Shown here: positions 1 to 53,297 of the stretch, in pieces
Numbering within the stretch: the stretch's first letter is position 1
Layout: each line of letters opens with the position of its first letter
Assembly: GCA_014239955.1 (NCBI GenBank)
Contig: JAAZXW010000019.1
Location: 1 to 53,297 of the forward strand
DNA from: Methanobacteriota archaeon
GTDB lineage: Archaea > Thermoplasmatota > Poseidoniia > Poseidoniales > Thalassarchaeaceae
Direction of reading: 5' to 3'
Length of the DNA stretch: 53,297 bases
Notes under the pieces: generated by a model
The model's input: only the letters and a program-made list of their open reading frames with translations
The model's database searches: none
Told to the model about the DNA's origin: nothing
Position numbers and translations under genes: made by a program

Positions 1-1
1 C

Positions 2-3000
2 GACGACGACAACGACGGATGCCTCGACGAGGACGACGACCTCCCCTACGACGACTCCGACTGCAACGACCTGGACGGTGACGGGGTTGGCGACATGACC
101 GACCTCGACGACGACGGCGACAACGTGATGGACGTCGACGACCCATTCCCGCTAGACGGGAACGCATGGGCCGACAACGACGGCGACGGGATCCCAGACT
201 ACACCGGCGACCCGCCATTCCTCGGAAACTTCGAGGGCGCGTCGATACCAGCAGGCTGGACCACTTACGGCGACGCTGACTGGTTCGTATGCGGCATGGG
301 ATCCTGCGGGAACCCAACCGGCAACCCGATCAACGGGTCGTACATGGCAGAGTCCGGCGACATCGACAACTCGGAGACGAGCTCGGTCGGAGTCACCATG
401 GACACCTTCGCTGGCGACGTCTCGTTCGACTACGAGACCTCCACGGAAGGCTTCTGGGACTACCTGAGGTTCTACGTGGACGGAAGCCTGACCATGAGCT
501 GGTCCGGAATTACCTCTGGCACCTACACCACCACGGTGAGCTCTGGATGGCACACCTTCGAGTGGATGTACTACAAGGACGCTAGCGTGAGCAGCAACTC
601 AGACACGGTCTGGATTGACGACGTGACTCTACCGATATCGCAGAACCTGACCAACGAAGACCCCGACGACGACAACGACGGCGTCTACGACGAGTTCGAC
701 CTTGACCCAATGGACCCATGCGTGAGCATGGACACCGATGGCGACGGCGAGCCCGACTGGGTCATGACCGGGATCTTCGACATGAGCGGATCGGGTGACG
801 AGAACTTCACCGTGGACTGCGACATGTCGATGTGGTACGAGGACTGGGACGACGATGGCGACGGCTGGGGCGACGAGGAAGAGTGGCTATGCGGATCCAA
901 CCACCTGGACGCCGAAGAGTCCCCATGGGACTTCGACCAGGACTGGATATGCGACGCACTGGATGACGACCTGGACAACGACGGTGCGCTCAACCCAGTG
1001 AACAACTGCGAGCTATACCTGACATGGGATGACTCTGCTGGGTTCATCGACTGCATTTCCGACGGCTTCCACTCAGTGGATGCCGACGGTGACGGCGAGT
1101 CCTCCTACATGGAGCTCATGCACGCATGGGCATTCCAGTGGGGTGGCCCCGACGACGAGGGAGATGACGAGGGCGAAGAGGGTGGCGATGACATCGGCAC
1201 CACGAGCCACAACTCGTCTCACATCGACGTCGAACTGTCCTTAGTGGACGATCTCGGAGATGTGGTGCAAACCCTCTACGGCTTCGACTGGGAGGAGATA
1301 GGTCTTGACGACAACTCCACCGAGGCGGATGAACTCGCGTTCATACTCGATAACATCGAGTACTATTTCGATTCAGAGGCAATGCAGCCGATGGAATGGT
1401 TCTTCGGCGGACTGATCGAGAACGCATCGTACGAGGGCGAATGGGGAGTAGAAGAAATCCCCGGACCGGATGGTGGCCCCACCTTCGTCTGCGGAAACGG
1501 CGATGAGATTCCGTTCGACTTCGTCAACGACGGGTATGACGACTGCGAGGACGGTGCGGACGAGCAGCAGTACAACGAGACTGGTGAGCCGATCAACTGG
1601 TTCGACTGCCACGACGGTTCCGAGATATGGGTCTACCAGGTCAATGACGGAATGGATGACTGCCCAGATGGCGAGGACGAGCACTGGGAAGGAGATAACT
1701 ACAATGAGTTCTCGTTCAACAGCACTGGCGCTACCGAGACCATACAGTGGGAGATGGTCATCTCCAACGACACATGCTTGGTCTTCGCTGATGCCGTCAT
1801 CATGGGGTGGGACATGTCATCAGGCTCCGGCGACCCAGCCAACTGGACCATACAGATGGGAACGTATGGGACGATAATGGCAGGACCTGCATTCGGTGCC
1901 GACGAGGACATGGATGGCATACCCGACTGCCTAGCAGACGAGTTCGGCGATGACGACGGAGATGGCGATGGCGATGGCGATGGCGATGGTGATGGCGATG
2001 GCGATGGTGACGGAAACGACACCGGAGAGCCAGAGGTATGGCCAACTCAGGAAGACATCGACGCGTTCAACGCAGAGTTCTGGTCCTGGGTATCGCAATG
2101 GGATGCTGACAACAGCTCCTCTCTGAACTTCTCAGAGTACTGGCAGATCATCACAGACACCAGTGAAGGCTTCGACTTCGAGAACCCTGGATGGTCCGCG
2201 GACACAACCGAGTGGGACCAGTTCCCATTCGACCCATCCGAGCAGATGGACACCGACATGGACGGAACCGGCGACAACGCTGATGGAGACGACGACAACG
2301 ACGGCGTCCCAGACAGCTTAGACGCGTTCCCGTACGACCCAAGCGAGGACACTGACCTTGATGGCGACGGAATCGGCGACAACTCCGACAACGACACCGA
2401 CGGAGATGGCATCGACAACGACGAGGACGACTTCGACAGCGATCCGAATGCAGCAGCCGACAACGACCAGGACGGCATCGACGACGCATCGGACTCCGAT
2501 GACGACAACGACGGCGTTCCTGACGTGGCTGACTGGTCACCAATGGACACCGACTGCATCGCTAACCCTGATGGCTGCGAGCAGTACGACACCGACGGCG
2601 ACGGAATCGGCGACAACGCCGACACCGACGACGACGGCGACGGCGTCGACGACGGATCCGACGTATTCCCGCTGGACGCCAGCGAGAACGCAGACGCTGA
2701 CATGGACGGAGTGGGCGACAACGCCGATCCCGACGATGACAACGATGGAACCCCAGATGGCCTAGACGCCTTCCCGAACAATGCGAACGAGCAGAGGGAC
2801 TACGATGGTGACGGAATCGGCGACGTGGCCGACGCTGACAGGGACGAGGACGGATCCCTCAACTCGGACGACGCGTTCCCGATGAACGAGAACGAGTGGT
2901 TGGACACCGACGGAGATAACGTCGGCGACAACAGCGATTCAGACATCGACGGCGACTCCGTACTGAACGCAGACGACTGGGCACCTACGGATGCAGCAGA

Positions 3001-3103
3001 GTGGGACGACACCGACGGCGACGGAACCGGCGACAACGCCGATACCGACGACGACGGCGACGGCACGCTCGACGCGGACGAGTACGACTGCGGCACTGAC
3101 TAG
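2..3103 (+). CDS. Asp-rich TSP3-repeat surface protein, 5'-partial, ends at in-frame TAG
   Basis: The reading frame is open from the first bases of the window, so the N-terminus and any signal peptide lie outside. Visible order: an Asp-rich stretch; a beta-sandwich-like region at about 220-650 opening with NFEGASIPAGW, resembling choice-of-anchor J / cleaved-adhesin domains; two LDL-receptor-A-like acidic modules at about 1482-1563 and 1600-1683 (NDGYDDCEDGADE and NDGMDDCPDGEDE); a Gly-Asp run; an EF-hand-like loop (DADNSSSLNFSEY, about 2103-2141); then about nine thrombospondin-type-3-like repeats (DTDGDGIGDNAD, DDDNDGVPD) to the TAG. Such repeats usually bind calcium in exported adhesins; that role is inferred. 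The frame continues open past the TAG into a membrane-anchor tail, so the gene is either interrupted, misread or read through. Homology of the single domains is by motif only. Confidence 0.85.
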   Translation, partial: DDDNDGCLDEDDDLPYDDSDCNDLDGDGVGDMTDLDDDGDNVMDVDDPFPLDGNAWADNDGDGIPDYTGDPPFLGNFEGASIPAGWTTYGDADWFVCGMGSCGNPTGNPINGSYMAESGDIDNSETSSVGVTMDTFAGDVSFDYETSTEGFWDYLRFYVDGSLTMSWSGITSGTYTTTVSSGWHTFEWMYYKDASVSSNSDTVWIDDVTLPISQNLTNEDPDDDNDGVYDEFDLDPMDPCVSMDTDGDGEPDWVMTGIFDMSGSGDENFTVDCDMSMWYEDWDDDGDGWGDEEEWLCGSNHLDAEESPWDFDQDWICDALDDDLDNDGALNPVNNCELYLTWDDSAGFIDCISDGFHSVDADGDGESSYMELMHAWAFQWGGPDDEGDDEGEEGGDDIGTTSHNSSHIDVELSLVDDLGDVVQTLYGFDWEEIGLDDNSTEADELAFILDNIEYYFDSEAMQPMEWFFGGLIENASYEGEWGVEEIPGPDGGPTFVCGNGDEIPFDFVNDGYDDCEDGADEQQYNETGEPINWFDCHDGSEIWVYQVNDGMDDCPDGEDEHWEGDNYNEFSFNSTGATETIQWEMVISNDTCLVFADAVIMGWDMSSGSGDPANWTIQMGTYGTIMAGPAFGADEDMDGIPDCLADEFGDDDGDGDGDGDGDGDGDGDGDGNDTGEPEVWPTQEDIDAFNAEFWSWVSQWDADNSSSLNFSEYWQIITDTSEGFDFENPGWSADTTEWDQFPFDPSEQMDTDMDGTGDNADGDDDNDGVPDSLDAFPYDPSEDTDLDGDGIGDNSDNDTDGDGIDNDEDDFDSDPNAAADNDQDGIDDASDSDDDNDGVPDVADWSPMDTDCIANPDGCEQYDTDGDGIGDNADTDDDGDGVDDGSDVFPLDASENADADMDGVGDNADPDDDNDGTPDGLDAFPNNANEQRDYDGDGIGDVADADRDEDGSLNSDDAFPMNENEWLDTDGDNVGDNSDSDIDGDSVLNADDWAPTDAAEWDDTDGDGTGDNADTDDDGDGTLDADEYDCGTD
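1961..2012 (+). repeat. Gly-Asp hexanucleotide repeat
   Basis: About eight copies of gatggc/gatggt encode an alternating Asp-Gly linker in the surface protein. It separates the LDLa-like part from the EF-hand-like and TSP3-like part. Such a run can change length by slippage in steps of two residues without losing frame. Confidence 0.85.
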
Positions 3104-3310
3104 AAGAACCCGAGCTCCGTGCCATCGGACTACGACGGTGACGGGATCTGCGACGCCCTGGACGACGAGGACAACAGGGGCGAGGACGGCATGACACCAA
3201 TAGGGAACGTCGCACAGGAGACGCCAGGCTTCACGCCAGGCTTCGCATCCGTGCTCGCTGTCATGTCCCTGCTTGGCGCTGCCATGCTCGGACGACGCAA
3301 GGACGACTGA
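3104..3310 (+). other. Detached C-terminal tail with PGF-type archaeosortase signal, in frame behind the TAG
   Basis: In the same frame as the preceding surface protein, these 68 codons continue the repeat pattern (SDYDGDGICDALDDED), then give a short linker, a duplicated TPGF motif, a hydrophobic segment (ASVLAVMSLLGAAML) and a basic end (GRRKDD). That is the tripartite form of a PGF-CTERM-like sorting signal, which archaeosortases process for lipid anchoring. The two TPGF copies are encoded by a perfect tandem 12-base repeat at 3221-3244. A GTG at 3119 could in principle start translation, but a free 63-residue tail makes little sense; the part belongs to the upstream protein. Whether it is made by readthrough, lost by mutation or cut off by a sequence error cannot be told here. 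Confidence 0.75.
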
Positions 3311-3383
3311 TCCCAGGATCGGCACAACATAACCCCGGGCCGGGGGCCACTCGGCACTCGGCTCGGGGCCACAACCCAATGCT

Positions 3384-3389
3384 GATAAG
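3384..3389 (+). promoter_or_regulatory. TATA-like element of the aIF5A gene
   Basis: The gataag here is centred about 25 nt before the ATG at 3412, the distance expected for a leaderless archaeal transcript. It supports 3412 as the start rather than the in-frame ATG at 3379, which would lie upstream of the element. Confidence 0.5.
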
Positions 3390-3411
3390 TCTCCCTTTGG
3401 ACAAGGGGGAC

Positions 3412-3798
3412 ATGCCAGGCACGACTCGGGCCGAGATACGGACGCTGAAGGTAGGGCGGTACGTTGCGATCGAGGAAAACGCCTACAAGATTCTCAGCAT
3501 GTCCAAGTCGAAACCCGGGAAGCACGGCTCGGCCAAGGCCAGGATAGAGCTAGAGGACATCTTCACCGGACAGAAGCGCTCACACGTGGGGACGGTGACC
3601 GACACGATCCAGATCCCCCTCATCGAGAAGGGCTCGGCCATCATCACGCACATCCAGGGGGAAGAGGTCCATGCGATGGACAGCAAGACCTACCAGAGCC
3701 TTATTCTGCCCGTCGAAGCGAGTATGAACCTGCAATCCGGCGGGGAGATACAGTGGATGGAAGCCATGGGGAGATACAAGATCAGCCGGGACCACTAG
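3412..3798 (+). CDS. Translation initiation factor 5A (hypusine-containing aIF5A)
   Basis: The 128-residue product has the aIF5A layout: an N-terminal SH3-like domain with the exposed loop SKPGKHGSAK, in which Lys37 is the residue converted to (deoxy)hypusine, and a C-terminal OB domain. The factor helps ribosomes through peptide bonds that form poorly, such as proline runs. The start at 3412 gives the usual N-terminus (short lead, then EIRTLKVGRYV) and has a TATA-like element about 25 nt upstream; the in-frame ATG at 3379 would add 11 residues not typical of the family. The gene stands alone between the surface protein and a transporter. A protein resembling deoxyhypusine hydroxylase lies at the far end of the window. 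Deoxyhypusine synthase is not in the window. Confidence 0.95.
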   Translation: MPGTTRAEIRTLKVGRYVAIEENAYKILSMSKSKPGKHGSAKARIELEDIFTGQKRSHVGTVTDTIQIPLIEKGSAIITHIQGEEVHAMDSKTYQSLILPVEASMNLQSGGEIQWMEAMGRYKISRDH

Positions 3799-3838
3799 CC
3801 CATTTTTCGCCATCTCCCGGCACAATGCCCACGTGAAG

Positions 3839-3844
3839 TATAAG
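3839..3844 (+). promoter_or_regulatory. TATA-like element of the OPT transporter gene
   Basis: A tataag lies with its centre about 24 nt before the ATG at 3866. This favours a leaderless message starting at or next to that ATG, over the in-frame GTG at 3833, which precedes the element. Confidence 0.5.
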
Positions 3845-3865
3845 CGTCGTTCTCGTACGCTCAGA

Positions 3866-6259
3866 ATGAGGGACATGACTGACGTGGAGCGCTCGGCCTA
3901 CAGGCAACCCGTAACCGCCTCCGGCCTCGAGGCTATCGAATCGGGCACCCTGACATGGCTCGACGAGGACATGTACAACAACCTCAACACCGGACTTCTG
4001 GAGCAGTACCTCGAGGAGAAGAACCTCAGCGAGTCCTTCGAGATAAGCCACTGGGACACGCGCAAGGTACTGATCGGCATACTCGTGGGCGCCGTCTTCA
4101 GCGGTGTCACTGCGTACATAGGCCTCAAGATAGGCCTCGCGGTGTCAGCGGCGTGGTACGTCGCATACCTGCTAGGCATGGCCCTACAGTGGTCACCATC
4201 GGAGGTCAACATAGCAACCAGTGCCACCACAGGGGCGACCAACGCCTCCATCGGGTTCATCTTCACGTTCCCCGCGATTTTCCTGCTCGCGTACTCGGAC
4301 GACTACAAGGTCGGTGACGGGCACCTTCTCAGCTCCGTGGACACGCTAAACCTGGCATTCATAGGGATTACCGCATCCATGTTCGCCGGTTTCCTGGGGG
4401 TGATGTACTTCATCATCTTCCGACGCGTCTGGCTGGTCGAGGACCCCCTCCCGATGCCGGGTTTCGAGGCCACTCTGAAGATGCTGGACATCTCATCCGA
4501 CGTCAGCTCAGGCTCCGCCGAAGCCGCTCGCGACTCATTGCGGACCGTCGGGATCTGGACCGTCCTCACGATGGGGCTGATGTTCGTCATCGACTACCCA
4601 ATCAGGTGGTCGAAGAAGGTCGCTGGCATCCCAAGCAGCATCGCAGACTGGTTCGCAATGACCCTGTCAGGAGAGAGGTGGGGTCTGGCCTCGGTATACA
4701 CGGAGAGGTGGATCCACCAGCCTAGCGAGCTTGCTGAGGGGCACGCCCCCTACAACGGGATCACGCCCTACGAGCAGGGGAATCCGATGTCATACACGTT
4801 CCTCGGCATCGAGATCAGCCCCACTCTCTTCGCGATAGGCTGGTTCATGAAGTTCAGAGCCGCACTCCTCGTCAATTTGGGGGCCATTCTGGCATGGTTC
4901 TGGCTGATCCCGCTGGCCGTCATGCAGGACGTCCCCGTATACGACCCGGAGCAGGGCGTCTACGTCAACATAACCGAGCTCGGTCCCATCGTCCAGTGGC
5001 AGGCATTCGGCTCCATCGTTCGCACAGTCGCAATAGGGGCGATCCTCGGAGGGGGATTCCTCGGACTGTTCAAGATGGCCCCGACCTTCATAGGAATCTT
5101 CGGGGACATCACCCAGGCCTTCTCAGGAGAGCAGGGGGACGAATTCGTGGAGGGCAAGGGCTGGTACGAGTGGCCGCTGTACCACATCCCCATTTTCATG
5201 GGCATATCCTTCTTCGCAATCACAGCAATCTTCGTCCTAGGGGGGTACCCGGTAGTCCCATCGCTGATATTCTCGGTGGTCCTACTCGCGACCACATTCC
5301 TCCTTGGCGCAATCGCAGTTCGCGTAATGGGCGAGACCGGGATAGAGCCCGTCTCAGGCACCTCATTCATCGTCCTCCTAATCCTCCTCATGGTCTTCCT
5401 AAACCTCGATGTCGGGCTAACCAAGGAGGAGTCAATACTTATGTCGCTCGTTGGCACCACCGTCTTCGGCTCGGCAATCAGCATGAGCGGGACGGTAGTC
5501 GGCGATTACAAGAACAGCCTCTACATAGGCAACAGGCCCTATCACATCTCCAAGGGGAACATCATGGGGGTCGTCCCGGGGGCGATCCTAGGTGCCGGCG
5601 TGGCCATCTTCCTCTCCAAGCTACTTGCCGACGGGACGATCGAACTGCTAGCCCCCCAAGCAAACGCCTTCGCATACTTCACAACAATCCTGGCCGAGGG
5701 GCAGGGCAATTGGAGCGCCCTCCTGATCGGCATGGCACTAGGCGCGTTCGCAGAGTGGGCCACAGGGATGGGGACCTCGTTCGGACTGGGAATGTACCTC
5801 CCCACCCCCGCTACCTTCCCCATGCTGATAGGCGGCGCATACCGATCGTGGTGGGAGGAGCGCAGGCTCAAGCCAGTAGTGGAGTCAGTGAGGCAGGAGG
5901 AAGGCGGAGCCGCTGCCGAGAAGAGGGGCGCACAGATGCTGCTCCTGACTTTCATGATCGCCGCCGGAGCCCTTACCGGGGAGGCATTCTACGGGGTCGA
6001 AGCCGCTGTCCTCGCGGTATTGGACGAGATTTCCATCGGAGGGCAGGCGCTCTCCCTCTACTCGTGGTGGCCGTATGCGAGACTCTTCGGCTTCGTGTTG
6101 ATCAACGTGTTCCTGGGGGCAATGGTGTACGTGCTATTCAGCAAGGCCGGAATCATAGGTGGTGGTGGAACGGGAGGAGGGCCACCCAAGCCGACCATTG
6201 TCCGGGGCCCGGTGCAGAAGGGCCCCACTGGCGTCCTGGACGCTGAGCTGGCGGACTGA
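3866..6259 (+). CDS. OPT-family oligopeptide transporter
   Basis: A 797-residue polytopic membrane protein with many hydrophobic segments from about residue 65 to near the C-terminus. Family hallmarks are visible: a first membrane hairpin with GAVFSGVTAYIGLKIGLAVS, a GAILGGGFLGLFK segment, and a late GTSFGLGMYLP segment. OPT proteins are proton-coupled importers of oligopeptides or of metal chelates; the substrate cannot be read from sequence. For a heterotroph living on protein, peptide import is the simpler guess. The tail is a Gly/Pro-rich soluble end (GGGGTGGGPPKP). A charged cytoplasmic N-terminus of about 60 residues precedes the first helix. The DMT permease gene begins 3 nt after the stop, so both are probably on one transcript. 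Confidence 0.9.
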   Translation: MRDMTDVERSAYRQPVTASGLEAIESGTLTWLDEDMYNNLNTGLLEQYLEEKNLSESFEISHWDTRKVLIGILVGAVFSGVTAYIGLKIGLAVSAAWYVAYLLGMALQWSPSEVNIATSATTGATNASIGFIFTFPAIFLLAYSDDYKVGDGHLLSSVDTLNLAFIGITASMFAGFLGVMYFIIFRRVWLVEDPLPMPGFEATLKMLDISSDVSSGSAEAARDSLRTVGIWTVLTMGLMFVIDYPIRWSKKVAGIPSSIADWFAMTLSGERWGLASVYTERWIHQPSELAEGHAPYNGITPYEQGNPMSYTFLGIEISPTLFAIGWFMKFRAALLVNLGAILAWFWLIPLAVMQDVPVYDPEQGVYVNITELGPIVQWQAFGSIVRTVAIGAILGGGFLGLFKMAPTFIGIFGDITQAFSGEQGDEFVEGKGWYEWPLYHIPIFMGISFFAITAIFVLGGYPVVPSLIFSVVLLATTFLLGAIAVRVMGETGIEPVSGTSFIVLLILLMVFLNLDVGLTKEESILMSLVGTTVFGSAISMSGTVVGDYKNSLYIGNRPYHISKGNIMGVVPGAILGAGVAIFLSKLLADGTIELLAPQANAFAYFTTILAEGQGNWSALLIGMALGAFAEWATGMGTSFGLGMYLPTPATFPMLIGGAYRSWWEERRLKPVVESVRQEEGGAAAEKRGAQMLLLTFMIAAGALTGEAFYGVEAAVLAVLDEISIGGQALSLYSWWPYARLFGFVLINVFLGAMVYVLFSKAGIIGGGGTGGGPPKPTIVRGPVQKGPTGVLDAELAD

Positions 6260-6262
6260 TTC

Positions 6263-7213
6263 ATGGCCGGGCTCAGGAGCGTCCCAGCGGGCGCATGGCT
6301 GACCCTGTCCATAGCCGTCCTAGCCGTCTCAAGCGCCGGGATAGTCCTGCAGGAGATGTCAGAGGTCCCCCCTTTGCTTCGAGCCTCTTGGAGGATGCAA
6401 GGCACGGCCCTGGTCCTCCTGCCCGGCTTCCTTTACCAGTCATCCCGCTCGCCAGACTTCGAGACCAGTCGGAAAGACGCCCAGCTAATCCTAGTCTCGA
6501 GTGCCTTCCTGGCCGTCCACTTCGGCAGTTGGGTCTGGTCACTGGACAATACCAGTCTCGTACACAGCCTTCTTTTCGTCAATACGCACCCACTAGTGGT
6601 AGTCGCCATGATGCCATTCATGGGCGAAGCCGTCCGTAGGGGGCACGTAGCAGGCGTTGCATTGGGATTCGCGGGTGCCACAGTGGCCCTGATGGACGTC
6701 GGTGACGGTGGCCAAGTAACGCTAGCGGGGGATTTTGCGGCTTTCATCGGTGCAGCCACAGTCGTCGGATACATCCTGGTTGGTAGGCACCTCAGATCGG
6801 AACGTGGCATGCCGATTTTCTTGTATGCATTCCCAGTTACCTTGGCTGCCGGGGCATGGCTCTCAGTCGGAACGGTCTTCTTCGAAGGCTCCTCGTTGGC
6901 ATCAATCGCACCGGAGGAATCTCTGCTGGGGTGGTCAGACCCCCTTTGGTTAGCATGGGTTGCGTACCTGTCCCTGGGACCTGGCCTCTGTGGCCACACT
7001 GGGATGAACACCGTGCTTAGGTGGATCCCCCCCATCATCGTGTCAATCACATTGCTGCTAGAACCAGTCCTCGGGGCAATCATCGGCTGGTTGTGGATCG
7101 GGGAGACGGTGATCGGACCATCAACAGTGGCCGGGGGCCTCATGATGATGTCCGGTGCAATACTTGTCACTCTCCAGGAGTCGAGCCAGAATGCCAGTGA
7201 ATCGGTTTCATAA
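6263..7213 (+). CDS. EamA/DMT-superfamily permease
   Basis: A 316-residue protein with about ten hydrophobic segments in two similar halves, as in EamA (drug/metabolite transporter) proteins. Typical features are the small-residue first helix, a WVWSL-type second segment (SWVWSLDNTSLVHSLLF), a GFAGATVALMDVGD segment closing the first half, and a late helix pair with LLEPVLGAIIGWLWIGE, which matches the family's conserved LEPV..A...G....GE pattern. The substrate is unknown; family members export amino acids, nucleotide-sugar relatives or other metabolites. It follows the OPT transporter by 3 nt and precedes SurE by 21 nt. Confidence 0.85.
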   Translation: MAGLRSVPAGAWLTLSIAVLAVSSAGIVLQEMSEVPPLLRASWRMQGTALVLLPGFLYQSSRSPDFETSRKDAQLILVSSAFLAVHFGSWVWSLDNTSLVHSLLFVNTHPLVVVAMMPFMGEAVRRGHVAGVALGFAGATVALMDVGDGGQVTLAGDFAAFIGAATVVGYILVGRHLRSERGMPIFLYAFPVTLAAGAWLSVGTVFFEGSSLASIAPEESLLGWSDPLWLAWVAYLSLGPGLCGHTGMNTVLRWIPPIIVSITLLLEPVLGAIIGWLWIGETVIGPSTVAGGLMMMSGAILVTLQESSQNASESVS

Positions 7214-7214
7214 C
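7209..7214 (+). promoter_or_regulatory. Possible TATA-like element of surE
   Basis: A cataac is centred about 24-27 nt before the tandem ATGs at 7235 and 7238. It overlaps the end of the DMT permease gene. The match to the elements seen upstream of aIF5A and SBDS is fair but not strong. Confidence 0.3.
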
Positions 7215-7234
7215 CGGGCCATCGTGCGAGAAAT

Positions 7235-8161
7235 ATGATGGCATTTCCGATACTCCTGACAAATGACGATGGCATCAACTCCCCGGGAATACAGGACTTG
7301 GCGGCCTCCCTAAACGGCAGGGGCCATCCGGTAGTAGTCCTCGCACCACTAACAGAGCAATCCGCGGTCGGGATGAAACTCACACTCCGTGATGACATGA
7401 TGTTCCAGGAGCACACGGATATCGCTGATAGGATCAGGATCGATGATGAAGTCCCCCTCCGGGTATTCTCACTGGATGGCTCTCCATGCGATTGCGTCAT
7501 CGTCGCCATAGATGGGGGATTGAAGTCCTGGGCGCCGGAGATTGAGCCTTGGATGTGCATTTCCGGGATTAACAGAGGGCCAAACCTCTCAGTCGACGTC
7601 CTCCACTCTGGGACGGTATCCGCTGCTCGTGAGGCCGCTCTCTACGGACTGCCATCCCTCTCAGTCAGCCTCGCGACCTACTCCCATCAGGACTACTCTC
7701 ACTCCATTGAAGCAGCTCTGGATGTATTGGACCGACTTTCCGCGGTCGTTAGGAAGAAGCCAGACAACATCTTGAGACCCGATGGGTCCAATAAAAGGCC
7801 CACTGAAGGCCCGGACCCCGACTCGCTTAGGTCTTGGTTCCTACAGGGAAACCTGTTTCTGAACCTGAATATCCCCGAGACCTGGAAGGGAGCGTTCCAG
7901 ACGGTCCCCCTTGGTGCTAGGTGGTATCACAACGCAACCGACATGATGGACAAGGGGTCAGTTGGCGTGGCTTTCGAGGTCGGAGCAGCCCGAATCGTGG
8001 ATGAGGACATAGAAATGACCGATTGCAACGCAGTAGGATCGGGCTTCGCATCCATAACGCCTCTGGCAAGCTGGCCCCAGAACCACCCCCTGGGGGTGCC
8101 CCAGTCGGTCATGGAAGAATCCACCAAGATGGGAGCCGAGGGGATGCCTCACTGGTTCTAG
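7235..8161 (+). CDS. surE: SurE-type 5'/3'-nucleotidase
   Basis: The protein of 308 residues shows the SurE signature: LLTNDDGINSPGI near the N-terminus with the two metal-binding aspartates, and SGINRGPNLSVDVLHSGTVS with the Asn and Ser residues of the active site, followed by AAREAALYGLPSLSVSL. SurE removes phosphate from nucleoside monophosphates and short polyphosphates using a divalent metal in the cytosol. It is longer than the usual 250 residues, mainly through a C-terminal extension and a loop around residues 175-200 (SNKRPTEGPDPDSL). Two adjacent ATGs (7235, 7238) are possible starts. It overlaps the convergent trmY gene by 4 nt. Confidence 0.93.
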   Translation: MMAFPILLTNDDGINSPGIQDLAASLNGRGHPVVVLAPLTEQSAVGMKLTLRDDMMFQEHTDIADRIRIDDEVPLRVFSLDGSPCDCVIVAIDGGLKSWAPEIEPWMCISGINRGPNLSVDVLHSGTVSAAREAALYGLPSLSVSLATYSHQDYSHSIEAALDVLDRLSAVVRKKPDNILRPDGSNKRPTEGPDPDSLRSWFLQGNLFLNLNIPETWKGAFQTVPLGARWYHNATDMMDKGSVGVAFEVGAARIVDEDIEMTDCNAVGSGFASITPLASWPQNHPLGVPQSVMEESTKMGAEGMPHWF

Positions 8162-8778
8162 TTCCCGTCAAGAAGATGATGCAGAATCGCGATGCACGAG
8201 TGACCCTGCAACCAACGCTCCCCCAGTGAAATGGAAAGGGCACCCCGTAGTGCCAACCTGTCGTCCTCGGTCAGGGGTTTGTCATCGGAGATGACGAATC
8301 CCAAATCCGTCGCCGAGGGAACCCCCGAATAACCCCCTCCATCAGCATCGAGAACCACCGGGGAAACGCCTTGAGAACGCCATTCTTCGATTGTCTGCCC
8401 CAAGTCCCCCCCAGAGTGGAGAATTCCCATGGTGAACTCATCGAAACGCCCCCTCGGAGGGACCGCCGTTTTCAAAATGCCCTTGATCTGTCCAGCGATT
8501 GATCGCTCGTCAGGCCTAACGCCCCTCAGAATGGAGCCATTGAACCAGATTCTCCTAGGGGGGCCATCACCACCCATCAGGTGCAGCATCACATGGCTGT
8601 CTTCCCTGATTCCGTGTGAGACGAAAAGCGCAGCATTTACGGCTCTCGCAAGGACGTCCATCCTCCCTCCCGACCCAGGGAGGTCATTCAGATTCAAGGC
8701 CCCGGAACTAGGGGCTCTGTGACCAATGATTGCGAACCACCTTTCCAGTCGATCACCCCAGATCGAGCTCATCATCAA
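8158..8778 (-). CDS. trmY: tRNA (pseudouridine-54 N1)-methyltransferase TrmY
   Basis: A SPOUT-class methyltransferase of 206 residues (formerly DUF358). The N-terminal part has IIGHRAP, then NLNDLPGSGGRMDVLARAVNAA and FVSHGIRED, all strongly conserved in TrmY; the C-terminal end (GHSCIAILHHLLD) matches the family's HxxxCIxxxHxxLD closing knot. The enzyme makes N1-methylpseudouridine at tRNA position 54 with S-adenosylmethionine, after Pus10 makes the pseudouridine. The gene follows srp54 on the same strand and its 5' end overlaps the srp54 stop by about 20-26 nt, depending on which of three consecutive ATGs (8778, 8775, 8772) is used. Confidence 0.92.
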   Translation of the reverse strand: MMMSSIWGDRLERWFAIIGHRAPSSGALNLNDLPGSGGRMDVLARAVNAALFVSHGIREDSHVMLHLMGGDGPPRRIWFNGSILRGVRPDERSIAGQIKGILKTAVPPRGRFDEFTMGILHSGGDLGQTIEEWRSQGVSPVVLDADGGGYSGVPSATDLGFVISDDKPLTEDDRLALRGALSISLGERWLQGHSCIAILHHLLDGN

Positions 8779-10108
8779 GCCCCATCATGGATTCCATTTG
8801 ACGTCTCATCTTCCGGTCCCCTCTGAATCCACGCATCATCTTCTTGCTCCTATTCCACTGTGTTAGCAGCTCTTTGACCTCCCTCTCCTCACAACCAGAA
8901 CCCCGCGCAATCCTCCTGATCCTGCTCGACTTCAGTAGCAGGGGGTCATCCTTCTCCTCCTGGGTCATAGAGTCCATCACAATTCTATACTTGTCAAGAT
9001 TCGCCTGCATCTGCCTCTTCTGGGTCACGCCCATGTTCCCCATCCCTCCGAACATCGTGTCAGGCAAATGCGAAAGCACCTTGTCCAATGTGCCAATCTT
9101 GCTCATCATCTCCATCTGGGCATACATGTCAGTCAGGGTGAACCTGCCAGACATCAGCCTCTTCGTCAGGCGCATTGCCTCTTGTTCGTCAAGATCCTCA
9201 GGCGCTAGGTCGATTAGCCCCTTGATGTCACCCATGCCAAGTAATCTGGAAATGAAACGATCAGACTCGAACTTCTCGATGTCTCCAATCCTTTCCCCTT
9301 CCCCAACGAAGACTATTGGGGCTCCTGTGGCGGAAACCGCGCTAAGCGCGCCACCCCCCCTCGCCGTCCCATCTAACTTGGTAACTATCGTCCCAGTAAC
9401 GCCCACAAGTTCGTGGAACGTTTCTGCCATGGGTCCGGCGGCTTGACCAACCTGTGCATCAATAACTAGGAAACGCTCTGAAGCGTTGGCAATACTTGCA
9501 ATCTCAAGGAGTTCATCCTTCAGTTCTCCATCAAGACTGTCCCTCCCAGCCGTATCAATTATCACCACATCAGCAGTACCGACTTTCTTCAGGCCGTTCC
9601 TGACTATTTCTGATGCTATCTTGGCATCAGGTTCCCCGTAGACTTCTACCCCAGTGCCTTCGAGCATCTGGCTTAGCTGCTCGAAGGCACCCGGCCTATG
9701 CACGTCGGCTTCAATTACTGCTACCTTTGCACTGTGACTCTTTCTCCACCAATCTGCTAGCTTCGCAGTAGTGGTGGTCTTCCCTTGTCCATAGAGCCCC
9801 ACCATGAGGACAGTCTGGTTGTGGGGTTTGATTACTCGAGGAGGTCCGAGGATCCTGACCATCTCAGAATAAATCAGATTCATTGCATGGGTTTCTAGCC
9901 TAACTCCTGGCCTCGGCTCCTCTTCGAACATCCCTCTTTCGACTCTCTCTGTGAGTTCCTTTGCCTGCCTTACGTTGAAATCCGCTTCGAGGAGTGCTCT
10001 CCTGAGTGATTTACTGAGTTCCTTTACGGTCTCCTCGTCTATCTTCCGCTTCCCCTTCAGAAGTCCGATTGAACCGAGAACTCTACGCTTGAAGCCCTCC
10101 AGCGCCAT
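8753..10108 (-). CDS. srp54: Signal recognition particle GTPase SRP54
   Basis: With the start at 10108 the product is 451 residues, the usual size. It opens with the N domain (MALEGFKRRVLGSI), followed by the G domain with GLYGQGKTTT (104-113), DTAGRD (185-190) and TKLDGTARGGG (243-253), and a methionine-rich M domain from about residue 310 (MEMMSKIG, MFGGMGNM, MMRGF, MESMMG) that binds 7S RNA and signal sequences. SRP54 delivers ribosomes making membrane and secreted proteins to FtsY and SecYE. An upstream in-frame extension to 10201 is not conserved-looking and is rejected. TrmY follows downstream with overlap; a membrane-protein gene is divergent. Confidence 0.96.
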   Translation of the reverse strand: MALEGFKRRVLGSIGLLKGKRKIDEETVKELSKSLRRALLEADFNVRQAKELTERVERGMFEEEPRPGVRLETHAMNLIYSEMVRILGPPRVIKPHNQTVLMVGLYGQGKTTTTAKLADWWRKSHSAKVAVIEADVHRPGAFEQLSQMLEGTGVEVYGEPDAKIASEIVRNGLKKVGTADVVIIDTAGRDSLDGELKDELLEIASIANASERFLVIDAQVGQAAGPMAETFHELVGVTGTIVTKLDGTARGGGALSAVSATGAPIVFVGEGERIGDIEKFESDRFISRLLGMGDIKGLIDLAPEDLDEQEAMRLTKRLMSGRFTLTDMYAQMEMMSKIGTLDKVLSHLPDTMFGGMGNMGVTQKRQMQANLDKYRIVMDSMTQEEKDDPLLLKSSRIRRIARGSGCEEREVKELLTQWNRSKKMMRGFRGDRKMRRQMESMMGLDDELDLG

Positions 10109-10199
10109 GAGTTTCGGCACCAATCGTGTGGTTTGAACATTGTCTGAGTAACACCATGATGGAATTCCCCATATCCGCTGTACTGAAAGGGAACCCGGC

Positions 10200-11003
10200 A
10201 TGGGGGAGGATATGGCTGAAGCCCCAATTGAGATGTGGGAGATGCAAGTTGCCTTCGCAATCGGACTGCTGGGAATCTACGTCGGTTGGCGGGGAACTAT
10301 AGCCAAAATGACTGGATTTTACGATCTATCCGGGGCAGTAAAGACACTACTTTACGGAATAATAGCTGGAGTCCTAGCCGCTTCCGCAATAGACGTCCTA
10401 ATTCTAACTGAAGTCAGAACCGGGACTCAGAACATCATTTCTCTTAGTGCAATTGCCCTAGTGATTGCACTTGCTGAGTCGTCATTCTCACTATTCGTCC
10501 TCGGTCGCTCTAGAATCGTTGGATTGAGAGCATGCGCCCCATACGGATGGACACTTGGATTGGGTTTCGGGGCGATGCGTTCCGCTCACCTAAACGTCCG
10601 ACTGTTCGATCCAGTAGTCTGGGAGGGGACGGGATTCGGCGTTCCGAACATTGTTCTGGCTTGTGTTCTAACGGTGATCACCTGCATTGGGCATGCATCC
10701 ATAACTACGTGGCAGGGCTCTAGGATCATAGAAAACAGCCGCTTCCGACCAATCATTTACGGGTCCATCGCTCGTTCCGCCCTAATCTTGTCCACACTTC
10801 TAGCGGTCTTCTTCCCACCAACACTGGCTTTAGTCGCCCCTATCGTGGCATGGTCCTGGTTCCCTGCCCAGGAGTCGTGGTTGCCATCCGGACTCACCCC
10901 GGCAGCAAGACAGGCGTATAGGCGCACGTTGCGGCAAGCAGAAATCAACAAAACTAGAGCAGACAGTCGAATCAGGGGAAAGTTAGTCGAATCCGACGAA
11001 TAG
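10200..11003 (+). CDS. Polytopic membrane protein, weak PrsW-like features
   Basis: A 267-residue protein with about seven hydrophobic segments and a basic cytoplasmic tail. I do not recognise it firmly. The order of three short motifs recalls PrsW-family intramembrane peptidases: an acidic residue in a helix (ALAESSFSLF, where PrsW has EExxK), a GLGFGAMRSAHL helix (PrsW: GxGFAxxE) and a GHASITTWQGS helix (PrsW: HxxxTxxxG). The second Glu of the first motif and the Glu of the second are absent, so activity as a protease is doubtful. Two starts fit: ATG 10200 or ATG 10212, the latter preceded by ggagga at 10206-10210. Divergent from srp54; about 76 nt before trkA. Confidence 0.6.
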   Translation: MGEDMAEAPIEMWEMQVAFAIGLLGIYVGWRGTIAKMTGFYDLSGAVKTLLYGIIAGVLAASAIDVLILTEVRTGTQNIISLSAIALVIALAESSFSLFVLGRSRIVGLRACAPYGWTLGLGFGAMRSAHLNVRLFDPVVWEGTGFGVPNIVLACVLTVITCIGHASITTWQGSRIIENSRFRPIIYGSIARSALILSTLLAVFFPPTLALVAPIVAWSWFPAQESWLPSGLTPAARQAYRRTLRQAEINKTRADSRIRGKLVESDE

Positions 11004-11049
11004 TGTTCGAAATCGACCATTACCGGAAATTTCCAGTCATGGCGTATGA

Positions 11050-11055
11050 TTATAT
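11050..11055 (+). promoter_or_regulatory. TATA-like element of trkA-trkH
   Basis: An A/T run, attatatcc, is centred about 27 nt upstream of the trkA ATG at 11080 in the 76-nt gap after the PrsW-like gene. A second catatc at 11063 is too close to the start to serve a leaderless message. Confidence 0.4.
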
Positions 11056-11079
11056 CCAATCTCATATCCATTTGGCTGG

Positions 11080-12504
11080 ATGCGAGTCATTATCGCTGGT
11101 GCCGGCGAGGTCGGCCGTGGTGTCGCCGCAGCTCTTCGAGGTGAGAAGAGGGGCGTTGCGATGATCGATCCCGACCCTAATGCGATTAGCGATTCCCAGT
11201 CCTTGGATTGCCTTCTGATTACTGGAAACGCCCTTTCTAGGGATTCTCTAGTCCGCGCCGGTATCAGCGATGCCGAGATAATCGTCTTCGCAACAAATGA
11301 CGACAACGTCAACGTCCTGGGATGTGCATTTGCCAAACGGGTATTCAGTGAGCAGGTCGTGGACAGGACCGCTTCCGGACTAATTACAATAGCCAATGTT
11401 CGTGATTCAGAAATCACCCATCCTTCAAGAGGAGCCGGCCCACTTGAGAACTGGGCACGAACAAACTTCGTCGTCTCTCCCTCCATGGATGTCGTCGATC
11501 AGTTGATTTCTGGCTTGATCGCACCATCTCTTTCCGACGTAATCCCTCTGGGGGATAATGCATGGATAGTCGAGTCTTCTGTTTCTCTCGGCTCTCCAAT
11601 TATCGGATCAACTACTGGTGATGCCAACGCTAGGGCTGGCTCTGATCCCGATTATCCAAGGATTATCGCGATGAAGGCGCAGGGGAGAAAGGGGCGTATC
11701 ATCTCCGGAAATGAAATAATCCAAGAAGGCGACATGCTTGTCTTTGTGAGCGGCTCTACAAAATTCTTTGGGGAGGTGGCTAGAATGGTCGGGGATTTAG
11801 ATTCTGAGATGCCAGAAAAGCCGACAGTTGCTGTGTTTGGGGCAACAAGCTTCGGGAGTAAGTTGGCGGAGCACTACTTGAATAACGGCTCGAATGTCGT
11901 CATCATCGAGCCAGACTTGGATGCAGCAAATGCAATCGTCGGGTCAAGGATAGGCGTCAACAAGCGCCTCGATGTGATTCACGGCGACCCCCAGGACGAA
12001 GATCTACTCAGAGAACTAGCAGTCGAGGACCATGATATCGCAATATCCGCTTTGAGTGACGATAATCTGAATATCTCAATAGCAATGAGGACTTTTGACA
12101 AAGGCGTCTCCAGGACTGGTTTGCTCTTGAAGGACAGAGCCCTTGTGGAGGCCATTCAGAGAATCGGACTCAGGCCCGTGAGTAAGCGAAGGGTAGCCGT
12201 CAAGTCAATACTCAAAGCAATTCACATGCACGTCCCAGGTCTCTATGAGCCAATCCCCAGGATTCCATCTCTAGTCTCAATGTCCGCAGAGATTAATGCT
12301 GGGAACTCATTACTGGGCAAAGAATTGGACGAAGTTGAGGATATTATCGGGGCAAACCTCGTAATCCTCGAGAGGAGGGGGGATGATGGCAGCTTCAGCC
12401 ACATTGTGGAAGAAGAAATCGGCCCCTTGGAGGAAGGCGATCGGATTTATCTTATTCTGGAAATTGACGATGTAGGGAAGGCAGAGGAGTCACTACGGAG
12501 TTAG
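11080..12504 (+). CDS. trkA: TrkA, NAD-binding regulatory subunit of the Trk potassium system
   Basis: The 474 residues form two tandem RCK units, as in bacterial TrkA. The first begins VIIAGAGEVGRGVA, a Rossmann GxGxxG loop (residues 7-12), with the acidic nucleotide-ribose residue in MIDPDP. A RCK_C domain follows at about 150-235. The second half starts at about 248 with VAVFGATSFGSKLAEHYL, followed by IIEPDLDAA, and ends in a second RCK_C domain. TrkA sits on the cytoplasmic face of TrkH and gates potassium uptake with NAD(H) or nucleotides. trkH begins 1 nt after the stop, so the pair is co-transcribed. Confidence 0.95.
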   Translation: MRVIIAGAGEVGRGVAAALRGEKRGVAMIDPDPNAISDSQSLDCLLITGNALSRDSLVRAGISDAEIIVFATNDDNVNVLGCAFAKRVFSEQVVDRTASGLITIANVRDSEITHPSRGAGPLENWARTNFVVSPSMDVVDQLISGLIAPSLSDVIPLGDNAWIVESSVSLGSPIIGSTTGDANARAGSDPDYPRIIAMKAQGRKGRIISGNEIIQEGDMLVFVSGSTKFFGEVARMVGDLDSEMPEKPTVAVFGATSFGSKLAEHYLNNGSNVVIIEPDLDAANAIVGSRIGVNKRLDVIHGDPQDEDLLRELAVEDHDIAISALSDDNLNISIAMRTFDKGVSRTGLLLKDRALVEAIQRIGLRPVSKRRVAVKSILKAIHMHVPGLYEPIPRIPSLVSMSAEINAGNSLLGKELDEVEDIIGANLVILERRGDDGSFSHIVEEEIGPLEEGDRIYLILEIDDVGKAEESLRS

Positions 12505-12505
12505 T

Positions 12506-14107
12506 ATGCGCTGGGAGGTTGTGAGCCTAGTTCTTGGATGGACCATTGGTTTGGTTTCATTGCCATTGGCGGTCGTTGGATTGTACAGCCTCATTGCTGA
12601 GGGACTTGAACCAGCAATTCGTACATTTGCAATACCTACTCTGATTTCCGTTTCATTAGGGTACTCGCTCGTCTTCCACGCTCGGGCTTCCGATCCATCT
12701 GCAAGGGTCAGGGATAGGGAGGCCTTTGCTTCCGTCGCCTTGGGCTGGATTCCCGTAGTTATCGTCGGAGCTTTGCCCCTATGGCTGGGGGGGATGTTCC
12801 ATGGCCCCTTTGGAGGGTATTGGAACCCTGGACAGGATAATTCCGCAAGCCAGATACTGTATGGATTTCTGCACTCTTGGTTCGAGTCTATGTCGGGTTT
12901 TACAACCACCGGGGCCTCGCTCGTTGATTCTGCCACTAGCCCCCTTTGCGGCTCCGGACTAGCAGGGATCAATGAATTCGAAGGAGACTGCTTAGGTAGT
13001 CAGAGGAAAAGCCTCATTCTCTGGCGATCAATATCTCAGTGGATCGGTGGAATGGGTGTCATTATGCTGGGCCTCCTAATTTTCTCAAGAGCACTCGGAG
13101 GGGGAATGGCCCTAGCCAGGGCCGAACTAACCGGCCCCTCTGTCTCCAACCTAGGAACAACCCTAGAGAGCACTGCTCGGAAACTATGGGCGATTTACGT
13201 AGGTCTGACTTTGCTCGAGGCAATCCTCCTTTTCCAATTCACTAGGATGGGTGCATTCGATTCTGTGAACTATGCCCTTACAACAATGCCCTCGGGGGGT
13301 TTCGGAACCACTGACGGGGGGATCATGGACTTCGATGACGCCATAATTGAGTCGATTGTAATGGTCTTCATGCTTCTTACCTGCATCAACTTCAGCCTGC
13401 TATATTTTGCATTCTCCGGGAGATCTAATGAGATCTGGAAGGACGAGGAGCTGCGAACTTACCTGCTAATTGTGTTCGTTGCATGGATTGCTATGGCAGT
13501 CAATATATTTCGTTCAGAAGAATTGGGATATGGCTTATTGGAATCTATCAGGCACTCGATTTTCCAGGCTATTTCGATTACAAGTACTGGCTATTCTAGT
13601 GCAAACTTCTCTGATTGGCCGGTTTTCAGCCAGTTCGTTTTACTCCTTCTCATGATAATCGGTGCAAGTGCCGGATCTACAGGAGGAGGACTAAAGGTTC
13701 TACGAATCAGAATTGCATTCGAACTAGCGAAGAGGGAGGTGATAAAAATCATCCAACCCCGTAAGGTTGTGGCAATTCGCTTCAACCAATCTGTTGTCGA
13801 TGAGGAAAGGGTGTGGATTATCTTGGGTATGGTCAGCTCTTGGTTGGTCCTCGTCACCGCATCAATGCTGACTATTTCTTTCCTAGAACCGAATCTAGAA
13901 ATGGTTGATGTGCTATCTGTCTCAATCTCCCTTCTAGGAAATACGGGCCCGGCCCTGGGTGATTTCGGGCCTTCTGGAGCAGCTGCCTCATGGGCTGGCC
14001 TAAGCACGCCATCTCTGTTGGCTTCTACGATGCTGATGTGGCTTGGTCGTCTTGAACTACTCACGGTTCTGGTGCTGCTTCATCCACGGACTTGGGAATC
14101 CGACTAA
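12506..14107 (+). CDS. trkH: TrkH/TrkG-type potassium uptake channel subunit
   Basis: A 533-residue membrane protein with four M1-pore-M2 units. The four selectivity-filter segments can be read: MSGFTTTGAS, TMPSGGFGTTDGG, ITSTGYSSANF and LLGNTGPALGDF, each with the conserved glycine that coordinates potassium. A GASAGSTGGGLKVLRI segment follows the third filter, as in Trk/Ktr channels, where it belongs to the gating loop. Together with the adjacent TrkA it forms the potassium importer. The gene overlaps the convergent rfcL by 4 nt at its 3' end. Confidence 0.95.
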   Translation: MRWEVVSLVLGWTIGLVSLPLAVVGLYSLIAEGLEPAIRTFAIPTLISVSLGYSLVFHARASDPSARVRDREAFASVALGWIPVVIVGALPLWLGGMFHGPFGGYWNPGQDNSASQILYGFLHSWFESMSGFTTTGASLVDSATSPLCGSGLAGINEFEGDCLGSQRKSLILWRSISQWIGGMGVIMLGLLIFSRALGGGMALARAELTGPSVSNLGTTLESTARKLWAIYVGLTLLEAILLFQFTRMGAFDSVNYALTTMPSGGFGTTDGGIMDFDDAIIESIVMVFMLLTCINFSLLYFAFSGRSNEIWKDEELRTYLLIVFVAWIAMAVNIFRSEELGYGLLESIRHSIFQAISITSTGYSSANFSDWPVFSQFVLLLLMIIGASAGSTGGGLKVLRIRIAFELAKREVIKIIQPRKVVAIRFNQSVVDEERVWIILGMVSSWLVLVTASMLTISFLEPNLEMVDVLSVSISLLGNTGPALGDFGPSGAAASWAGLSTPSLLASTMLMWLGRLELLTVLVLLHPRTWESD

Positions 14108-15633
14108 CCGAACCTATCCAGGGTCGGCTGAGCGTCATCTACGATTTCATTCTCGGTATCATCCACCACCAAAATCTCGTCATTCTGCCTCAACTCTTCT
14201 CCTTCGAACGCCTTCACTATTCCCTTCCCACTCTTGCTGGATTTGGGTATTCCGTGCATGGCAAGGTGATCCTCCGCCTCCAAACCGATCTTCTTTGCCA
14301 CGCTGAAGTCACCCTCTGACCCCCCTAGGCTAGGATTGTGAATTGCCAGTAGGGTCGGCCATAGGTCATCTCTAACCGAAGATCTGCTCGTTCCAAATGA
14401 CTCCGATAGCCTGGAAATAACCCCTCCAGTCCTCCACGATTCGCCTCCCCTCCTGAGAAAATCCGGAAAGCTAACGTACACCTCATTACCAGATTTTGCC
14501 GTCGAGACGGCAGCTATGGCCTGAGCAGGCAATGCTGATCCCCAGTACCATGATCTGAAAGCGCGATTGGAGTATTTTGTAGCAAGAAAAGAATCCGATC
14601 TGCACATGGCCCCGGAGATTTCCTCCAGACCCGAACCAGTCATGATCGACTGGTTGTTCCAAGCGAACCAAGCTAGTATCTCGTCTGGGTCCTTGTCGGA
14701 GTTGCGGACAATCTCAGAAACGCTTGCACCCGATGGGGCGAGGTATGCTCTCTTCAGAGACTTGAACACGTTCACTTGGGAGTCTCTTAGGACAGCATCT
14801 GAGAGGTCATCAACAGAACTCATGTCAATGTGTCCATCAACTACGTTTGAAAGGGATTGAAGATCCCTAATCAGGGCTCTAAGATCCCCTGGGTTCGCAT
14901 CGATCAGAGCATCAAGAGACTCGGGATCAATCCCGATGCCCTCCGAATCCAGTACTCTGAGAGCAATCCTCCTGAGGTCTGACCTACCTACTCTCTCGAA
15001 TGTTACATTCTCCGAAATCCTCAGTACCCTATCTCTGTTGGACCTCCAGTTACCCCCCTTTCCCCATAGCCTCATCGGGTCATTGCACGTCATTATCACG
15101 GGATGATTAGTATTGCTCAGAAGGTTGAGTAGCTCCGCCTTTCCTCCCGAGTCACCCCTGAGGGTCGGGCCATCTTCATCAGAACTCATCGTTTTCTGAA
15201 TTCGATCCTCCGAGATTTTTGCGAATCCCCCGCTAAGGTGATCAACCTCATCAAGCAGAATCACCGCCCTCCCAGAGGTTGTCGAGTTTGTAGCGAATTG
15301 GTCTAGTGAGATATGTTGGGACCCCCTGGTCGCCGAACCTCTGATTGCTGCCGCATTCCTCTGCTCCGAAGCATTCAGCTCGACAATCCCCCATCCTCTT
15401 TCACTGGCTAATGCATGCGCCAGAGTGGTCTTACCGACCCCTGGTGGCCCCGAAAGAAGCAAACCTCTCTTTTTCGGTAGATTTCCTGCAGACCAACCCT
15501 CTAGCCACAACCTGACTCTCCTTACCTTGTCCCCATTTCCTTCCATTTCAGATAGGGTAGTGGGGCGATAACGCTCCGTCCAGTCATCAGGCCTCCTATC
15601 TGCTTCCACGAGCCTAAATACCCTCGGCGACAC
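14104..15633 (-). CDS. rfcL: Replication factor C large subunit (clamp loader)
   Basis: A 509-residue AAA+ ATPase. The sequence shows an N-terminal WTERYRPTTLSEMEGN typical of RFC subunits, Walker A GPPGVGKT (62-69), Walker B LLDEVDHL (126-133), a lid region and an all-helical C-terminal collar domain. The last residues, QPTLDRF (502-508), match a PCNA-interacting peptide (QxxLxxF) at the very C-terminus, as in other archaeal RFC-L proteins. RFC-L with RFC-S opens PCNA rings and loads them on primed DNA. The gene lies 12 nt behind glyS on the same strand and is probably co-transcribed. It is convergent with trkH. Confidence 0.94.
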   Translation of the reverse strand: MSPRVFRLVEADRRPDDWTERYRPTTLSEMEGNGDKVRRVRLWLEGWSAGNLPKKRGLLLSGPPGVGKTTLAHALASERGWGIVELNASEQRNAAAIRGSATRGSQHISLDQFATNSTTSGRAVILLDEVDHLSGGFAKISEDRIQKTMSSDEDGPTLRGDSGGKAELLNLLSNTNHPVIMTCNDPMRLWGKGGNWRSNRDRVLRISENVTFERVGRSDLRRIALRVLDSEGIGIDPESLDALIDANPGDLRALIRDLQSLSNVVDGHIDMSSVDDLSDAVLRDSQVNVFKSLKRAYLAPSGASVSEIVRNSDKDPDEILAWFAWNNQSIMTGSGLEEISGAMCRSDSFLATKYSNRAFRSWYWGSALPAQAIAAVSTAKSGNEVYVSFPDFLRRGGESWRTGGVISRLSESFGTSRSSVRDDLWPTLLAIHNPSLGGSEGDFSVAKKIGLEAEDHLAMHGIPKSSKSGKGIVKAFEGEELRQNDEILVVDDTENEIVDDAQPTLDRFG

Positions 15634-15645
15634 TTGAAGATTAGC

Positions 15646-17439
15646 CTAGAATAGAGATGGCAGGGAGCCAGAGATTAGACATTCAATGAGGGAATTGGCA
15701 TCTACACGAACCTGTTTCTGATCATCCCTTCTTCTAATTGTCACTGTACTGTCATCGAGAGACTGATGATCGACTGTCACAGCCCATGGGATTCCAATCT
15801 CGTCCGATCTGGCGTATCTTCTGCCTATTGACCTGCTAGTGTCTATTTCTGCGATAACCCCAGAGATTGAACCAATTCTGACTAGCAAATCTCTTGCCAT
15901 TAAGTCCATCCCATCTTTGTCGAAAAGTGGCAATACAACGATGTCATAAGGGGCAACAGAAGGTTCTAGGGATAAAATCGTGTACTTCTCATCTTCTTTT
16001 TCCAATTCCAGATAGTTGTGATCTAGGATATGCCAAATGATCCTATCGATTCCGAAAGAAGGCTCGATTACATGGGGTGTGAAGTACTCTCCGGCAACTA
16101 CCGATTCTTGGTAACTTCTAGTCACCATGTCTTCACCAATTTCTACACTAGTTCCATCTGTAAGTAGGAGTGAGAATGGCATTTTCTCAGGTAAATCGGA
16201 TAATTCCGAGAGGGCAAGAGAAACCTCGGAAGCCTTTTCTCTGAAAACCGGGCCAATCACTGACCCTACTGGTTTGAGGACCTCCTTGCTCTCCTTCACC
16301 GGGGAATCGTAACTTCTCCATGCCCGCATAAGTCCAGATTTCGAGAACTTCTCATGTGACTCCAGATCATGACATGTTCTATTCGCTATTCCTACAACTT
16401 CGATCCAACCGTGTTCTCCATTAATCTCACAGTCCCAGCAGTCAGATGCGTAATGAGCCATCTCGGAACTAGCGTGTTGCCTGAATCTAATTTTTGAAGG
16501 TTCAATGCCCACATCCTCTAGGAACTGCATCGTCATGGCTAGGAACCAAGCCACGGTTGGGTGCTTGACTATTCCTGCTTCGAATGCTTCTTCGAATGTG
16601 ACCTCTTTCTCACCAGAGTGGGGCCCATCTGGGTCGGGCAGAATGCGAACGATACCAGGCCAGTCGCTCAAGTCACTAGAAGGGGAGTCTTCCGGGTCAA
16701 TGAAATACTCCAATTCTGCCATATTGAATTCCCTAAGTCTAATCATCCCCTGCCGCGGACTAATTTCGTTCCTATACCCCTTCCCGGTTTGCATTGCTCC
16801 GAAGGGTAGCCTCTGCCTGAAATGTCTGTAGAGTGCGGGATAAAGCATGAACATCCCCTGTGCAGTCTCAGGTCTCATGAAAGCGGTTCTCGAACTGCCC
16901 ATTGCGCCAATACTGGTTTGAAACATCAGATTCATCGGACTCGCCCCCTCCCAATCCTGAGCATCACAACTGGGGCACTTGATGCCCTCCGTTGCAAACA
17001 ACGCATCAATCTCAGCCGAATCTAGGGAGTCCGGATTCTCATGAAGATCGCCTAGAAGGTGATCACTTCGAAATGCACCTTTGCAGGACTTGCATTCCGA
17101 CATCTTATCATTGAACTCTCCAACATGCCCACTCGCTACCAGAACCGACTCTGGAGTGATTGTCGGAGAGTCGATCTCTACTACGTTGGGCACTTTGCTC
17201 CAGTGTTCGATCCATGAATTAACCACCCGACGCTTAATCCTAGCACCTACGGGCCCGTAGTCAACAAGTCCCGACACGCCCCCATATATCTCGAATGATG
17301 GGAGTACGACCCCTCTTCTGCGAAGTAGGGAGGACAATCTGGACATCCTTCCTTTCTCGCCCATATGGGCTAACGACATCCAACCGTGGTTTTCAAGCCA
17401 TCCTAGTGCAAAGGGCCATTGCCCTGTTTGAGAGGCCAT
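15646..17439 (-). CDS. glyS: Glycyl-tRNA synthetase (archaeal/eukaryal dimeric type)
   Basis: A class II synthetase of up to 597 residues. The catalytic core begins LSSLLRRRGVVLPSFEIYGG and VDYGPVGARIKRRV, conserved in dimeric GlyRS; it continues with RPETAQGMF, the class II motif 2 region (YRNEISPRQGMIRLREFNMAELEYF), a motif 3 region (EPSFGIDRI) and a C-terminal anticodon-binding domain (about 480-590). CKSCKGAF with CPSCDAQDW can form a zinc-binding insertion. The start is uncertain: ATG at 17439 has an A/T-rich element about 24 nt upstream (aaatat), but the core begins only at about residue 34, so the ATGs at 17379 or 17364 are also possible. It charges tRNA-Gly in the cytosol. Confidence 0.94.
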   Translation of the reverse strand: MASQTGQWPFALGWLENHGWMSLAHMGEKGRMSRLSSLLRRRGVVLPSFEIYGGVSGLVDYGPVGARIKRRVVNSWIEHWSKVPNVVEIDSPTITPESVLVASGHVGEFNDKMSECKSCKGAFRSDHLLGDLHENPDSLDSAEIDALFATEGIKCPSCDAQDWEGASPMNLMFQTSIGAMGSSRTAFMRPETAQGMFMLYPALYRHFRQRLPFGAMQTGKGYRNEISPRQGMIRLREFNMAELEYFIDPEDSPSSDLSDWPGIVRILPDPDGPHSGEKEVTFEEAFEAGIVKHPTVAWFLAMTMQFLEDVGIEPSKIRFRQHASSEMAHYASDCWDCEINGEHGWIEVVGIANRTCHDLESHEKFSKSGLMRAWRSYDSPVKESKEVLKPVGSVIGPVFREKASEVSLALSELSDLPEKMPFSLLLTDGTSVEIGEDMVTRSYQESVVAGEYFTPHVIEPSFGIDRIIWHILDHNYLELEKEDEKYTILSLEPSVAPYDIVVLPLFDKDGMDLMARDLLVRIGSISGVIAEIDTSRSIGRRYARSDEIGIPWAVTVDHQSLDDSTVTIRRRDDQKQVRVDANSLIECLISGSLPSLF

Positions 17440-17538
17440 GATGAGTTATTCAGGCATATTTGCGCGAAATTGTCCTGTTTATTGAGAAGCATTCATTTAT
17501 GCAATCGATACCCTGAAACGCAAGGTGGTTTGGAAAAA

Positions 17539-20500
17539 ATGCCAGAAATAACGTATGTCTCAGAACTTTCCGAGACCGAAGATATTCTGAGCAAACTCTC
17601 ACCCCCGGTGCGGAATTGGTTCCAAGATAAATTCCCCGATTTCACAGAGCCTCAGAAAGTTGCCATTCCCCAGATACTAGCGGGCGAGCATCTACTTCTA
17701 TGCTCTCCAACAGGTTCTGGGAAGACGTTGACGGCATTCCTTTCGATAATTGACGACTTGGTTCGCAAATCTCTGAAAGGCACGCTTCCAGACACCGTAC
17801 AATGCATCTACATCTCCCCAATTAAAGCCTTAGCAAACGACATTCAGAAGAATCTTATTGGCCCTCTTACCGAAATAAAGGAAAGATTCCTACCAGGCAG
17901 GGCACAGGAGATCAAAGTTGGACTTAGAACTGGGGACACTCCGAGGAATGAACGCGAGAGGATGCTCAGAAAACCCCCTCATATCCTTATCACGACACCT
18001 GAATCATTGGGTCTCGCCCTTGCATCGAAGAGGTTCCGTCCGCTTCTGAATGACTTGAAGTGGTTGATTGTTGACGAGATGCATTCTTTAGTTCCCTCAA
18101 AAAGAGGAACTCACCTTTCTCTGAGCCTAGCACTAATGGACTCAGTAGTGGATTCTGACGTGCAGAGGATTGGAATCAGCGCAACAATGGAGCCACTTAA
18201 CGAAGTTGCCGAGTTTCTAGTTGCCAGCGATTCTCGAGAAGACGACGGGGATCATCAGAGAGTCTCTATAGCTAAGATATCAGGGTCCAGGAAACTGGAT
18301 CTCGACATCATACTTCCTACACCAAGATTCACATCTATCCCAGTGAAGGAGGTTCTAGATCACAATATTGACAGAATCAAGGAACTGGTAGAGGCCCATA
18401 CTACAACACTGGTTTTCGTAAATACAAGGAATATGACCGAGACATTCGTCCAACGGCTCAAAGTTGCAGGTGTGGCCGGTGTCGAGGGTCACCATGGTTC
18501 TATGGACAAATCTATCCGACTAGATGTCGAGCAGAGGCTCAAGGATGGAAAACTGAGATGCGTGGTATCTTCTTCGAGCTTGGAAATGGGGATTGATATC
18601 GGTTCAGTGGACCTGGTAATCCAAGTTGGATCCCCCGGTTCCATAGCCACCGCACTTCAGAGGATTGGCAGGGCTGGTCACCAAGTAGGGGGCCTGCCCA
18701 GAGCCAGGTTCCTGCCCACTTCATCCCATGATTTACTGGAGATCGTGGCGCTTCAGAACGGAATACTTTCGGGGAATATGGACTTGCTCAAGTTCCCTCA
18801 GAATTCCCTCGACGTCCTAGCCCAGTTCCTGATTGGATTGACTATTATCAGGGAATGGGACATAGATGAAGCATTCGCGCTCGTACAAGCCTCTTGGCCA
18901 TATCGTAATCTTCCGGAACCTGACTACATCGAAGTCCTCGATCTCCTGGAAGAAGAGAGGCGAATCTGGGTCGACTGGGAGGAGAATCGTTTCGGAAAGA
19001 GGGGCTACGCCCAGATGATTTACTATACCAATATTGGGACCATAGCTCCTGACAATAACTACCTAGTTTTCACTTCTGATGGTACTCTCGTTGGACAGCT
19101 TTCTTCCTCATTCGTTTCCAGTATGAGGAACGGAGACGTCTTCCTTCTAGGGGGTTCGACATATAGGGTCGCCAACGTAATAGGGACCAGGGTGAATGTC
19201 ACCCCTGCAACTGGATTCAGACCGACTATTCCATCTTGGACGGGTGAAGCGATGAGCAGAACTAGCGAACTAAGCAATGAGGTTCTCAGTTTATTGAGTC
19301 TCCTTTCTGTCCAATATCGGACAGGTCGGTCGATCACTCCTTTCCTAGTGGACGTATTGGGCCTCAATAGACCAGTAGCAAACGCATTAACCCAGTTCCT
19401 CGATGAGCACTCGGCTACAACCTTCCAAGTCCCATCTCAGGACCGAATTCTCGTTGAGCAAGTAGAAGCACCACTTCCAACCTATGTCGTAACTACTTGC
19501 AGAGGACGTGCATTCAATCTTGCACTGGGGTATCTGTTTGCAGGTATGGCAACCAGAGATGAGATCATCGTGCACGAACTGTCCTTCGATGAGAACGGCT
19601 TCATGGCAAAATTGAGTCACGAGGTAGAGGTTTCGTTAATTCCGGAGGTTTTCCGTGGGAGGGGAAGTGAGGAAATCCTGAACAAGTACCTGATTGACTC
19701 GCAACTATTTGCAAAACGGTTTCGAGAGGTCTCATCCAGGAGTATGCTCAATCCCCGTAGAATTGGAGCCGAAGAAGTTAGCCCGAAGCAATACCAAGTC
19801 AAAGCAGAGCAAATAATGAATCGTCACAGGAAGATGGATGAATCAGTAATTGTGAGGGAGGCGATGAATGAGATTCTCACCACTGACTTGGGGATGGACC
19901 AACTCAGGCAATTCATGGAAAGGATGGATAGCGAGGACGTCCGAATTGTCCATCGTAGGGTCAAGATTCCTTCTCCTTTGGGGCTGACTCTCTTCATGTC
20001 CTCATTCGAAGACTTGCTTTCCCTCCGAACCAGGGCCTATCTGATCAAGGATGTTGACCCGGAGATCCTGAGGCGCCTACTCGGAGCAAGATCTCTCGCA
20101 ACCGAACTCGACAAAGAAAAACTGGGCGATTACTATCAATCGAAGGTGTCGGTGCCGACCAATGCCACTGAACTGCTTAGGCTGATGGACATGGGGGGTG
20201 GATTAGAGAGGCAGCTCACGCACCCGTTGTACAGCGACAAACTCAAGGATATAGAATTCGAAACCCTGCGTTCATGGGTTCACGAACTAGCGGAGAGGGA
20301 CCTGATTACCAAGGTTCGTGGAACCGGCCTCGAAAAGATCGATGGAAAGTGGTTCTCGATGAGGATGACCGAAGTGCACGGCACCCTCGGATGTCTAGCA
20401 GTAGCTGGGGCGGCTGAGATGAATGATCTCAGAGAACTATACACTGGCGGTCTGACTTACGAGATTGGTGAAGGCTATGTGGGGGGAGATCCATCCAATT

Positions 20501-22836
20501 GGAAGAAAAAATCCCTTTCCGACCCAATGGACTGCCTGAGGCTCAAGCTCCTCGATATGTTAGGATCAGAGGGGCCGCAGACCATAGAATCACTCAGTGG
20601 CCGGCTGCCGTTCCCATCTGCCCAGGTAGAGTCGGTTCTACAGGAGCTCGAGATGCGCAATCTAGTCTCAATTGGCTTCTTCACACAAACAGACGAGGGA
20701 GAGTTCATTCTCAGAATCGATGAATACAGGATTACTGGAGGGGAATTCAATGTCATCGACTATCGAACACTCCAGACTTTGATTCTAAACAAGTCCTTCT
20801 CGAAGTTCGAGGAGCCAACCGATGCAATCCGTAATCTGACCTTCGTGCAGAGGCGAGAAGAGCTACTGCATAGGGTCGAGAACTATAGATTCCGTGATTG
20901 GAAGGACATTAAACACGACTCTGACATATACAATGGAAGGCTTCTTCACAATCGAGTCGGATACACACTCAGTGAAAAACTGCCAATGCTGATGGGTCTC
21001 CGGGGGGAGCCTTGGTTCGGGCCACTGGAAGAGGAACTGATAGAGAAGATACCCGAAGAGGGAATTTCCAGGAATGACCTATTCTCCGATTATCCGAAGG
21101 GGAAGGAGAATGTGCATATTCAGAGGAGTCTGAAGTCGGCCCTGTCGAACATGGAAAGGCAACTAGTCGTGGCAAAGCAATTCATCGATGTCCCAAATAG
21201 GAAGAGGTCAATGGCCATATTCAAGAGGTTGCATGGGCGTATCAAACCCCTGCCATTCGACAAAGCACTATCTGAACTAATTGCCAGAATTGGGCCTGTT
21301 CGCTTACACACTCTGCGCTTATTCGTCTCCAGGCCTGTAGAGGAGCTGGCTGACACACTCCGTGAACTCGAGAGAAAGGGCTCAATTGCCAGGGTGGTAG
21401 CATTACAGCCCGACCCCACCGACTACTACTCGTCACATGAGGATGCAGAAAGCCTACTCTCTCCACTTCCGGAGGATAGGAAAATGCGTATTCTGGCCCA
21501 GTCAGACCCATTCAGCAGCCGTTTCATACAGGAGGTTCGCCTCCTCCTCAAGCAGGGATGGTACTATCCAGTATTCAAGGGAGTGGACCCAATTGGTCGC
21601 GTCCTTATGTTTGTGGTGAACGACTATCTCGAGATAAAGGACATCAACATCCCGCACTCATACCTAGACGACTTCAGGGAAACCTTTGGAGAACTGCTCG
21701 AGAACTACAGAGACCGACTCGTTGACGTTTCTGTACTCCATGCCTTCAATGGCGTTCCAGTCCATGACTGCGACGATAACATCCAGCAAATCCTATCTGA
21801 GTTGGGATTCTCCTCCATGGGCGACGGGGAGAGGTACATCAGAGGGGGTGTAGTTGAACCAAGATCGAGACAGGAGATCAATAGGATGCTGTTCTACCAT
21901 CATTCAATTCATCAGAATAGCAGGTGGGAAAACGAGACCCTCGCTCTTGAGAATGCAACAGAGCTCAGGGACGATTTCTCTCTCAGAGGGCGCTGTGAGA
22001 TGTTCAGGGTCAATCTCGATTCGATGGTAGCCGCTCACCAGTTGCATCAGGGCTCAAATCTTCGAGGCCATCTCGTTTGGGCTCGATATTCTCACTTCCA
22101 GAAATTACTCTCAATTAGAAACGTACCTACTGATCCCGAGGATGAGGAGATTCTCCAGTTCTTCAGAGATACAAACGATCCAGTCTTATTCATGGAGAGG
22201 AATGCAATGTCAAGGTCAGAGTTCCGTAAATTAGTGTCTCCTCTCGTGAGGAGCGGACATCTAATCCAAGACTACCGTGGGGGCTTCCGGACGGTCGAAC
22301 CGCCACAAAAAGTAGACTTGTGGGATGCCAAAAGATCCTATTTGCGGTCTCTGGTAGAAGATTACCCAGTAATCACACTCAAGCAAGTCGAGAGGTTGGC
22401 AGGGTCCTCTTTCGCACCTGAGGAGATTAGTGATGTAATGCATGACTTTGAGGACGATGGGACCCTGATCAAGGGATTCCTTGTAGATGATCTTCAGGAT
22501 ATCTGTTGGGGTCGACTGGATATGCTTGAGGGGATGAATCGAATTAGTCGAACTCGTGACTTGGTCATCCCCCCATCTGACCCTCTGATACACTATTTCG
22601 GAAGTATACTCAGGGAGAGATTCGGTTTTGGGTCTGCATACCTGGTCTTCCACAAGGAAGACCCAATCGCCGCATTCAAGGCCAATACTCGGAATAACAA
22701 GATCGAGCTAACTGACTTCGTCGGAGACTCGGAATTGGAGAAAGAGGCGATTCGAGTCATGAAGGAGTTCGCATGGGAGCACGATATGCCACTATCTGGA
22801 AAGCTATTCGACAGAATCAGGTCCAGAATTGTCTGA
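17539..22836 (+). CDS. lhr: Giant Lhr-type superfamily 2 DNA helicase with C-terminal extension
   Basis: From ATG 17539 the protein has 1765 residues. The helicase core shows Walker A SPTGSGKT (56-63), DEMH (179-182, the Lhr form of the DExH box), SAT (214-216) and motif VI QRIGRAGH (374-381), followed by the winged-helix and Lhr core regions to about 850. Archaeal Lhr-Core proteins end near 900 residues; this one carries about 900 more, comparable in plan to bacterial long Lhr, whose C-terminal part is built of winged helices and related to AlkZ-type DNA glycosylases. The last 100 residues (PPSDPLIHYFG, then FGFGSAYLVF and a basic strand) recall the closing part of AlkZ-like proteins. A repair role is inferred. 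The upstream in-frame extension to 17419 overlaps glyS and is rejected. The 3' end overlaps the convergent archaeosortase gene. Confidence 0.9.
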   Translation: MPEITYVSELSETEDILSKLSPPVRNWFQDKFPDFTEPQKVAIPQILAGEHLLLCSPTGSGKTLTAFLSIIDDLVRKSLKGTLPDTVQCIYISPIKALANDIQKNLIGPLTEIKERFLPGRAQEIKVGLRTGDTPRNERERMLRKPPHILITTPESLGLALASKRFRPLLNDLKWLIVDEMHSLVPSKRGTHLSLSLALMDSVVDSDVQRIGISATMEPLNEVAEFLVASDSREDDGDHQRVSIAKISGSRKLDLDIILPTPRFTSIPVKEVLDHNIDRIKELVEAHTTTLVFVNTRNMTETFVQRLKVAGVAGVEGHHGSMDKSIRLDVEQRLKDGKLRCVVSSSSLEMGIDIGSVDLVIQVGSPGSIATALQRIGRAGHQVGGLPRARFLPTSSHDLLEIVALQNGILSGNMDLLKFPQNSLDVLAQFLIGLTIIREWDIDEAFALVQASWPYRNLPEPDYIEVLDLLEEERRIWVDWEENRFGKRGYAQMIYYTNIGTIAPDNNYLVFTSDGTLVGQLSSSFVSSMRNGDVFLLGGSTYRVANVIGTRVNVTPATGFRPTIPSWTGEAMSRTSELSNEVLSLLSLLSVQYRTGRSITPFLVDVLGLNRPVANALTQFLDEHSATTFQVPSQDRILVEQVEAPLPTYVVTTCRGRAFNLALGYLFAGMATRDEIIVHELSFDENGFMAKLSHEVEVSLIPEVFRGRGSEEILNKYLIDSQLFAKRFREVSSRSMLNPRRIGAEEVSPKQYQVKAEQIMNRHRKMDESVIVREAMNEILTTDLGMDQLRQFMERMDSEDVRIVHRRVKIPSPLGLTLFMSSFEDLLSLRTRAYLIKDVDPEILRRLLGARSLATELDKEKLGDYYQSKVSVPTNATELLRLMDMGGGLERQLTHPLYSDKLKDIEFETLRSWVHELAERDLITKVRGTGLEKIDGKWFSMRMTEVHGTLGCLAVAGAAEMNDLRELYTGGLTYEIGEGYVGGDPSNWKKKSLSDPMDCLRLKLLDMLGSEGPQTIESLSGRLPFPSAQVESVLQELEMRNLVSIGFFTQTDEGEFILRIDEYRITGGEFNVIDYRTLQTLILNKSFSKFEEPTDAIRNLTFVQRREELLHRVENYRFRDWKDIKHDSDIYNGRLLHNRVGYTLSEKLPMLMGLRGEPWFGPLEEELIEKIPEEGISRNDLFSDYPKGKENVHIQRSLKSALSNMERQLVVAKQFIDVPNRKRSMAIFKRLHGRIKPLPFDKALSELIARIGPVRLHTLRLFVSRPVEELADTLRELERKGSIARVVALQPDPTDYYSSHEDAESLLSPLPEDRKMRILAQSDPFSSRFIQEVRLLLKQGWYYPVFKGVDPIGRVLMFVVNDYLEIKDINIPHSYLDDFRETFGELLENYRDRLVDVSVLHAFNGVPVHDCDDNIQQILSELGFSSMGDGERYIRGGVVEPRSRQEINRMLFYHHSIHQNSRWENETLALENATELRDDFSLRGRCEMFRVNLDSMVAAHQLHQGSNLRGHLVWARYSHFQKLLSIRNVPTDPEDEEILQFFRDTNDPVLFMERNAMSRSEFRKLVSPLVRSGHLIQDYRGGFRTVEPPQKVDLWDAKRSYLRSLVEDYPVITLKQVERLAGSSFAPEEISDVMHDFEDDGTLIKGFLVDDLQDICWGRLDMLEGMNRISRTRDLVIPPSDPLIHYFGSILRERFGFGSAYLVFHKEDPIAAFKANTRNNKIELTDFVGDSELEKEAIRVMKEFAWEHDMPLSGKLFDRIRSRIV

Positions 22837-23835
22837 GTCTTCAGCCAGAACAAGGCCACTAGCAAGAACCCCAGAAATAACCTTAGCCACATGAATTACT
22901 GGACTCAGTACCCTCATTACGTGCCTATGAAGCTCTGGCAGAAGATCGAACAGTGCTATTGCCATCAGGAACATTGCAAAAAGACTAGCCACCTTTGCAG
23001 CATAACTATGGGCAAAATCAAAGATCCCCATCCCCGATAGACTCCATCCTCGATAGGTGTCAGTAAGCCAGACAATTCCAGCATTCCTGAAAACGTTCAG
23101 AACGTGTATTGTTGGAATGGCAATCACCAGTGCCCTCGCACGCCTCTTCCAATGCACCGAATTTAGTGCCACAATAGCCCCAATGAAAACTGCCATTGAC
23201 TGCAGAGCAGAACACGCCAAAATGAATGCCACAATCGCCTCCCCTTCATCGTTAACCATGGGTGCGTAAAAGCCCCCTTCGCCCAGCGGTTCGCTCAGCA
23301 CAAATCGATTCCCTTCCCAATCAGATACTGGGATGGCAACCTCTCCGTGCCTCTCGATCATCATCGCACCAATATCGTAACCACCAAACCCTGCAAATTC
23401 TAGCATTAATTCGGCACTGACCGCGGTAAATTGGACGAATGCCATGTTGAGGTGTGGCACTCCGAAAACAATGTAGTAGGGAATCATGGACCAAACCACG
23501 AACCCCCTCAGCCACACTATCGTCTCATCGTTTTCTCCCTTGGTAGTCCACTCCCAATAGGAAATCGCAAGACCCGCTGGAAGGGCCCCGGCAGTCATGA
23601 ATATCAGAACAGGATCAGATATCTCTACGAAATGTCCCGAGTATAGGTAGAAGAAGAGACCAATTAATGGCCACGAGATCATGGCAGAGCCTTTCGCATA
23701 ACTCTCTGAATGTCGATGAAATGCAATTGCCATCAGGATCAACCCAAATGATCCGATCAATAGCTGCATGGTGACATCGGAGATTCCGAAACTACTGGCG
23801 AATGCGCCCACAACCGATGATATCGGGTCCTCCAT
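22804..23835 (-). CDS. artA: Archaeosortase (exosortase/archaeosortase family transpeptidase)
   Basis: A 343-residue polytopic membrane protein with about eight hydrophobic segments. The exosortase/archaeosortase catalytic set is visible and in order: Cys208 in FILACSALQSM, Arg250 in VLNVFRNAGI and His276 in FDFAHSYAAK, all at membrane borders. The spacing around the first two agrees with archaeosortase A, which cuts PGF-CTERM tails of surface proteins and allows lipid attachment. An extracytoplasmic loop of about 40 residues precedes the Cys. The best start is ATG 23835, preceded by ggaagtg; a GTG at 23841 adds two residues. A protein with a PGF-type tail is present at the left edge of the window. 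The 3' end overlaps lhr by 33 nt, convergent. The third catalytic residue may be Arg in relatives, so subfamily is less certain than family. Confidence 0.87.
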   Translation of the reverse strand: MEDPISSVVGAFASSFGISDVTMQLLIGSFGLILMAIAFHRHSESYAKGSAMISWPLIGLFFYLYSGHFVEISDPVLIFMTAGALPAGLAISYWEWTTKGENDETIVWLRGFVVWSMIPYYIVFGVPHLNMAFVQFTAVSAELMLEFAGFGGYDIGAMMIERHGEVAIPVSDWEGNRFVLSEPLGEGGFYAPMVNDEGEAIVAFILACSALQSMAVFIGAIVALNSVHWKRRARALVIAIPTIHVLNVFRNAGIVWLTDTYRGWSLSGMGIFDFAHSYAAKVASLFAMFLMAIALFDLLPELHRHVMRVLSPVIHVAKVISGVLASGLVLAEDSDNSGPDSVE

Positions 23836-23892
23836 GAGCACTTCCTTTCATCAACCCGTAAATAGGATGCCCCCTCCCGAACTACTGGAGAT

Positions 23893-24462
23893 ATGAGTTT
23901 CGACTTCACTGAATTCGCCGAGTCTTACGCTTCTTCACTAGTGGAGGCAATAGGGAAATTACCCGTTCCCAGGCTAGAAGAGTTCTGGAAGCTTGTCGAA
24001 AATGCACGCGACTCGGGCTCAACAGTACACTTCATTGGCAATGGTGGGAGTGCAGGAACCCCATCACATAGTGCAGGAGATTGGTCCAAGGAATTGACCC
24101 TCCGAACCATTTCTCATTCAGACAATTTATCCTCGCTGACCGCTTGGGCAAACGATACTGATTACGGGAACGTTTTCGTTGGCCAACTCTCTACTTTCAT
24201 CAAACCTGGAGACTTGGTAGTTGGGTTCAGTGGATCTGGTAACTCTGCAAATGTCATTAACGGGATCGAGTTCTCCAAGGAGAACGGCTGCAATACTGTT
24301 GCTATCACGGGAAACTACCGAGGTTTGGGGGGTGGTAAATTGGCCGAAATAGCTGAATTATGCATCTTAGTTCCTTCGCAATCAATGGAGAGGATTGAGG
24401 ATATGCAATTGATTATCAATCACATCATAAAAGAGGCAGTCAAGTCGAATAATGGGTTGTGA
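23893..24462 (+). CDS. gmhA: Phosphosugar isomerase, GmhA type (sedoheptulose-7-phosphate isomerase-like)
   Basis: A 189-residue SIS-domain protein. The signature GNGGSAGTPSHSAGDWSKE matches the GmhA substrate loop, and LTAWANDTDYGNVFVGQL with GFSGSGNSANV matches the second half of the active site. GmhA turns sedoheptulose 7-phosphate into D-glycero-D-manno-heptose 7-phosphate, the first step to activated heptoses. The next gene encodes a GmhB-like phosphatase and overlaps by 11 nt, which supports the heptose assignment. In archaea the end use is not established; glycosylation of surface proteins or lipids is a reasonable guess, helped by the adjacent, divergent archaeosortase. The ATG is preceded by ctggag. 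A gtaaat about 32 nt upstream may be the promoter. Confidence 0.85.
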   Translation: MSFDFTEFAESYASSLVEAIGKLPVPRLEEFWKLVENARDSGSTVHFIGNGGSAGTPSHSAGDWSKELTLRTISHSDNLSSLTAWANDTDYGNVFVGQLSTFIKPGDLVVGFSGSGNSANVINGIEFSKENGCNTVAITGNYRGLGGGKLAEIAELCILVPSQSMERIEDMQLIINHIIKEAVKSNNGL

Positions 24463-25108
24463 GAAAATGCTGCCACCTCATAGGCACGGTTCTCCACTCG
24501 AGGACCCATTAATTCTCACTGACTTGCCGGAACAGTCCGAGTGGCCCGGGAAAATTGCGTATCTTGATCGTGATGGGGTGCTGAACCGATGGAAGGATAG
24601 TTACGTGAATTCTCCCCAAGAGGTGGAACTACTCATTGGCTCGGGAAAGGCCATTGCCATTCTAAGAAGAATGGGTTTCAGGATTTGTGTAGTTACCAAT
24701 CAGTCCCCCATAGGAAGGGGCCGATGGGGGCATGATGTCCTCGAACAAATTAATGAGAAGTTGCAGGAGTTACTATTCAAAGAGGATCCCGATGCCGTAA
24801 TCGATCTGATTCTTTACAGCCCCTATTCCCCCTCCGACAAGTCTTGGTCTCGAAAGCCGAATCCTGGTATGCTAGAAGCAGGCCGACAACTTGTCAATAA
24901 TGCATACAGATCCCCTGGTAAGTCGAACAAACTCTCATTCGGCGATGATTGGATCGATCGTCCAAGTGAGTCTGAATCCATACTGGTCGGGGACAGGGAA
25001 TCAGACATTATCGCCGCAGAGAGATTCGGTGTCAGAGGAATCCTATGTGACTCAGAATCAGGGTTAGCATCCGTAATCGACGAGATTGCCTCCAGCAAAG
25101 AGAGGTGA
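24452..25108 (+). CDS. HAD phosphatase, GmhB/HisB-N type, lacking the usual zinc loop
   Basis: A 218-residue HAD-superfamily phosphatase. Motif I is YLDRDGVLNRW with the nucleophile and acid aspartates, motif II VVTNQSPIGRG, the Lys lies in SRKPNPGM, and motif IV is LVGDRESDIIAAERFGV. These are the marks of GmhB and of histidinol-phosphatase HisB-N. Most members bind zinc through Cys and His residues just before the RKP; here the loop reads YSPYSPSDKSWSRKP without any Cys or His. With gmhA overlapping upstream, removal of the C7 phosphate of heptose bisphosphate is the likely job. A heptokinase and nucleotidyltransferase are not in the window. The start may be ATG 24452 or ATG 24467. Histidinol phosphate is the alternative substrate. 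Confidence 0.75.
   Translation: MGCEKMLPPHRHGSPLEDPLILTDLPEQSEWPGKIAYLDRDGVLNRWKDSYVNSPQEVELLIGSGKAIAILRRMGFRICVVTNQSPIGRGRWGHDVLEQINEKLQELLFKEDPDAVIDLILYSPYSPSDKSWSRKPNPGMLEAGRQLVNNAYRSPGKSNKLSFGDDWIDRPSESESILVGDRESDIIAAERFGVRGILCDSESGLASVIDEIASSKER
25102..25108 (+). promoter_or_regulatory. Shine-Dalgarno site deciding the TTG start of tiaS
   Basis: Gaggtga ends 5 nt before a TTG at 25114 and includes the stop codon of the phosphatase gene. Starting at the TTG gives MKCRIGLDDTDH, the expected TiaS N-terminus. The GTG at 25105 lies inside the site and is less likely. Confidence 0.5.
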
Positions 25109-25113
25109 ACCCA

Positions 25114-26358
25114 TTGAAGTGCCGAATTGGTCTTGATGACACTGATCACATCGAGGTCGGTTGTACAACATCAAGTTTTGACCACCTTCTAACCGAAATC
25201 TGCGAGCGTATGGAGTGCCATATCGTCGAAAGAAGGCTCGTTAGGCTTTGGCCATTCGCCCATAGGCGAACCCGAGGCAACGGGGCATTGGGGGCAATTC
25301 TAGAAATTCCTGAGGATAGCGCAGAGCATCTGGAACAAATTTGCAACGATTGGTTCTCCAATTTGTTGGACGAAATTAGAGATTATCCATTTTCTGAAAT
25401 CAGAACATCGCCCTGTTTAGTGATTTCCTTCATGCCAGTTCCTAAGGATTGGTACTGGGACGCAGTTAGGAAAAATGTCGATTCTGATACATTGCTAGAT
25501 GAAGCCATCCAAAATGGAGTTATCGTGATTCGCTCGGATTCCACGTTCGGCGTAGTCGGGGCGTGCGCTGCCATTTCTTGGACCAACAACCACAACTCCT
25601 CATGGGAGCTAATTTCTTGGAGGGATAAATCGAGGGTAGGGACACCTAGGAAGGTCTCATCAGAATCTGTATCAGAGTTGGAAACTCAATTTCCAGAGAC
25701 TTTCTTGAATCGGGATCCCACCAAGGGAAAGAGCATGATTGCTCCTCGAACCCCATGCCCAGTTCTATACGGGATTCGTGGATCATCGTACACTGGTGTC
25801 GAAAAGGCACACCATTGGCTCCAATCTAGGGCTGACGTAGAGGAATGCCATTCTTTCGCCATTCATCGAACAAACCAGCTTAGTGATGACCACATTGCAT
25901 GCTCACTTTCTGGAGCTGTAGTCTCATTGCCGAAGGAGACTAGGGGCGGTCATGCATACATTTCTGTATTTTCTTCAGGGCAGGCAGTCAAGCTAGTTGC
26001 TTTCTCTGAGGGTGGACCAGTGAATAGACTCCTAAGGTCGCTTATTCCAGGGGATAGAATTACTTGGGCCGGTTTGGTTTCTCCCGACGGATCAACCCAT
26101 TTGGAGCGAATAAAATTGGATTTCGCAACAGCTAGGATCGTAGGAAGGCCTATTTGCTGCTCTAGGACAATGAGGAGCTCTGGGCATGGTCAAGGGATAC
26201 GCTGCCTGTCATGTGGTCGGATAGAGAGAAAATCATGGTATTGCACTGATTATGAGGGCACAATTGGAACTCCAGTGGGAGAGTGGCTGGAACCGTCGCC
26301 GTCTAATCGTAGACACCTATCTAGGCCCCTTTCACATGGTTTGCCGGGGACAAACTGA
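25114..26358 (+). CDS. tiaS: tRNA(Ile2) 2-agmatinylcytidine synthetase TiaS
   Basis: The 414-residue product opens with CRIGLDDTDHIEVGCTT, the TiaS signature with metal-binding aspartates. Further on are the kinase-like region with HRRTRGNGALG, an OB-fold part at about 265-345, and a C-terminal zinc ribbon (CLSCGRIERKSWYC). TiaS attaches agmatine to C34 of the tRNA-Ile(CAU) so that it reads AUA and not AUG. It uses ATP and is found only in archaea. The gene directly follows the heptose-type phosphatase gene, with a likely TTG start; translation appears coupled to the upstream stop. No functional link between heptose genes and TiaS is known to me. Confidence 0.92.
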   Translation: MKCRIGLDDTDHIEVGCTTSSFDHLLTEICERMECHIVERRLVRLWPFAHRRTRGNGALGAILEIPEDSAEHLEQICNDWFSNLLDEIRDYPFSEIRTSPCLVISFMPVPKDWYWDAVRKNVDSDTLLDEAIQNGVIVIRSDSTFGVVGACAAISWTNNHNSSWELISWRDKSRVGTPRKVSSESVSELETQFPETFLNRDPTKGKSMIAPRTPCPVLYGIRGSSYTGVEKAHHWLQSRADVEECHSFAIHRTNQLSDDHIACSLSGAVVSLPKETRGGHAYISVFSSGQAVKLVAFSEGGPVNRLLRSLIPGDRITWAGLVSPDGSTHLERIKLDFATARIVGRPICCSRTMRSSGHGQGIRCLSCGRIERKSWYCTDYEGTIGTPVGEWLEPSPSNRRHLSRPLSHGLPGTN

Positions 26359-26382
26359 AACGAGCCCCCCGAATCCCATGCC

Positions 26383-26619
26383 ATGGTCGGACCTAGCGAG
26401 CTATTGGCAGCATTTGTTATGATTGCGATTACAGGATACCTAGTGTGGACTGTTCTAGGGATTAGACAACGAAGGATGAAATTTGCAACTGATGGTGGTG
26501 ACGACTACAGTGGTGAAGCGAAGGAGCCCACTGCTTTGATAAATCCGGATGAAGAAGCCTTGGAAGATATGGGTCAGTTACTGGAACAGGCAGGATTCTC
26601 AATGCCAGAAGAAGAATAG
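26383..26619 (+). CDS. Small single-pass membrane protein, unknown function
   Basis: A 78-residue protein with one N-terminal hydrophobic segment (LLAAFVMIAITGYLVWTVLGI), a short basic patch (RQRRMK) and an acidic cytoplasmic tail. I do not recognise the family. It starts 24 nt after tiaS and is followed by another small membrane protein on the same strand 38 nt later, so the two may form a unit. No cysteine or motif points to a role. Confidence 0.6.
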   Translation: MVGPSELLAAFVMIAITGYLVWTVLGIRQRRMKFATDGGDDYSGEAKEPTALINPDEEALEDMGQLLEQAGFSMPEEE

Positions 26620-26657
26620 TCAGTAAGGATAATCCCTCTTGTGGACATGCGAGTAAT

Positions 26658-26972
26658 GTGACTGAGGGGCAGAAGTCGATCGAGAGAATCCCGCGGCGGG
26701 ACCCTCCCGAGTTCCACCAATCCGAAGCTTCAATGATTGGGGGGGTAATTGAGGATGGCTTCCTCAACGTCGCTTTGGACGATGCAAACCAGTACGGCCC
26801 CCATGCGATGATCATGCTCCTTGGGATAGTTTCAATATTGACCGGTTTGGCATTGGGTTTGGCTATGTTTAATCCTATTATTGCCGTTGTAGTGGCAGTC
26901 ATTATGATTGGGGCTTCTTTCATCGGCTTCATACGCCGGAAGAAAGGCAAGGTCTCGGGAAAATTACCTTAG
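26658..26972 (+). CDS. Small two-pass membrane protein, unknown function
   Basis: A 104-residue protein with a GTG start. A hydrophilic N-terminal half (about 48 residues) is followed by two hydrophobic segments (MIMLLGIVSILTGLALGLAM and IIAVVVAVIMIGASFIGFI) and a basic tail (RRKKGK), which places both ends in the cytoplasm. The family is not known to me. An ATG at 26656 is out of frame. The gene is convergent with purB; the 64-nt gap between them shows only a weak imperfect hairpin near 27003-27020. Confidence 0.6.
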   Translation: MTEGQKSIERIPRRDPPEFHQSEASMIGGVIEDGFLNVALDDANQYGPHAMIMLLGIVSILTGLALGLAMFNPIIAVVVAVIMIGASFIGFIRRKKGKVSGKLP

Positions 26973-27036
26973 ATTTGGCCAAAGTAATCTAGGGGCGAAT
27001 TAGTCGTTTTCTAAAGACGGCATCTAATGACCATGA

Positions 27037-28392
27037 TTACTCTTGCTGAGTCATTTCCCGCGCAATTGAAACCGCATTGTCAACGAGTTCCCCCGATACG
27101 CCAAGATGTCCACTTGGTTCGAATAAGACATCCAACTGTCCATCGTCAAAGATGGAAGATATAGAATTTGACTCGGAGCAGACGACTTTCAGATGCATGC
27201 CCCTATCCATTGCTTCCATAGAGGCCTCCCGCAGAACTTCGTGAGCCTCGTCTCTGGGCATCCCGGAGTCGACTAGCGCCAGCATCAGCCTCTCTGCCAT
27301 AACTAGCCCATTCTGTCTTTCGATATTCTCCATCATCCTCTCACGGTTAACTGCTAATCTAGAAAGTACCCCGTTGCACTTGTCAAGGATGTCATCTAGA
27401 AGGATCATCGAGTGAGAAAGGGTGAATCTTTCCGCGGAAGAGTTAGCCAGGTCCCTTTCATGCCACAATAGTGCGTTTTCGTAAGACGGGATAATCATCG
27501 ATCTCACAATTCTAGCCAAACCACAAGCATTTTCCGCGGTTATCGGATTCTTCTTGTGTGCCATAGTGGAAGAACCAACTTGCTTCTTGATGTCAAACGA
27601 CTCTGCAACTTCCCCAATCTCACTTCTTTGCAGATTCCTTACTTCCTGTAGGATCTTCTCGATACTAGTGGCAACATTTGACATCCAGCCAACCCACTCG
27701 ATATACCGATCCCTTCCAACCACTTGTGTTGTTGCCACGGGAATTCCAAGCCCCAATTCAGTGAGGATCAAACTTTGTAACTCGATAGCACCCTCTCCTT
27801 GAGCCGCCCCAGTCCCCACCGCACCCAGGAACTTGCCTGTGGTGGCCCTGGGAGCAAGCTCCCCAAGCCTCTCCATGTGCCTTCTGAATTCGTCTACCCA
27901 TACCGCGACCTTGAGTCCGAACGTAATTGGGACGGCCGCCTGTCCGTGAGTCCTTCCAAGCATGATCGTGTCGCGCTCCCTCTCAGCCATATCACACATT
28001 GTCGTGATAAGCAAACCAACCATCTTCTTCTGCAAATCTATGCTATGCTTGATTTGTAGCGCAACGGCCGAATCTACAATATCGTTGCTGGTAGCTCCTA
28101 GGTGGACACACCATCCAGCCTCGCCTGCAACCTCGGCCATTGCTTTGGTAAGTGCCATGATGTCGTGGCGCGTCTCCGCTTCAATCTCATCGACTCTATC
28201 TGCGGTGACTATTCCCGGGTCGGAAATATCAGCTATCATGTCATAGTGCTCCGGGCTAACCCTTCCCATCTTGCTATGGGCCCAAATCAGGGCCCTCTCC
28301 ACTTCCAGCGAACGAGCATGCCTTCCTTCACGAGACCAGATTTCCTTGGCAACATCTCTTCCATACCTGTAATCCAAAGGGGAAACCGGCAT
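27037..28392 (-). CDS. purB: Adenylosuccinate lyase
   Basis: A 451-residue member of the fumarase/aspartase superfamily. The conserved blocks are all present: EAETRHDIMAL, GATSNDIVDSA, LGRTHGQAAVP with the catalytic His, and the flexible signature loop GSSTMAHKKNPITAEN with the catalytic Ser. The enzyme acts twice in purine synthesis: it releases fumarate from SAICAR and from adenylosuccinate. The start MPVSPLDYRYGRD fits the family. It lies 46 nt downstream of dph6 on the same strand, a likely but not certain operon. No other pur gene is in the window. Confidence 0.96.
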   Translation of the reverse strand: MPVSPLDYRYGRDVAKEIWSREGRHARSLEVERALIWAHSKMGRVSPEHYDMIADISDPGIVTADRVDEIEAETRHDIMALTKAMAEVAGEAGWCVHLGATSNDIVDSAVALQIKHSIDLQKKMVGLLITTMCDMAERERDTIMLGRTHGQAAVPITFGLKVAVWVDEFRRHMERLGELAPRATTGKFLGAVGTGAAQGEGAIELQSLILTELGLGIPVATTQVVGRDRYIEWVGWMSNVATSIEKILQEVRNLQRSEIGEVAESFDIKKQVGSSTMAHKKNPITAENACGLARIVRSMIIPSYENALLWHERDLANSSAERFTLSHSMILLDDILDKCNGVLSRLAVNRERMMENIERQNGLVMAERLMLALVDSGMPRDEAHEVLREASMEAMDRGMHLKVVCSESNSISSIFDDGQLDVLFEPSGHLGVSGELVDNAVSIAREMTQQE

Positions 28393-28438
28393 AACTACGA
28401 GTCTTCCGACCGGGACCTCCTGTTTGAGTCTAGCGATT

Positions 28439-29182
28439 TCAAGAAAGCCTGCAAGATTTGACTTCTAATACGCCCCTTGGGCCATCCCATTTTGTTTCGC
28501 CCTCTAGCAATATCTTCCTTCTCATGTGGGGCGCTCCGATGACAATCGTCTCAAACTCACCGCCCTCTCCATCAAGATTGAATCTATATTCTTTAGAAAT
28601 GGCTGCTAACATTCCCAAAGAATCGCTATCTAGCTTTCTTCCAACCCATCTTTCATCCATGCCATCTGTTGAAACTGAGGTGAAGACAACCTCGAACCCA
28701 TGCATCACTAGGGACTCCATGTGGTCCAATGGATCCTTGTGCCACAGGGGGCAGAAAGATCTAACTCCAAGTCTTTCGCACATCATCTCAATTCTTGTTT
28801 TCTGGTAGTCGGAACGGATTGCACCAACTACAATGCCATCAATCTCTAGAGGTCCGGTGTGGGCCTCAAGATCCGGGGCATGCACACCTTCAGGCCAACA
28901 ATCCTCGAGAGCGACAGAAGGGATTTTTTCTCCACGGATTGCCATCTCCAGGTCGTATACTTCATTCTCCTCCTCACCGTTTGAGAAAACGGGTTTCCAA
29001 GTAGTCCCCATGGAGGCTGCTTGGAGGCCCGCAATCCATGAATTCTGCAACTGGAACATCATGGAGTCTTCTCCACGAACTAGCACGGTGACTAGGGAAA
29101 CTACCTCCCATCCCTGGAGACTCGCCCACCAAGTGGCATATGTTGAGTCCTTGCCCCCTGAAGACAATACTGCGACCTTCAT
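28439..29182 (-). CDS. dph6: Diphthine-ammonia ligase (Dph6 family)
   Basis: A 247-residue ATP pyrophosphatase. The PP-loop SGGKDSTYA lies at residues 8-16, the middle part has GAIRSDYQKTR and GVRSFCPLWH, and the C-terminal part has LDGEGGEFETIV, a Dph6 hallmark. Dph6 amidates diphthine on elongation factor 2 to diphthamide. EF-2, carrying the target histidine, is encoded about 10 kb to the right. Dph5 and Dph2 are not in this window. It is divergent from psmA with about 80 nt between the starts, room for both promoters. Confidence 0.9.
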   Translation of the reverse strand: MKVAVLSSGGKDSTYATWWASLQGWEVVSLVTVLVRGEDSMMFQLQNSWIAGLQAASMGTTWKPVFSNGEEENEVYDLEMAIRGEKIPSVALEDCWPEGVHAPDLEAHTGPLEIDGIVVGAIRSDYQKTRIEMMCERLGVRSFCPLWHKDPLDHMESLVMHGFEVVFTSVSTDGMDERWVGRKLDSDSLGMLAAISKEYRFNLDGEGGEFETIVIGAPHMRRKILLEGETKWDGPRGVLEVKSCRLS

Positions 29183-29262
29183 ACTCCCGCCAACAATTTT
29201 TCACATAATGGGCACTTGATTGAGTCTTCCCCCGACCAAGATTGATAAGAGTCCGTTCTGGC

Positions 29263-29988
29263 ATGGGGTCGATAGCGATGCAGCCAAGCGGACGAGGATA
29301 TGACCATGGAGTCTCTACTTTCTCCCCAGATGGGAGGCTGTATCAGGTCGAGTATGCACGAGAATCCGTCAAAAGAGGGACAACTACAGTAGGCCTGGTT
29401 TACAAAGGCGGCGTAGTACTTATCGTAGACAAGAGAGTCCAGAGTAAGCTAGTAATTACCGACTCAATTGAGAAGATGTACCAGATAGACAACCATGTTG
29501 GCATCACGACTTCAGGACTAGTGGCAGATGCACGCCAATTGGTTGACAGGGCTAGAGTCCAGTGCCAGGTAAATCGAATGACATACGGGGACAATATCCC
29601 CGTCTCTACATTGGTGAAGAAAATGTGTGACTATAAGCAGTCATTCACCCAATATGGCGGTGCAAGACCATTCGGAACGGCACTCCTGATAGCCGGTTTC
29701 GACGATGTCGGTGCCCACTTGTTCGAAACCGACCCGTCGGGAGCATACCAGTCTTACAATGCCGGAGCAATCGGACGCGGAAAGGCTACTGCAATCGACT
29801 ACTTCGAGGCTAAGTGGAAGGGTGGACTCACTCAGAATGCAGCAATCAAGATGGGACTAGAGGCCCTCCGAGAGTCACTTGAAGAAGATCTGAACCCAGA
29901 AACTGTGGAGATCGGTTGTGTCGACAAGGACGGTTACGTCAAACTTGACAGGGAAACAACCCTGAAGCATCTTGGCAAATTGTCTTGA
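29263..29988 (+). CDS. psmA: 20S proteasome alpha subunit
   Basis: A 241-residue alpha subunit. The gate-forming N-terminus precedes the alpha signature YDHGVSTFSPDGRLYQVEYA, followed by KRGTTTVGL and the usual alpha fold (DKRVQSKLV, GITTSGLVADAR, RPFGTALLIAGFD, YNAGAIGRG). There is no N-terminal catalytic Thr, as expected for alpha. Seven such subunits cap each beta ring and gate entry to the protease chamber. The start may be ATG 29263 or ATG 29278 (MQPSGRGYDHG); a gataag at 29244-29249 lies 14-29 nt upstream. The gene leads the proteasome-exosome superoperon; the beta subunit is not in the window. Confidence 0.95.
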   Translation: MGSIAMQPSGRGYDHGVSTFSPDGRLYQVEYARESVKRGTTTVGLVYKGGVVLIVDKRVQSKLVITDSIEKMYQIDNHVGITTSGLVADARQLVDRARVQCQVNRMTYGDNIPVSTLVKKMCDYKQSFTQYGGARPFGTALLIAGFDDVGAHLFETDPSGAYQSYNAGAIGRGKATAIDYFEAKWKGGLTQNAAIKMGLEALRESLEEDLNPETVEIGCVDKDGYVKLDRETTLKHLGKLS

Positions 29989-29999
29989 TAACACATCAT

Positions 30000-30005
30000 C
30001 ATAAG
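30000..30005 (+). promoter_or_regulatory. TATA-like element in front of the SBDS gene
   Basis: A cataag is centred about 25 nt before the ATG at 30027, in the 38-nt gap after psmA. This spacing equals that at aIF5A and OPT and suggests an internal promoter with a leaderless start. Confidence 0.45.
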
Positions 30006-30026
30006 CCCAATCCCTCATCGGCTTCC

Positions 30027-30716
30027 ATGGTAAGCCTCGATGACGCGGTCCTAGCTCGCCTCGAGAAAGGAGGGAGCAGGTACGAGATACTAGTTGATCC
30101 CGAACTGGTCGAACTGTGGAAAGGGGACAATGAATCTGTTGAATTTGGTGAACTTCTCGCCATTGAAGAAGTATGGTCCGATGCTAGGGCCGGAGAAAGG
30201 CCAACTGGGGAAGCCCTGGAGAAAACTTTCGGAACCTCTGAGATTCTGGCATGTGCTAGAATAATTCTGGATAAGGGGGGAATACAGCTAACGACATCAC
30301 AAAGAAAGCAGATGGTCGAGGAGAAGAAGCTTCAGATAATCAATGAGATTGCCAGCACAGCAACCGATCCGAAGACAAAACTCCCACATCCGCGAACAAG
30401 GATAGAAAACGCTCTCGATGAGATTCGATTTTCAGTAGATCCGTTCAAATCAATAGAGAGCCAGGTCGAGGATGCAGTTGCTGCGCTTCGTCCAGTGATT
30501 CCGCTCCAATTCATCACAGTCCGACTCGCATTCATGGTCCAAGGCAAGGACTATGGTGGAGTCAGTCAAATGCTAAGAGATTCGATACAAAAAGAAGAGT
30601 GGATGAGTAATGGGAATTGGGCATGCGTTATTTCAGTTCCCGGTGGGATGAAAAACGATATTATTGACAAAGTAGCTTCTAGGTCATCTGACGTAGAAGT
30701 AAGGGAATTAGACTGA
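30027..30716 (+). CDS. Ribosome maturation protein SBDS (Sdo1)
   Basis: A 229-residue protein with the three SBDS domains: the N-terminal FYSH domain (MVSLDDAVLARLEKGGSRYE to about residue 90, with LLAIEEVWSDARAG), a central helical domain (TSQRKQMVEEKK to LPHPRTRIENAL) and a C-terminal ferredoxin-like domain (FITVRLAFMVQGKDYGG). SBDS acts on the large ribosomal subunit and, in eukaryotes, helps release eIF6. In archaea the gene is often linked to the exosome genes, as here. The upstream extension to 29985 overlaps psmA and is rejected in favour of ATG 30027, which has a TATA-like element. Confidence 0.95.
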   Translation: MVSLDDAVLARLEKGGSRYEILVDPELVELWKGDNESVEFGELLAIEEVWSDARAGERPTGEALEKTFGTSEILACARIILDKGGIQLTTSQRKQMVEEKKLQIINEIASTATDPKTKLPHPRTRIENALDEIRFSVDPFKSIESQVEDAVAALRPVIPLQFITVRLAFMVQGKDYGGVSQMLRDSIQKEEWMSNGNWACVISVPGGMKNDIIDKVASRSSDVEVRELD

Positions 30717-30745
30717 TTGGGCTAACATCTCCAGCATCAACGGTT

Positions 30746-31444
30746 ATGAACAGTGGGCCGGTCGCGCGGCCCGATAACATGACAAAAAAGAATGGCGCGG
30801 CGGGGCCGCGAGAAAATAATCGAGGGCAAACCCTCGTAGTGCCCGGGGAAGACCTAGGCGATTCAGAAGGCTTTGAGGCCGGGCATGGCGTAATGGCCAT
30901 CTCTGGCAGACTCAAGGCAGTAAAGCAAGGAAAACTAAGGGAAAAGGGCCGTTCAATCTCGGTTGAGCCCAGCCACACTAGGTATATCCCCCGACCGGGT
31001 GACCTGGTAATTGGGTACATTGAGGGTTGTACTAACAACCTATGGTTCATCGAATTGGGTGCACCGTTTAACGCAATTCTCCCAATGAGCCTTGGTCCAG
31101 GGAAGGTCGACTTCGGCGGAACAAGGTCAGTAATGGACATCGGAGATGCCGTTCTCTGCCGAATACAAGAAGTTGAGGAGACACACTCAAGCGTAGTCAC
31201 AATGAAGGGGATGGGGCTGCGAAAGATTAGGTCAGGTGTGATCGAAGAGATCGATCCACATCTGCTTGGCCAGCTCATCGGAAAGGGTGGCGAGACATTA
31301 AGAAGGCTGAAAGCGGAAACAGATTGCCGGATTGTCGTGGCAGACAACGGTCGAATGTGGGTCGACGGCGAACTTGATGGAATTCTAGACGTCCGTAACA
31401 GACTCTCAGTAATATCTGGAGTCTCCAATGGGGGTGTAAACTGA
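30746..31444 (+). CDS. rrp4: Exosome RNA-binding subunit Rrp4
   Basis: A protein of 232 residues with the Rrp4 plan: an N-terminal beta domain (VVPGEDLGD), an S1 domain (YIPRPGDLVIGYIEGCTNN) and a C-terminal KH domain with the GxxG loop in LIGKGGETLRRL. Rrp4 caps the exosome ring and feeds RNA into it. ATG 30746 and ATG 30779 are both possible; the segment between is poorly conserved-looking and rich in Gly/Arg. The stop TGA overlaps the rrp41 ATG by one base. Confidence 0.95.
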   Translation: MNSGPVARPDNMTKKNGAAGPRENNRGQTLVVPGEDLGDSEGFEAGHGVMAISGRLKAVKQGKLREKGRSISVEPSHTRYIPRPGDLVIGYIEGCTNNLWFIELGAPFNAILPMSLGPGKVDFGGTRSVMDIGDAVLCRIQEVEETHSSVVTMKGMGLRKIRSGVIEEIDPHLLGQLIGKGGETLRRLKAETDCRIVVADNGRMWVDGELDGILDVRNRLSVISGVSNGGVN

Positions 31445-32163
31445 TGGGTGGTTACGGAGACATGCAAATGATTGATGAAAACGGACTCAGAGTGGATGGG
31501 CGCTCACCTGGAGACATCAGGGATATAACAATAGAGACCGGCGTCATTCCCGTCGCTGACGGCTCTTGTAGGATGACTTGGGGTACTAATGAGGCGATTG
31601 TGGCAGTCTATGGTCCAATGGAGGCTCATCCTCGAAAGATCCAGAGGCAAGACCGGGCCGTTCTGGATGTCGCATACAACATGGCCCCATTCTCTACTAC
31701 TGACAGAATGCGCCCCGGCTTCAATCGCCGGAGCAGAGAAATCAGCAAGGTTACCAAGGACGCCCTTGAAAGCGTTGTACTGTTGGAACTCTACCCCCGT
31801 TCAAAGATACGTGTCACTATCGAAATCGTGTCAGCGGAGGCCGGAACGAGATGCGTCGGACTCACTGCAGCCTCAGTTGCTTTGGCTGATGCAGGCATTC
31901 CAATGACGGATTTGGTCGTGAGTGTCGCCAGCGGGAAGATCAATGATGTAGTAGTCTGCGATCTGAACAAAGAAGAGGACAACTACGGCGAAGCAGACTT
32001 GCCAATGGGTATTCTCCCTAATTCTGGAGAGCTAGTTTTCTTGCAGATGGACGGAAACCTCTCCCAAGAAGAGTTCAAGGAAGCATGGCAGTATAACATG
32101 GATGCTGCTCAAGTCGTCCATAAAATGATGGTAGAGGCCTTGAAGAGAGGTGATTCTCAATGA
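31444..32163 (+). CDS. rrp41: Exosome catalytic subunit Rrp41
   Basis: A 239-residue RNase PH-type protein. The N-terminal LRVDGRSPGDIRDITIETG and the phosphate and RNA binding Arg residues (RPGFNRRSREISK) are present, and the active-site acidic cluster is intact: VVCDLNKEEDNYGEADLPMG. Rrp41 carries the phosphorolytic 3'-5' exonuclease and tailing activity of the archaeal exosome, in a hexamer with Rrp42. A gggggtg at 31430-31435 lies 8 nt before the ATG as a likely Shine-Dalgarno site. The stop overlaps the rrp42 start (ATGA). Confidence 0.96.
   Translation: MGGYGDMQMIDENGLRVDGRSPGDIRDITIETGVIPVADGSCRMTWGTNEAIVAVYGPMEAHPRKIQRQDRAVLDVAYNMAPFSTTDRMRPGFNRRSREISKVTKDALESVVLLELYPRSKIRVTIEIVSAEAGTRCVGLTAASVALADAGIPMTDLVVSVASGKINDVVVCDLNKEEDNYGEADLPMGILPNSGELVFLQMDGNLSQEEFKEAWQYNMDAAQVVHKMMVEALKRGDSQ
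32147..32153 (+). promoter_or_regulatory. Shine-Dalgarno site of rrp42
   Basis: Gaggtga lies 6 nt before the ATG at 32160, inside the end of rrp41. It is one of several GAGGTG-type sites in front of internal operon genes in this window. Confidence 0.6.
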
Positions 32164-32939
32164 CTATACCGATCGTTCCAAAACTTCTCCGTGTCCATCT
32201 CTCGGAACTTGCTGGAAAGGACGCTAGGATAGATGGCAGGTCACAATGGGAAGGAAGAAAAATAGAAGTTGAGCATTCCGTACTACCCAGAGCCGAAGGA
32301 TCAGCCAGAGTAAGGATGGGTGACACGATCGTTCTCGCAGGGGTCAAGTTCCAGATAATGCAACCCTACCCCGACAGACCAAATCAAGGTGGCCTCATGT
32401 GTTCTGCCGATGTTCGCCCCATTGCCGGACGTCATTGGGAAGCAGGACCACCGAGTCCAGAGGCAATTGAACTTGGAAGAGTAGTGGATAGGGGGATTCG
32501 TGAATCAGGTTGTATAGATGTAGATTCTCTCTGCATAATCCCAGGAGAGAAGGCATGGCAAGTTATCCTAGATCTCTTCGCAGTATCAGATGATGGTAAC
32601 CTCTTCGACGCATTCGCCTTAGCAGGAATAGCTGCACTCAGGAACGCCACTCTTCCTGCAGAGCGGTTTGAGGTGGGCGAAGACTACCCACTACCCGTCT
32701 CAAAGACTCCAATAATGTGCTCTTACCACAAGGTTGGGGGGAGATTCGTGTACGACGCATGTGCAAGGGAAGAACTTGGGGGCGATGAGCGAATCCATAT
32801 CACCCTGGGAGACGATGATAACGTCCATTCCCTGCAGAAGGGTCTAAAGGGAATTTTCTCGACAGAGGAATTCGTCGAAATCATGACTAATGCTCAAGGA
32901 AGGACTAAGGAACTCAGAAAAATCGTAGATTCATTGTAG
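32160..32939 (+). CDS. rrp42: Exosome subunit Rrp42
   Basis: A 259-residue RNase PH-like protein. The start ATG overlaps the rrp41 stop by 4 nt. It shows the Rrp42 pattern RIDGRSQWEGRKIEVEHSVL, ARVRMGDTIVLAGVKFQI and PSPEAIELGRVVDRGIRES, and lacks the catalytic acidic cluster of Rrp41, as normal. It forms the hexameric ring with Rrp41 and contributes to RNA binding. eL43 follows after 8 nt. Confidence 0.96.
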   Translation: MTIPIVPKLLRVHLSELAGKDARIDGRSQWEGRKIEVEHSVLPRAEGSARVRMGDTIVLAGVKFQIMQPYPDRPNQGGLMCSADVRPIAGRHWEAGPPSPEAIELGRVVDRGIRESGCIDVDSLCIIPGEKAWQVILDLFAVSDDGNLFDAFALAGIAALRNATLPAERFEVGEDYPLPVSKTPIMCSYHKVGGRFVYDACAREELGGDERIHITLGDDDNVHSLQKGLKGIFSTEEFVEIMTNAQGRTKELRKIVDSL

Positions 32940-32947
32940 GTGTAATA

Positions 32948-33316
32948 ATGGCAAAGAGAACCCAGAAGGCAGGAGCAACAGCTCGATTTGGTGCTAGGTA
33001 CGGTGTCAGCGTAAGACGAAGAGCGGGATCTGCTCTTGCCAAGAAGTCACGGAATTACACATGCCCTAGTTGCCATTATCCAAAGGTTCGCAGAAAGGCT
33101 GCTGGGATTTGGGAATGCAGGAAGTGCGATCACACATTCTCCGGAGGTGTCTGGGAGCCCTACACCAGAGCCAGTGATGCTAATAAGAGGATAATTAGAA
33201 GGTCCCTTGAAGGGGCTACTGCGACTGATATGACAGTAATAGCCCAACAGGCTGCACTTGACTTCGAGAGAAAGATTTCCGAGAGAGATTCAGATGCAGC
33301 AACAGAAGAGGAATGA
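32948..33316 (+). CDS. rpl37ae: Large-subunit ribosomal protein eL43 (L37Ae)
   Basis: A small basic protein of 122 residues. MAKRTQKAGATARFGARYG is the usual N-terminus, and the C4 zinc ribbon is CPSCHYP with CRKC (Cys residues about 38, 41, 56 and 59). The C-terminal tail of about 45 residues beyond the ribbon, ending acidic (DSDAATEEE), is longer than in most archaeal eL43. An aggtg at 32938-32942 lies 5 nt before the ATG. The pcc1 gene begins inside its 3' end. Confidence 0.94.
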   Translation: MAKRTQKAGATARFGARYGVSVRRRAGSALAKKSRNYTCPSCHYPKVRRKAAGIWECRKCDHTFSGGVWEPYTRASDANKRIIRRSLEGATATDMTVIAQQAALDFERKISERDSDAATEEE

Positions 33317-33530
33317 CTCGATCTCACTCGAATTGCTATTGGAGCACGTCGATTCCGGACCTCTTTCTTCTTCTCTCGTAACCGAGGCCGATTTTTCACA
33401 CACCGACGGGGAGATTTCTGTATCTTTGGGATCTCATTCATTCAGTGACCTCCGAGCCCGATGGAACTCAATAATGAGAGCATTAATTGCCTCTGAGCAG
33501 TCCCTTGAAGCAGCGAGCAGGGGGGAATGA
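33294..33530 (+). CDS. pcc1: KEOPS complex subunit Pcc1
   Basis: A 78-residue protein whose C-terminal half (FSDLRARWNSIMRALIASEQSLE) matches the Pcc1 helix pattern (LRAxxNSxxRxL); the N-terminal half is a short beta region (ISLELLLEHVD, GEISVSLGSHSF). Pcc1 dimerises KEOPS, which makes the t6A base next to the anticodon with Kae1 and Bud32. In archaea pcc1 often sits just here, between ribosomal/exosome genes and prefoldin beta. The ATG at 33294 overlaps the eL43 gene by 23 nt; an in-frame upstream extension to 33258 is less likely. Identification rests on a short motif plus context. Confidence 0.75.
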   Translation: MQQQKRNDSISLELLLEHVDSGPLSSSLVTEADFSHTDGEISVSLGSHSFSDLRARWNSIMRALIASEQSLEAASRGE

Positions 33531-33543
33531 CATCAGCGAGCAA

Positions 33544-33852
33544 GTGACAGCCGAGGAAATCCAATCTCTAGCAAGAGAATTACAGATGTTGAGAAATCAA
33601 ATACAGACGATTTCATCGCAATATTCGGAGTATGGGATAACTGTGGAAGAACTTTCCAAGCAAGACCCAGAGAGGCCGGTTTATCGCTCCCTGGGAAACA
33701 TTCTCCTAGAGGTTGAAGATCGCGATTCACTTGAATCCGAATTGAAAGAAGCCCAAGAGGCGCTGAATGAGCATCTTGCTAAACTCATAGAGAGGGAGGA
33801 AAGCATCCGTAAGAAGTATGAAGAAATGGTCGAGAGCTTTGAGAGGGCGTGA
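33544..33852 (+). CDS. pfdB: Prefoldin beta subunit
   Basis: About 102 residues from a GTG at 33544. The protein is a long helical coiled coil broken by a short beta hairpin in the middle (DPERPVYRSLGNILLEV), the prefoldin beta form; the vYrsxGxil motif is typical. Two beta hairpins instead of a large central sheet separate it from alpha. Prefoldin passes unfolded proteins to the thermosome. The start is not certain: the frame is open back to a TTG at 33487 within pcc1, but a start near 33544 gives the usual length. No ATG is available. Alpha prefoldin is not in the window. Confidence 0.85.
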   Translation: MTAEEIQSLARELQMLRNQIQTISSQYSEYGITVEELSKQDPERPVYRSLGNILLEVEDRDSLESELKEAQEALNEHLAKLIEREESIRKKYEEMVESFERA

Positions 33853-33859
33853 ACCTCGA

Positions 33860-34690
33860 ATGGGAAGTGAAGCCGAACCCTCAGAAACTCCAGTAGTATA
33901 TTCTAACCTCTTTCAGTCATTTATATCGGAAGGTAAAACTGAGCAAGCTTTGGAACTAAGCGATGAAATACTAGCAAAATCGAGAAGACTGAATGATCGG
34001 GATTTCGAGACAGAGGCCTGGATTAGGATGGAAAGGGCACTTTTGGGAGCAATAAATCCGAAGGAGGTCGGCAACGAGCTGCGTTGGTGCGTCGATCGCT
34101 TGGCGTCGGTCAACCCCGGGTCACCAATACACGGACTCGCTCTGCTAAATCTGGCTTCTTGGCACCGTAATTCGAACGAGAAAATGATGGCTCTAGTGAC
34201 TCTCTCCGATATTTCTGCAGATGCAGGACATCCAGTAGATGTAATCGGACTGGCTCGTTTAGAATCCGGGAGGATCCTTGTTTCTATTGGTGACCTTGAG
34301 CCGGCTATGAGGCATCTCTGGATGGCAATGCGGAGGCTTTCTTCAACGGAACTGCCAGCAGAGGCAGTAGTTTGTGCAATGGAATGGCTAGACATAGCAC
34401 TAGATGATGTTGACCCGGAATCGCCAACTATGGACGATCGGATAATCAATGCAAAGCCCAGAGAAAGTCCAGGCCTGACGTCATCTCCATCAAATCCCGT
34501 CGACATAAAGGAGTCAGTGGAAATAATCCTCTCTAACGGGTTAATCGACGTTTCAGGTGATAGGCGAGATGATCTAGGTTTGGTCTTGGATGCTAGTGAT
34601 GCCCTAGAGGAGTCAGTATGGAGGGGGGCAATAGAAGACCGGCAAAAGGAAATTCAAGACCCAAGACTGATTGAAGTACTCCAGTCATGA
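33860..34690 (+). CDS. Helical-repeat (TPR-like) protein, unknown function
   Basis: A protein of 276 residues from ATG 33860, starting 7 nt after prefoldin beta. Residues about 15-190 form helix pairs with TPR-like spacing (NLFQSFISEGKTEQALELSDEI, SGRILVSIGDLEPAMRHLW). The remaining part is acidic and less regular. No enzymatic motif is seen. Its place at the end of the exosome operon suggests a role in RNA or protein quality control, but this is context only. The 3' end overlaps the convergent Nudix gene by 37 nt. Confidence 0.65.
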   Translation: MGSEAEPSETPVVYSNLFQSFISEGKTEQALELSDEILAKSRRLNDRDFETEAWIRMERALLGAINPKEVGNELRWCVDRLASVNPGSPIHGLALLNLASWHRNSNEKMMALVTLSDISADAGHPVDVIGLARLESGRILVSIGDLEPAMRHLWMAMRRLSSTELPAEAVVCAMEWLDIALDDVDPESPTMDDRIINAKPRESPGLTSSPSNPVDIKESVEIILSNGLIDVSGDRRDDLGLVLDASDALEESVWRGAIEDRQKEIQDPRLIEVLQS

Positions 34691-35040
34691 TTTCTTATTC
34701 TTTCAATCTCATCGTCACCCCAGGCAGAATTCTCTGGAAGTTGCAGACACCAACCTACTTCTTCGATCGCATCATCAGTTGACATCCATGGATCTGGACT
34801 CACCGGAACTTCGACATGGACTAGCACGACATGACCCCCTGGGATCAATTCTGAATCAATCGATTTTGCAGTGCCTAGAACCCCAGTTTCCTCGAATAAT
34901 TCTCTAAGTGCGGCCTCTTCTGGCGACTCACCTTGATTCAAACTACCCCCGGGTAACTCCCAACCTCTGATTTTGTTCTTTACCATAATCCAACAGTCAC
35001 CCTCTTCATCAGATACTGCCCAGACAACTACAAAATCCAT
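34654..35040 (-). CDS. Nudix hydrolase
   Basis: A 128-residue protein with a complete Nudix box, GGSLNQGESPEEAALRELFEETGVL (G-x5-E-x7-REL-x-EE-x-G), residues about 32-56. The strand before it, GWELPGG, is typical of pyrophosphohydrolases acting on nucleotide derivatives. The substrate cannot be told; an 8-oxo-dGTP or NDP-sugar role are usual options. The ATG at 35040 lies 4 nt behind the TPR-protein stop, so the three minus-strand genes (UbiD family, TPR, Nudix) look like an operon. Confidence 0.88.
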   Translation of the reverse strand: MDFVVVWAVSDEEGDCWIMVKNKIRGWELPGGSLNQGESPEEAALRELFEETGVLGTAKSIDSELIPGGHVVLVHVEVPVSPDPWMSTDDAIEEVGWCLQLPENSAWGDDEIERIRNHDWSTSISLGS

Positions 35041-35044
35041 CTTA

Positions 35045-36019
35045 TCACTCCATCTCTTGAAGTAATTCTGCAACCTTCTCAGTCGCACCTTCTATGCCTT
35101 CAGCTGCCATTCTTCTAGCGAGAAAGAATGCCTCAGTAACCTTCCCTTCCCCTCTGAGCCTATCAATTTTTGAGAAAGCTCCAAGCTCCTGAATCTCATC
35201 AATTATTTCCACCGCTTTCTCTTGCTTGGGCTTCGATATACTCCCGAGCCTATCGAGGAACGCTGCTCTGTCCGAGATAGAGGGAACTATCCATGGATCC
35301 CCACCACTTCCCGCGACCATAGATTCCATTCTTTGCTTGAATCGTTCTCTTGCAGTAGAGCCTGGAAAAACACTCTCTGCTTGGTCATAGCAAAGCCAAG
35401 CATCGTCGTACTGCCCTCTCCTCTCGTACACCATCCCCAGTCCCTCCCATGCTTCGTGGTTAATTGGCCTCTGAGAGAGAAGCACCCTTGTCAATTCTAG
35501 AAAGATATCTTCTAAACCGCCCCTCCTAACTCTCTCCAATCTTCTTGAGAATAGGACATTTGCTCTTTGGTCCGAAACATCCAGGCCTTTCAGCCTCTCA
35601 GAAAATGCACCCATCTCTTCTGGGTCCCCACCAATCTTCTCCCACCATATGTCTGGGTCTAGGGGGTCGGTAGAAAATGCTGCAGACAACAAACCCTCAC
35701 ATGATCCAATAATGTCTTGGTTCGCCAATTGCATCATCAATTCAGGATCCCGACCTAGGACAGAAAATAGATCCGCTAGAACAGCTCTAGCGCCCTCCGA
35801 ATCCCTCATCAATACTTTGATTTTAATCAATATCTTCCAATTTTCTTCATTTGTGAAGTCGTAGAGAACACTCTGCTTAGCACTCTGCTCGGCCCATGAA
35901 AGGTTGTTCCCACTATCGTCCTCTATCTTTAGGAACTTTTCAGCTTGACTTCGATATCTGTTACCAAGGCTTCTCCTAGGGTGTTGGAGGGTTTTTGAAA
36001 GAACTTCATAATCTCGCAT
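35045..36019 (-). CDS. TPR-repeat protein, unknown function
   Basis: A 324-residue soluble helical protein. One clear tetratricopeptide unit is INHEAWEGLGMVYERRGQYDDAWLCYDQAESVFPG (conserved W/G/A/P positions), another precedes it in the region SAKQSVLYDFTNEENWKILIKI. The first 30 residues are basic. No catalytic motif is visible. It lies between UbiD (9 nt upstream) and Nudix (4 nt downstream) on the same strand. TPR proteins bind partner proteins; the partner is unknown. Confidence 0.7.
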   Translation of the reverse strand: MRDYEVLSKTLQHPRRSLGNRYRSQAEKFLKIEDDSGNNLSWAEQSAKQSVLYDFTNEENWKILIKIKVLMRDSEGARAVLADLFSVLGRDPELMMQLANQDIIGSCEGLLSAAFSTDPLDPDIWWEKIGGDPEEMGAFSERLKGLDVSDQRANVLFSRRLERVRRGGLEDIFLELTRVLLSQRPINHEAWEGLGMVYERRGQYDDAWLCYDQAESVFPGSTARERFKQRMESMVAGSGGDPWIVPSISDRAAFLDRLGSISKPKQEKAVEIIDEIQELGAFSKIDRLRGEGKVTEAFFLARRMAAEGIEGATEKVAELLQEME

Positions 36020-36028
36020 TTACTCGTC

Positions 36029-37300
36029 TCACAGAACAGATTCGAAGGGGTACCTATCAATGCCAGGTTCGATGGTTGCATCCATGCCAATCTTGCTCGT
36101 AGTCCCATCTGATGACCGACTAGGGTCTAAACTAGAGCCCTTCTGATTTGATAGAATTAGTGTGTCTCTATCGGGTTGCCAACGTGTCATCAGGGCCCAT
36201 TCTACTCTAGAAGAATTTGTTACATCAATGTCCTTGTCGACTACAATAACTTGTTTCATAGATTTATGGCCATCCAATGCTGCCCGAATTGCCTTCATGC
36301 CATCACCAATTTCCTCCGGAACGATCTGAACAACAGATGACAGCCATCCACTGCCCCCATCGGTAAGAAATACATCCGTGCAGGTCACAACTTCCGAGAC
36401 GGCCGTTTTGATTGTCGGGGCCCTTGGCATCCCCATCAGTGTCATGTGCTCTACTCCTGCTGGAATCAATGCATGAAAAATGGGCTCATCCCTATGGTGG
36501 ATGGCATCGTACTCGATTACTGGCTCAAGCCTGATTTCGTCTACCGTTCCTGTGATGTCCACATATGGCCCCTCTTCTCCAGAAGAAGTTGTTATCCTTG
36601 CCTCCATAGCATATTCTGCATTGGCCGGCACAACCACTCCATTTGCTAACTCTACCATTTCCAGCTGAGTCCCGTACAATCTCTCATGAAGTGCTGCAGC
36701 AACTCGCAACTCATCTAGGGGTTCGTCAAATGACATAGCAGCCGCCAGAAGAACCACCGGGTCAGGCCCATTTACCACTCCGATGGGGACCTCATCATCA
36801 TTCTCTTGAGCCTCGTTGACCATTGTCCTGAGGTGTCTGGGGACCAGTCTAACACAGGTGCTATCATGGCTCTTGACCAACTGCCTGTGGAATGATGTAT
36901 TCCGTAGTCCGCCATATTGGGCTATAATTATCGAAGCAGACTGATACCTGCCCCCATCTTCCTGGTAGTGCCAAGGAATTGGGAGTTTCAATAGGTCTGT
37001 CTCCTCCATAGTATTCTCTAAAACCGGAGAATCACTCTGTTCTACTAGGATCGGCTCAGCAGGATTCTCCATTGCCCAAGAGAGAATATCTATCAGCTCG
37101 CCTGGATCTACTTCAAGTGCCTCACAGAGCCTATGGCGAGTAAGTATGTTCATTGCAACATAGTGACCCTGTGATTCGATAATATCGGTGAAGAGAAGGG
37201 GTTCGTTTCCAGAGGAAACAGATTTCTCTCTCATTTCAAAATTGACACTAACCGGATCCCCCACAACCCGACTACCATCGACAAGATCCCTGAATCCCAT
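36029..37300 (-). CDS. UbiD-family prenylated-FMN decarboxylase
   Basis: A 423-residue UbiD homologue. The conserved centre is present: RYQSASIIIAQY, the R-x-R region (RLVPRHLRTM), the ELR helix region with DELRVAAALHERLYG, and VVPANAEYAMEARI. Two roles fit the surroundings. In the archaeal mevalonate route a UbiD enzyme decarboxylates anhydromevalonate phosphate to isopentenyl phosphate, and isopentenyl phosphate kinase is encoded 5 kb away. In the futalosine route a UbiD-like enzyme (MqnL) decarboxylates dihydroxynaphthoate, and mqnE/mqnA lie 14 kb away. The shorter distance and general occurrence favour the mevalonate role. UbiX, which makes the cofactor, is not in the window. Divergent from uS12. 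Confidence 0.85.
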   Translation of the reverse strand: MGFRDLVDGSRVVGDPVSVNFEMREKSVSSGNEPLLFTDIIESQGHYVAMNILTRHRLCEALEVDPGELIDILSWAMENPAEPILVEQSDSPVLENTMEETDLLKLPIPWHYQEDGGRYQSASIIIAQYGGLRNTSFHRQLVKSHDSTCVRLVPRHLRTMVNEAQENDDEVPIGVVNGPDPVVLLAAAMSFDEPLDELRVAAALHERLYGTQLEMVELANGVVVPANAEYAMEARITTSSGEEGPYVDITGTVDEIRLEPVIEYDAIHHRDEPIFHALIPAGVEHMTLMGMPRAPTIKTAVSEVVTCTDVFLTDGGSGWLSSVVQIVPEEIGDGMKAIRAALDGHKSMKQVIVVDKDIDVTNSSRVEWALMTRWQPDRDTLILSNQKGSSLDPSRSSDGTTSKIGMDATIEPGIDRYPFESVL

Positions 37301-37388
37301 GCTGCAGTCCGGAAAACTAAGCCGCTTGAATGTTGGCTCCTATTCTTGTCTTTTAGGCCAATCTATCGCATTGCCCACCCGTCAGTAT

Positions 37389-37396
37389 CATAAATG
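37389..37396 (+). promoter_or_regulatory. Possible TATA-like element of the uS12-uS7-EF-2 cluster
   Basis: A cataaatg lies about 42 nt before the uS12 start. With the usual 25-nt spacing this would place the transcript start near 37418, leaving a short leader that carries the Shine-Dalgarno site at 37424-37428. Confidence 0.4.
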
Positions 37397-37423
37397 GAAG
37401 TCAGGTCGCCGAGCCGTCATTTT

Positions 37424-37428
37424 GAGGT
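37424..37428 (+). promoter_or_regulatory. Shine-Dalgarno site deciding the TTG start of uS12
   Basis: A gaggt lies 6 nt before the TTG at 37435. The TTG start gives the N-terminus [10 protein letters not shown], which equals the conserved archaeal uS12 beginning MGKGLF; the downstream ATG at 37465 would lose it. The ATG at 37431 is out of frame. Confidence 0.6.
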
Positions 37429-37434
37429 ATATGC

Positions 37435-37875
37435 TTGGGACGAGGCCTTTTCTCCGGTTCGAAGATGAAGGCAGATCGTAAGAGGTACAGGTGGAAGGAG
37501 AGGAAATTCCGCAACAGACAAGCCAAGCGAAAGCATGGTGGCGTTCTGAAGCACGACCCCCTCCGTGGTAGCCCTCAGGCCAAGGGAATCGTAATTGAGA
37601 AGGTTGGCTTCGAAGCCAAGCAGCCCAACTCAGCCATTAGGAAGGCGGTAAAGATTAGCCTAATTAGAACCGGTAACAGACTCACTGCATTCGCTCCGGG
37701 CGATGGTGCGATCTCATTCATCGACGAACATGACGAGGTTATGGTCGAAGGTATTGGTGGAAGCAAAGGACGTTCGTATGGTGATCTACCCGGTGTCAGG
37801 TATAAGGTGATCAAGGTCAACGGCGTTTCACTAGACGAAATGGTCCGAGGCCGCAAGGAGAAACCAGTACGTTGA
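37435..37875 (+). CDS. rps12: Small-subunit ribosomal protein uS12
   Basis: A 146-residue protein with the archaeal uS12 form: [10 protein letters not shown], then APQAKG-type [21 protein letters not shown], the [22 protein letters not shown] segment and [15 protein letters not shown]. The conserved KQPNSA loop lies in the decoding centre. The TTG start is supported by sequence conservation and by a Shine-Dalgarno site. It leads the uS12-uS7-EF-2 group; uS7 starts 11 nt after its stop. The genes for RNA polymerase, L30e and NusA that precede uS12 in many archaea are not here; UbiD is divergent instead. Confidence 0.96.
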
Positions 37876-37879
37876 GGTG
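37874..37879 (+). promoter_or_regulatory. Shine-Dalgarno site of uS7
   Basis: Gaggtg overlaps the uS12 stop codon and ends 7 nt before the ATG at 37887. It selects that ATG over the in-frame TTG at 37872. Confidence 0.6.
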
Positions 37880-37886
37880 TTTTCTA

Positions 37887-38552
37887 ATGGATGATTCAGA
37901 AGATAGAACCCAGGCCGACAATTCTGAGGCCCCAGTTGAAGAGGCCCCAGTTGAAGAGGCCCCAGTTGAAGAGGCCCCAATTGCAGGTATCGGAACGATG
38001 GTATTTGGCAAGTGGGACGCCAGTGAAGTAGTGTGTAGAGACCCTGGAATTTCCAGATATGTCAACCTGAAGATGATTGGGGCGCCTCACACCGGAGGCC
38101 GCCATGCAAATGCATGGTTCGGAAAACAGGATCTGTCAGTGACCGAGCGCTTCATCAATAATCTCATGAGATCCGGCAAGTACAGTGGTAAGAAGCAATA
38201 CTGTGCCAAGTCTCTGGATGAGGCATTTGATCGAATTAATGCCAAGAGCGGCGAAAACCCACTGCAGAAATTCATTGACGCTATCACAGAAGCAGCTCCT
38301 TGCGAAGAGACAACGAGGGTACGAATAGGTGCAGTCAGCCAGCCCAAAGCAGTCGATTCATCTCCAAGCAGAAGGCTTGATGTCGCACTGCGCAATCTGG
38401 CTATTGGCGCGGCATCTGCAACAATGAAGAGCAAGAAGTCCCTGACCGAGGGAATAATTTCTGAGATTTCCAAGGCATCGGAGGGCGATGTCAACTCATT
38501 CGCAGTAGGAAAGAGACACGAAGTAGAGAGGATTGCAGCCTCAGCCCGATAA
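37887..38552 (+). CDS. rps7: Small-subunit ribosomal protein uS7 with acidic repeat extension
   Basis: A 221-residue protein. From about residue 35 it is a normal archaeal uS7 (VFGKWDASEV, RYVNLKMIGAPHTGGRHANAW, VTERFINNLMRSG, ENPLQKFIDAI, SRRLDVALRNLAIGA, and the C-terminal KRHEVERIAASAR). Before it comes an acidic leader of about 32 residues containing tandem EAPVE units, encoded by a 15-base direct repeat. uS7 binds the 3' domain of 16S rRNA at the head of the small subunit. An acidic leader is unusual for an rRNA-binding protein; it may be removed or be exposed on the ribosome surface. Confidence 0.95.
   Translation: MDDSEDRTQADNSEAPVEEAPVEEAPVEEAPIAGIGTMVFGKWDASEVVCRDPGISRYVNLKMIGAPHTGGRHANAWFGKQDLSVTERFINNLMRSGKYSGKKQYCAKSLDEAFDRINAKSGENPLQKFIDAITEAAPCEETTRVRIGAVSQPKAVDSSPSRRLDVALRNLAIGAASATMKSKKSLTEGIISEISKASEGDVNSFAVGKRHEVERIAASAR
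37926..37983 (+). repeat. 15-base tandem repeat inside rps7
   Basis: Three perfect copies of gaggccccagttgaa (37926-37940, 37941-37955, 37956-37970) are followed by a shorter, altered copy. Each encodes EAPVE. Copy number could vary among strains in steps of five residues. Confidence 0.9.
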
Positions 38553-38644
38553 GTCCATTTTGCCTCACATTTATCCCATTCCTCGAAACCTCTCAATTGT
38601 CTTTATGAACCGTTTTCAGGTCGGAAAAATTACTGGATGAGAAT

Positions 38645-40852
38645 ATGGGTCGTAAGGAAGACAATATCAAGCGCGCTACAGAGGTAATGCACATTCGTGA
38701 GCGAATTAGGAATCTAGCCATCGCAGCCCACATTGATCACGGAAAGACTACTCTATCTGACAACTTGATTGCTGGCGCAGGGATGATGTCCGAAGAGCTT
38801 GCAGGCAAGTCCAGAGTATTGGATTTTGACGATCAGGAAGCCGCTCGAGGAATAACAATCAATGCAGCCAGCGCATCAATGGTTCACGACGTCAATGGGG
38901 AGGACTACCTGATTAACCTGATTGACACGCCTGGACACGTCGATTTCGGCGGTGACGTAACCCGTGCTATGAGGGCAGTCGATGGTTGCATCATCCTCAC
39001 ATGCGCAGTGGAGGGGGCAATGCCTCAAACTGAAACCGTCGTTAGGCAGGCACTGAAGGAAAAGGTTCGACCTGTTCTCTTCATCAACAAGGTAGACCGC
39101 CTCATCAACGAGCTTCAGGTAACTCCGGAGGACATGATGGCAAGGTTCCAAGAGCAAATAAAGAAAGTTAACAAATTAATCAGTACCTTTGCACCCGAAC
39201 AACACAAGACGGACTGGCAGGTCGACGTTGCCAAGGGGACCGTTGCCTTCGGTTCGGCTTACCACAATTGGGGCATCACCGTACCATTTATGCAGAAGAC
39301 TGGAGTAAATTTCACCCAGATTTTCGAGTTCTGTAATAATGAACAACAAAAAGAGCTTGCTAAGAAGGCCCCAGTCCACGAAGTTTTGCTGGATATGGCA
39401 GTGGAAAAGCTCCCCTCTCCATTAATTGCTCAAGAATACAGAATTCCAAACATTTGGCAGGGGGATCAAGATTCTGAGTTTGGCAAGTCCATGATGAATT
39501 GTGATGCCGATGGTCCCCTCTCTTTGATGATTACTAAAATTTGGATGGACCCCCATGCAGGAGAGGTAGCAGTTGGCAGAGTATACTCTGGGACAATAAA
39601 GCAGGGGGAGACTGTATGGGCAAGTGGTGCCGGCAAGGCCGAACGGGTCCAACAAGTCAGCATGATGGTGGGCGGGGACAGGATACAGGTCCCTGGAGTA
39701 TCCGCAGGCAACATTGCTGCATTGACTGGTGTGAGAAGTGCAGCTGCGGGAGTGACTGTGACAAGGGAGAAGGACGAGACCCCTTTCGAGGCAATCCGAC
39801 ACTACTCCGAACCAGTCGTGACAGTCGCGATTGAGCCAAAATCAATGAAGGATCTACCGAAATTCATTGGTGCATTAAGAGGTCTGGCCAAAGCGGACGC
39901 CTCCCTATCCGTTGATGTCGCCCATGAGACTGGCGAAGCCCTCCTCTCGGGGATGGGTGAACTCCACCTTGAGATAACCATTTATCGTCTGGAGGAGGAG
40001 CAGGGAATTAAGGTAAACCAGAGTAATCCAATAGTTGTCTACAGAGAGTCAATCGGGAGCGATAACAAGGGCAGGGCTTTCGAGGGCAAGTCACCCAATA
40101 GGCACAACAGATTCTACGTCGAGGTCGAACAGCTTCCTGAGGAAGTCATCAATGCCTTGAGGGAAGGGCACTTCGGAGACGGACCAGTAAGAAGCAAGGA
40201 CGCCAAGGAGATTGGAAATAAGTTTGGAGAGCTCGGGATGGACAAGGATCTGATGAGAAAGATATACGCCATCAATGCCACCACTGTCCTTGTGAATGAT
40301 ACCAAGGGTATTCAGAATCTCCACGAAACAAGGGAATTGATTATTGAGGCCTTCAACGATGTTTGCAAGAAGGGTCCCATTGCCGACGAACCACTAACGG
40401 GCGTCTTTGTTCGCTTAGTGGATGCAAAGCTACACGAGGATGCTATACACAGGGGTCCAGCTCAAACTATCCCAGCAGTTAGGAATGCCATCAAGGGTGC
40501 ATTACTCAGAGCCAATTCCGTACTTTTCGAACCAATTCAGAAGATCAGAATCGATGCACCCACAGAATGGGCCGGAGGGATAACTAGGCAGTTAATTACC
40601 AGGCGAGGCGTTATCGAAGATATGCCTGTAGAAAACGATGTAACTTGTGTAATTGGCAAGATGCCAGTAGCAGAATCCTTCGGATTCTCCAATGACATTA
40701 GAGCCGCAACACAGGGAAGGGCGGTCTGGAACACCGAGAATGCGGGTTATGACCAAGTACCCCCAGAACTATTCCACAAAATAGTTGGCGAAATAAGGCA
40801 GAGAAAGGGACTCAAAGAAGAGATTCCCGGTGAGACCCAGTACACCGACTGA
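38645..40852 (+). CDS. fusA: Elongation factor 2 (aEF-2)
   Basis: A 735-residue translocation GTPase. The G domain has AHIDHGKTT (28-36), RGITINAAS, DTPGHVDF and NKVDRL. Domains II-V follow in normal order; the tip of domain IV carries LHEDAIHRGPAQ, in which His602 is the diphthamide site. A Dph6-type ligase for the last step of diphthamide synthesis is encoded at 28.4-29.2 kb. A tttatg element lies about 30 nt before the ATG at 38645, suggesting a promoter of its own in the 92-nt gap after uS7. It ends exactly where the convergent isomerase/prenyl synthase gene ends. Confidence 0.97.
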   Translation: MGRKEDNIKRATEVMHIRERIRNLAIAAHIDHGKTTLSDNLIAGAGMMSEELAGKSRVLDFDDQEAARGITINAASASMVHDVNGEDYLINLIDTPGHVDFGGDVTRAMRAVDGCIILTCAVEGAMPQTETVVRQALKEKVRPVLFINKVDRLINELQVTPEDMMARFQEQIKKVNKLISTFAPEQHKTDWQVDVAKGTVAFGSAYHNWGITVPFMQKTGVNFTQIFEFCNNEQQKELAKKAPVHEVLLDMAVEKLPSPLIAQEYRIPNIWQGDQDSEFGKSMMNCDADGPLSLMITKIWMDPHAGEVAVGRVYSGTIKQGETVWASGAGKAERVQQVSMMVGGDRIQVPGVSAGNIAALTGVRSAAAGVTVTREKDETPFEAIRHYSEPVVTVAIEPKSMKDLPKFIGALRGLAKADASLSVDVAHETGEALLSGMGELHLEITIYRLEEEQGIKVNQSNPIVVYRESIGSDNKGRAFEGKSPNRHNRFYVEVEQLPEEVINALREGHFGDGPVRSKDAKEIGNKFGELGMDKDLMRKIYAINATTVLVNDTKGIQNLHETRELIIEAFNDVCKKGPIADEPLTGVFVRLVDAKLHEDAIHRGPAQTIPAVRNAIKGALLRANSVLFEPIQKIRIDAPTEWAGGITRQLITRRGVIEDMPVENDVTCVIGKMPVAESFGFSNDIRAATQGRAVWNTENAGYDQVPPELFHKIVGEIRQRKGLKEEIPGETQYTD

Positions 40853-42541
40853 TTAACTAATCCTAATCAATTGAAAGTCAGTTAATTCCCTTAGTATGTC
40901 GACCGCCTGTGAATTTGGCAGTTTGTTTAGGCAGTCATGTGCTAACGAGTGATGGTGCATGGCCCTTTTTCTTGCATAGTCTATTGACCCCGAACCATCT
41001 AACTCGGCTACAGCCTTGGATAGGCTCTCATCACTGCATTCACCCGATCCAAACACCTTTGTGAAATTCGACAAATCATCCTGGCTCCTTTTTGCATGAA
41101 TTGCTATAAGAGTCATTTTTCCCTGAATTATGTCTGAACCTGCTGGCTTCCCAAGAGTCTTCGTGTCTCCTGTGATGTCAATGAGGTCATCCATTAATTG
41201 GAAGCATAATCCCAGATTAAGCCCCCATTCTGCCATGTTTTCGACTGCATCATTATCTGCATCAGCTAGAATCGCCCCTGTCCTAGCACAGGTTTCGAAC
41301 ATCGCACTCGTCTTCCCAGCAATCATCGCTATGTAGTCCTCCTCGGACACCACACCACGAGTCTCAAATTCAATATCCTCCTGTTGCCCTTCCGCGACCT
41401 TCCTGACCATCTCTCCGATTGATCGAATCAAGTGCCCTAGGCGATCATCTGGAATGTCTTCAGACTCTGCTAGGATCTCAAACCCTACTGCTAGCATAGC
41501 ATCTCCCGCATTAATGGCCGTCGCATCATCATACTCTACGTGAACAGCGTCAAGGCCTCTTCTTATTGGATCCTGATCAATTATGTCATCATGTATTAGG
41601 GTAAAGTTGTGAATAATTTCTATCGATGCTCCCAGTGTATAATGGCCATTATTGGCACCACCCACTGCCTCCCCCACAAGTCTCGGCAGAATGGCCCTAA
41701 GTCTCTTCCCGCCTCCTTTGAATAGATGAGTCATCGCTCCATGGAGATTATTTTGTTCCATCTTTCCCAGACTATCCATAATCTCCTGTTCCACCCTATC
41801 TCGATGGCCGGAGAGGGCATCCAGCAAGTTTTGCCCAGGTTTCACTGAATTTCCATCCATGTCCACTTCACCACAATAGATTATACCGTCATTTATCGAT
41901 TTTGCCAAGGAACTGGGATCACTATCGTTAGGAATTACAAATTTCTCCCAAATCAGCCTAAACCAAGGAGCGATTACTTCATCCTCCCATCCCCCTTCTC
42001 CCTCCATCATTCTCTTGATTTCTGATGAATCAGCCCAAAGAACGTCGGATATCTCATTCTCATTATGATTGATGGCCGTATCAGCACAAACTACCATGAT
42101 GTGGTCGATTTCCCTCTCTATCCAATCTTGATCCCACCTGCATGAATACTCCATCCTCCCTATGTGGTGTAAAGGCCATTTCTCGGTAATTTCTTTCGGA
42201 ATACCAAGCTCATGGTCAAGTTTCCTCCTTGCAGCATTCTTCACTCCCTCAGTACCATCATTTTCAGATTCCATATCAAGAGGATGGCTACAGCAACTAT
42301 TTGCCCATACTCCGGGAAAAGTAATCTTTTCAACTGATCTTTTCTGTACCAGGAGACGTCCTTTAGAGTCAAAGATAAGTACACTGAAAGCACGGTGCCT
42401 AAATCCATCATTGTTGTGGCAGTTTAGTTTCGACTCAACTCCCGTCACATTATCTTCGATATCAACAACTAGGCACATCTCCCCCATCATCTCGGACTGA
42501 ATGGAATCGTGATTCCCTACCTCTTCTATTTCAGGGGCCAT
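40853..42541 (-). CDS. Fused type 1 isopentenyl-diphosphate isomerase and prenyl (GGPP/FPP) diphosphate synthase
   Basis: One continuous 562-residue frame holds two enzymes. Residues about 20-205 are a type 1 IPP isomerase of Nudix fold: GVWANSCCSHPLD with the catalytic Cys (83-84) and WIEREIDHI with the Glu residues of the active site. Residues about 240-562 are an all-helical prenyltransferase with GGGKRLR (276-282), the first Asp-rich motif DDIID (318-322) and the second DDLID (451-455). A Phe lies five residues before the first motif, as in archaeal GGPP synthases; chain length is still uncertain. Together the two parts convert IPP to DMAPP and extend it to the C15-C20 precursor of archaeal lipids and quinones. 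It lies 35 nt after the IPK gene on the same strand. Confidence 0.92.
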   Translation of the reverse strand: MAPEIEEVGNHDSIQSEMMGEMCLVVDIEDNVTGVESKLNCHNNDGFRHRAFSVLIFDSKGRLLVQKRSVEKITFPGVWANSCCSHPLDMESENDGTEGVKNAARRKLDHELGIPKEITEKWPLHHIGRMEYSCRWDQDWIEREIDHIMVVCADTAINHNENEISDVLWADSSEIKRMMEGEGGWEDEVIAPWFRLIWEKFVIPNDSDPSSLAKSINDGIIYCGEVDMDGNSVKPGQNLLDALSGHRDRVEQEIMDSLGKMEQNNLHGAMTHLFKGGGKRLRAILPRLVGEAVGGANNGHYTLGASIEIIHNFTLIHDDIIDQDPIRRGLDAVHVEYDDATAINAGDAMLAVGFEILAESEDIPDDRLGHLIRSIGEMVRKVAEGQQEDIEFETRGVVSEEDYIAMIAGKTSAMFETCARTGAILADADNDAVENMAEWGLNLGLCFQLMDDLIDITGDTKTLGKPAGSDIIQGKMTLIAIHAKRSQDDLSNFTKVFGSGECSDESLSKAVAELDGSGSIDYARKRAMHHHSLAHDCLNKLPNSQAVDILRELTDFQLIRIS

Positions 42542-42576
42542 TCAACCTTGTGGGGTCGAGAGGTGTATATGAAGCC

Positions 42577-43371
42577 TCAACCGCGCAATATCTTAGTTCC
42601 CTTAGTTTGCCCGGAAGTCAATATTTCCAGAATCCTATTTGGTTTTCTCCCGTCAATAATCCATACCTCGTCAACTTCTTTTGCAATCTCACGAGCCCTA
42701 TCTATTTTCAGCCTAATTCCGCCAGTGACATCGATGTCGGCATTGTGGGCCCCTTCCATTTCCGTCTCAGATCCCAAATGCGTAATTAATTTCGAACCAT
42801 CTTCACTTGGGGGGCCGCTCATAACCCCCTCAGCATCGCCAATCAGGAAAATGCTATGCGTCACCTCTAACTCAGTGGACAATCGAAACATCAAATCATC
42901 TCCAGATAGTATTCCAAACTCCCTCTCATCATCCGTTTCTACAACATCGCCAAAGGTAACTGGTATTTGCTCTCCAACCTCTCTTTCGAAGACTGAGATA
43001 TCCCCCATGAATTGTGCACCAGTACCTGTCGCCCATTCCGAAGGGGGATGGCCAATACATGACAAACCTCTTTCTTCGAATTTTTCAATAATCAGCCCAT
43101 TCAACTCCCTCATATCGGAACGAATTTTTTCTACTGCTTCTCTTTGACTTTTCGAAATCTCTGTTTTCATCCCATCCGCAATTTTCCATTTCTTGGCTAG
43201 GAGGTGTCCGAATGAGCCAGCACCATGGACCAGAATTATTGAAACCCCCAGTTCCGATATAGTAAATATTGTATCAACCACCCTTTCCACTGCATCGGGG
43301 TTGAATTTTTTCATTGAACTCTTGTCCGAAATCAAGCCCCCGCCCAATTTTATTGCCACTCTAACTGCCAT
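42577..43371 (-). CDS. Isopentenyl phosphate kinase
   Basis: A 264-residue amino-acid-kinase-fold protein. It begins VAIKLGGGLISDKSS and has the HGAGSFGH segment with the catalytic His that marks isopentenyl phosphate kinase within the family. Further conserved parts are LSGDDLMFRLS, GDAEGVM and DVTGGIRLKIDRA. IPK makes isopentenyl diphosphate from the monophosphate, the last step of the archaeal mevalonate route, directly before the isomerase/prenyl synthase encoded next in the operon. ATG 43371 is preferred over a TTG at 43389. The gene is divergent from the small zinc-ribbon gene. Confidence 0.92.
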   Translation of the reverse strand: MAVRVAIKLGGGLISDKSSMKKFNPDAVERVVDTIFTISELGVSIILVHGAGSFGHLLAKKWKIADGMKTEISKSQREAVEKIRSDMRELNGLIIEKFEERGLSCIGHPPSEWATGTGAQFMGDISVFEREVGEQIPVTFGDVVETDDEREFGILSGDDLMFRLSTELEVTHSIFLIGDAEGVMSGPPSEDGSKLITHLGSETEMEGAHNADIDVTGGIRLKIDRAREIAKEVDEVWIIDGRKPNRILEILTSGQTKGTKILRG

Positions 43372-43428
43372 TTGCTGTTCGGGGGTCAAGAGTCTCGTAT
43401 TCTAACATTTTCAAATCACAGCATACAG

Positions 43429-43434
43429 TTTAAC
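43429..43434 (+). promoter_or_regulatory. TATA-like element of the zinc-ribbon gene
   Basis: A tttaac is centred about 26 nt before the GTG at 43458, which suggests a leaderless transcript and favours this GTG over the in-frame GTG at 43440. Confidence 0.4.
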
Positions 43435-43457
43435 CCGTAGTGCTCAGTCGAAATATC

Positions 43458-43778
43458 GTGGTAGACATAGCAGAGCTTGAGAGGTTCCAGCGTTGGCTCC
43501 AGTCCGAACTAGCCACTGCTTCTTCTCTCGAGGACAAATCCGATAGGGATCGCAGGCTATTACAAATCGAGATTGCGATTTCCGAGGTCGTACGTTATAG
43601 GGAGATTCTGAGCAGCCTTGAGGATTCGTCTTCTTCACCGTTTGTAGAGAGAGATGATGCCGTTCGAGACCAGGGCAATTCCGACGTAAAGCCAGTAACG
43701 AAATCAGGCGAATGCCACTCATGCGGCGCAGAAAAAATCAGCGACTTGCAGTTCTGTCCGGTTTGCGGTGAGTTCTGA
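43458..43778 (+). CDS. Small zinc-ribbon protein, unknown function
   Basis: About 106 residues from GTG 43458. A helical, charged N-terminal part (DIAELERFQRWLQSELATAS, then DRRLLQIEIAISEVVRYREIL), probably a coiled coil, is followed by an acidic linker and a C-terminal CHSCGAEKISDLQFCPVC zinc ribbon. The family is unknown to me; such ribbons occur in small regulatory and adaptor proteins. The stop codon abuts the end of convergent kptA with no gap. GTG 43440 is an alternative start. Confidence 0.6.
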   Translation: MVDIAELERFQRWLQSELATASSLEDKSDRDRRLLQIEIAISEVVRYREILSSLEDSSSSPFVERDDAVRDQGNSDVKPVTKSGECHSCGAEKISDLQFCPVCGEF

Positions 43779-44468
43779 TCATTCTTCTTCTACCCAGGAT
43801 GCTCTTAGTAACGATAGTTCGGGGTCGTCAGAACCGACAATTGACAAGTACTCTCCAGCAACGCTTTCAGTTAGGAATACTGTCACTCCAGCATGCCATA
43901 TTGTCTCTCCGGAAGCCACCATTCTAGCTGTATCTACTTCGATAATTGCCGGGTCATTGTGATGAATTCTACCAGCCTCTGCTGCATACCTAATTGAGGC
44001 TGAAAGATGTACGTGTGAGCGATCACCCGGGCTTATACCCACCTCAATCAGATTCTCTGCCTCTGCAGGATCAGACGGATAATATAACGAGTCGGGGATA
44101 TCATTCGAAGGTAGGTCTAACTCGATTTCTACAGTATGGCCGTAAGTTGCCCGCATCATGTTCGCTCGGACTTCATACCTCCCTTTCTGATCAGTTTCAG
44201 ATATCGCTCTCAAGTGGTGCGGCCTTAGCCAATGCTGGGGTCTCCTTCCACCATCTTTGAATTTCCTCACTATGTCCCTTACGTCAATCCAACCATTTAT
44301 GTCCATTTCTAAGTCGAACTTCTCTGGGGCATGCCTTAGCACAAGTGCAAGTTTCCTTGCCATTCCGTCCCTCTCTCTAGTGCTCAAGATGAACTTACCC
44401 TCGGAGTTGCAAGCAGGACATAGGTCGTCATCCGAAAAGTATCCGTGCATCGAGCATTCCCTAATCAT
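43779..44468 (-). CDS. kptA: RNA 2'-phosphotransferase KptA/Tpt1 with N-terminal zinc ribbon
   Basis: A 229-residue protein. The first 25 residues form a ribbon with ECSMHGYFSDDDLCPACN. The KptA core follows: KLALVLRHAPEKFDL, GWIDVRDIV, RYEVRANMMRATYGHTV (Arg and His of the active site) and SHVHLSASIRYAAEAG. The enzyme moves a 2'-phosphate from RNA to NAD+. Eukaryotes need it in tRNA splicing; archaeal splicing is not known to leave a 2'-phosphate, so the target in this organism is unclear. The start at 44468 is preferred to 44495. Divergent from the thiolase gene, which starts 45 nt away. Confidence 0.9.
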   Translation of the reverse strand: MIRECSMHGYFSDDDLCPACNSEGKFILSTRERDGMARKLALVLRHAPEKFDLEMDINGWIDVRDIVRKFKDGGRRPQHWLRPHHLRAISETDQKGRYEVRANMMRATYGHTVEIELDLPSNDIPDSLYYPSDPAEAENLIEVGISPGDRSHVHLSASIRYAAEAGRIHHNDPAIIEVDTARMVASGETIWHAGVTVFLTESVAGEYLSIVGSDDPELSLLRASWVEEE

Positions 44469-44513
44469 GTATCTACCTCGGTGTGGATTATTCAAGAACC
44501 CCTCGGTCGGTAG

Positions 44514-45698
44514 ATGAATTCACATTCTGGGAACCGTTATGGGCCCGACTCTCGACGAGAGCATGTGAGAGCTGTAATTGTCGATTGGAGAAGGTCTCCA
44601 TTCACCAGGGCACACAAGGGCGCACTATCGAGTACAAGGCCAGACGAATTCGCCGGCCAGGTAATCCGAGATCTTTTGGCCGACAACCCCATTGAACCTA
44701 GTGAAATCAACGATATTATCGTCGGCTGTGCTTATCCCGAGGGCGAACAAGGCTACAACATCGGCCGATTGATGACGTTCTTGGGAGGGCTGCCTCCCGA
44801 AGTACCCGGTTCCACTATCAACAGACTTTGTGGTTCCTCAATGCAGGCAATACTAACGGCATCAGCACAGATTTCAGCTGGATGGGGCGATTGTTTCTTG
44901 TGCGGCGGCGTGGAATCAATGTCTAGGGTGAAAAGAAGAGGATTCAATTGGAGCCAACATCCGACTTTGGAAAAGGAATTTCCTCAGGCGTACATCAACA
45001 TGGGGATAACCGCAGAGAATGTGGCAGATTTGTTTGAAATCTCCCGAACAGAACAGGAAGAATTCGCACTTGATTCTCATGCCAAGGCTGTAAAAGCCGA
45101 TTTAGGGGGGAATTTCTCTAGAGAGTTGGTTTCAATCACTTCCAATGGCCATGAAATTACACATGACGATTGCATTAGGACAGACTCTTCACTCGATTCA
45201 ATGTCCAGGCTGAAACCGGCATTTGTCGAAGGTGGTTCAGTGACCGCTGCCACTTCGTCACCTCTAACTGACGGGGCCGTATTTTCACTGATTTGTAGTG
45301 AGGAATTTGCCTCATCGAATTCTCTGACTCCAATTGCTGCAATTGCTGCCGGTGCCGTGACTGGCTGCCCTCCCGAGCTAATGGGGCTCGGTCCAATTTC
45401 ATCTTCCAATTTAGCCCTCGAAAGAGCAGGCTGGGATATTGCTGACATAGATGTATTCGAATTGAATGAGGCCTTTTCTTCACAGAGTTTAGCCTGTATT
45501 AAGGAGCTGGGTTTGGACACAGAGATTGTGAATATAGATGGAGGAGCCCTTGCAATCGGCCACCCACTCGGTGCATCCGGAGCAAGAATTGCATGCAAAG
45601 CTGCGAGCATTATGTCACGAAATAACAAACAAAAGGCCATGGCTTCAATGTGTATTGGTGGTGGAATGGGGATTTCTATCGCCCTCGAGACCGTTTGA
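44514..45698 (+). CDS. Thiolase (acetyl-CoA C-acetyltransferase family)
   Basis: A thiolase of up to 394 residues with all catalytic residues: the nucleophile Cys in INRLCGSSMQA, the His in GGALAIGHPLGASG and the second Cys in MCIGGGMG; the NEAF motif is also present (FELNEAFSSQS). It can split acyl-CoA in beta-oxidation or join two acetyl-CoA to acetoacetyl-CoA. The latter would feed the mevalonate route, whose later genes are next door, but the sequence looks like the degradative/bacterial class and no HMG-CoA synthase is adjacent. ATG 44514 or GTG 44565 may be the start; the core begins at RAVIVDWRRSPF. coaBC follows 44 nt later. Confidence 0.92.
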   Translation: MNSHSGNRYGPDSRREHVRAVIVDWRRSPFTRAHKGALSSTRPDEFAGQVIRDLLADNPIEPSEINDIIVGCAYPEGEQGYNIGRLMTFLGGLPPEVPGSTINRLCGSSMQAILTASAQISAGWGDCFLCGGVESMSRVKRRGFNWSQHPTLEKEFPQAYINMGITAENVADLFEISRTEQEEFALDSHAKAVKADLGGNFSRELVSITSNGHEITHDDCIRTDSSLDSMSRLKPAFVEGGSVTAATSSPLTDGAVFSLICSEEFASSNSLTPIAAIAAGAVTGCPPELMGLGPISSSNLALERAGWDIADIDVFELNEAFSSQSLACIKELGLDTEIVNIDGGALAIGHPLGASGARIACKAASIMSRNNKQKAMASMCIGGGMGISIALETV

Positions 45699-45742
45699 TG
45701 TTCTATCGACGCCCTCATCAATGACCCAGCAATAGCAAGGCC

Positions 45743-46936
45743 GTGAGCGAGGATACCGGCGTCACATCTCAAGGGACAAGCCTGGAAGGCAAGAATATCA
45801 TTCTGGCTGTCTCAGGAGGCATTGCGGCCACAGAGTCAATTAAGCTTGCAAGAGAGCTCAGAAGGCATGGGGCAAATGTATTTCCGATGATGAGTAAATC
45901 GGCTGAGAAGGTAATTTCTCCTCTCGCTTTATCATGGGGATCCGGTGTCGAAGTAGTAACCGATTGGGACCCAAAAATGTCACAACTGAGAGGTTTTGAC
46001 GGACTCATTCTCGCTCCCGCAACAAGAAATACAATTGCAAAATTTTCTCATGGATTAATCGACTCTCCAATGATGATGGCCCTTTCGGCGGCAGTCGGAA
46101 GCGACATCCCCACATTATTCGTCCCATCAATGCACAATGACTTGTTTGATGACGCTGTAACAACGGATCTTCTTTCTTCATTGGAAGAACTCGGCGTGAC
46201 AGTATTCGTCGACAAACCTTCGGAGGGTAGGAGGAAGCAACCCAGTGCAACCGCCATTGTTGCTGAGTTCTGCAATCTGTCGAATAGTAGTTTGGAAAAA
46301 CGTAAGAGGGTAGCCGTCATTCTCGGCGGAAATTCTGCCCCAATAGACTCGATCCGGAGTATTGTGAATGCCTCTTCAGGAAATACTGGTTGGGCAATCG
46401 CTGAACATTTACATCGAATGGGGCATGATGTTGTGTGCATAGTCGGTCGTACAACTAGAGAACCATCTTTCTCCTTGCCAGACGTCCGTTTCGATGAGAC
46501 GCCCGAAGGAATGCTGCTCGAGTCAATCGAACTAGCCAATTCAAATTCGGAACCAGAATATTGGATCCATGCAGCGGCTGTACTAGATTATGTGCCAAAT
46601 TTCATCAATGGCAAAAGGCCAAGCAAATTGGAGAATTGGAACATCGAACTCTATCCCACAAAGAAACACCTGAAGGAGCTAAAGGAACATATTGCAGACT
46701 CTAAGAGAATCGGTTTCAAATTGGAGGTCGATGCCGACGAAGAAGCCATATTGATGAAATCTATGAATCTAATTTCTGAAAATAATCTTGAAGCAGTAGT
46801 TGCTAATTTGTTGGATGAGGTTCGAGGAAACGCTCCAACAAGGTGTCGAATGGTATTTTCCAATGGGGCCGTGAAAAGAATCGCAGATTTGAGGGGGTTG
46901 TGCGAGGCAATTGAGGATCTAATATCCTCGAGCTGA
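45743..46936 (+). CDS. coaBC: Bifunctional phosphopantothenoylcysteine decarboxylase/phosphopantothenate-cysteine ligase
   Basis: A 397-residue CoaBC with GTG start. The flavoprotein CoaC half has VSGGIAATESIKLAREL, the APATRNTIAKFSHGL loop and VPSMHNDLF. Instead of the bacterial Cys-containing flap it has SEGRRKQPSA, close to the archaeal EGKAK form. The CoaB half starts at about residue 190 (VILGGNSAPIDSIRSIVNASSGNTG) and has HAAAVLDYVP with KRPSKLENW. It makes phosphopantetheine for coenzyme A. The upstream thiolase uses CoA, but a shared operon is not certain. proS follows after 51 nt. Confidence 0.92.
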   Translation: MSEDTGVTSQGTSLEGKNIILAVSGGIAATESIKLARELRRHGANVFPMMSKSAEKVISPLALSWGSGVEVVTDWDPKMSQLRGFDGLILAPATRNTIAKFSHGLIDSPMMMALSAAVGSDIPTLFVPSMHNDLFDDAVTTDLLSSLEELGVTVFVDKPSEGRRKQPSATAIVAEFCNLSNSSLEKRKRVAVILGGNSAPIDSIRSIVNASSGNTGWAIAEHLHRMGHDVVCIVGRTTREPSFSLPDVRFDETPEGMLLESIELANSNSEPEYWIHAAAVLDYVPNFINGKRPSKLENWNIELYPTKKHLKELKEHIADSKRIGFKLEVDADEEAILMKSMNLISENNLEAVVANLLDEVRGNAPTRCRMVFSNGAVKRIADLRGLCEAIEDLISSS

Positions 46937-46987
46937 ACCTCCGAACAAAACGAATCATTCAAGCACTACTCCAGAGAGGAAACTAAC

Positions 46988-48505
46988 GTGGCGAATCATT
47001 CTAAGGCCAAGAGGGGGATTCCCCCTAAGGAGGATTTCAACTCATGGTACCCAGCAATTGTCGAAATAGCCGATCTAGTCGACAAGAGGTATCCAATCAA
47101 GGGAATGGACGTCTGGAAGCCATACGGGCTTTCTGCAATGGGTCTGATTGACAACCTGGCCAGAACCGAGATGTCCCGAACAGATCACCAAGAGTTTCGT
47201 TTCCCGTTACTTGTTCCAGAAGGACTCCTCGACAAGGAGAATCGCCTCGTCTCCCGATTGAAGGCCGCTCGGGAAGCAGGGGTCGACCCCTCGGATTTAC
47301 GATTCGACGACGAGGAGTCGGGATTCAAGAAAGAAGTCTACTGGGTGACTCACGGTGGTGAAAATAAACTGGAAATCCCCATGTTCCTGAGACCTACTTC
47401 TGAGACTCCAATGTACACGATGTTTTCCCTCTGGATCAGGAGTCACGCTGATCTCCCATTGAAGACGTTTCAAATTGTAAATACATTCAGGTACGAGACA
47501 AAGCAGACTCGTTCATTCATTAGGGTCAGGGAGATCCATTTCTTTGAGGCTCATACTGTCCATGCTGATCAGGAGGGTGCCGACTTGCAGATTCAGGAGG
47601 ATGCGGAAATGGTCCAGACGATTATGCATGAGCTATGCCTCCCATCATTGGTCTCTAAGAGGCCTGTCTGGGACACTTTCCCAGGGGCATGGTACACAAA
47701 GGCAGCCGATGTAGTAATGCCCAATGGAAGAACCTTACAGGTCGCTACATACCATCACTATCGGGATCAGTGGGCCGATGCCTTCGATCTGTCATATGAA
47801 GACTCCATGGGGGTGACAAAATTGTGCCATCAAACAACATTTGGCATGTCGGAGAGGCTCCTGGGGGCCGTAGTAGGAATGCATGGGGATGACAAAGGCC
47901 TGATTATGCCCCCTTCAATTGCACCTTACCAGGTCGTCATCATGCCAGTGGCTGCTCATTCAGATGCAAACGTTCTACCAGCAGTTGAGGCACTTGCCCA
48001 AGACCTATCCTCCAACGGCCTCAGGACTAAGGTTGACTCTCGAGATGTTAGGCCAGGTGTGAAGCACTATGACTGGGAGATCAAAGGAGTCCCGATTAGG
48101 ATTGAGCTGGGCCCACGAGACCTATCTGCTGGCAAGTGCATAGCCACTCTGAGAACTGGTGGTAAAGTAGAGATTGATTTGGATGGCTCACCTGCCAATG
48201 TAAAGGAAATGCTATCTGAGATTTCCAATGAACTCCGTAATCGTTCTGCTTTGGTTGTTTCAGGCCTCGTTCAGAAATTCCCCATTGAGAATTTGTCAGT
48301 CAATGACTCACTTGAATCCTTGATCGAGGATGGGATTGTTTACGAGATCGCCTTCGATGGAACTGACTCTGATGCGGAATTAATTGAGAAGAAGACAGGC
48401 CTAACCCTACTCGGAGTTAGCGACAACAAATTTTCAGAAGAGAGGCCTTGCCTAGTTTCTGGTAACTTAACTCTCAAGAGGAGTTACATCGCTCGGATGT
48501 ATTGA
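46988..48505 (+). CDS. proS: Prolyl-tRNA synthetase (archaeal/eukaryal type)
   Basis: A class II synthetase of 505 residues with GTG start. The beginning (NSWYPAIVEIADLVDKRYPIKGMDVWKPYG) is typical of the archaeal-type enzyme; class II motif 2 is in RSFIRVREIHFFEAHT and motif 3-like residues in CHQTTFGMSERL. The anticodon-binding domain is at about 290-400, then a C-terminal zinc-type domain, here without Cys clusters. No bacterial editing insertion is present between motifs 2 and 3. The 3' end overlaps the convergent membrane-protein gene by 39 nt. Confidence 0.95.
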   Translation: MANHSKAKRGIPPKEDFNSWYPAIVEIADLVDKRYPIKGMDVWKPYGLSAMGLIDNLARTEMSRTDHQEFRFPLLVPEGLLDKENRLVSRLKAAREAGVDPSDLRFDDEESGFKKEVYWVTHGGENKLEIPMFLRPTSETPMYTMFSLWIRSHADLPLKTFQIVNTFRYETKQTRSFIRVREIHFFEAHTVHADQEGADLQIQEDAEMVQTIMHELCLPSLVSKRPVWDTFPGAWYTKAADVVMPNGRTLQVATYHHYRDQWADAFDLSYEDSMGVTKLCHQTTFGMSERLLGAVVGMHGDDKGLIMPPSIAPYQVVIMPVAAHSDANVLPAVEALAQDLSSNGLRTKVDSRDVRPGVKHYDWEIKGVPIRIELGPRDLSAGKCIATLRTGGKVEIDLDGSPANVKEMLSEISNELRNRSALVVSGLVQKFPIENLSVNDSLESLIEDGIVYEIAFDGTDSDAELIEKKTGLTLLGVSDNKFSEERPCLVSGNLTLKRSYIARMY

Positions 48506-49054
48506 TTTCTTGCGTAAGAATAACCCAATAATCACTAGAACTAGGAAAATAACTAGCATCGTCGCATCTACAATTCCATAATCCATCGGCTGAGTCCAGG
48601 CTGCTTGTGTGTGCAATCTCTCCCACGTGTAACCCTGCTCAATCACCAACTTGTAATTTCCATTATCAGGATTGCAAACGTATGTGAAATCTGCGATTCC
48701 GACTGAACATAGTATGTACCCCCCACCAATTAGATTGTTTATGAGTGTGCCAATTGTCCCGAGCAACCCTATTAGAAGTGTAAATAACCTCCTCCGGCCC
48801 TTCCCACTCTCTTTTGCCGACTTTAGGTCAGGAAGTTGTGGTACGAAATCAGGAAGGCTGATGTCGCCGGTTATGGATCCGATTTTCGGCTCCTCTTTTT
48901 CAATGCCAATTTGCGGAGCTAGAACACCCATCTCCTCCAGTGCCTCGCCCCCATATATCCTCTCTGCCATGGAGTATAGAATCGGGTCACCCTCTATTTC
49001 GGCAGGGTCAATCTCTCCTTCGAGGAGTCTCCTAACTGCCTCTGGGTTGGGCAT
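48467..49054 (-). CDS. Membrane protein of unknown function
   Basis: A 195-residue protein from ATG 49054 (an upstream ATG at 49087 is possible). The first 85 residues are soluble and acidic (NPEAVRRLLEGEIDPAEIEG). Two hydrophobic segments follow (LFTLLIGLLGTIGTLINNLIGG and ATMLVIFLVLVIIGLFLRKK) with an external loop of about 50 residues between them carrying two Cys (ILCSVG, YVCNPD), which might form a disulfide. No family recognised. It lies 55 nt after the transketolase genes on the same strand. Confidence 0.65.
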   Translation of the reverse strand: MPNPEAVRRLLEGEIDPAEIEGDPILYSMAERIYGGEALEEMGVLAPQIGIEKEEPKIGSITGDISLPDFVPQLPDLKSAKESGKGRRRLFTLLIGLLGTIGTLINNLIGGGYILCSVGIADFTYVCNPDNGNYKLVIEQGYTWERLHTQAAWTQPMDYGIVDATMLVIFLVLVIIGLFLRKKSIHPSDVTPLES

Positions 49055-49109
49055 ATAGGAATTTCTCGGAATCAAGGAACCTATCAAATGAACCCTAGTA
49101 CCGGCTTAC

Positions 49110-50066
49110 TCAAGCAGCGTTTTTCCGGTCTATGCACTTACGGGCCGCTTCGCAAATAGATTCGCTCGTCAAGCCAATTTCAATCATCAGTTCGGATACC
49201 CCCCCGCTCTCCCCGAATCTGTCTTTGACCCCTACCATCTCCAGTGGAATCGGGTTGTTTGATGATAGCCACTCTGCAAGTGCCCCACCCAGCCCCCCAA
49301 TTACTGAGTGATCCTCTGCAGAAACGAAGCACCCACACTGCTTAGATAGCCTTGCAAGCAAATTATCGTCCAACGGTTTGATTGTATGCATATCCACCAC
49401 AGTGCACCCAATTCCTTCTTCAGAGAGTGTAGAAGCCGCTTCGCAGGCAAGTCCAACCATAACACCACAAGCGATTATCGCTACATCATTCCCTTCTTCG
49501 AGGACTGATCCAGTCCCAATTCTCAAGTCCAGTTTGCTTTCTTCATCATACATTCTGGGAACTTTGTTTCTTCCAGTTCTCATGTATGACGGGCCTTCTA
49601 GATTCAATAACTGGACAGTCAACTCTTCTGCCGACAAATCGTCACACGGGTGAATCACAGTCATCTTTGGGATTGACCTGTACACTGCTAAATCTTCAAT
49701 TGTTTGCGCACTGCTCCCATCTGAACCAGTATGGATGCCCCCGTGGCTCCCACATATGTGCACCTGTAAGCCAGGCCGTGCTACCCCATTACGAATCTGC
49801 TCAAAGGCCCTTTCTGTGAAGATTGCGAAAGTACTGGCAAAGGGAATCTTCCCGGATGAAGCCATACCAGCCGCCACGAGCATCATATTTTGCTCGGCTA
49901 TGCCCAAGGAGACGGTTCTTTCGGGAAACTTCTCACGAAAGTGACAAGACTTAGTGGACTTACCCAGATCCGCTTCAAGGACAACGACACGAGGGTCATC
50001 TGCCAGCCTAAGGAGGGCATTCCCATATCCATCCCGAGATGCACCCCCAACCGATGGCAGGCTCAT
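49110..50066 (-). CDS. Transketolase, C-terminal subunit
   Basis: A 318-residue protein holding the pyrimidine-binding and C-terminal domains of transketolase. The conserved Glu of thiamine activation is in VSLGIAEQNMM; other blocks are FASTFAIFTERAFEQIR, HGGIHTGSDGSSAQ and the C-terminal VVDMHTIKPLD. The start codon overlaps the stop of the N-terminal subunit by 4 nt, so both are made from one message and pair to one enzyme. The split form is common in archaea and some bacteria. It supplies pentose and tetrose phosphates; sedoheptulose 7-phosphate, the GmhA substrate, is also a product. Confidence 0.93.
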   Translation of the reverse strand: MSLPSVGGASRDGYGNALLRLADDPRVVVLEADLGKSTKSCHFREKFPERTVSLGIAEQNMMLVAAGMASSGKIPFASTFAIFTERAFEQIRNGVARPGLQVHICGSHGGIHTGSDGSSAQTIEDLAVYRSIPKMTVIHPCDDLSAEELTVQLLNLEGPSYMRTGRNKVPRMYDEESKLDLRIGTGSVLEEGNDVAIIACGVMVGLACEAASTLSEEGIGCTVVDMHTIKPLDDNLLARLSKQCGCFVSAEDHSVIGGLGGALAEWLSSNNPIPLEMVGVKDRFGESGGVSELMIEIGLTSESICEAARKCIDRKNAA

Positions 50067-50929
50067 GACAATTCCTCCAATGCAATAGAAAGCTCCTCAT
50101 CATCGGGTGCCTTTCCATGGAAAGAAGGGTTATCCTCCATGAACGAGACACCCTTTCCCTTTGTGGTGTTTGCAATTATTGCTATCGGCCCCTCATCGGA
50201 TGAATCTACCCAACGGAAAACTTCCACCAGAGCGGTCATGTCATGCCCATCAACTTCTCTGACAACCCAACCAAAAGATGCGAACTTCTCTCCAATATTA
50301 CCTATCTCCATCTGAACTTCCATGAAGTCATCATTCTGTATCCTATTCCTATCAACAATTACTCGAAGATTCGATGCACTGTGATAATTTGCTGCCATCG
50401 CGGCTTCCCAGATTTGACCTTCCTGCGTCTCCCCATCACCAAGCATGACCCAGATGCTCCTTTCGCTGGAATCCATTTTAGCAGATAGTGCGCATCCTAG
50501 TCCAAATGACAATCCCATACCAAGGCTTCCAGCAGAAAAATCAACTCCCTTTGTCCAATTCATATCGACGTGGCCTTGGCAAACAGAACCCATGGTTCTG
50601 AACCCCAATAGATCCCGTTGCTCAAGAACCCCCATCTGGTGAAGGATTGCATACATTGCAGGACTAGCATGGCCTTTACTCATGATGAATCTGTCACGAT
50701 CTTCCCAGTTTGGATTGTTCGTATCGAACCTTATGCTAGTTCCGTAAAGGGCCACCATGCAGTCAATAGCTGACAAGGATCCACCGGGATGGCCGGAACC
50801 AGCGGCATTAGTCATCTTGACAATATCAATTCTGCATAATCTTGCCATTTCTTCGAGTTCATCAACTCTACCTTCCACGCCATCGCCCACGAACAAAAGT
50901 CCCGTGTCAGGGCTATTGATGGTTTTCAA
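50063..50929 (-). CDS. Transketolase, N-terminal subunit
   Basis: A 288-residue protein with the thiamine-diphosphate-binding domain. GSGHPGGSLSAID near residue 43 and LGDGETQEGQIWEA (the GDG metal and diphosphate site) are clear. Further SKGHASPAMYAIL and GSLGMGLSFGLG match transketolase. It forms the active enzyme with the C-terminal subunit encoded directly downstream. Start at 50929; the first 25 residues are not conserved-looking, so a later start is possible. It is divergent from mqnE. Confidence 0.93.
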   Translation of the reverse strand: MKTINSPDTGLLFVGDGVEGRVDELEEMARLCRIDIVKMTNAAGSGHPGGSLSAIDCMVALYGTSIRFDTNNPNWEDRDRFIMSKGHASPAMYAILHQMGVLEQRDLLGFRTMGSVCQGHVDMNWTKGVDFSAGSLGMGLSFGLGCALSAKMDSSERSIWVMLGDGETQEGQIWEAAMAANYHSASNLRVIVDRNRIQNDDFMEVQMEIGNIGEKFASFGWVVREVDGHDMTALVEVFRWVDSSDEGPIAIIANTTKGKGVSFMEDNPSFHGKAPDDEELSIALEELS

Positions 50930-51045
50930 TGATAATTTCTCAAACTACCTAGCAGAGTGGTTCAAATCATACCAATTGTCCGGGTTGATTAGAGATGACA
51001 ATTCAACCATTACCAGAAAACAATTGGCGGATAGAACTGTCCAAA

Positions 51046-52194
51046 ATGACCATCCCAATATCAGTTAGAAACGACCCATTGCTCTCTGACACGCTAGGGA
51101 CATTAATCGAAGGAGGACGGATATCAATGAAAATCGGGGCAGATTTGCACAGGAATGCCAAACTACCCGGTCTTACTGCACTAGCGAGAATGATAAAGCA
51201 GTCAAGATTTGGGAATAGCGTCTTCTTTAACGAAAATCTGCATGTAAATACCACCAATGTCTGCACTCTTGCTTGTCGGTTTTGTGCTTTCAGAAAGGGC
51301 TCTAGGCATAGTGAAGCATACTCTCTAAGCGCTGAGGATTTCATCACTCGAATCGAGCCATATCGTGGAGTAATTGACGAGGTTCATGCTGTTGGCGGAC
51401 TCCATCCTGACTGGACTATCGACAATTATTCTGAAATGTATGAATTGACGAAGAGGAACTTTCCGAATATTAGTATCAAATCACTCACGGCGGTAGAGGT
51501 GAAGCATATCGCTTCCAGATCAGGATTATCAATTAGGGAAACCCTCCAAATTCTGAAGGAATCGGGGCTAGACTCACTCCCTGGCGGCGGTGCTGAGATT
51601 TTGGTCGATTCCATAAGGGATCGGATTTGCATGGGCAAGGAGAAGTCATCCGAATATCTGGAGATTCACGAGATTGCTCACGAACTCGGAATCCCAACTA
51701 ATTGCACGATGCTTTTCGGAACAATTGAATCGATAGAGGATCGGATGACTCACTTAGACAAGCTCAGGTCTCAGCAGGACTCTTCCATGGGTTTCCAGTG
51801 CTTCGTCCCATACCCATTCCTGGAAGACAATACTCGACTTCCAGAAGCCTCACTCGCATCTGGTGAAGAGGTAATCCGAGTAATCGCATTGTCAAGAATA
51901 ATGCTTGACAACATCCCGCACATCAAGGCATACAGAATGAATATCGGAGATCACCTCGCCTCAATAGCAATCAATTCAGGAGCCGATGATATCGATGGGA
52001 CCGTTGGCCACGAGGAGATTATGCATGACGCTGGCAGTACCGCCAGCGTCGATTACGACAGTACGAAACTAGCATTTCTAATCGATTCTGCCGGACAAGA
52101 GCCAGTTAAGAGGGACTCCACATATGCCAAGTTTGAGCCGATAGATTCTGAGCCGATCAGTGATTGGCAAATTCTTCCAATCATAGGACAGTGA
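51046..52194 (+). CDS. mqnE: Radical SAM enzyme of the futalosine menaquinone route, MqnE-like
   Basis: A 382-residue radical SAM protein from ATG 51046 (ATG 50995 would add 17 residues). The iron-sulfur site is CTLACRFC (Cys 73, 77 and 80; CxxxCxxC), preceded by HVNTTNVC, a pattern shared by MqnE and MqnC. Later conserved parts include EVHAVGGLHPDW, GLDSLPGGGAEIL and GFQCFVPYPF. MqnE makes aminofutalosine from 3-[(1-carboxyvinyl)oxy]benzoate, the product of MqnA; MqnA is encoded 4 nt downstream, which favours MqnE over MqnC. MqnB, MqnC and MqnD are not in the window. Confidence 0.87.
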   Translation: MTIPISVRNDPLLSDTLGTLIEGGRISMKIGADLHRNAKLPGLTALARMIKQSRFGNSVFFNENLHVNTTNVCTLACRFCAFRKGSRHSEAYSLSAEDFITRIEPYRGVIDEVHAVGGLHPDWTIDNYSEMYELTKRNFPNISIKSLTAVEVKHIASRSGLSIRETLQILKESGLDSLPGGGAEILVDSIRDRICMGKEKSSEYLEIHEIAHELGIPTNCTMLFGTIESIEDRMTHLDKLRSQQDSSMGFQCFVPYPFLEDNTRLPEASLASGEEVIRVIALSRIMLDNIPHIKAYRMNIGDHLASIAINSGADDIDGTVGHEEIMHDAGSTASVDYDSTKLAFLIDSAGQEPVKRDSTYAKFEPIDSEPISDWQILPIIGQ

Positions 52195-52198
52195 AAAC

Positions 52199-53002
52199 AT
52201 GTCCTGGAAAAGGGTCTTCGGCAGGGTGTCTTTCATCAATTGCGATCCTATTTTCCACACGATTGATGCAAATTGGAAGATTTTGGCAGCTCCCCCATCA
52301 TGGCTAACCGGGCATCTCTTGAGGAAGGACTGCATCACTGCTCCTATTCCAACCGCCGACTATGCAACAAACAGAGACCAACTAAGACTCATTCGGGACA
52401 TTGGTATTGTTGGCCGGCAGTCTGTAGGTTCAGTATTGCTATTCGGAAACAGGAGTCTCGAGTCGATGCGCGACATTGCTCTGCCATCTGATTCATCGAC
52501 CTCAAACATGCTCATTAAGTGGATTTTGGGATATAGGGGATTAGACCCAAAACTGATCCCAATGGGCCCAGACATTGAGGCAATGTTGGAGGTATGCGAC
52601 GGGGCGCTAATAATCGGCGATAGGGCAATCTCAGCCGCCGCCAATTTTCCCGAATTAGTTCGAATGGATTTGGGCGGGGAGTGGACAAATATCACGGGTC
52701 TTCCAATGGTCTTCGGAGTCTTCGCTGCCAGAAACGACTCCCAACCATCTTTTGTCCATGAAGCTAGAAACTCAATGCTGAAGAACTACAATAATTTTCT
52801 AGTAGACGAGGAAACAAGATCATCCGTCATATCTTCTGCATCCCAGAAGGTCAACTTGCCGTTAGAGAGAGTGACAAAATACTTCGACTCTGAAGTCTCA
52901 AATCTTCTCGATCGCTCGTCTATAGAAGGTCTGAGAACCTTCCTAGGGGAAGTGTGCGGGGTTGATTCGGAACCAGACTGGTTCGACCATCAATCCGAGT
53001 AA
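52199..53002 (+). CDS. mqnA: Chorismate dehydratase MqnA-like
   Basis: A 267-residue protein of the periplasmic-binding-protein fold. VFGRVSFINCDPIF at the start, LAAPPSWLTGHLLRKD, and LIIGDRAIS with LPMVFGVFAAR match MqnA, which removes water from chorismate to give 3-[(1-carboxyvinyl)oxy]benzoate. It follows mqnE by 4 nt. The related MqnD has a similar fold; the paired position and the VSFINCDP opening support MqnA. The 3' end overlaps the convergent DOHH-like gene by 13 nt. Confidence 0.87.
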   Translation: MSWKRVFGRVSFINCDPIFHTIDANWKILAAPPSWLTGHLLRKDCITAPIPTADYATNRDQLRLIRDIGIVGRQSVGSVLLFGNRSLESMRDIALPSDSSTSNMLIKWILGYRGLDPKLIPMGPDIEAMLEVCDGALIIGDRAISAAANFPELVRMDLGGEWTNITGLPMVFGVFAARNDSQPSFVHEARNSMLKNYNNFLVDEETRSSVISSASQKVNLPLERVTKYFDSEVSNLLDRSSIEGLRTFLGEVCGVDSEPDWFDHQSE

Positions 53003-53297
53003 TCTAGCCTATCACTAGAAACCCAATTCAGTAAATCGATCGCTACTTCGCATGACTCCGCTACTACGGTATCATCGTCTTCGGCAAACTTTTCCAATGT
53101 CGACATCGCCATCCTATTACCAATTGCACCAAGTGCCTCGGCAGCTTCGTGCCTGACCATGACATCCTCTTGAAAGTCCTCCAATCGATTAATCAGATGG
53201 GGGACAGCATGATCATCTTGCATCTGCCCCAAGACGTAGGCAACTTCGTGCTTCAGTAAAGCAGAGGCCGAGCCAAATGCATCTGCCAACGAGTCAA
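52990..53297 (-). CDS. HEAT-repeat protein resembling deoxyhypusine hydroxylase, 5'-partial
   Basis: The frame is open to the right window edge, so only the last 102 or so residues are seen. They hold HEAT-like repeats with two His-Glu pairs, in SALLKHEVAYVLGQMQ and VMVRHEAAEALGAIG, exactly 33 residues apart, followed by DDTVVAESCEVAIDLL. This order and spacing are those of the C-terminal half of eukaryotic deoxyhypusine hydroxylase, whose four His-Glu pairs hold a di-iron centre that hydroxylates deoxyhypusine in eIF5A. aIF5A is encoded at 3.4-3.8 kb. General PBS-lyase-type HEAT proteins share parts of this pattern, so the assignment needs the missing N-terminal half. Confidence 0.7.
   Translation of the reverse strand, partial: DSLADAFGSASALLKHEVAYVLGQMQDDHAVPHLINRLEDFQEDVMVRHEAAEALGAIGNRMAMSTLEKFAEDDDTVVAESCEVAIDLLNWVSSDRLDYSD

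Follow-up and report, generated by a model that had tools for sequence, protein, structure and literature searches.

A half-length deoxyhypusine hydroxylase homologue in marine Poseidoniales archaea, a candidate hydroxylase of aIF5A

One gene at the end of the DNA stretch analysed here (the window; 53,297 bases, C4:1-53297 of a 172,579-base contig) encodes a protein of 158 amino acids that matches a single half of eukaryotic deoxyhypusine hydroxylase (DOHH). This gene (half-DOHH) probably encodes a one-domain DOHH, a homodimer of which would bind iron, form the di-iron site, and hydroxylate the deoxyhypusine of aIF5A. This reading builds on the half length of the gene, its homology to DOHH (including the linker), its invariant residues, purifying selection among near relatives, the presence of aIF5A and of deoxyhypusine synthase (DHS), a haem-copper oxidase that accompanies it outside the order Poseidoniales, and a predicted fold.

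Passages in four papers state that archaea possess DHS and that no DOHH homologue was found in them (PMC3306375, PMC5178350, PMC6105217, PMC7773846), which leaves archaeal hypusine unexplained. Sulfolobus presents a parallel, as hypusine was shown by mass spectrometry in its aIF5A, and a difference, as the section concerned reports no DOHH homologue and an unknown hydroxylase (PMC6105217); half-DOHH thus does not explain Sulfolobus hypusine. No report of an archaeal DOHH was found in the accessible passages of open-licence PubMed Central papers, and no papers on hypusine in Thermoplasmatota or on DOHH in Asgard were found in that collection.

The features of the window considered here are as follows (positions, strand, description):

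3412..3798, plus strand: aIF5A, the expected substrate (loop KPGKHGSAK; start set at the ATG of MPGTTRAEI)
50995..52194, plus strand: radical SAM protein of the MqnE/MqnC kind (best model TIGR03700, 368.3 bits); neighbour only
52199..53002, plus strand: menaquinone gene of the MqnA/MqnD family (PF02621); neighbour only, convergent with half-DOHH
52990..53297, minus strand: half-DOHH, portion lying within the window (residues 58-158 with the stop codon)
53146..53151, minus strand: second His-Glu pair, H106-E107, aligned to human H89-E90 and H240-E241
53245..53250, minus strand: first His-Glu pair, H73-E74, aligned to human H56-E57 and H207-E208

On the minus strand, the open frame spanning 52990-53295 includes KHEVAYVLGQMQ, MVRHEAAEALGAIG and VVAESCEVAIDL and, as originally noted, two His-Glu pairs 33 residues apart with their flanking blocks. 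The original prediction had also read the part within the window as the C-terminal half of a complete DOHH, with all four His-Glu pairs on a single chain, and this had to be given up: the whole gene (C4:52990-53466) has only 158 codons, with its ATG start at contig position 53466, outside the window, and the 57 residues beyond the window end hold no further His-Glu pair, ruling out a full-length DOHH that continues past it. An N-terminal half lacking His-Glu pairs had been named as grounds for abandoning DOHH altogether; these grounds apply in letter only, because no N-terminal half exists, the gene upstream belonging to the MqnA/MqnD menaquinone family. A canonical DOHH chain has eight HEAT repeats with four His-Glu motifs; having two motifs and four predicted hairpins in 158 amino acids, the protein is classed as a variant of half length that would be expected to function as DOHH does.

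Homology to DOHH covers nearly the whole chain and scores above that to other HEAT proteins. The phmmer match to human DOHH reached 233.8 bits (E = 7.3e-69), with 123.9 and 108.3 bits for the two DOHH halves and about 48% identity to the human C-half, while natural HEAT proteins scored low (MTH187, 29.4 bits; CpcE chain 5n3u, 22.3 bits). Designed consensus alphaRep proteins reached up to 157.7 bits summed over six stretches, the best single stretch among those listed scoring 46.7 bits. Judged by sequence, the likeness to DOHH exceeds what chance would give. Structure prediction from the sequence alone gave a poor model (pLDDT 48.9), and a 43-row alignment (the protein itself and 42 chosen relatives) was used instead; the structure predicted from it presented four HEAT hairpins and the fold of a DOHH half. 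Eukaryotic DOHH (human, PDB 4d4z/4d50; yeast Lia1) thus shares with the archaeal half the HEAT-repeat fold, the His-Glu spacing, the SVDPAP linker segment, and the iron and substrate residues, but has eight HEAT hairpins and four His-Glu pairs per chain, so that the archaeal half, with four and two, would need pairing to complete the site. The Plasmodium DOHH has been reported, in a passage of one paper, to have five HEAT repeats (PMC3306375). In the tree, archaeal and human halves formed one group against five generic HEAT rows (support 100/99), with and without yeast rows; the tree has a number of long branches, and the composition of some outgroup rows is unusual. A placement inside the PBS-lyase HEAT proteins, which the original prediction had named as contrary evidence, was not seen against these five rows, which include no CpcE or NblB sequence. 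Its view of the protein as DOHH-like rather than generic HEAT thus has the support of the sequence, the tree, the predicted structure, and the invariance of the iron and substrate residues.

According to the relevant section of a review, the iron ligands of human DOHH are H56, H89 and E90 together with H207, H240 and E241, and deoxyhypusine is bound by E57, E208, E90, E241 and two glycines (PMC9117371); the published His and Glu numbers equal the chain index minus 5, and the glycines are residues 63 and 214 in our alignment, where that section prints 65 for the first. Archaeal H73, E74, G80, H106 and E107 align with both human sets, E74 and G80 corresponding to E57/E208 and the glycines. In the 43-row alignment, H73, E74, H106 and E107 are invariant (43/43), and G80 is glycine in 42 rows, with one ambiguous letter in the remaining row; at least two [KR]HE motifs occur in all 71 frames of loci L001-L071 (at most 70 distinct genes). 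One archaeal chain therefore has exactly one iron triad, as does each DOHH half, and two chains would hold the complement of one eukaryotic chain. Two copies of the half could, going by these residues, together make a complete DOHH active site.

The substrate aIF5A is encoded in the same window, as had been noted originally; its protein scored 113.8 bits on TIGR00037 (cut-off 75.45) and 127.3 bits on PRK03999, under the cut-off of 138, and K37 is the expected modification site by analogy with human K50. DHS is encoded on another contig (PRK01221, 366 bits against a cut-off of 350) and was present in every one of 23 genomes tested, of which 17 carry half-DOHH and 6 lack it. Two matches to the deoxyhypusine synthase family were seen in 18 of 23 Thermoplasmatota genomes tested; in the six Poseidoniales with two such matches, the second was strongly diverged (E from 1e-37 to 1e-43).

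DOHH chemistry needs O2. The oxidase gene COX1 was found in 130 of 292 genomes of the phylum; outside the order, it was present in 9/9 genomes with half-DOHH versus 45/202 without (Fisher 2.8e-6, kinship not corrected), six of these 45 belonging to the same class. Within the order, 5 of 81 genomes presented half-DOHH without a COX1 match (the source genome G000, G022, G194, G223 and G283; 79-92% complete). Half-DOHH thus co-occurs with haem-copper oxidase outside the order, and no simple rule covers all genomes.

Half-DOHH matched 47 of 60 relatives at 1e-5. An even draw of 292 genomes from the phylum contained 77 with a match, namely 62 of the 81 genomes of the same order, nine strong matches in six other families (E from 4e-49 to 3e-27; 42-58% identity), and six weak ones (best E from 5e-10 to 4e-7) that were taken for generic HEAT proteins. 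A profile built from the 43-row alignment matched 104 of 389 genomes at 1e-15. Those outside the order were again the same nine, and among the 389 genomes it revealed no frame holding two halves. The best 80 of 242 matches in one scan of genome contigs were all 66-90% identical, with titles naming MGII, Poseidoniales, Thalassarchaeaceae, Thermoplasmatota or Euryarchaeota; the naming of the order follows from these titles (Ca. Thalassarchaeaceae, Ca. Poseidoniales, Marine Group II). Of eighteen pattern hits on viral contigs none was confirmed, and plasmids gave no match at 1e-5.

Two half-DOHH matches were found in five of 104 genomes (G033, G305, G334, G338 and G392). In G305, the two matches represent fragments of a single interrupted copy within the same contig; in the two genomes whose copies were compared, 132 of 159 (L098/L099) and 157 of 163 residues (L115/L140) were identical, each copy lying behind its own mqnD-like gene, and the L115 protein is the same as L028 of G033. 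For these genomes, pairs of different halves were set aside, and we read the two compared as probably mixed strains, a reading short of proof. Among near relatives (eight loci tried, one left out), dS was finite for three of the six pairs, and dN/dS in these was 0.05, 0.07 and 0.13. Cut or interrupted copies number at least four among the 62 in the order (G049, G053, G218 and G305). The mqnD-like gene was present in 11 of 14 genomes of the order without half-DOHH and in neither of two genomes from a further family of the class. Immediately behind this gene, tblastn (E of 0.002 or better) recovered remnants of the half at four of the 11 loci (L193, L195, L197 and L201) and none at the other seven. 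At one such position (L195:1-1497, minus strand), a DUF531 protein carries an in-frame fusion to about 19 residues from the head of the half (SVDPAPPSS). The low dN/dS and the remnants together show constraint in near relatives and decay in several genera, some other members of which keep the gene; where the gene was lost in Poseidoniales, leaving relics in places, it is dispensable. Two genera of the family (g3 and g9) lacked half-DOHH in all genomes drawn (4 and 4), offering a natural comparison of hypusine versus deoxyhypusine.

In the source contig, the start of half-DOHH overlaps by 1 base the stop of a same-strand PF02621 gene of the menaquinone family (235 bits) that we read as mqnD-like, and its 3' end overlaps by 13 bases the convergent PF02621 gene, which by our reading is a putative MqnA. 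The radical SAM protein beside it scored below the TIGR03700 cut-off (434.55). Half-DOHH is thus surrounded by menaquinone genes of the futalosine type, one for an MqnE/C-like radical SAM protein and two for PF02621 proteins, at window positions 50995-53002 and contig positions 53466-54404. A gene for the DNA primase small subunit lies near half-DOHH in relatives, and two adjoining frames at 49110-50929 (minus strand) appear by eye to be the C- and N-terminal parts of a candidate split transketolase.

This neighbourhood suggests an alternative in which the protein is a DOHH-family di-iron or mono-iron oxygenase with a different substrate, perhaps one of quinone metabolism. The one-base overlap in the source genome is in line with it, as is the recurrence of the mqnD-like neighbour at no fewer than 8 of 10 Poseidoniales loci by eye and 6/6 by tblastn. 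By eye, this neighbour is absent from L052 and L059, which belong to other families (further high-GC loci are hard to read), the substrate-binding residues of DOHH are conserved, and, the futalosine pathway to menaquinone is not known to include an O2-dependent step for which an enzyme is missing, so that we consider this alternative unlikely. The position behind the mqnD-like gene and apart from hypusine genes in Poseidoniales, the loss in some of them, and the COX1 mismatches were nonetheless counted against a DOHH function, as were amino acid analyses in which, according to one passage (PMC5178350), deoxyhypusine predominated in the Euryarchaeota that were analysed, including Thermoplasmales; that passage names no Poseidoniales.

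The protein could also be an ordinary PBS-lyase-type HEAT scaffold without catalysis, whose resemblance to DOHH comes from shared closeness to the HEAT consensus. PBS-lyase HEAT proteins (CpcE/CpcF, NblB) and YibA do share HEAT_PBS repeats and the HEAT fold with it; however, the best listed alphaRep stretch falls far below either DOHH half, the match takes in the His-Glu sites and the SVDPAP linker, the curated NCBIfam models stayed under their cut-offs (NblB, 42.9 versus 300 bits; CpcE, 28.7 versus 330 bits), and the tree separates it from the five generic HEAT rows, making a scaffold role very unlikely. A heterodimer, its second half being a divergent HEAT protein encoded at a separate locus, would agree with the difference between the two human halves and with the further HEAT_2 matches in 13 of 16 genomes. 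It seems highly improbable, as the source genome (79% complete) has a single HEAT_2 match, as do G022, G072 and G123 (92, 97 and 90% complete), no frame of 16 selected other-HEAT loci holds two His-Glu pairs 33 residues apart, and one half already has the full iron triad and substrate glutamate. A separate N-half gene was not found in the HEAT_2 search of the source genome, in the 16 genomes, or at the 16 selected loci.

Under the preferred reading, a homodimeric one-domain DOHH, DHS would place the aminobutyl group on K37 of aIF5A to give deoxyhypusine. Each half-DOHH chain would contribute four HEAT hairpins, one iron triad (H73, H106 and E107), the substrate glutamate E74, and the glycine G80, and two identical chains would pair face to face like the two halves of eukaryotic DOHH; this pairing would bring two irons together into a peroxo-di-iron centre around the deoxyhypusine side chain. 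We infer that this centre would hydroxylate deoxyhypusine on aIF5A in an O2-dependent reaction.

The tree is compatible with more than one placement of the archaeal halves relative to the two halves of the eukaryotic enzyme. A clade of eukaryotic N- and C-halves was not rejected (p-AU 0.243 with human only; 0.213 with yeast added), nor was a single clade of archaeal halves (p-AU 0.274); the best tree without outgroup set the N-halves apart from archaeal halves and C-halves (98/97) and, having no root, decides nothing on placement. The archaeal consensus agrees with 43 of the 48 columns identical between both human halves, and where these differ, it agrees with N at 16, with C at 20, and with neither at 38 columns; at 10 columns with a consistent N/C difference (human and yeast), it agrees with N at 4, C at 4, and neither at 2. 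This column pattern would fit an unduplicated form, and a homodimer forced into both roles could look the same. In eukaryotic DOHH, the SVDPAP head occurs only before the C-half. Tentatively, and with more doubt than confidence, a half-gene of this kind, with a homodimeric product, may have been duplicated and fused to give eukaryotic DOHH, the second SVDPAP head becoming the inter-domain linker, with aerobic Thermoplasmatota still making hypusine with the unfused form.

A DOHH-type half in planktonic marine archaea provides a directly testable candidate hydroxylase, with the prediction that hypusine is present in carriers and absent from relatives that lost the gene. It also offers a minimal symmetric di-iron hydroxylase for the study of mechanism and, if ancestral, would show how the pseudo-symmetric eukaryotic enzyme came about.
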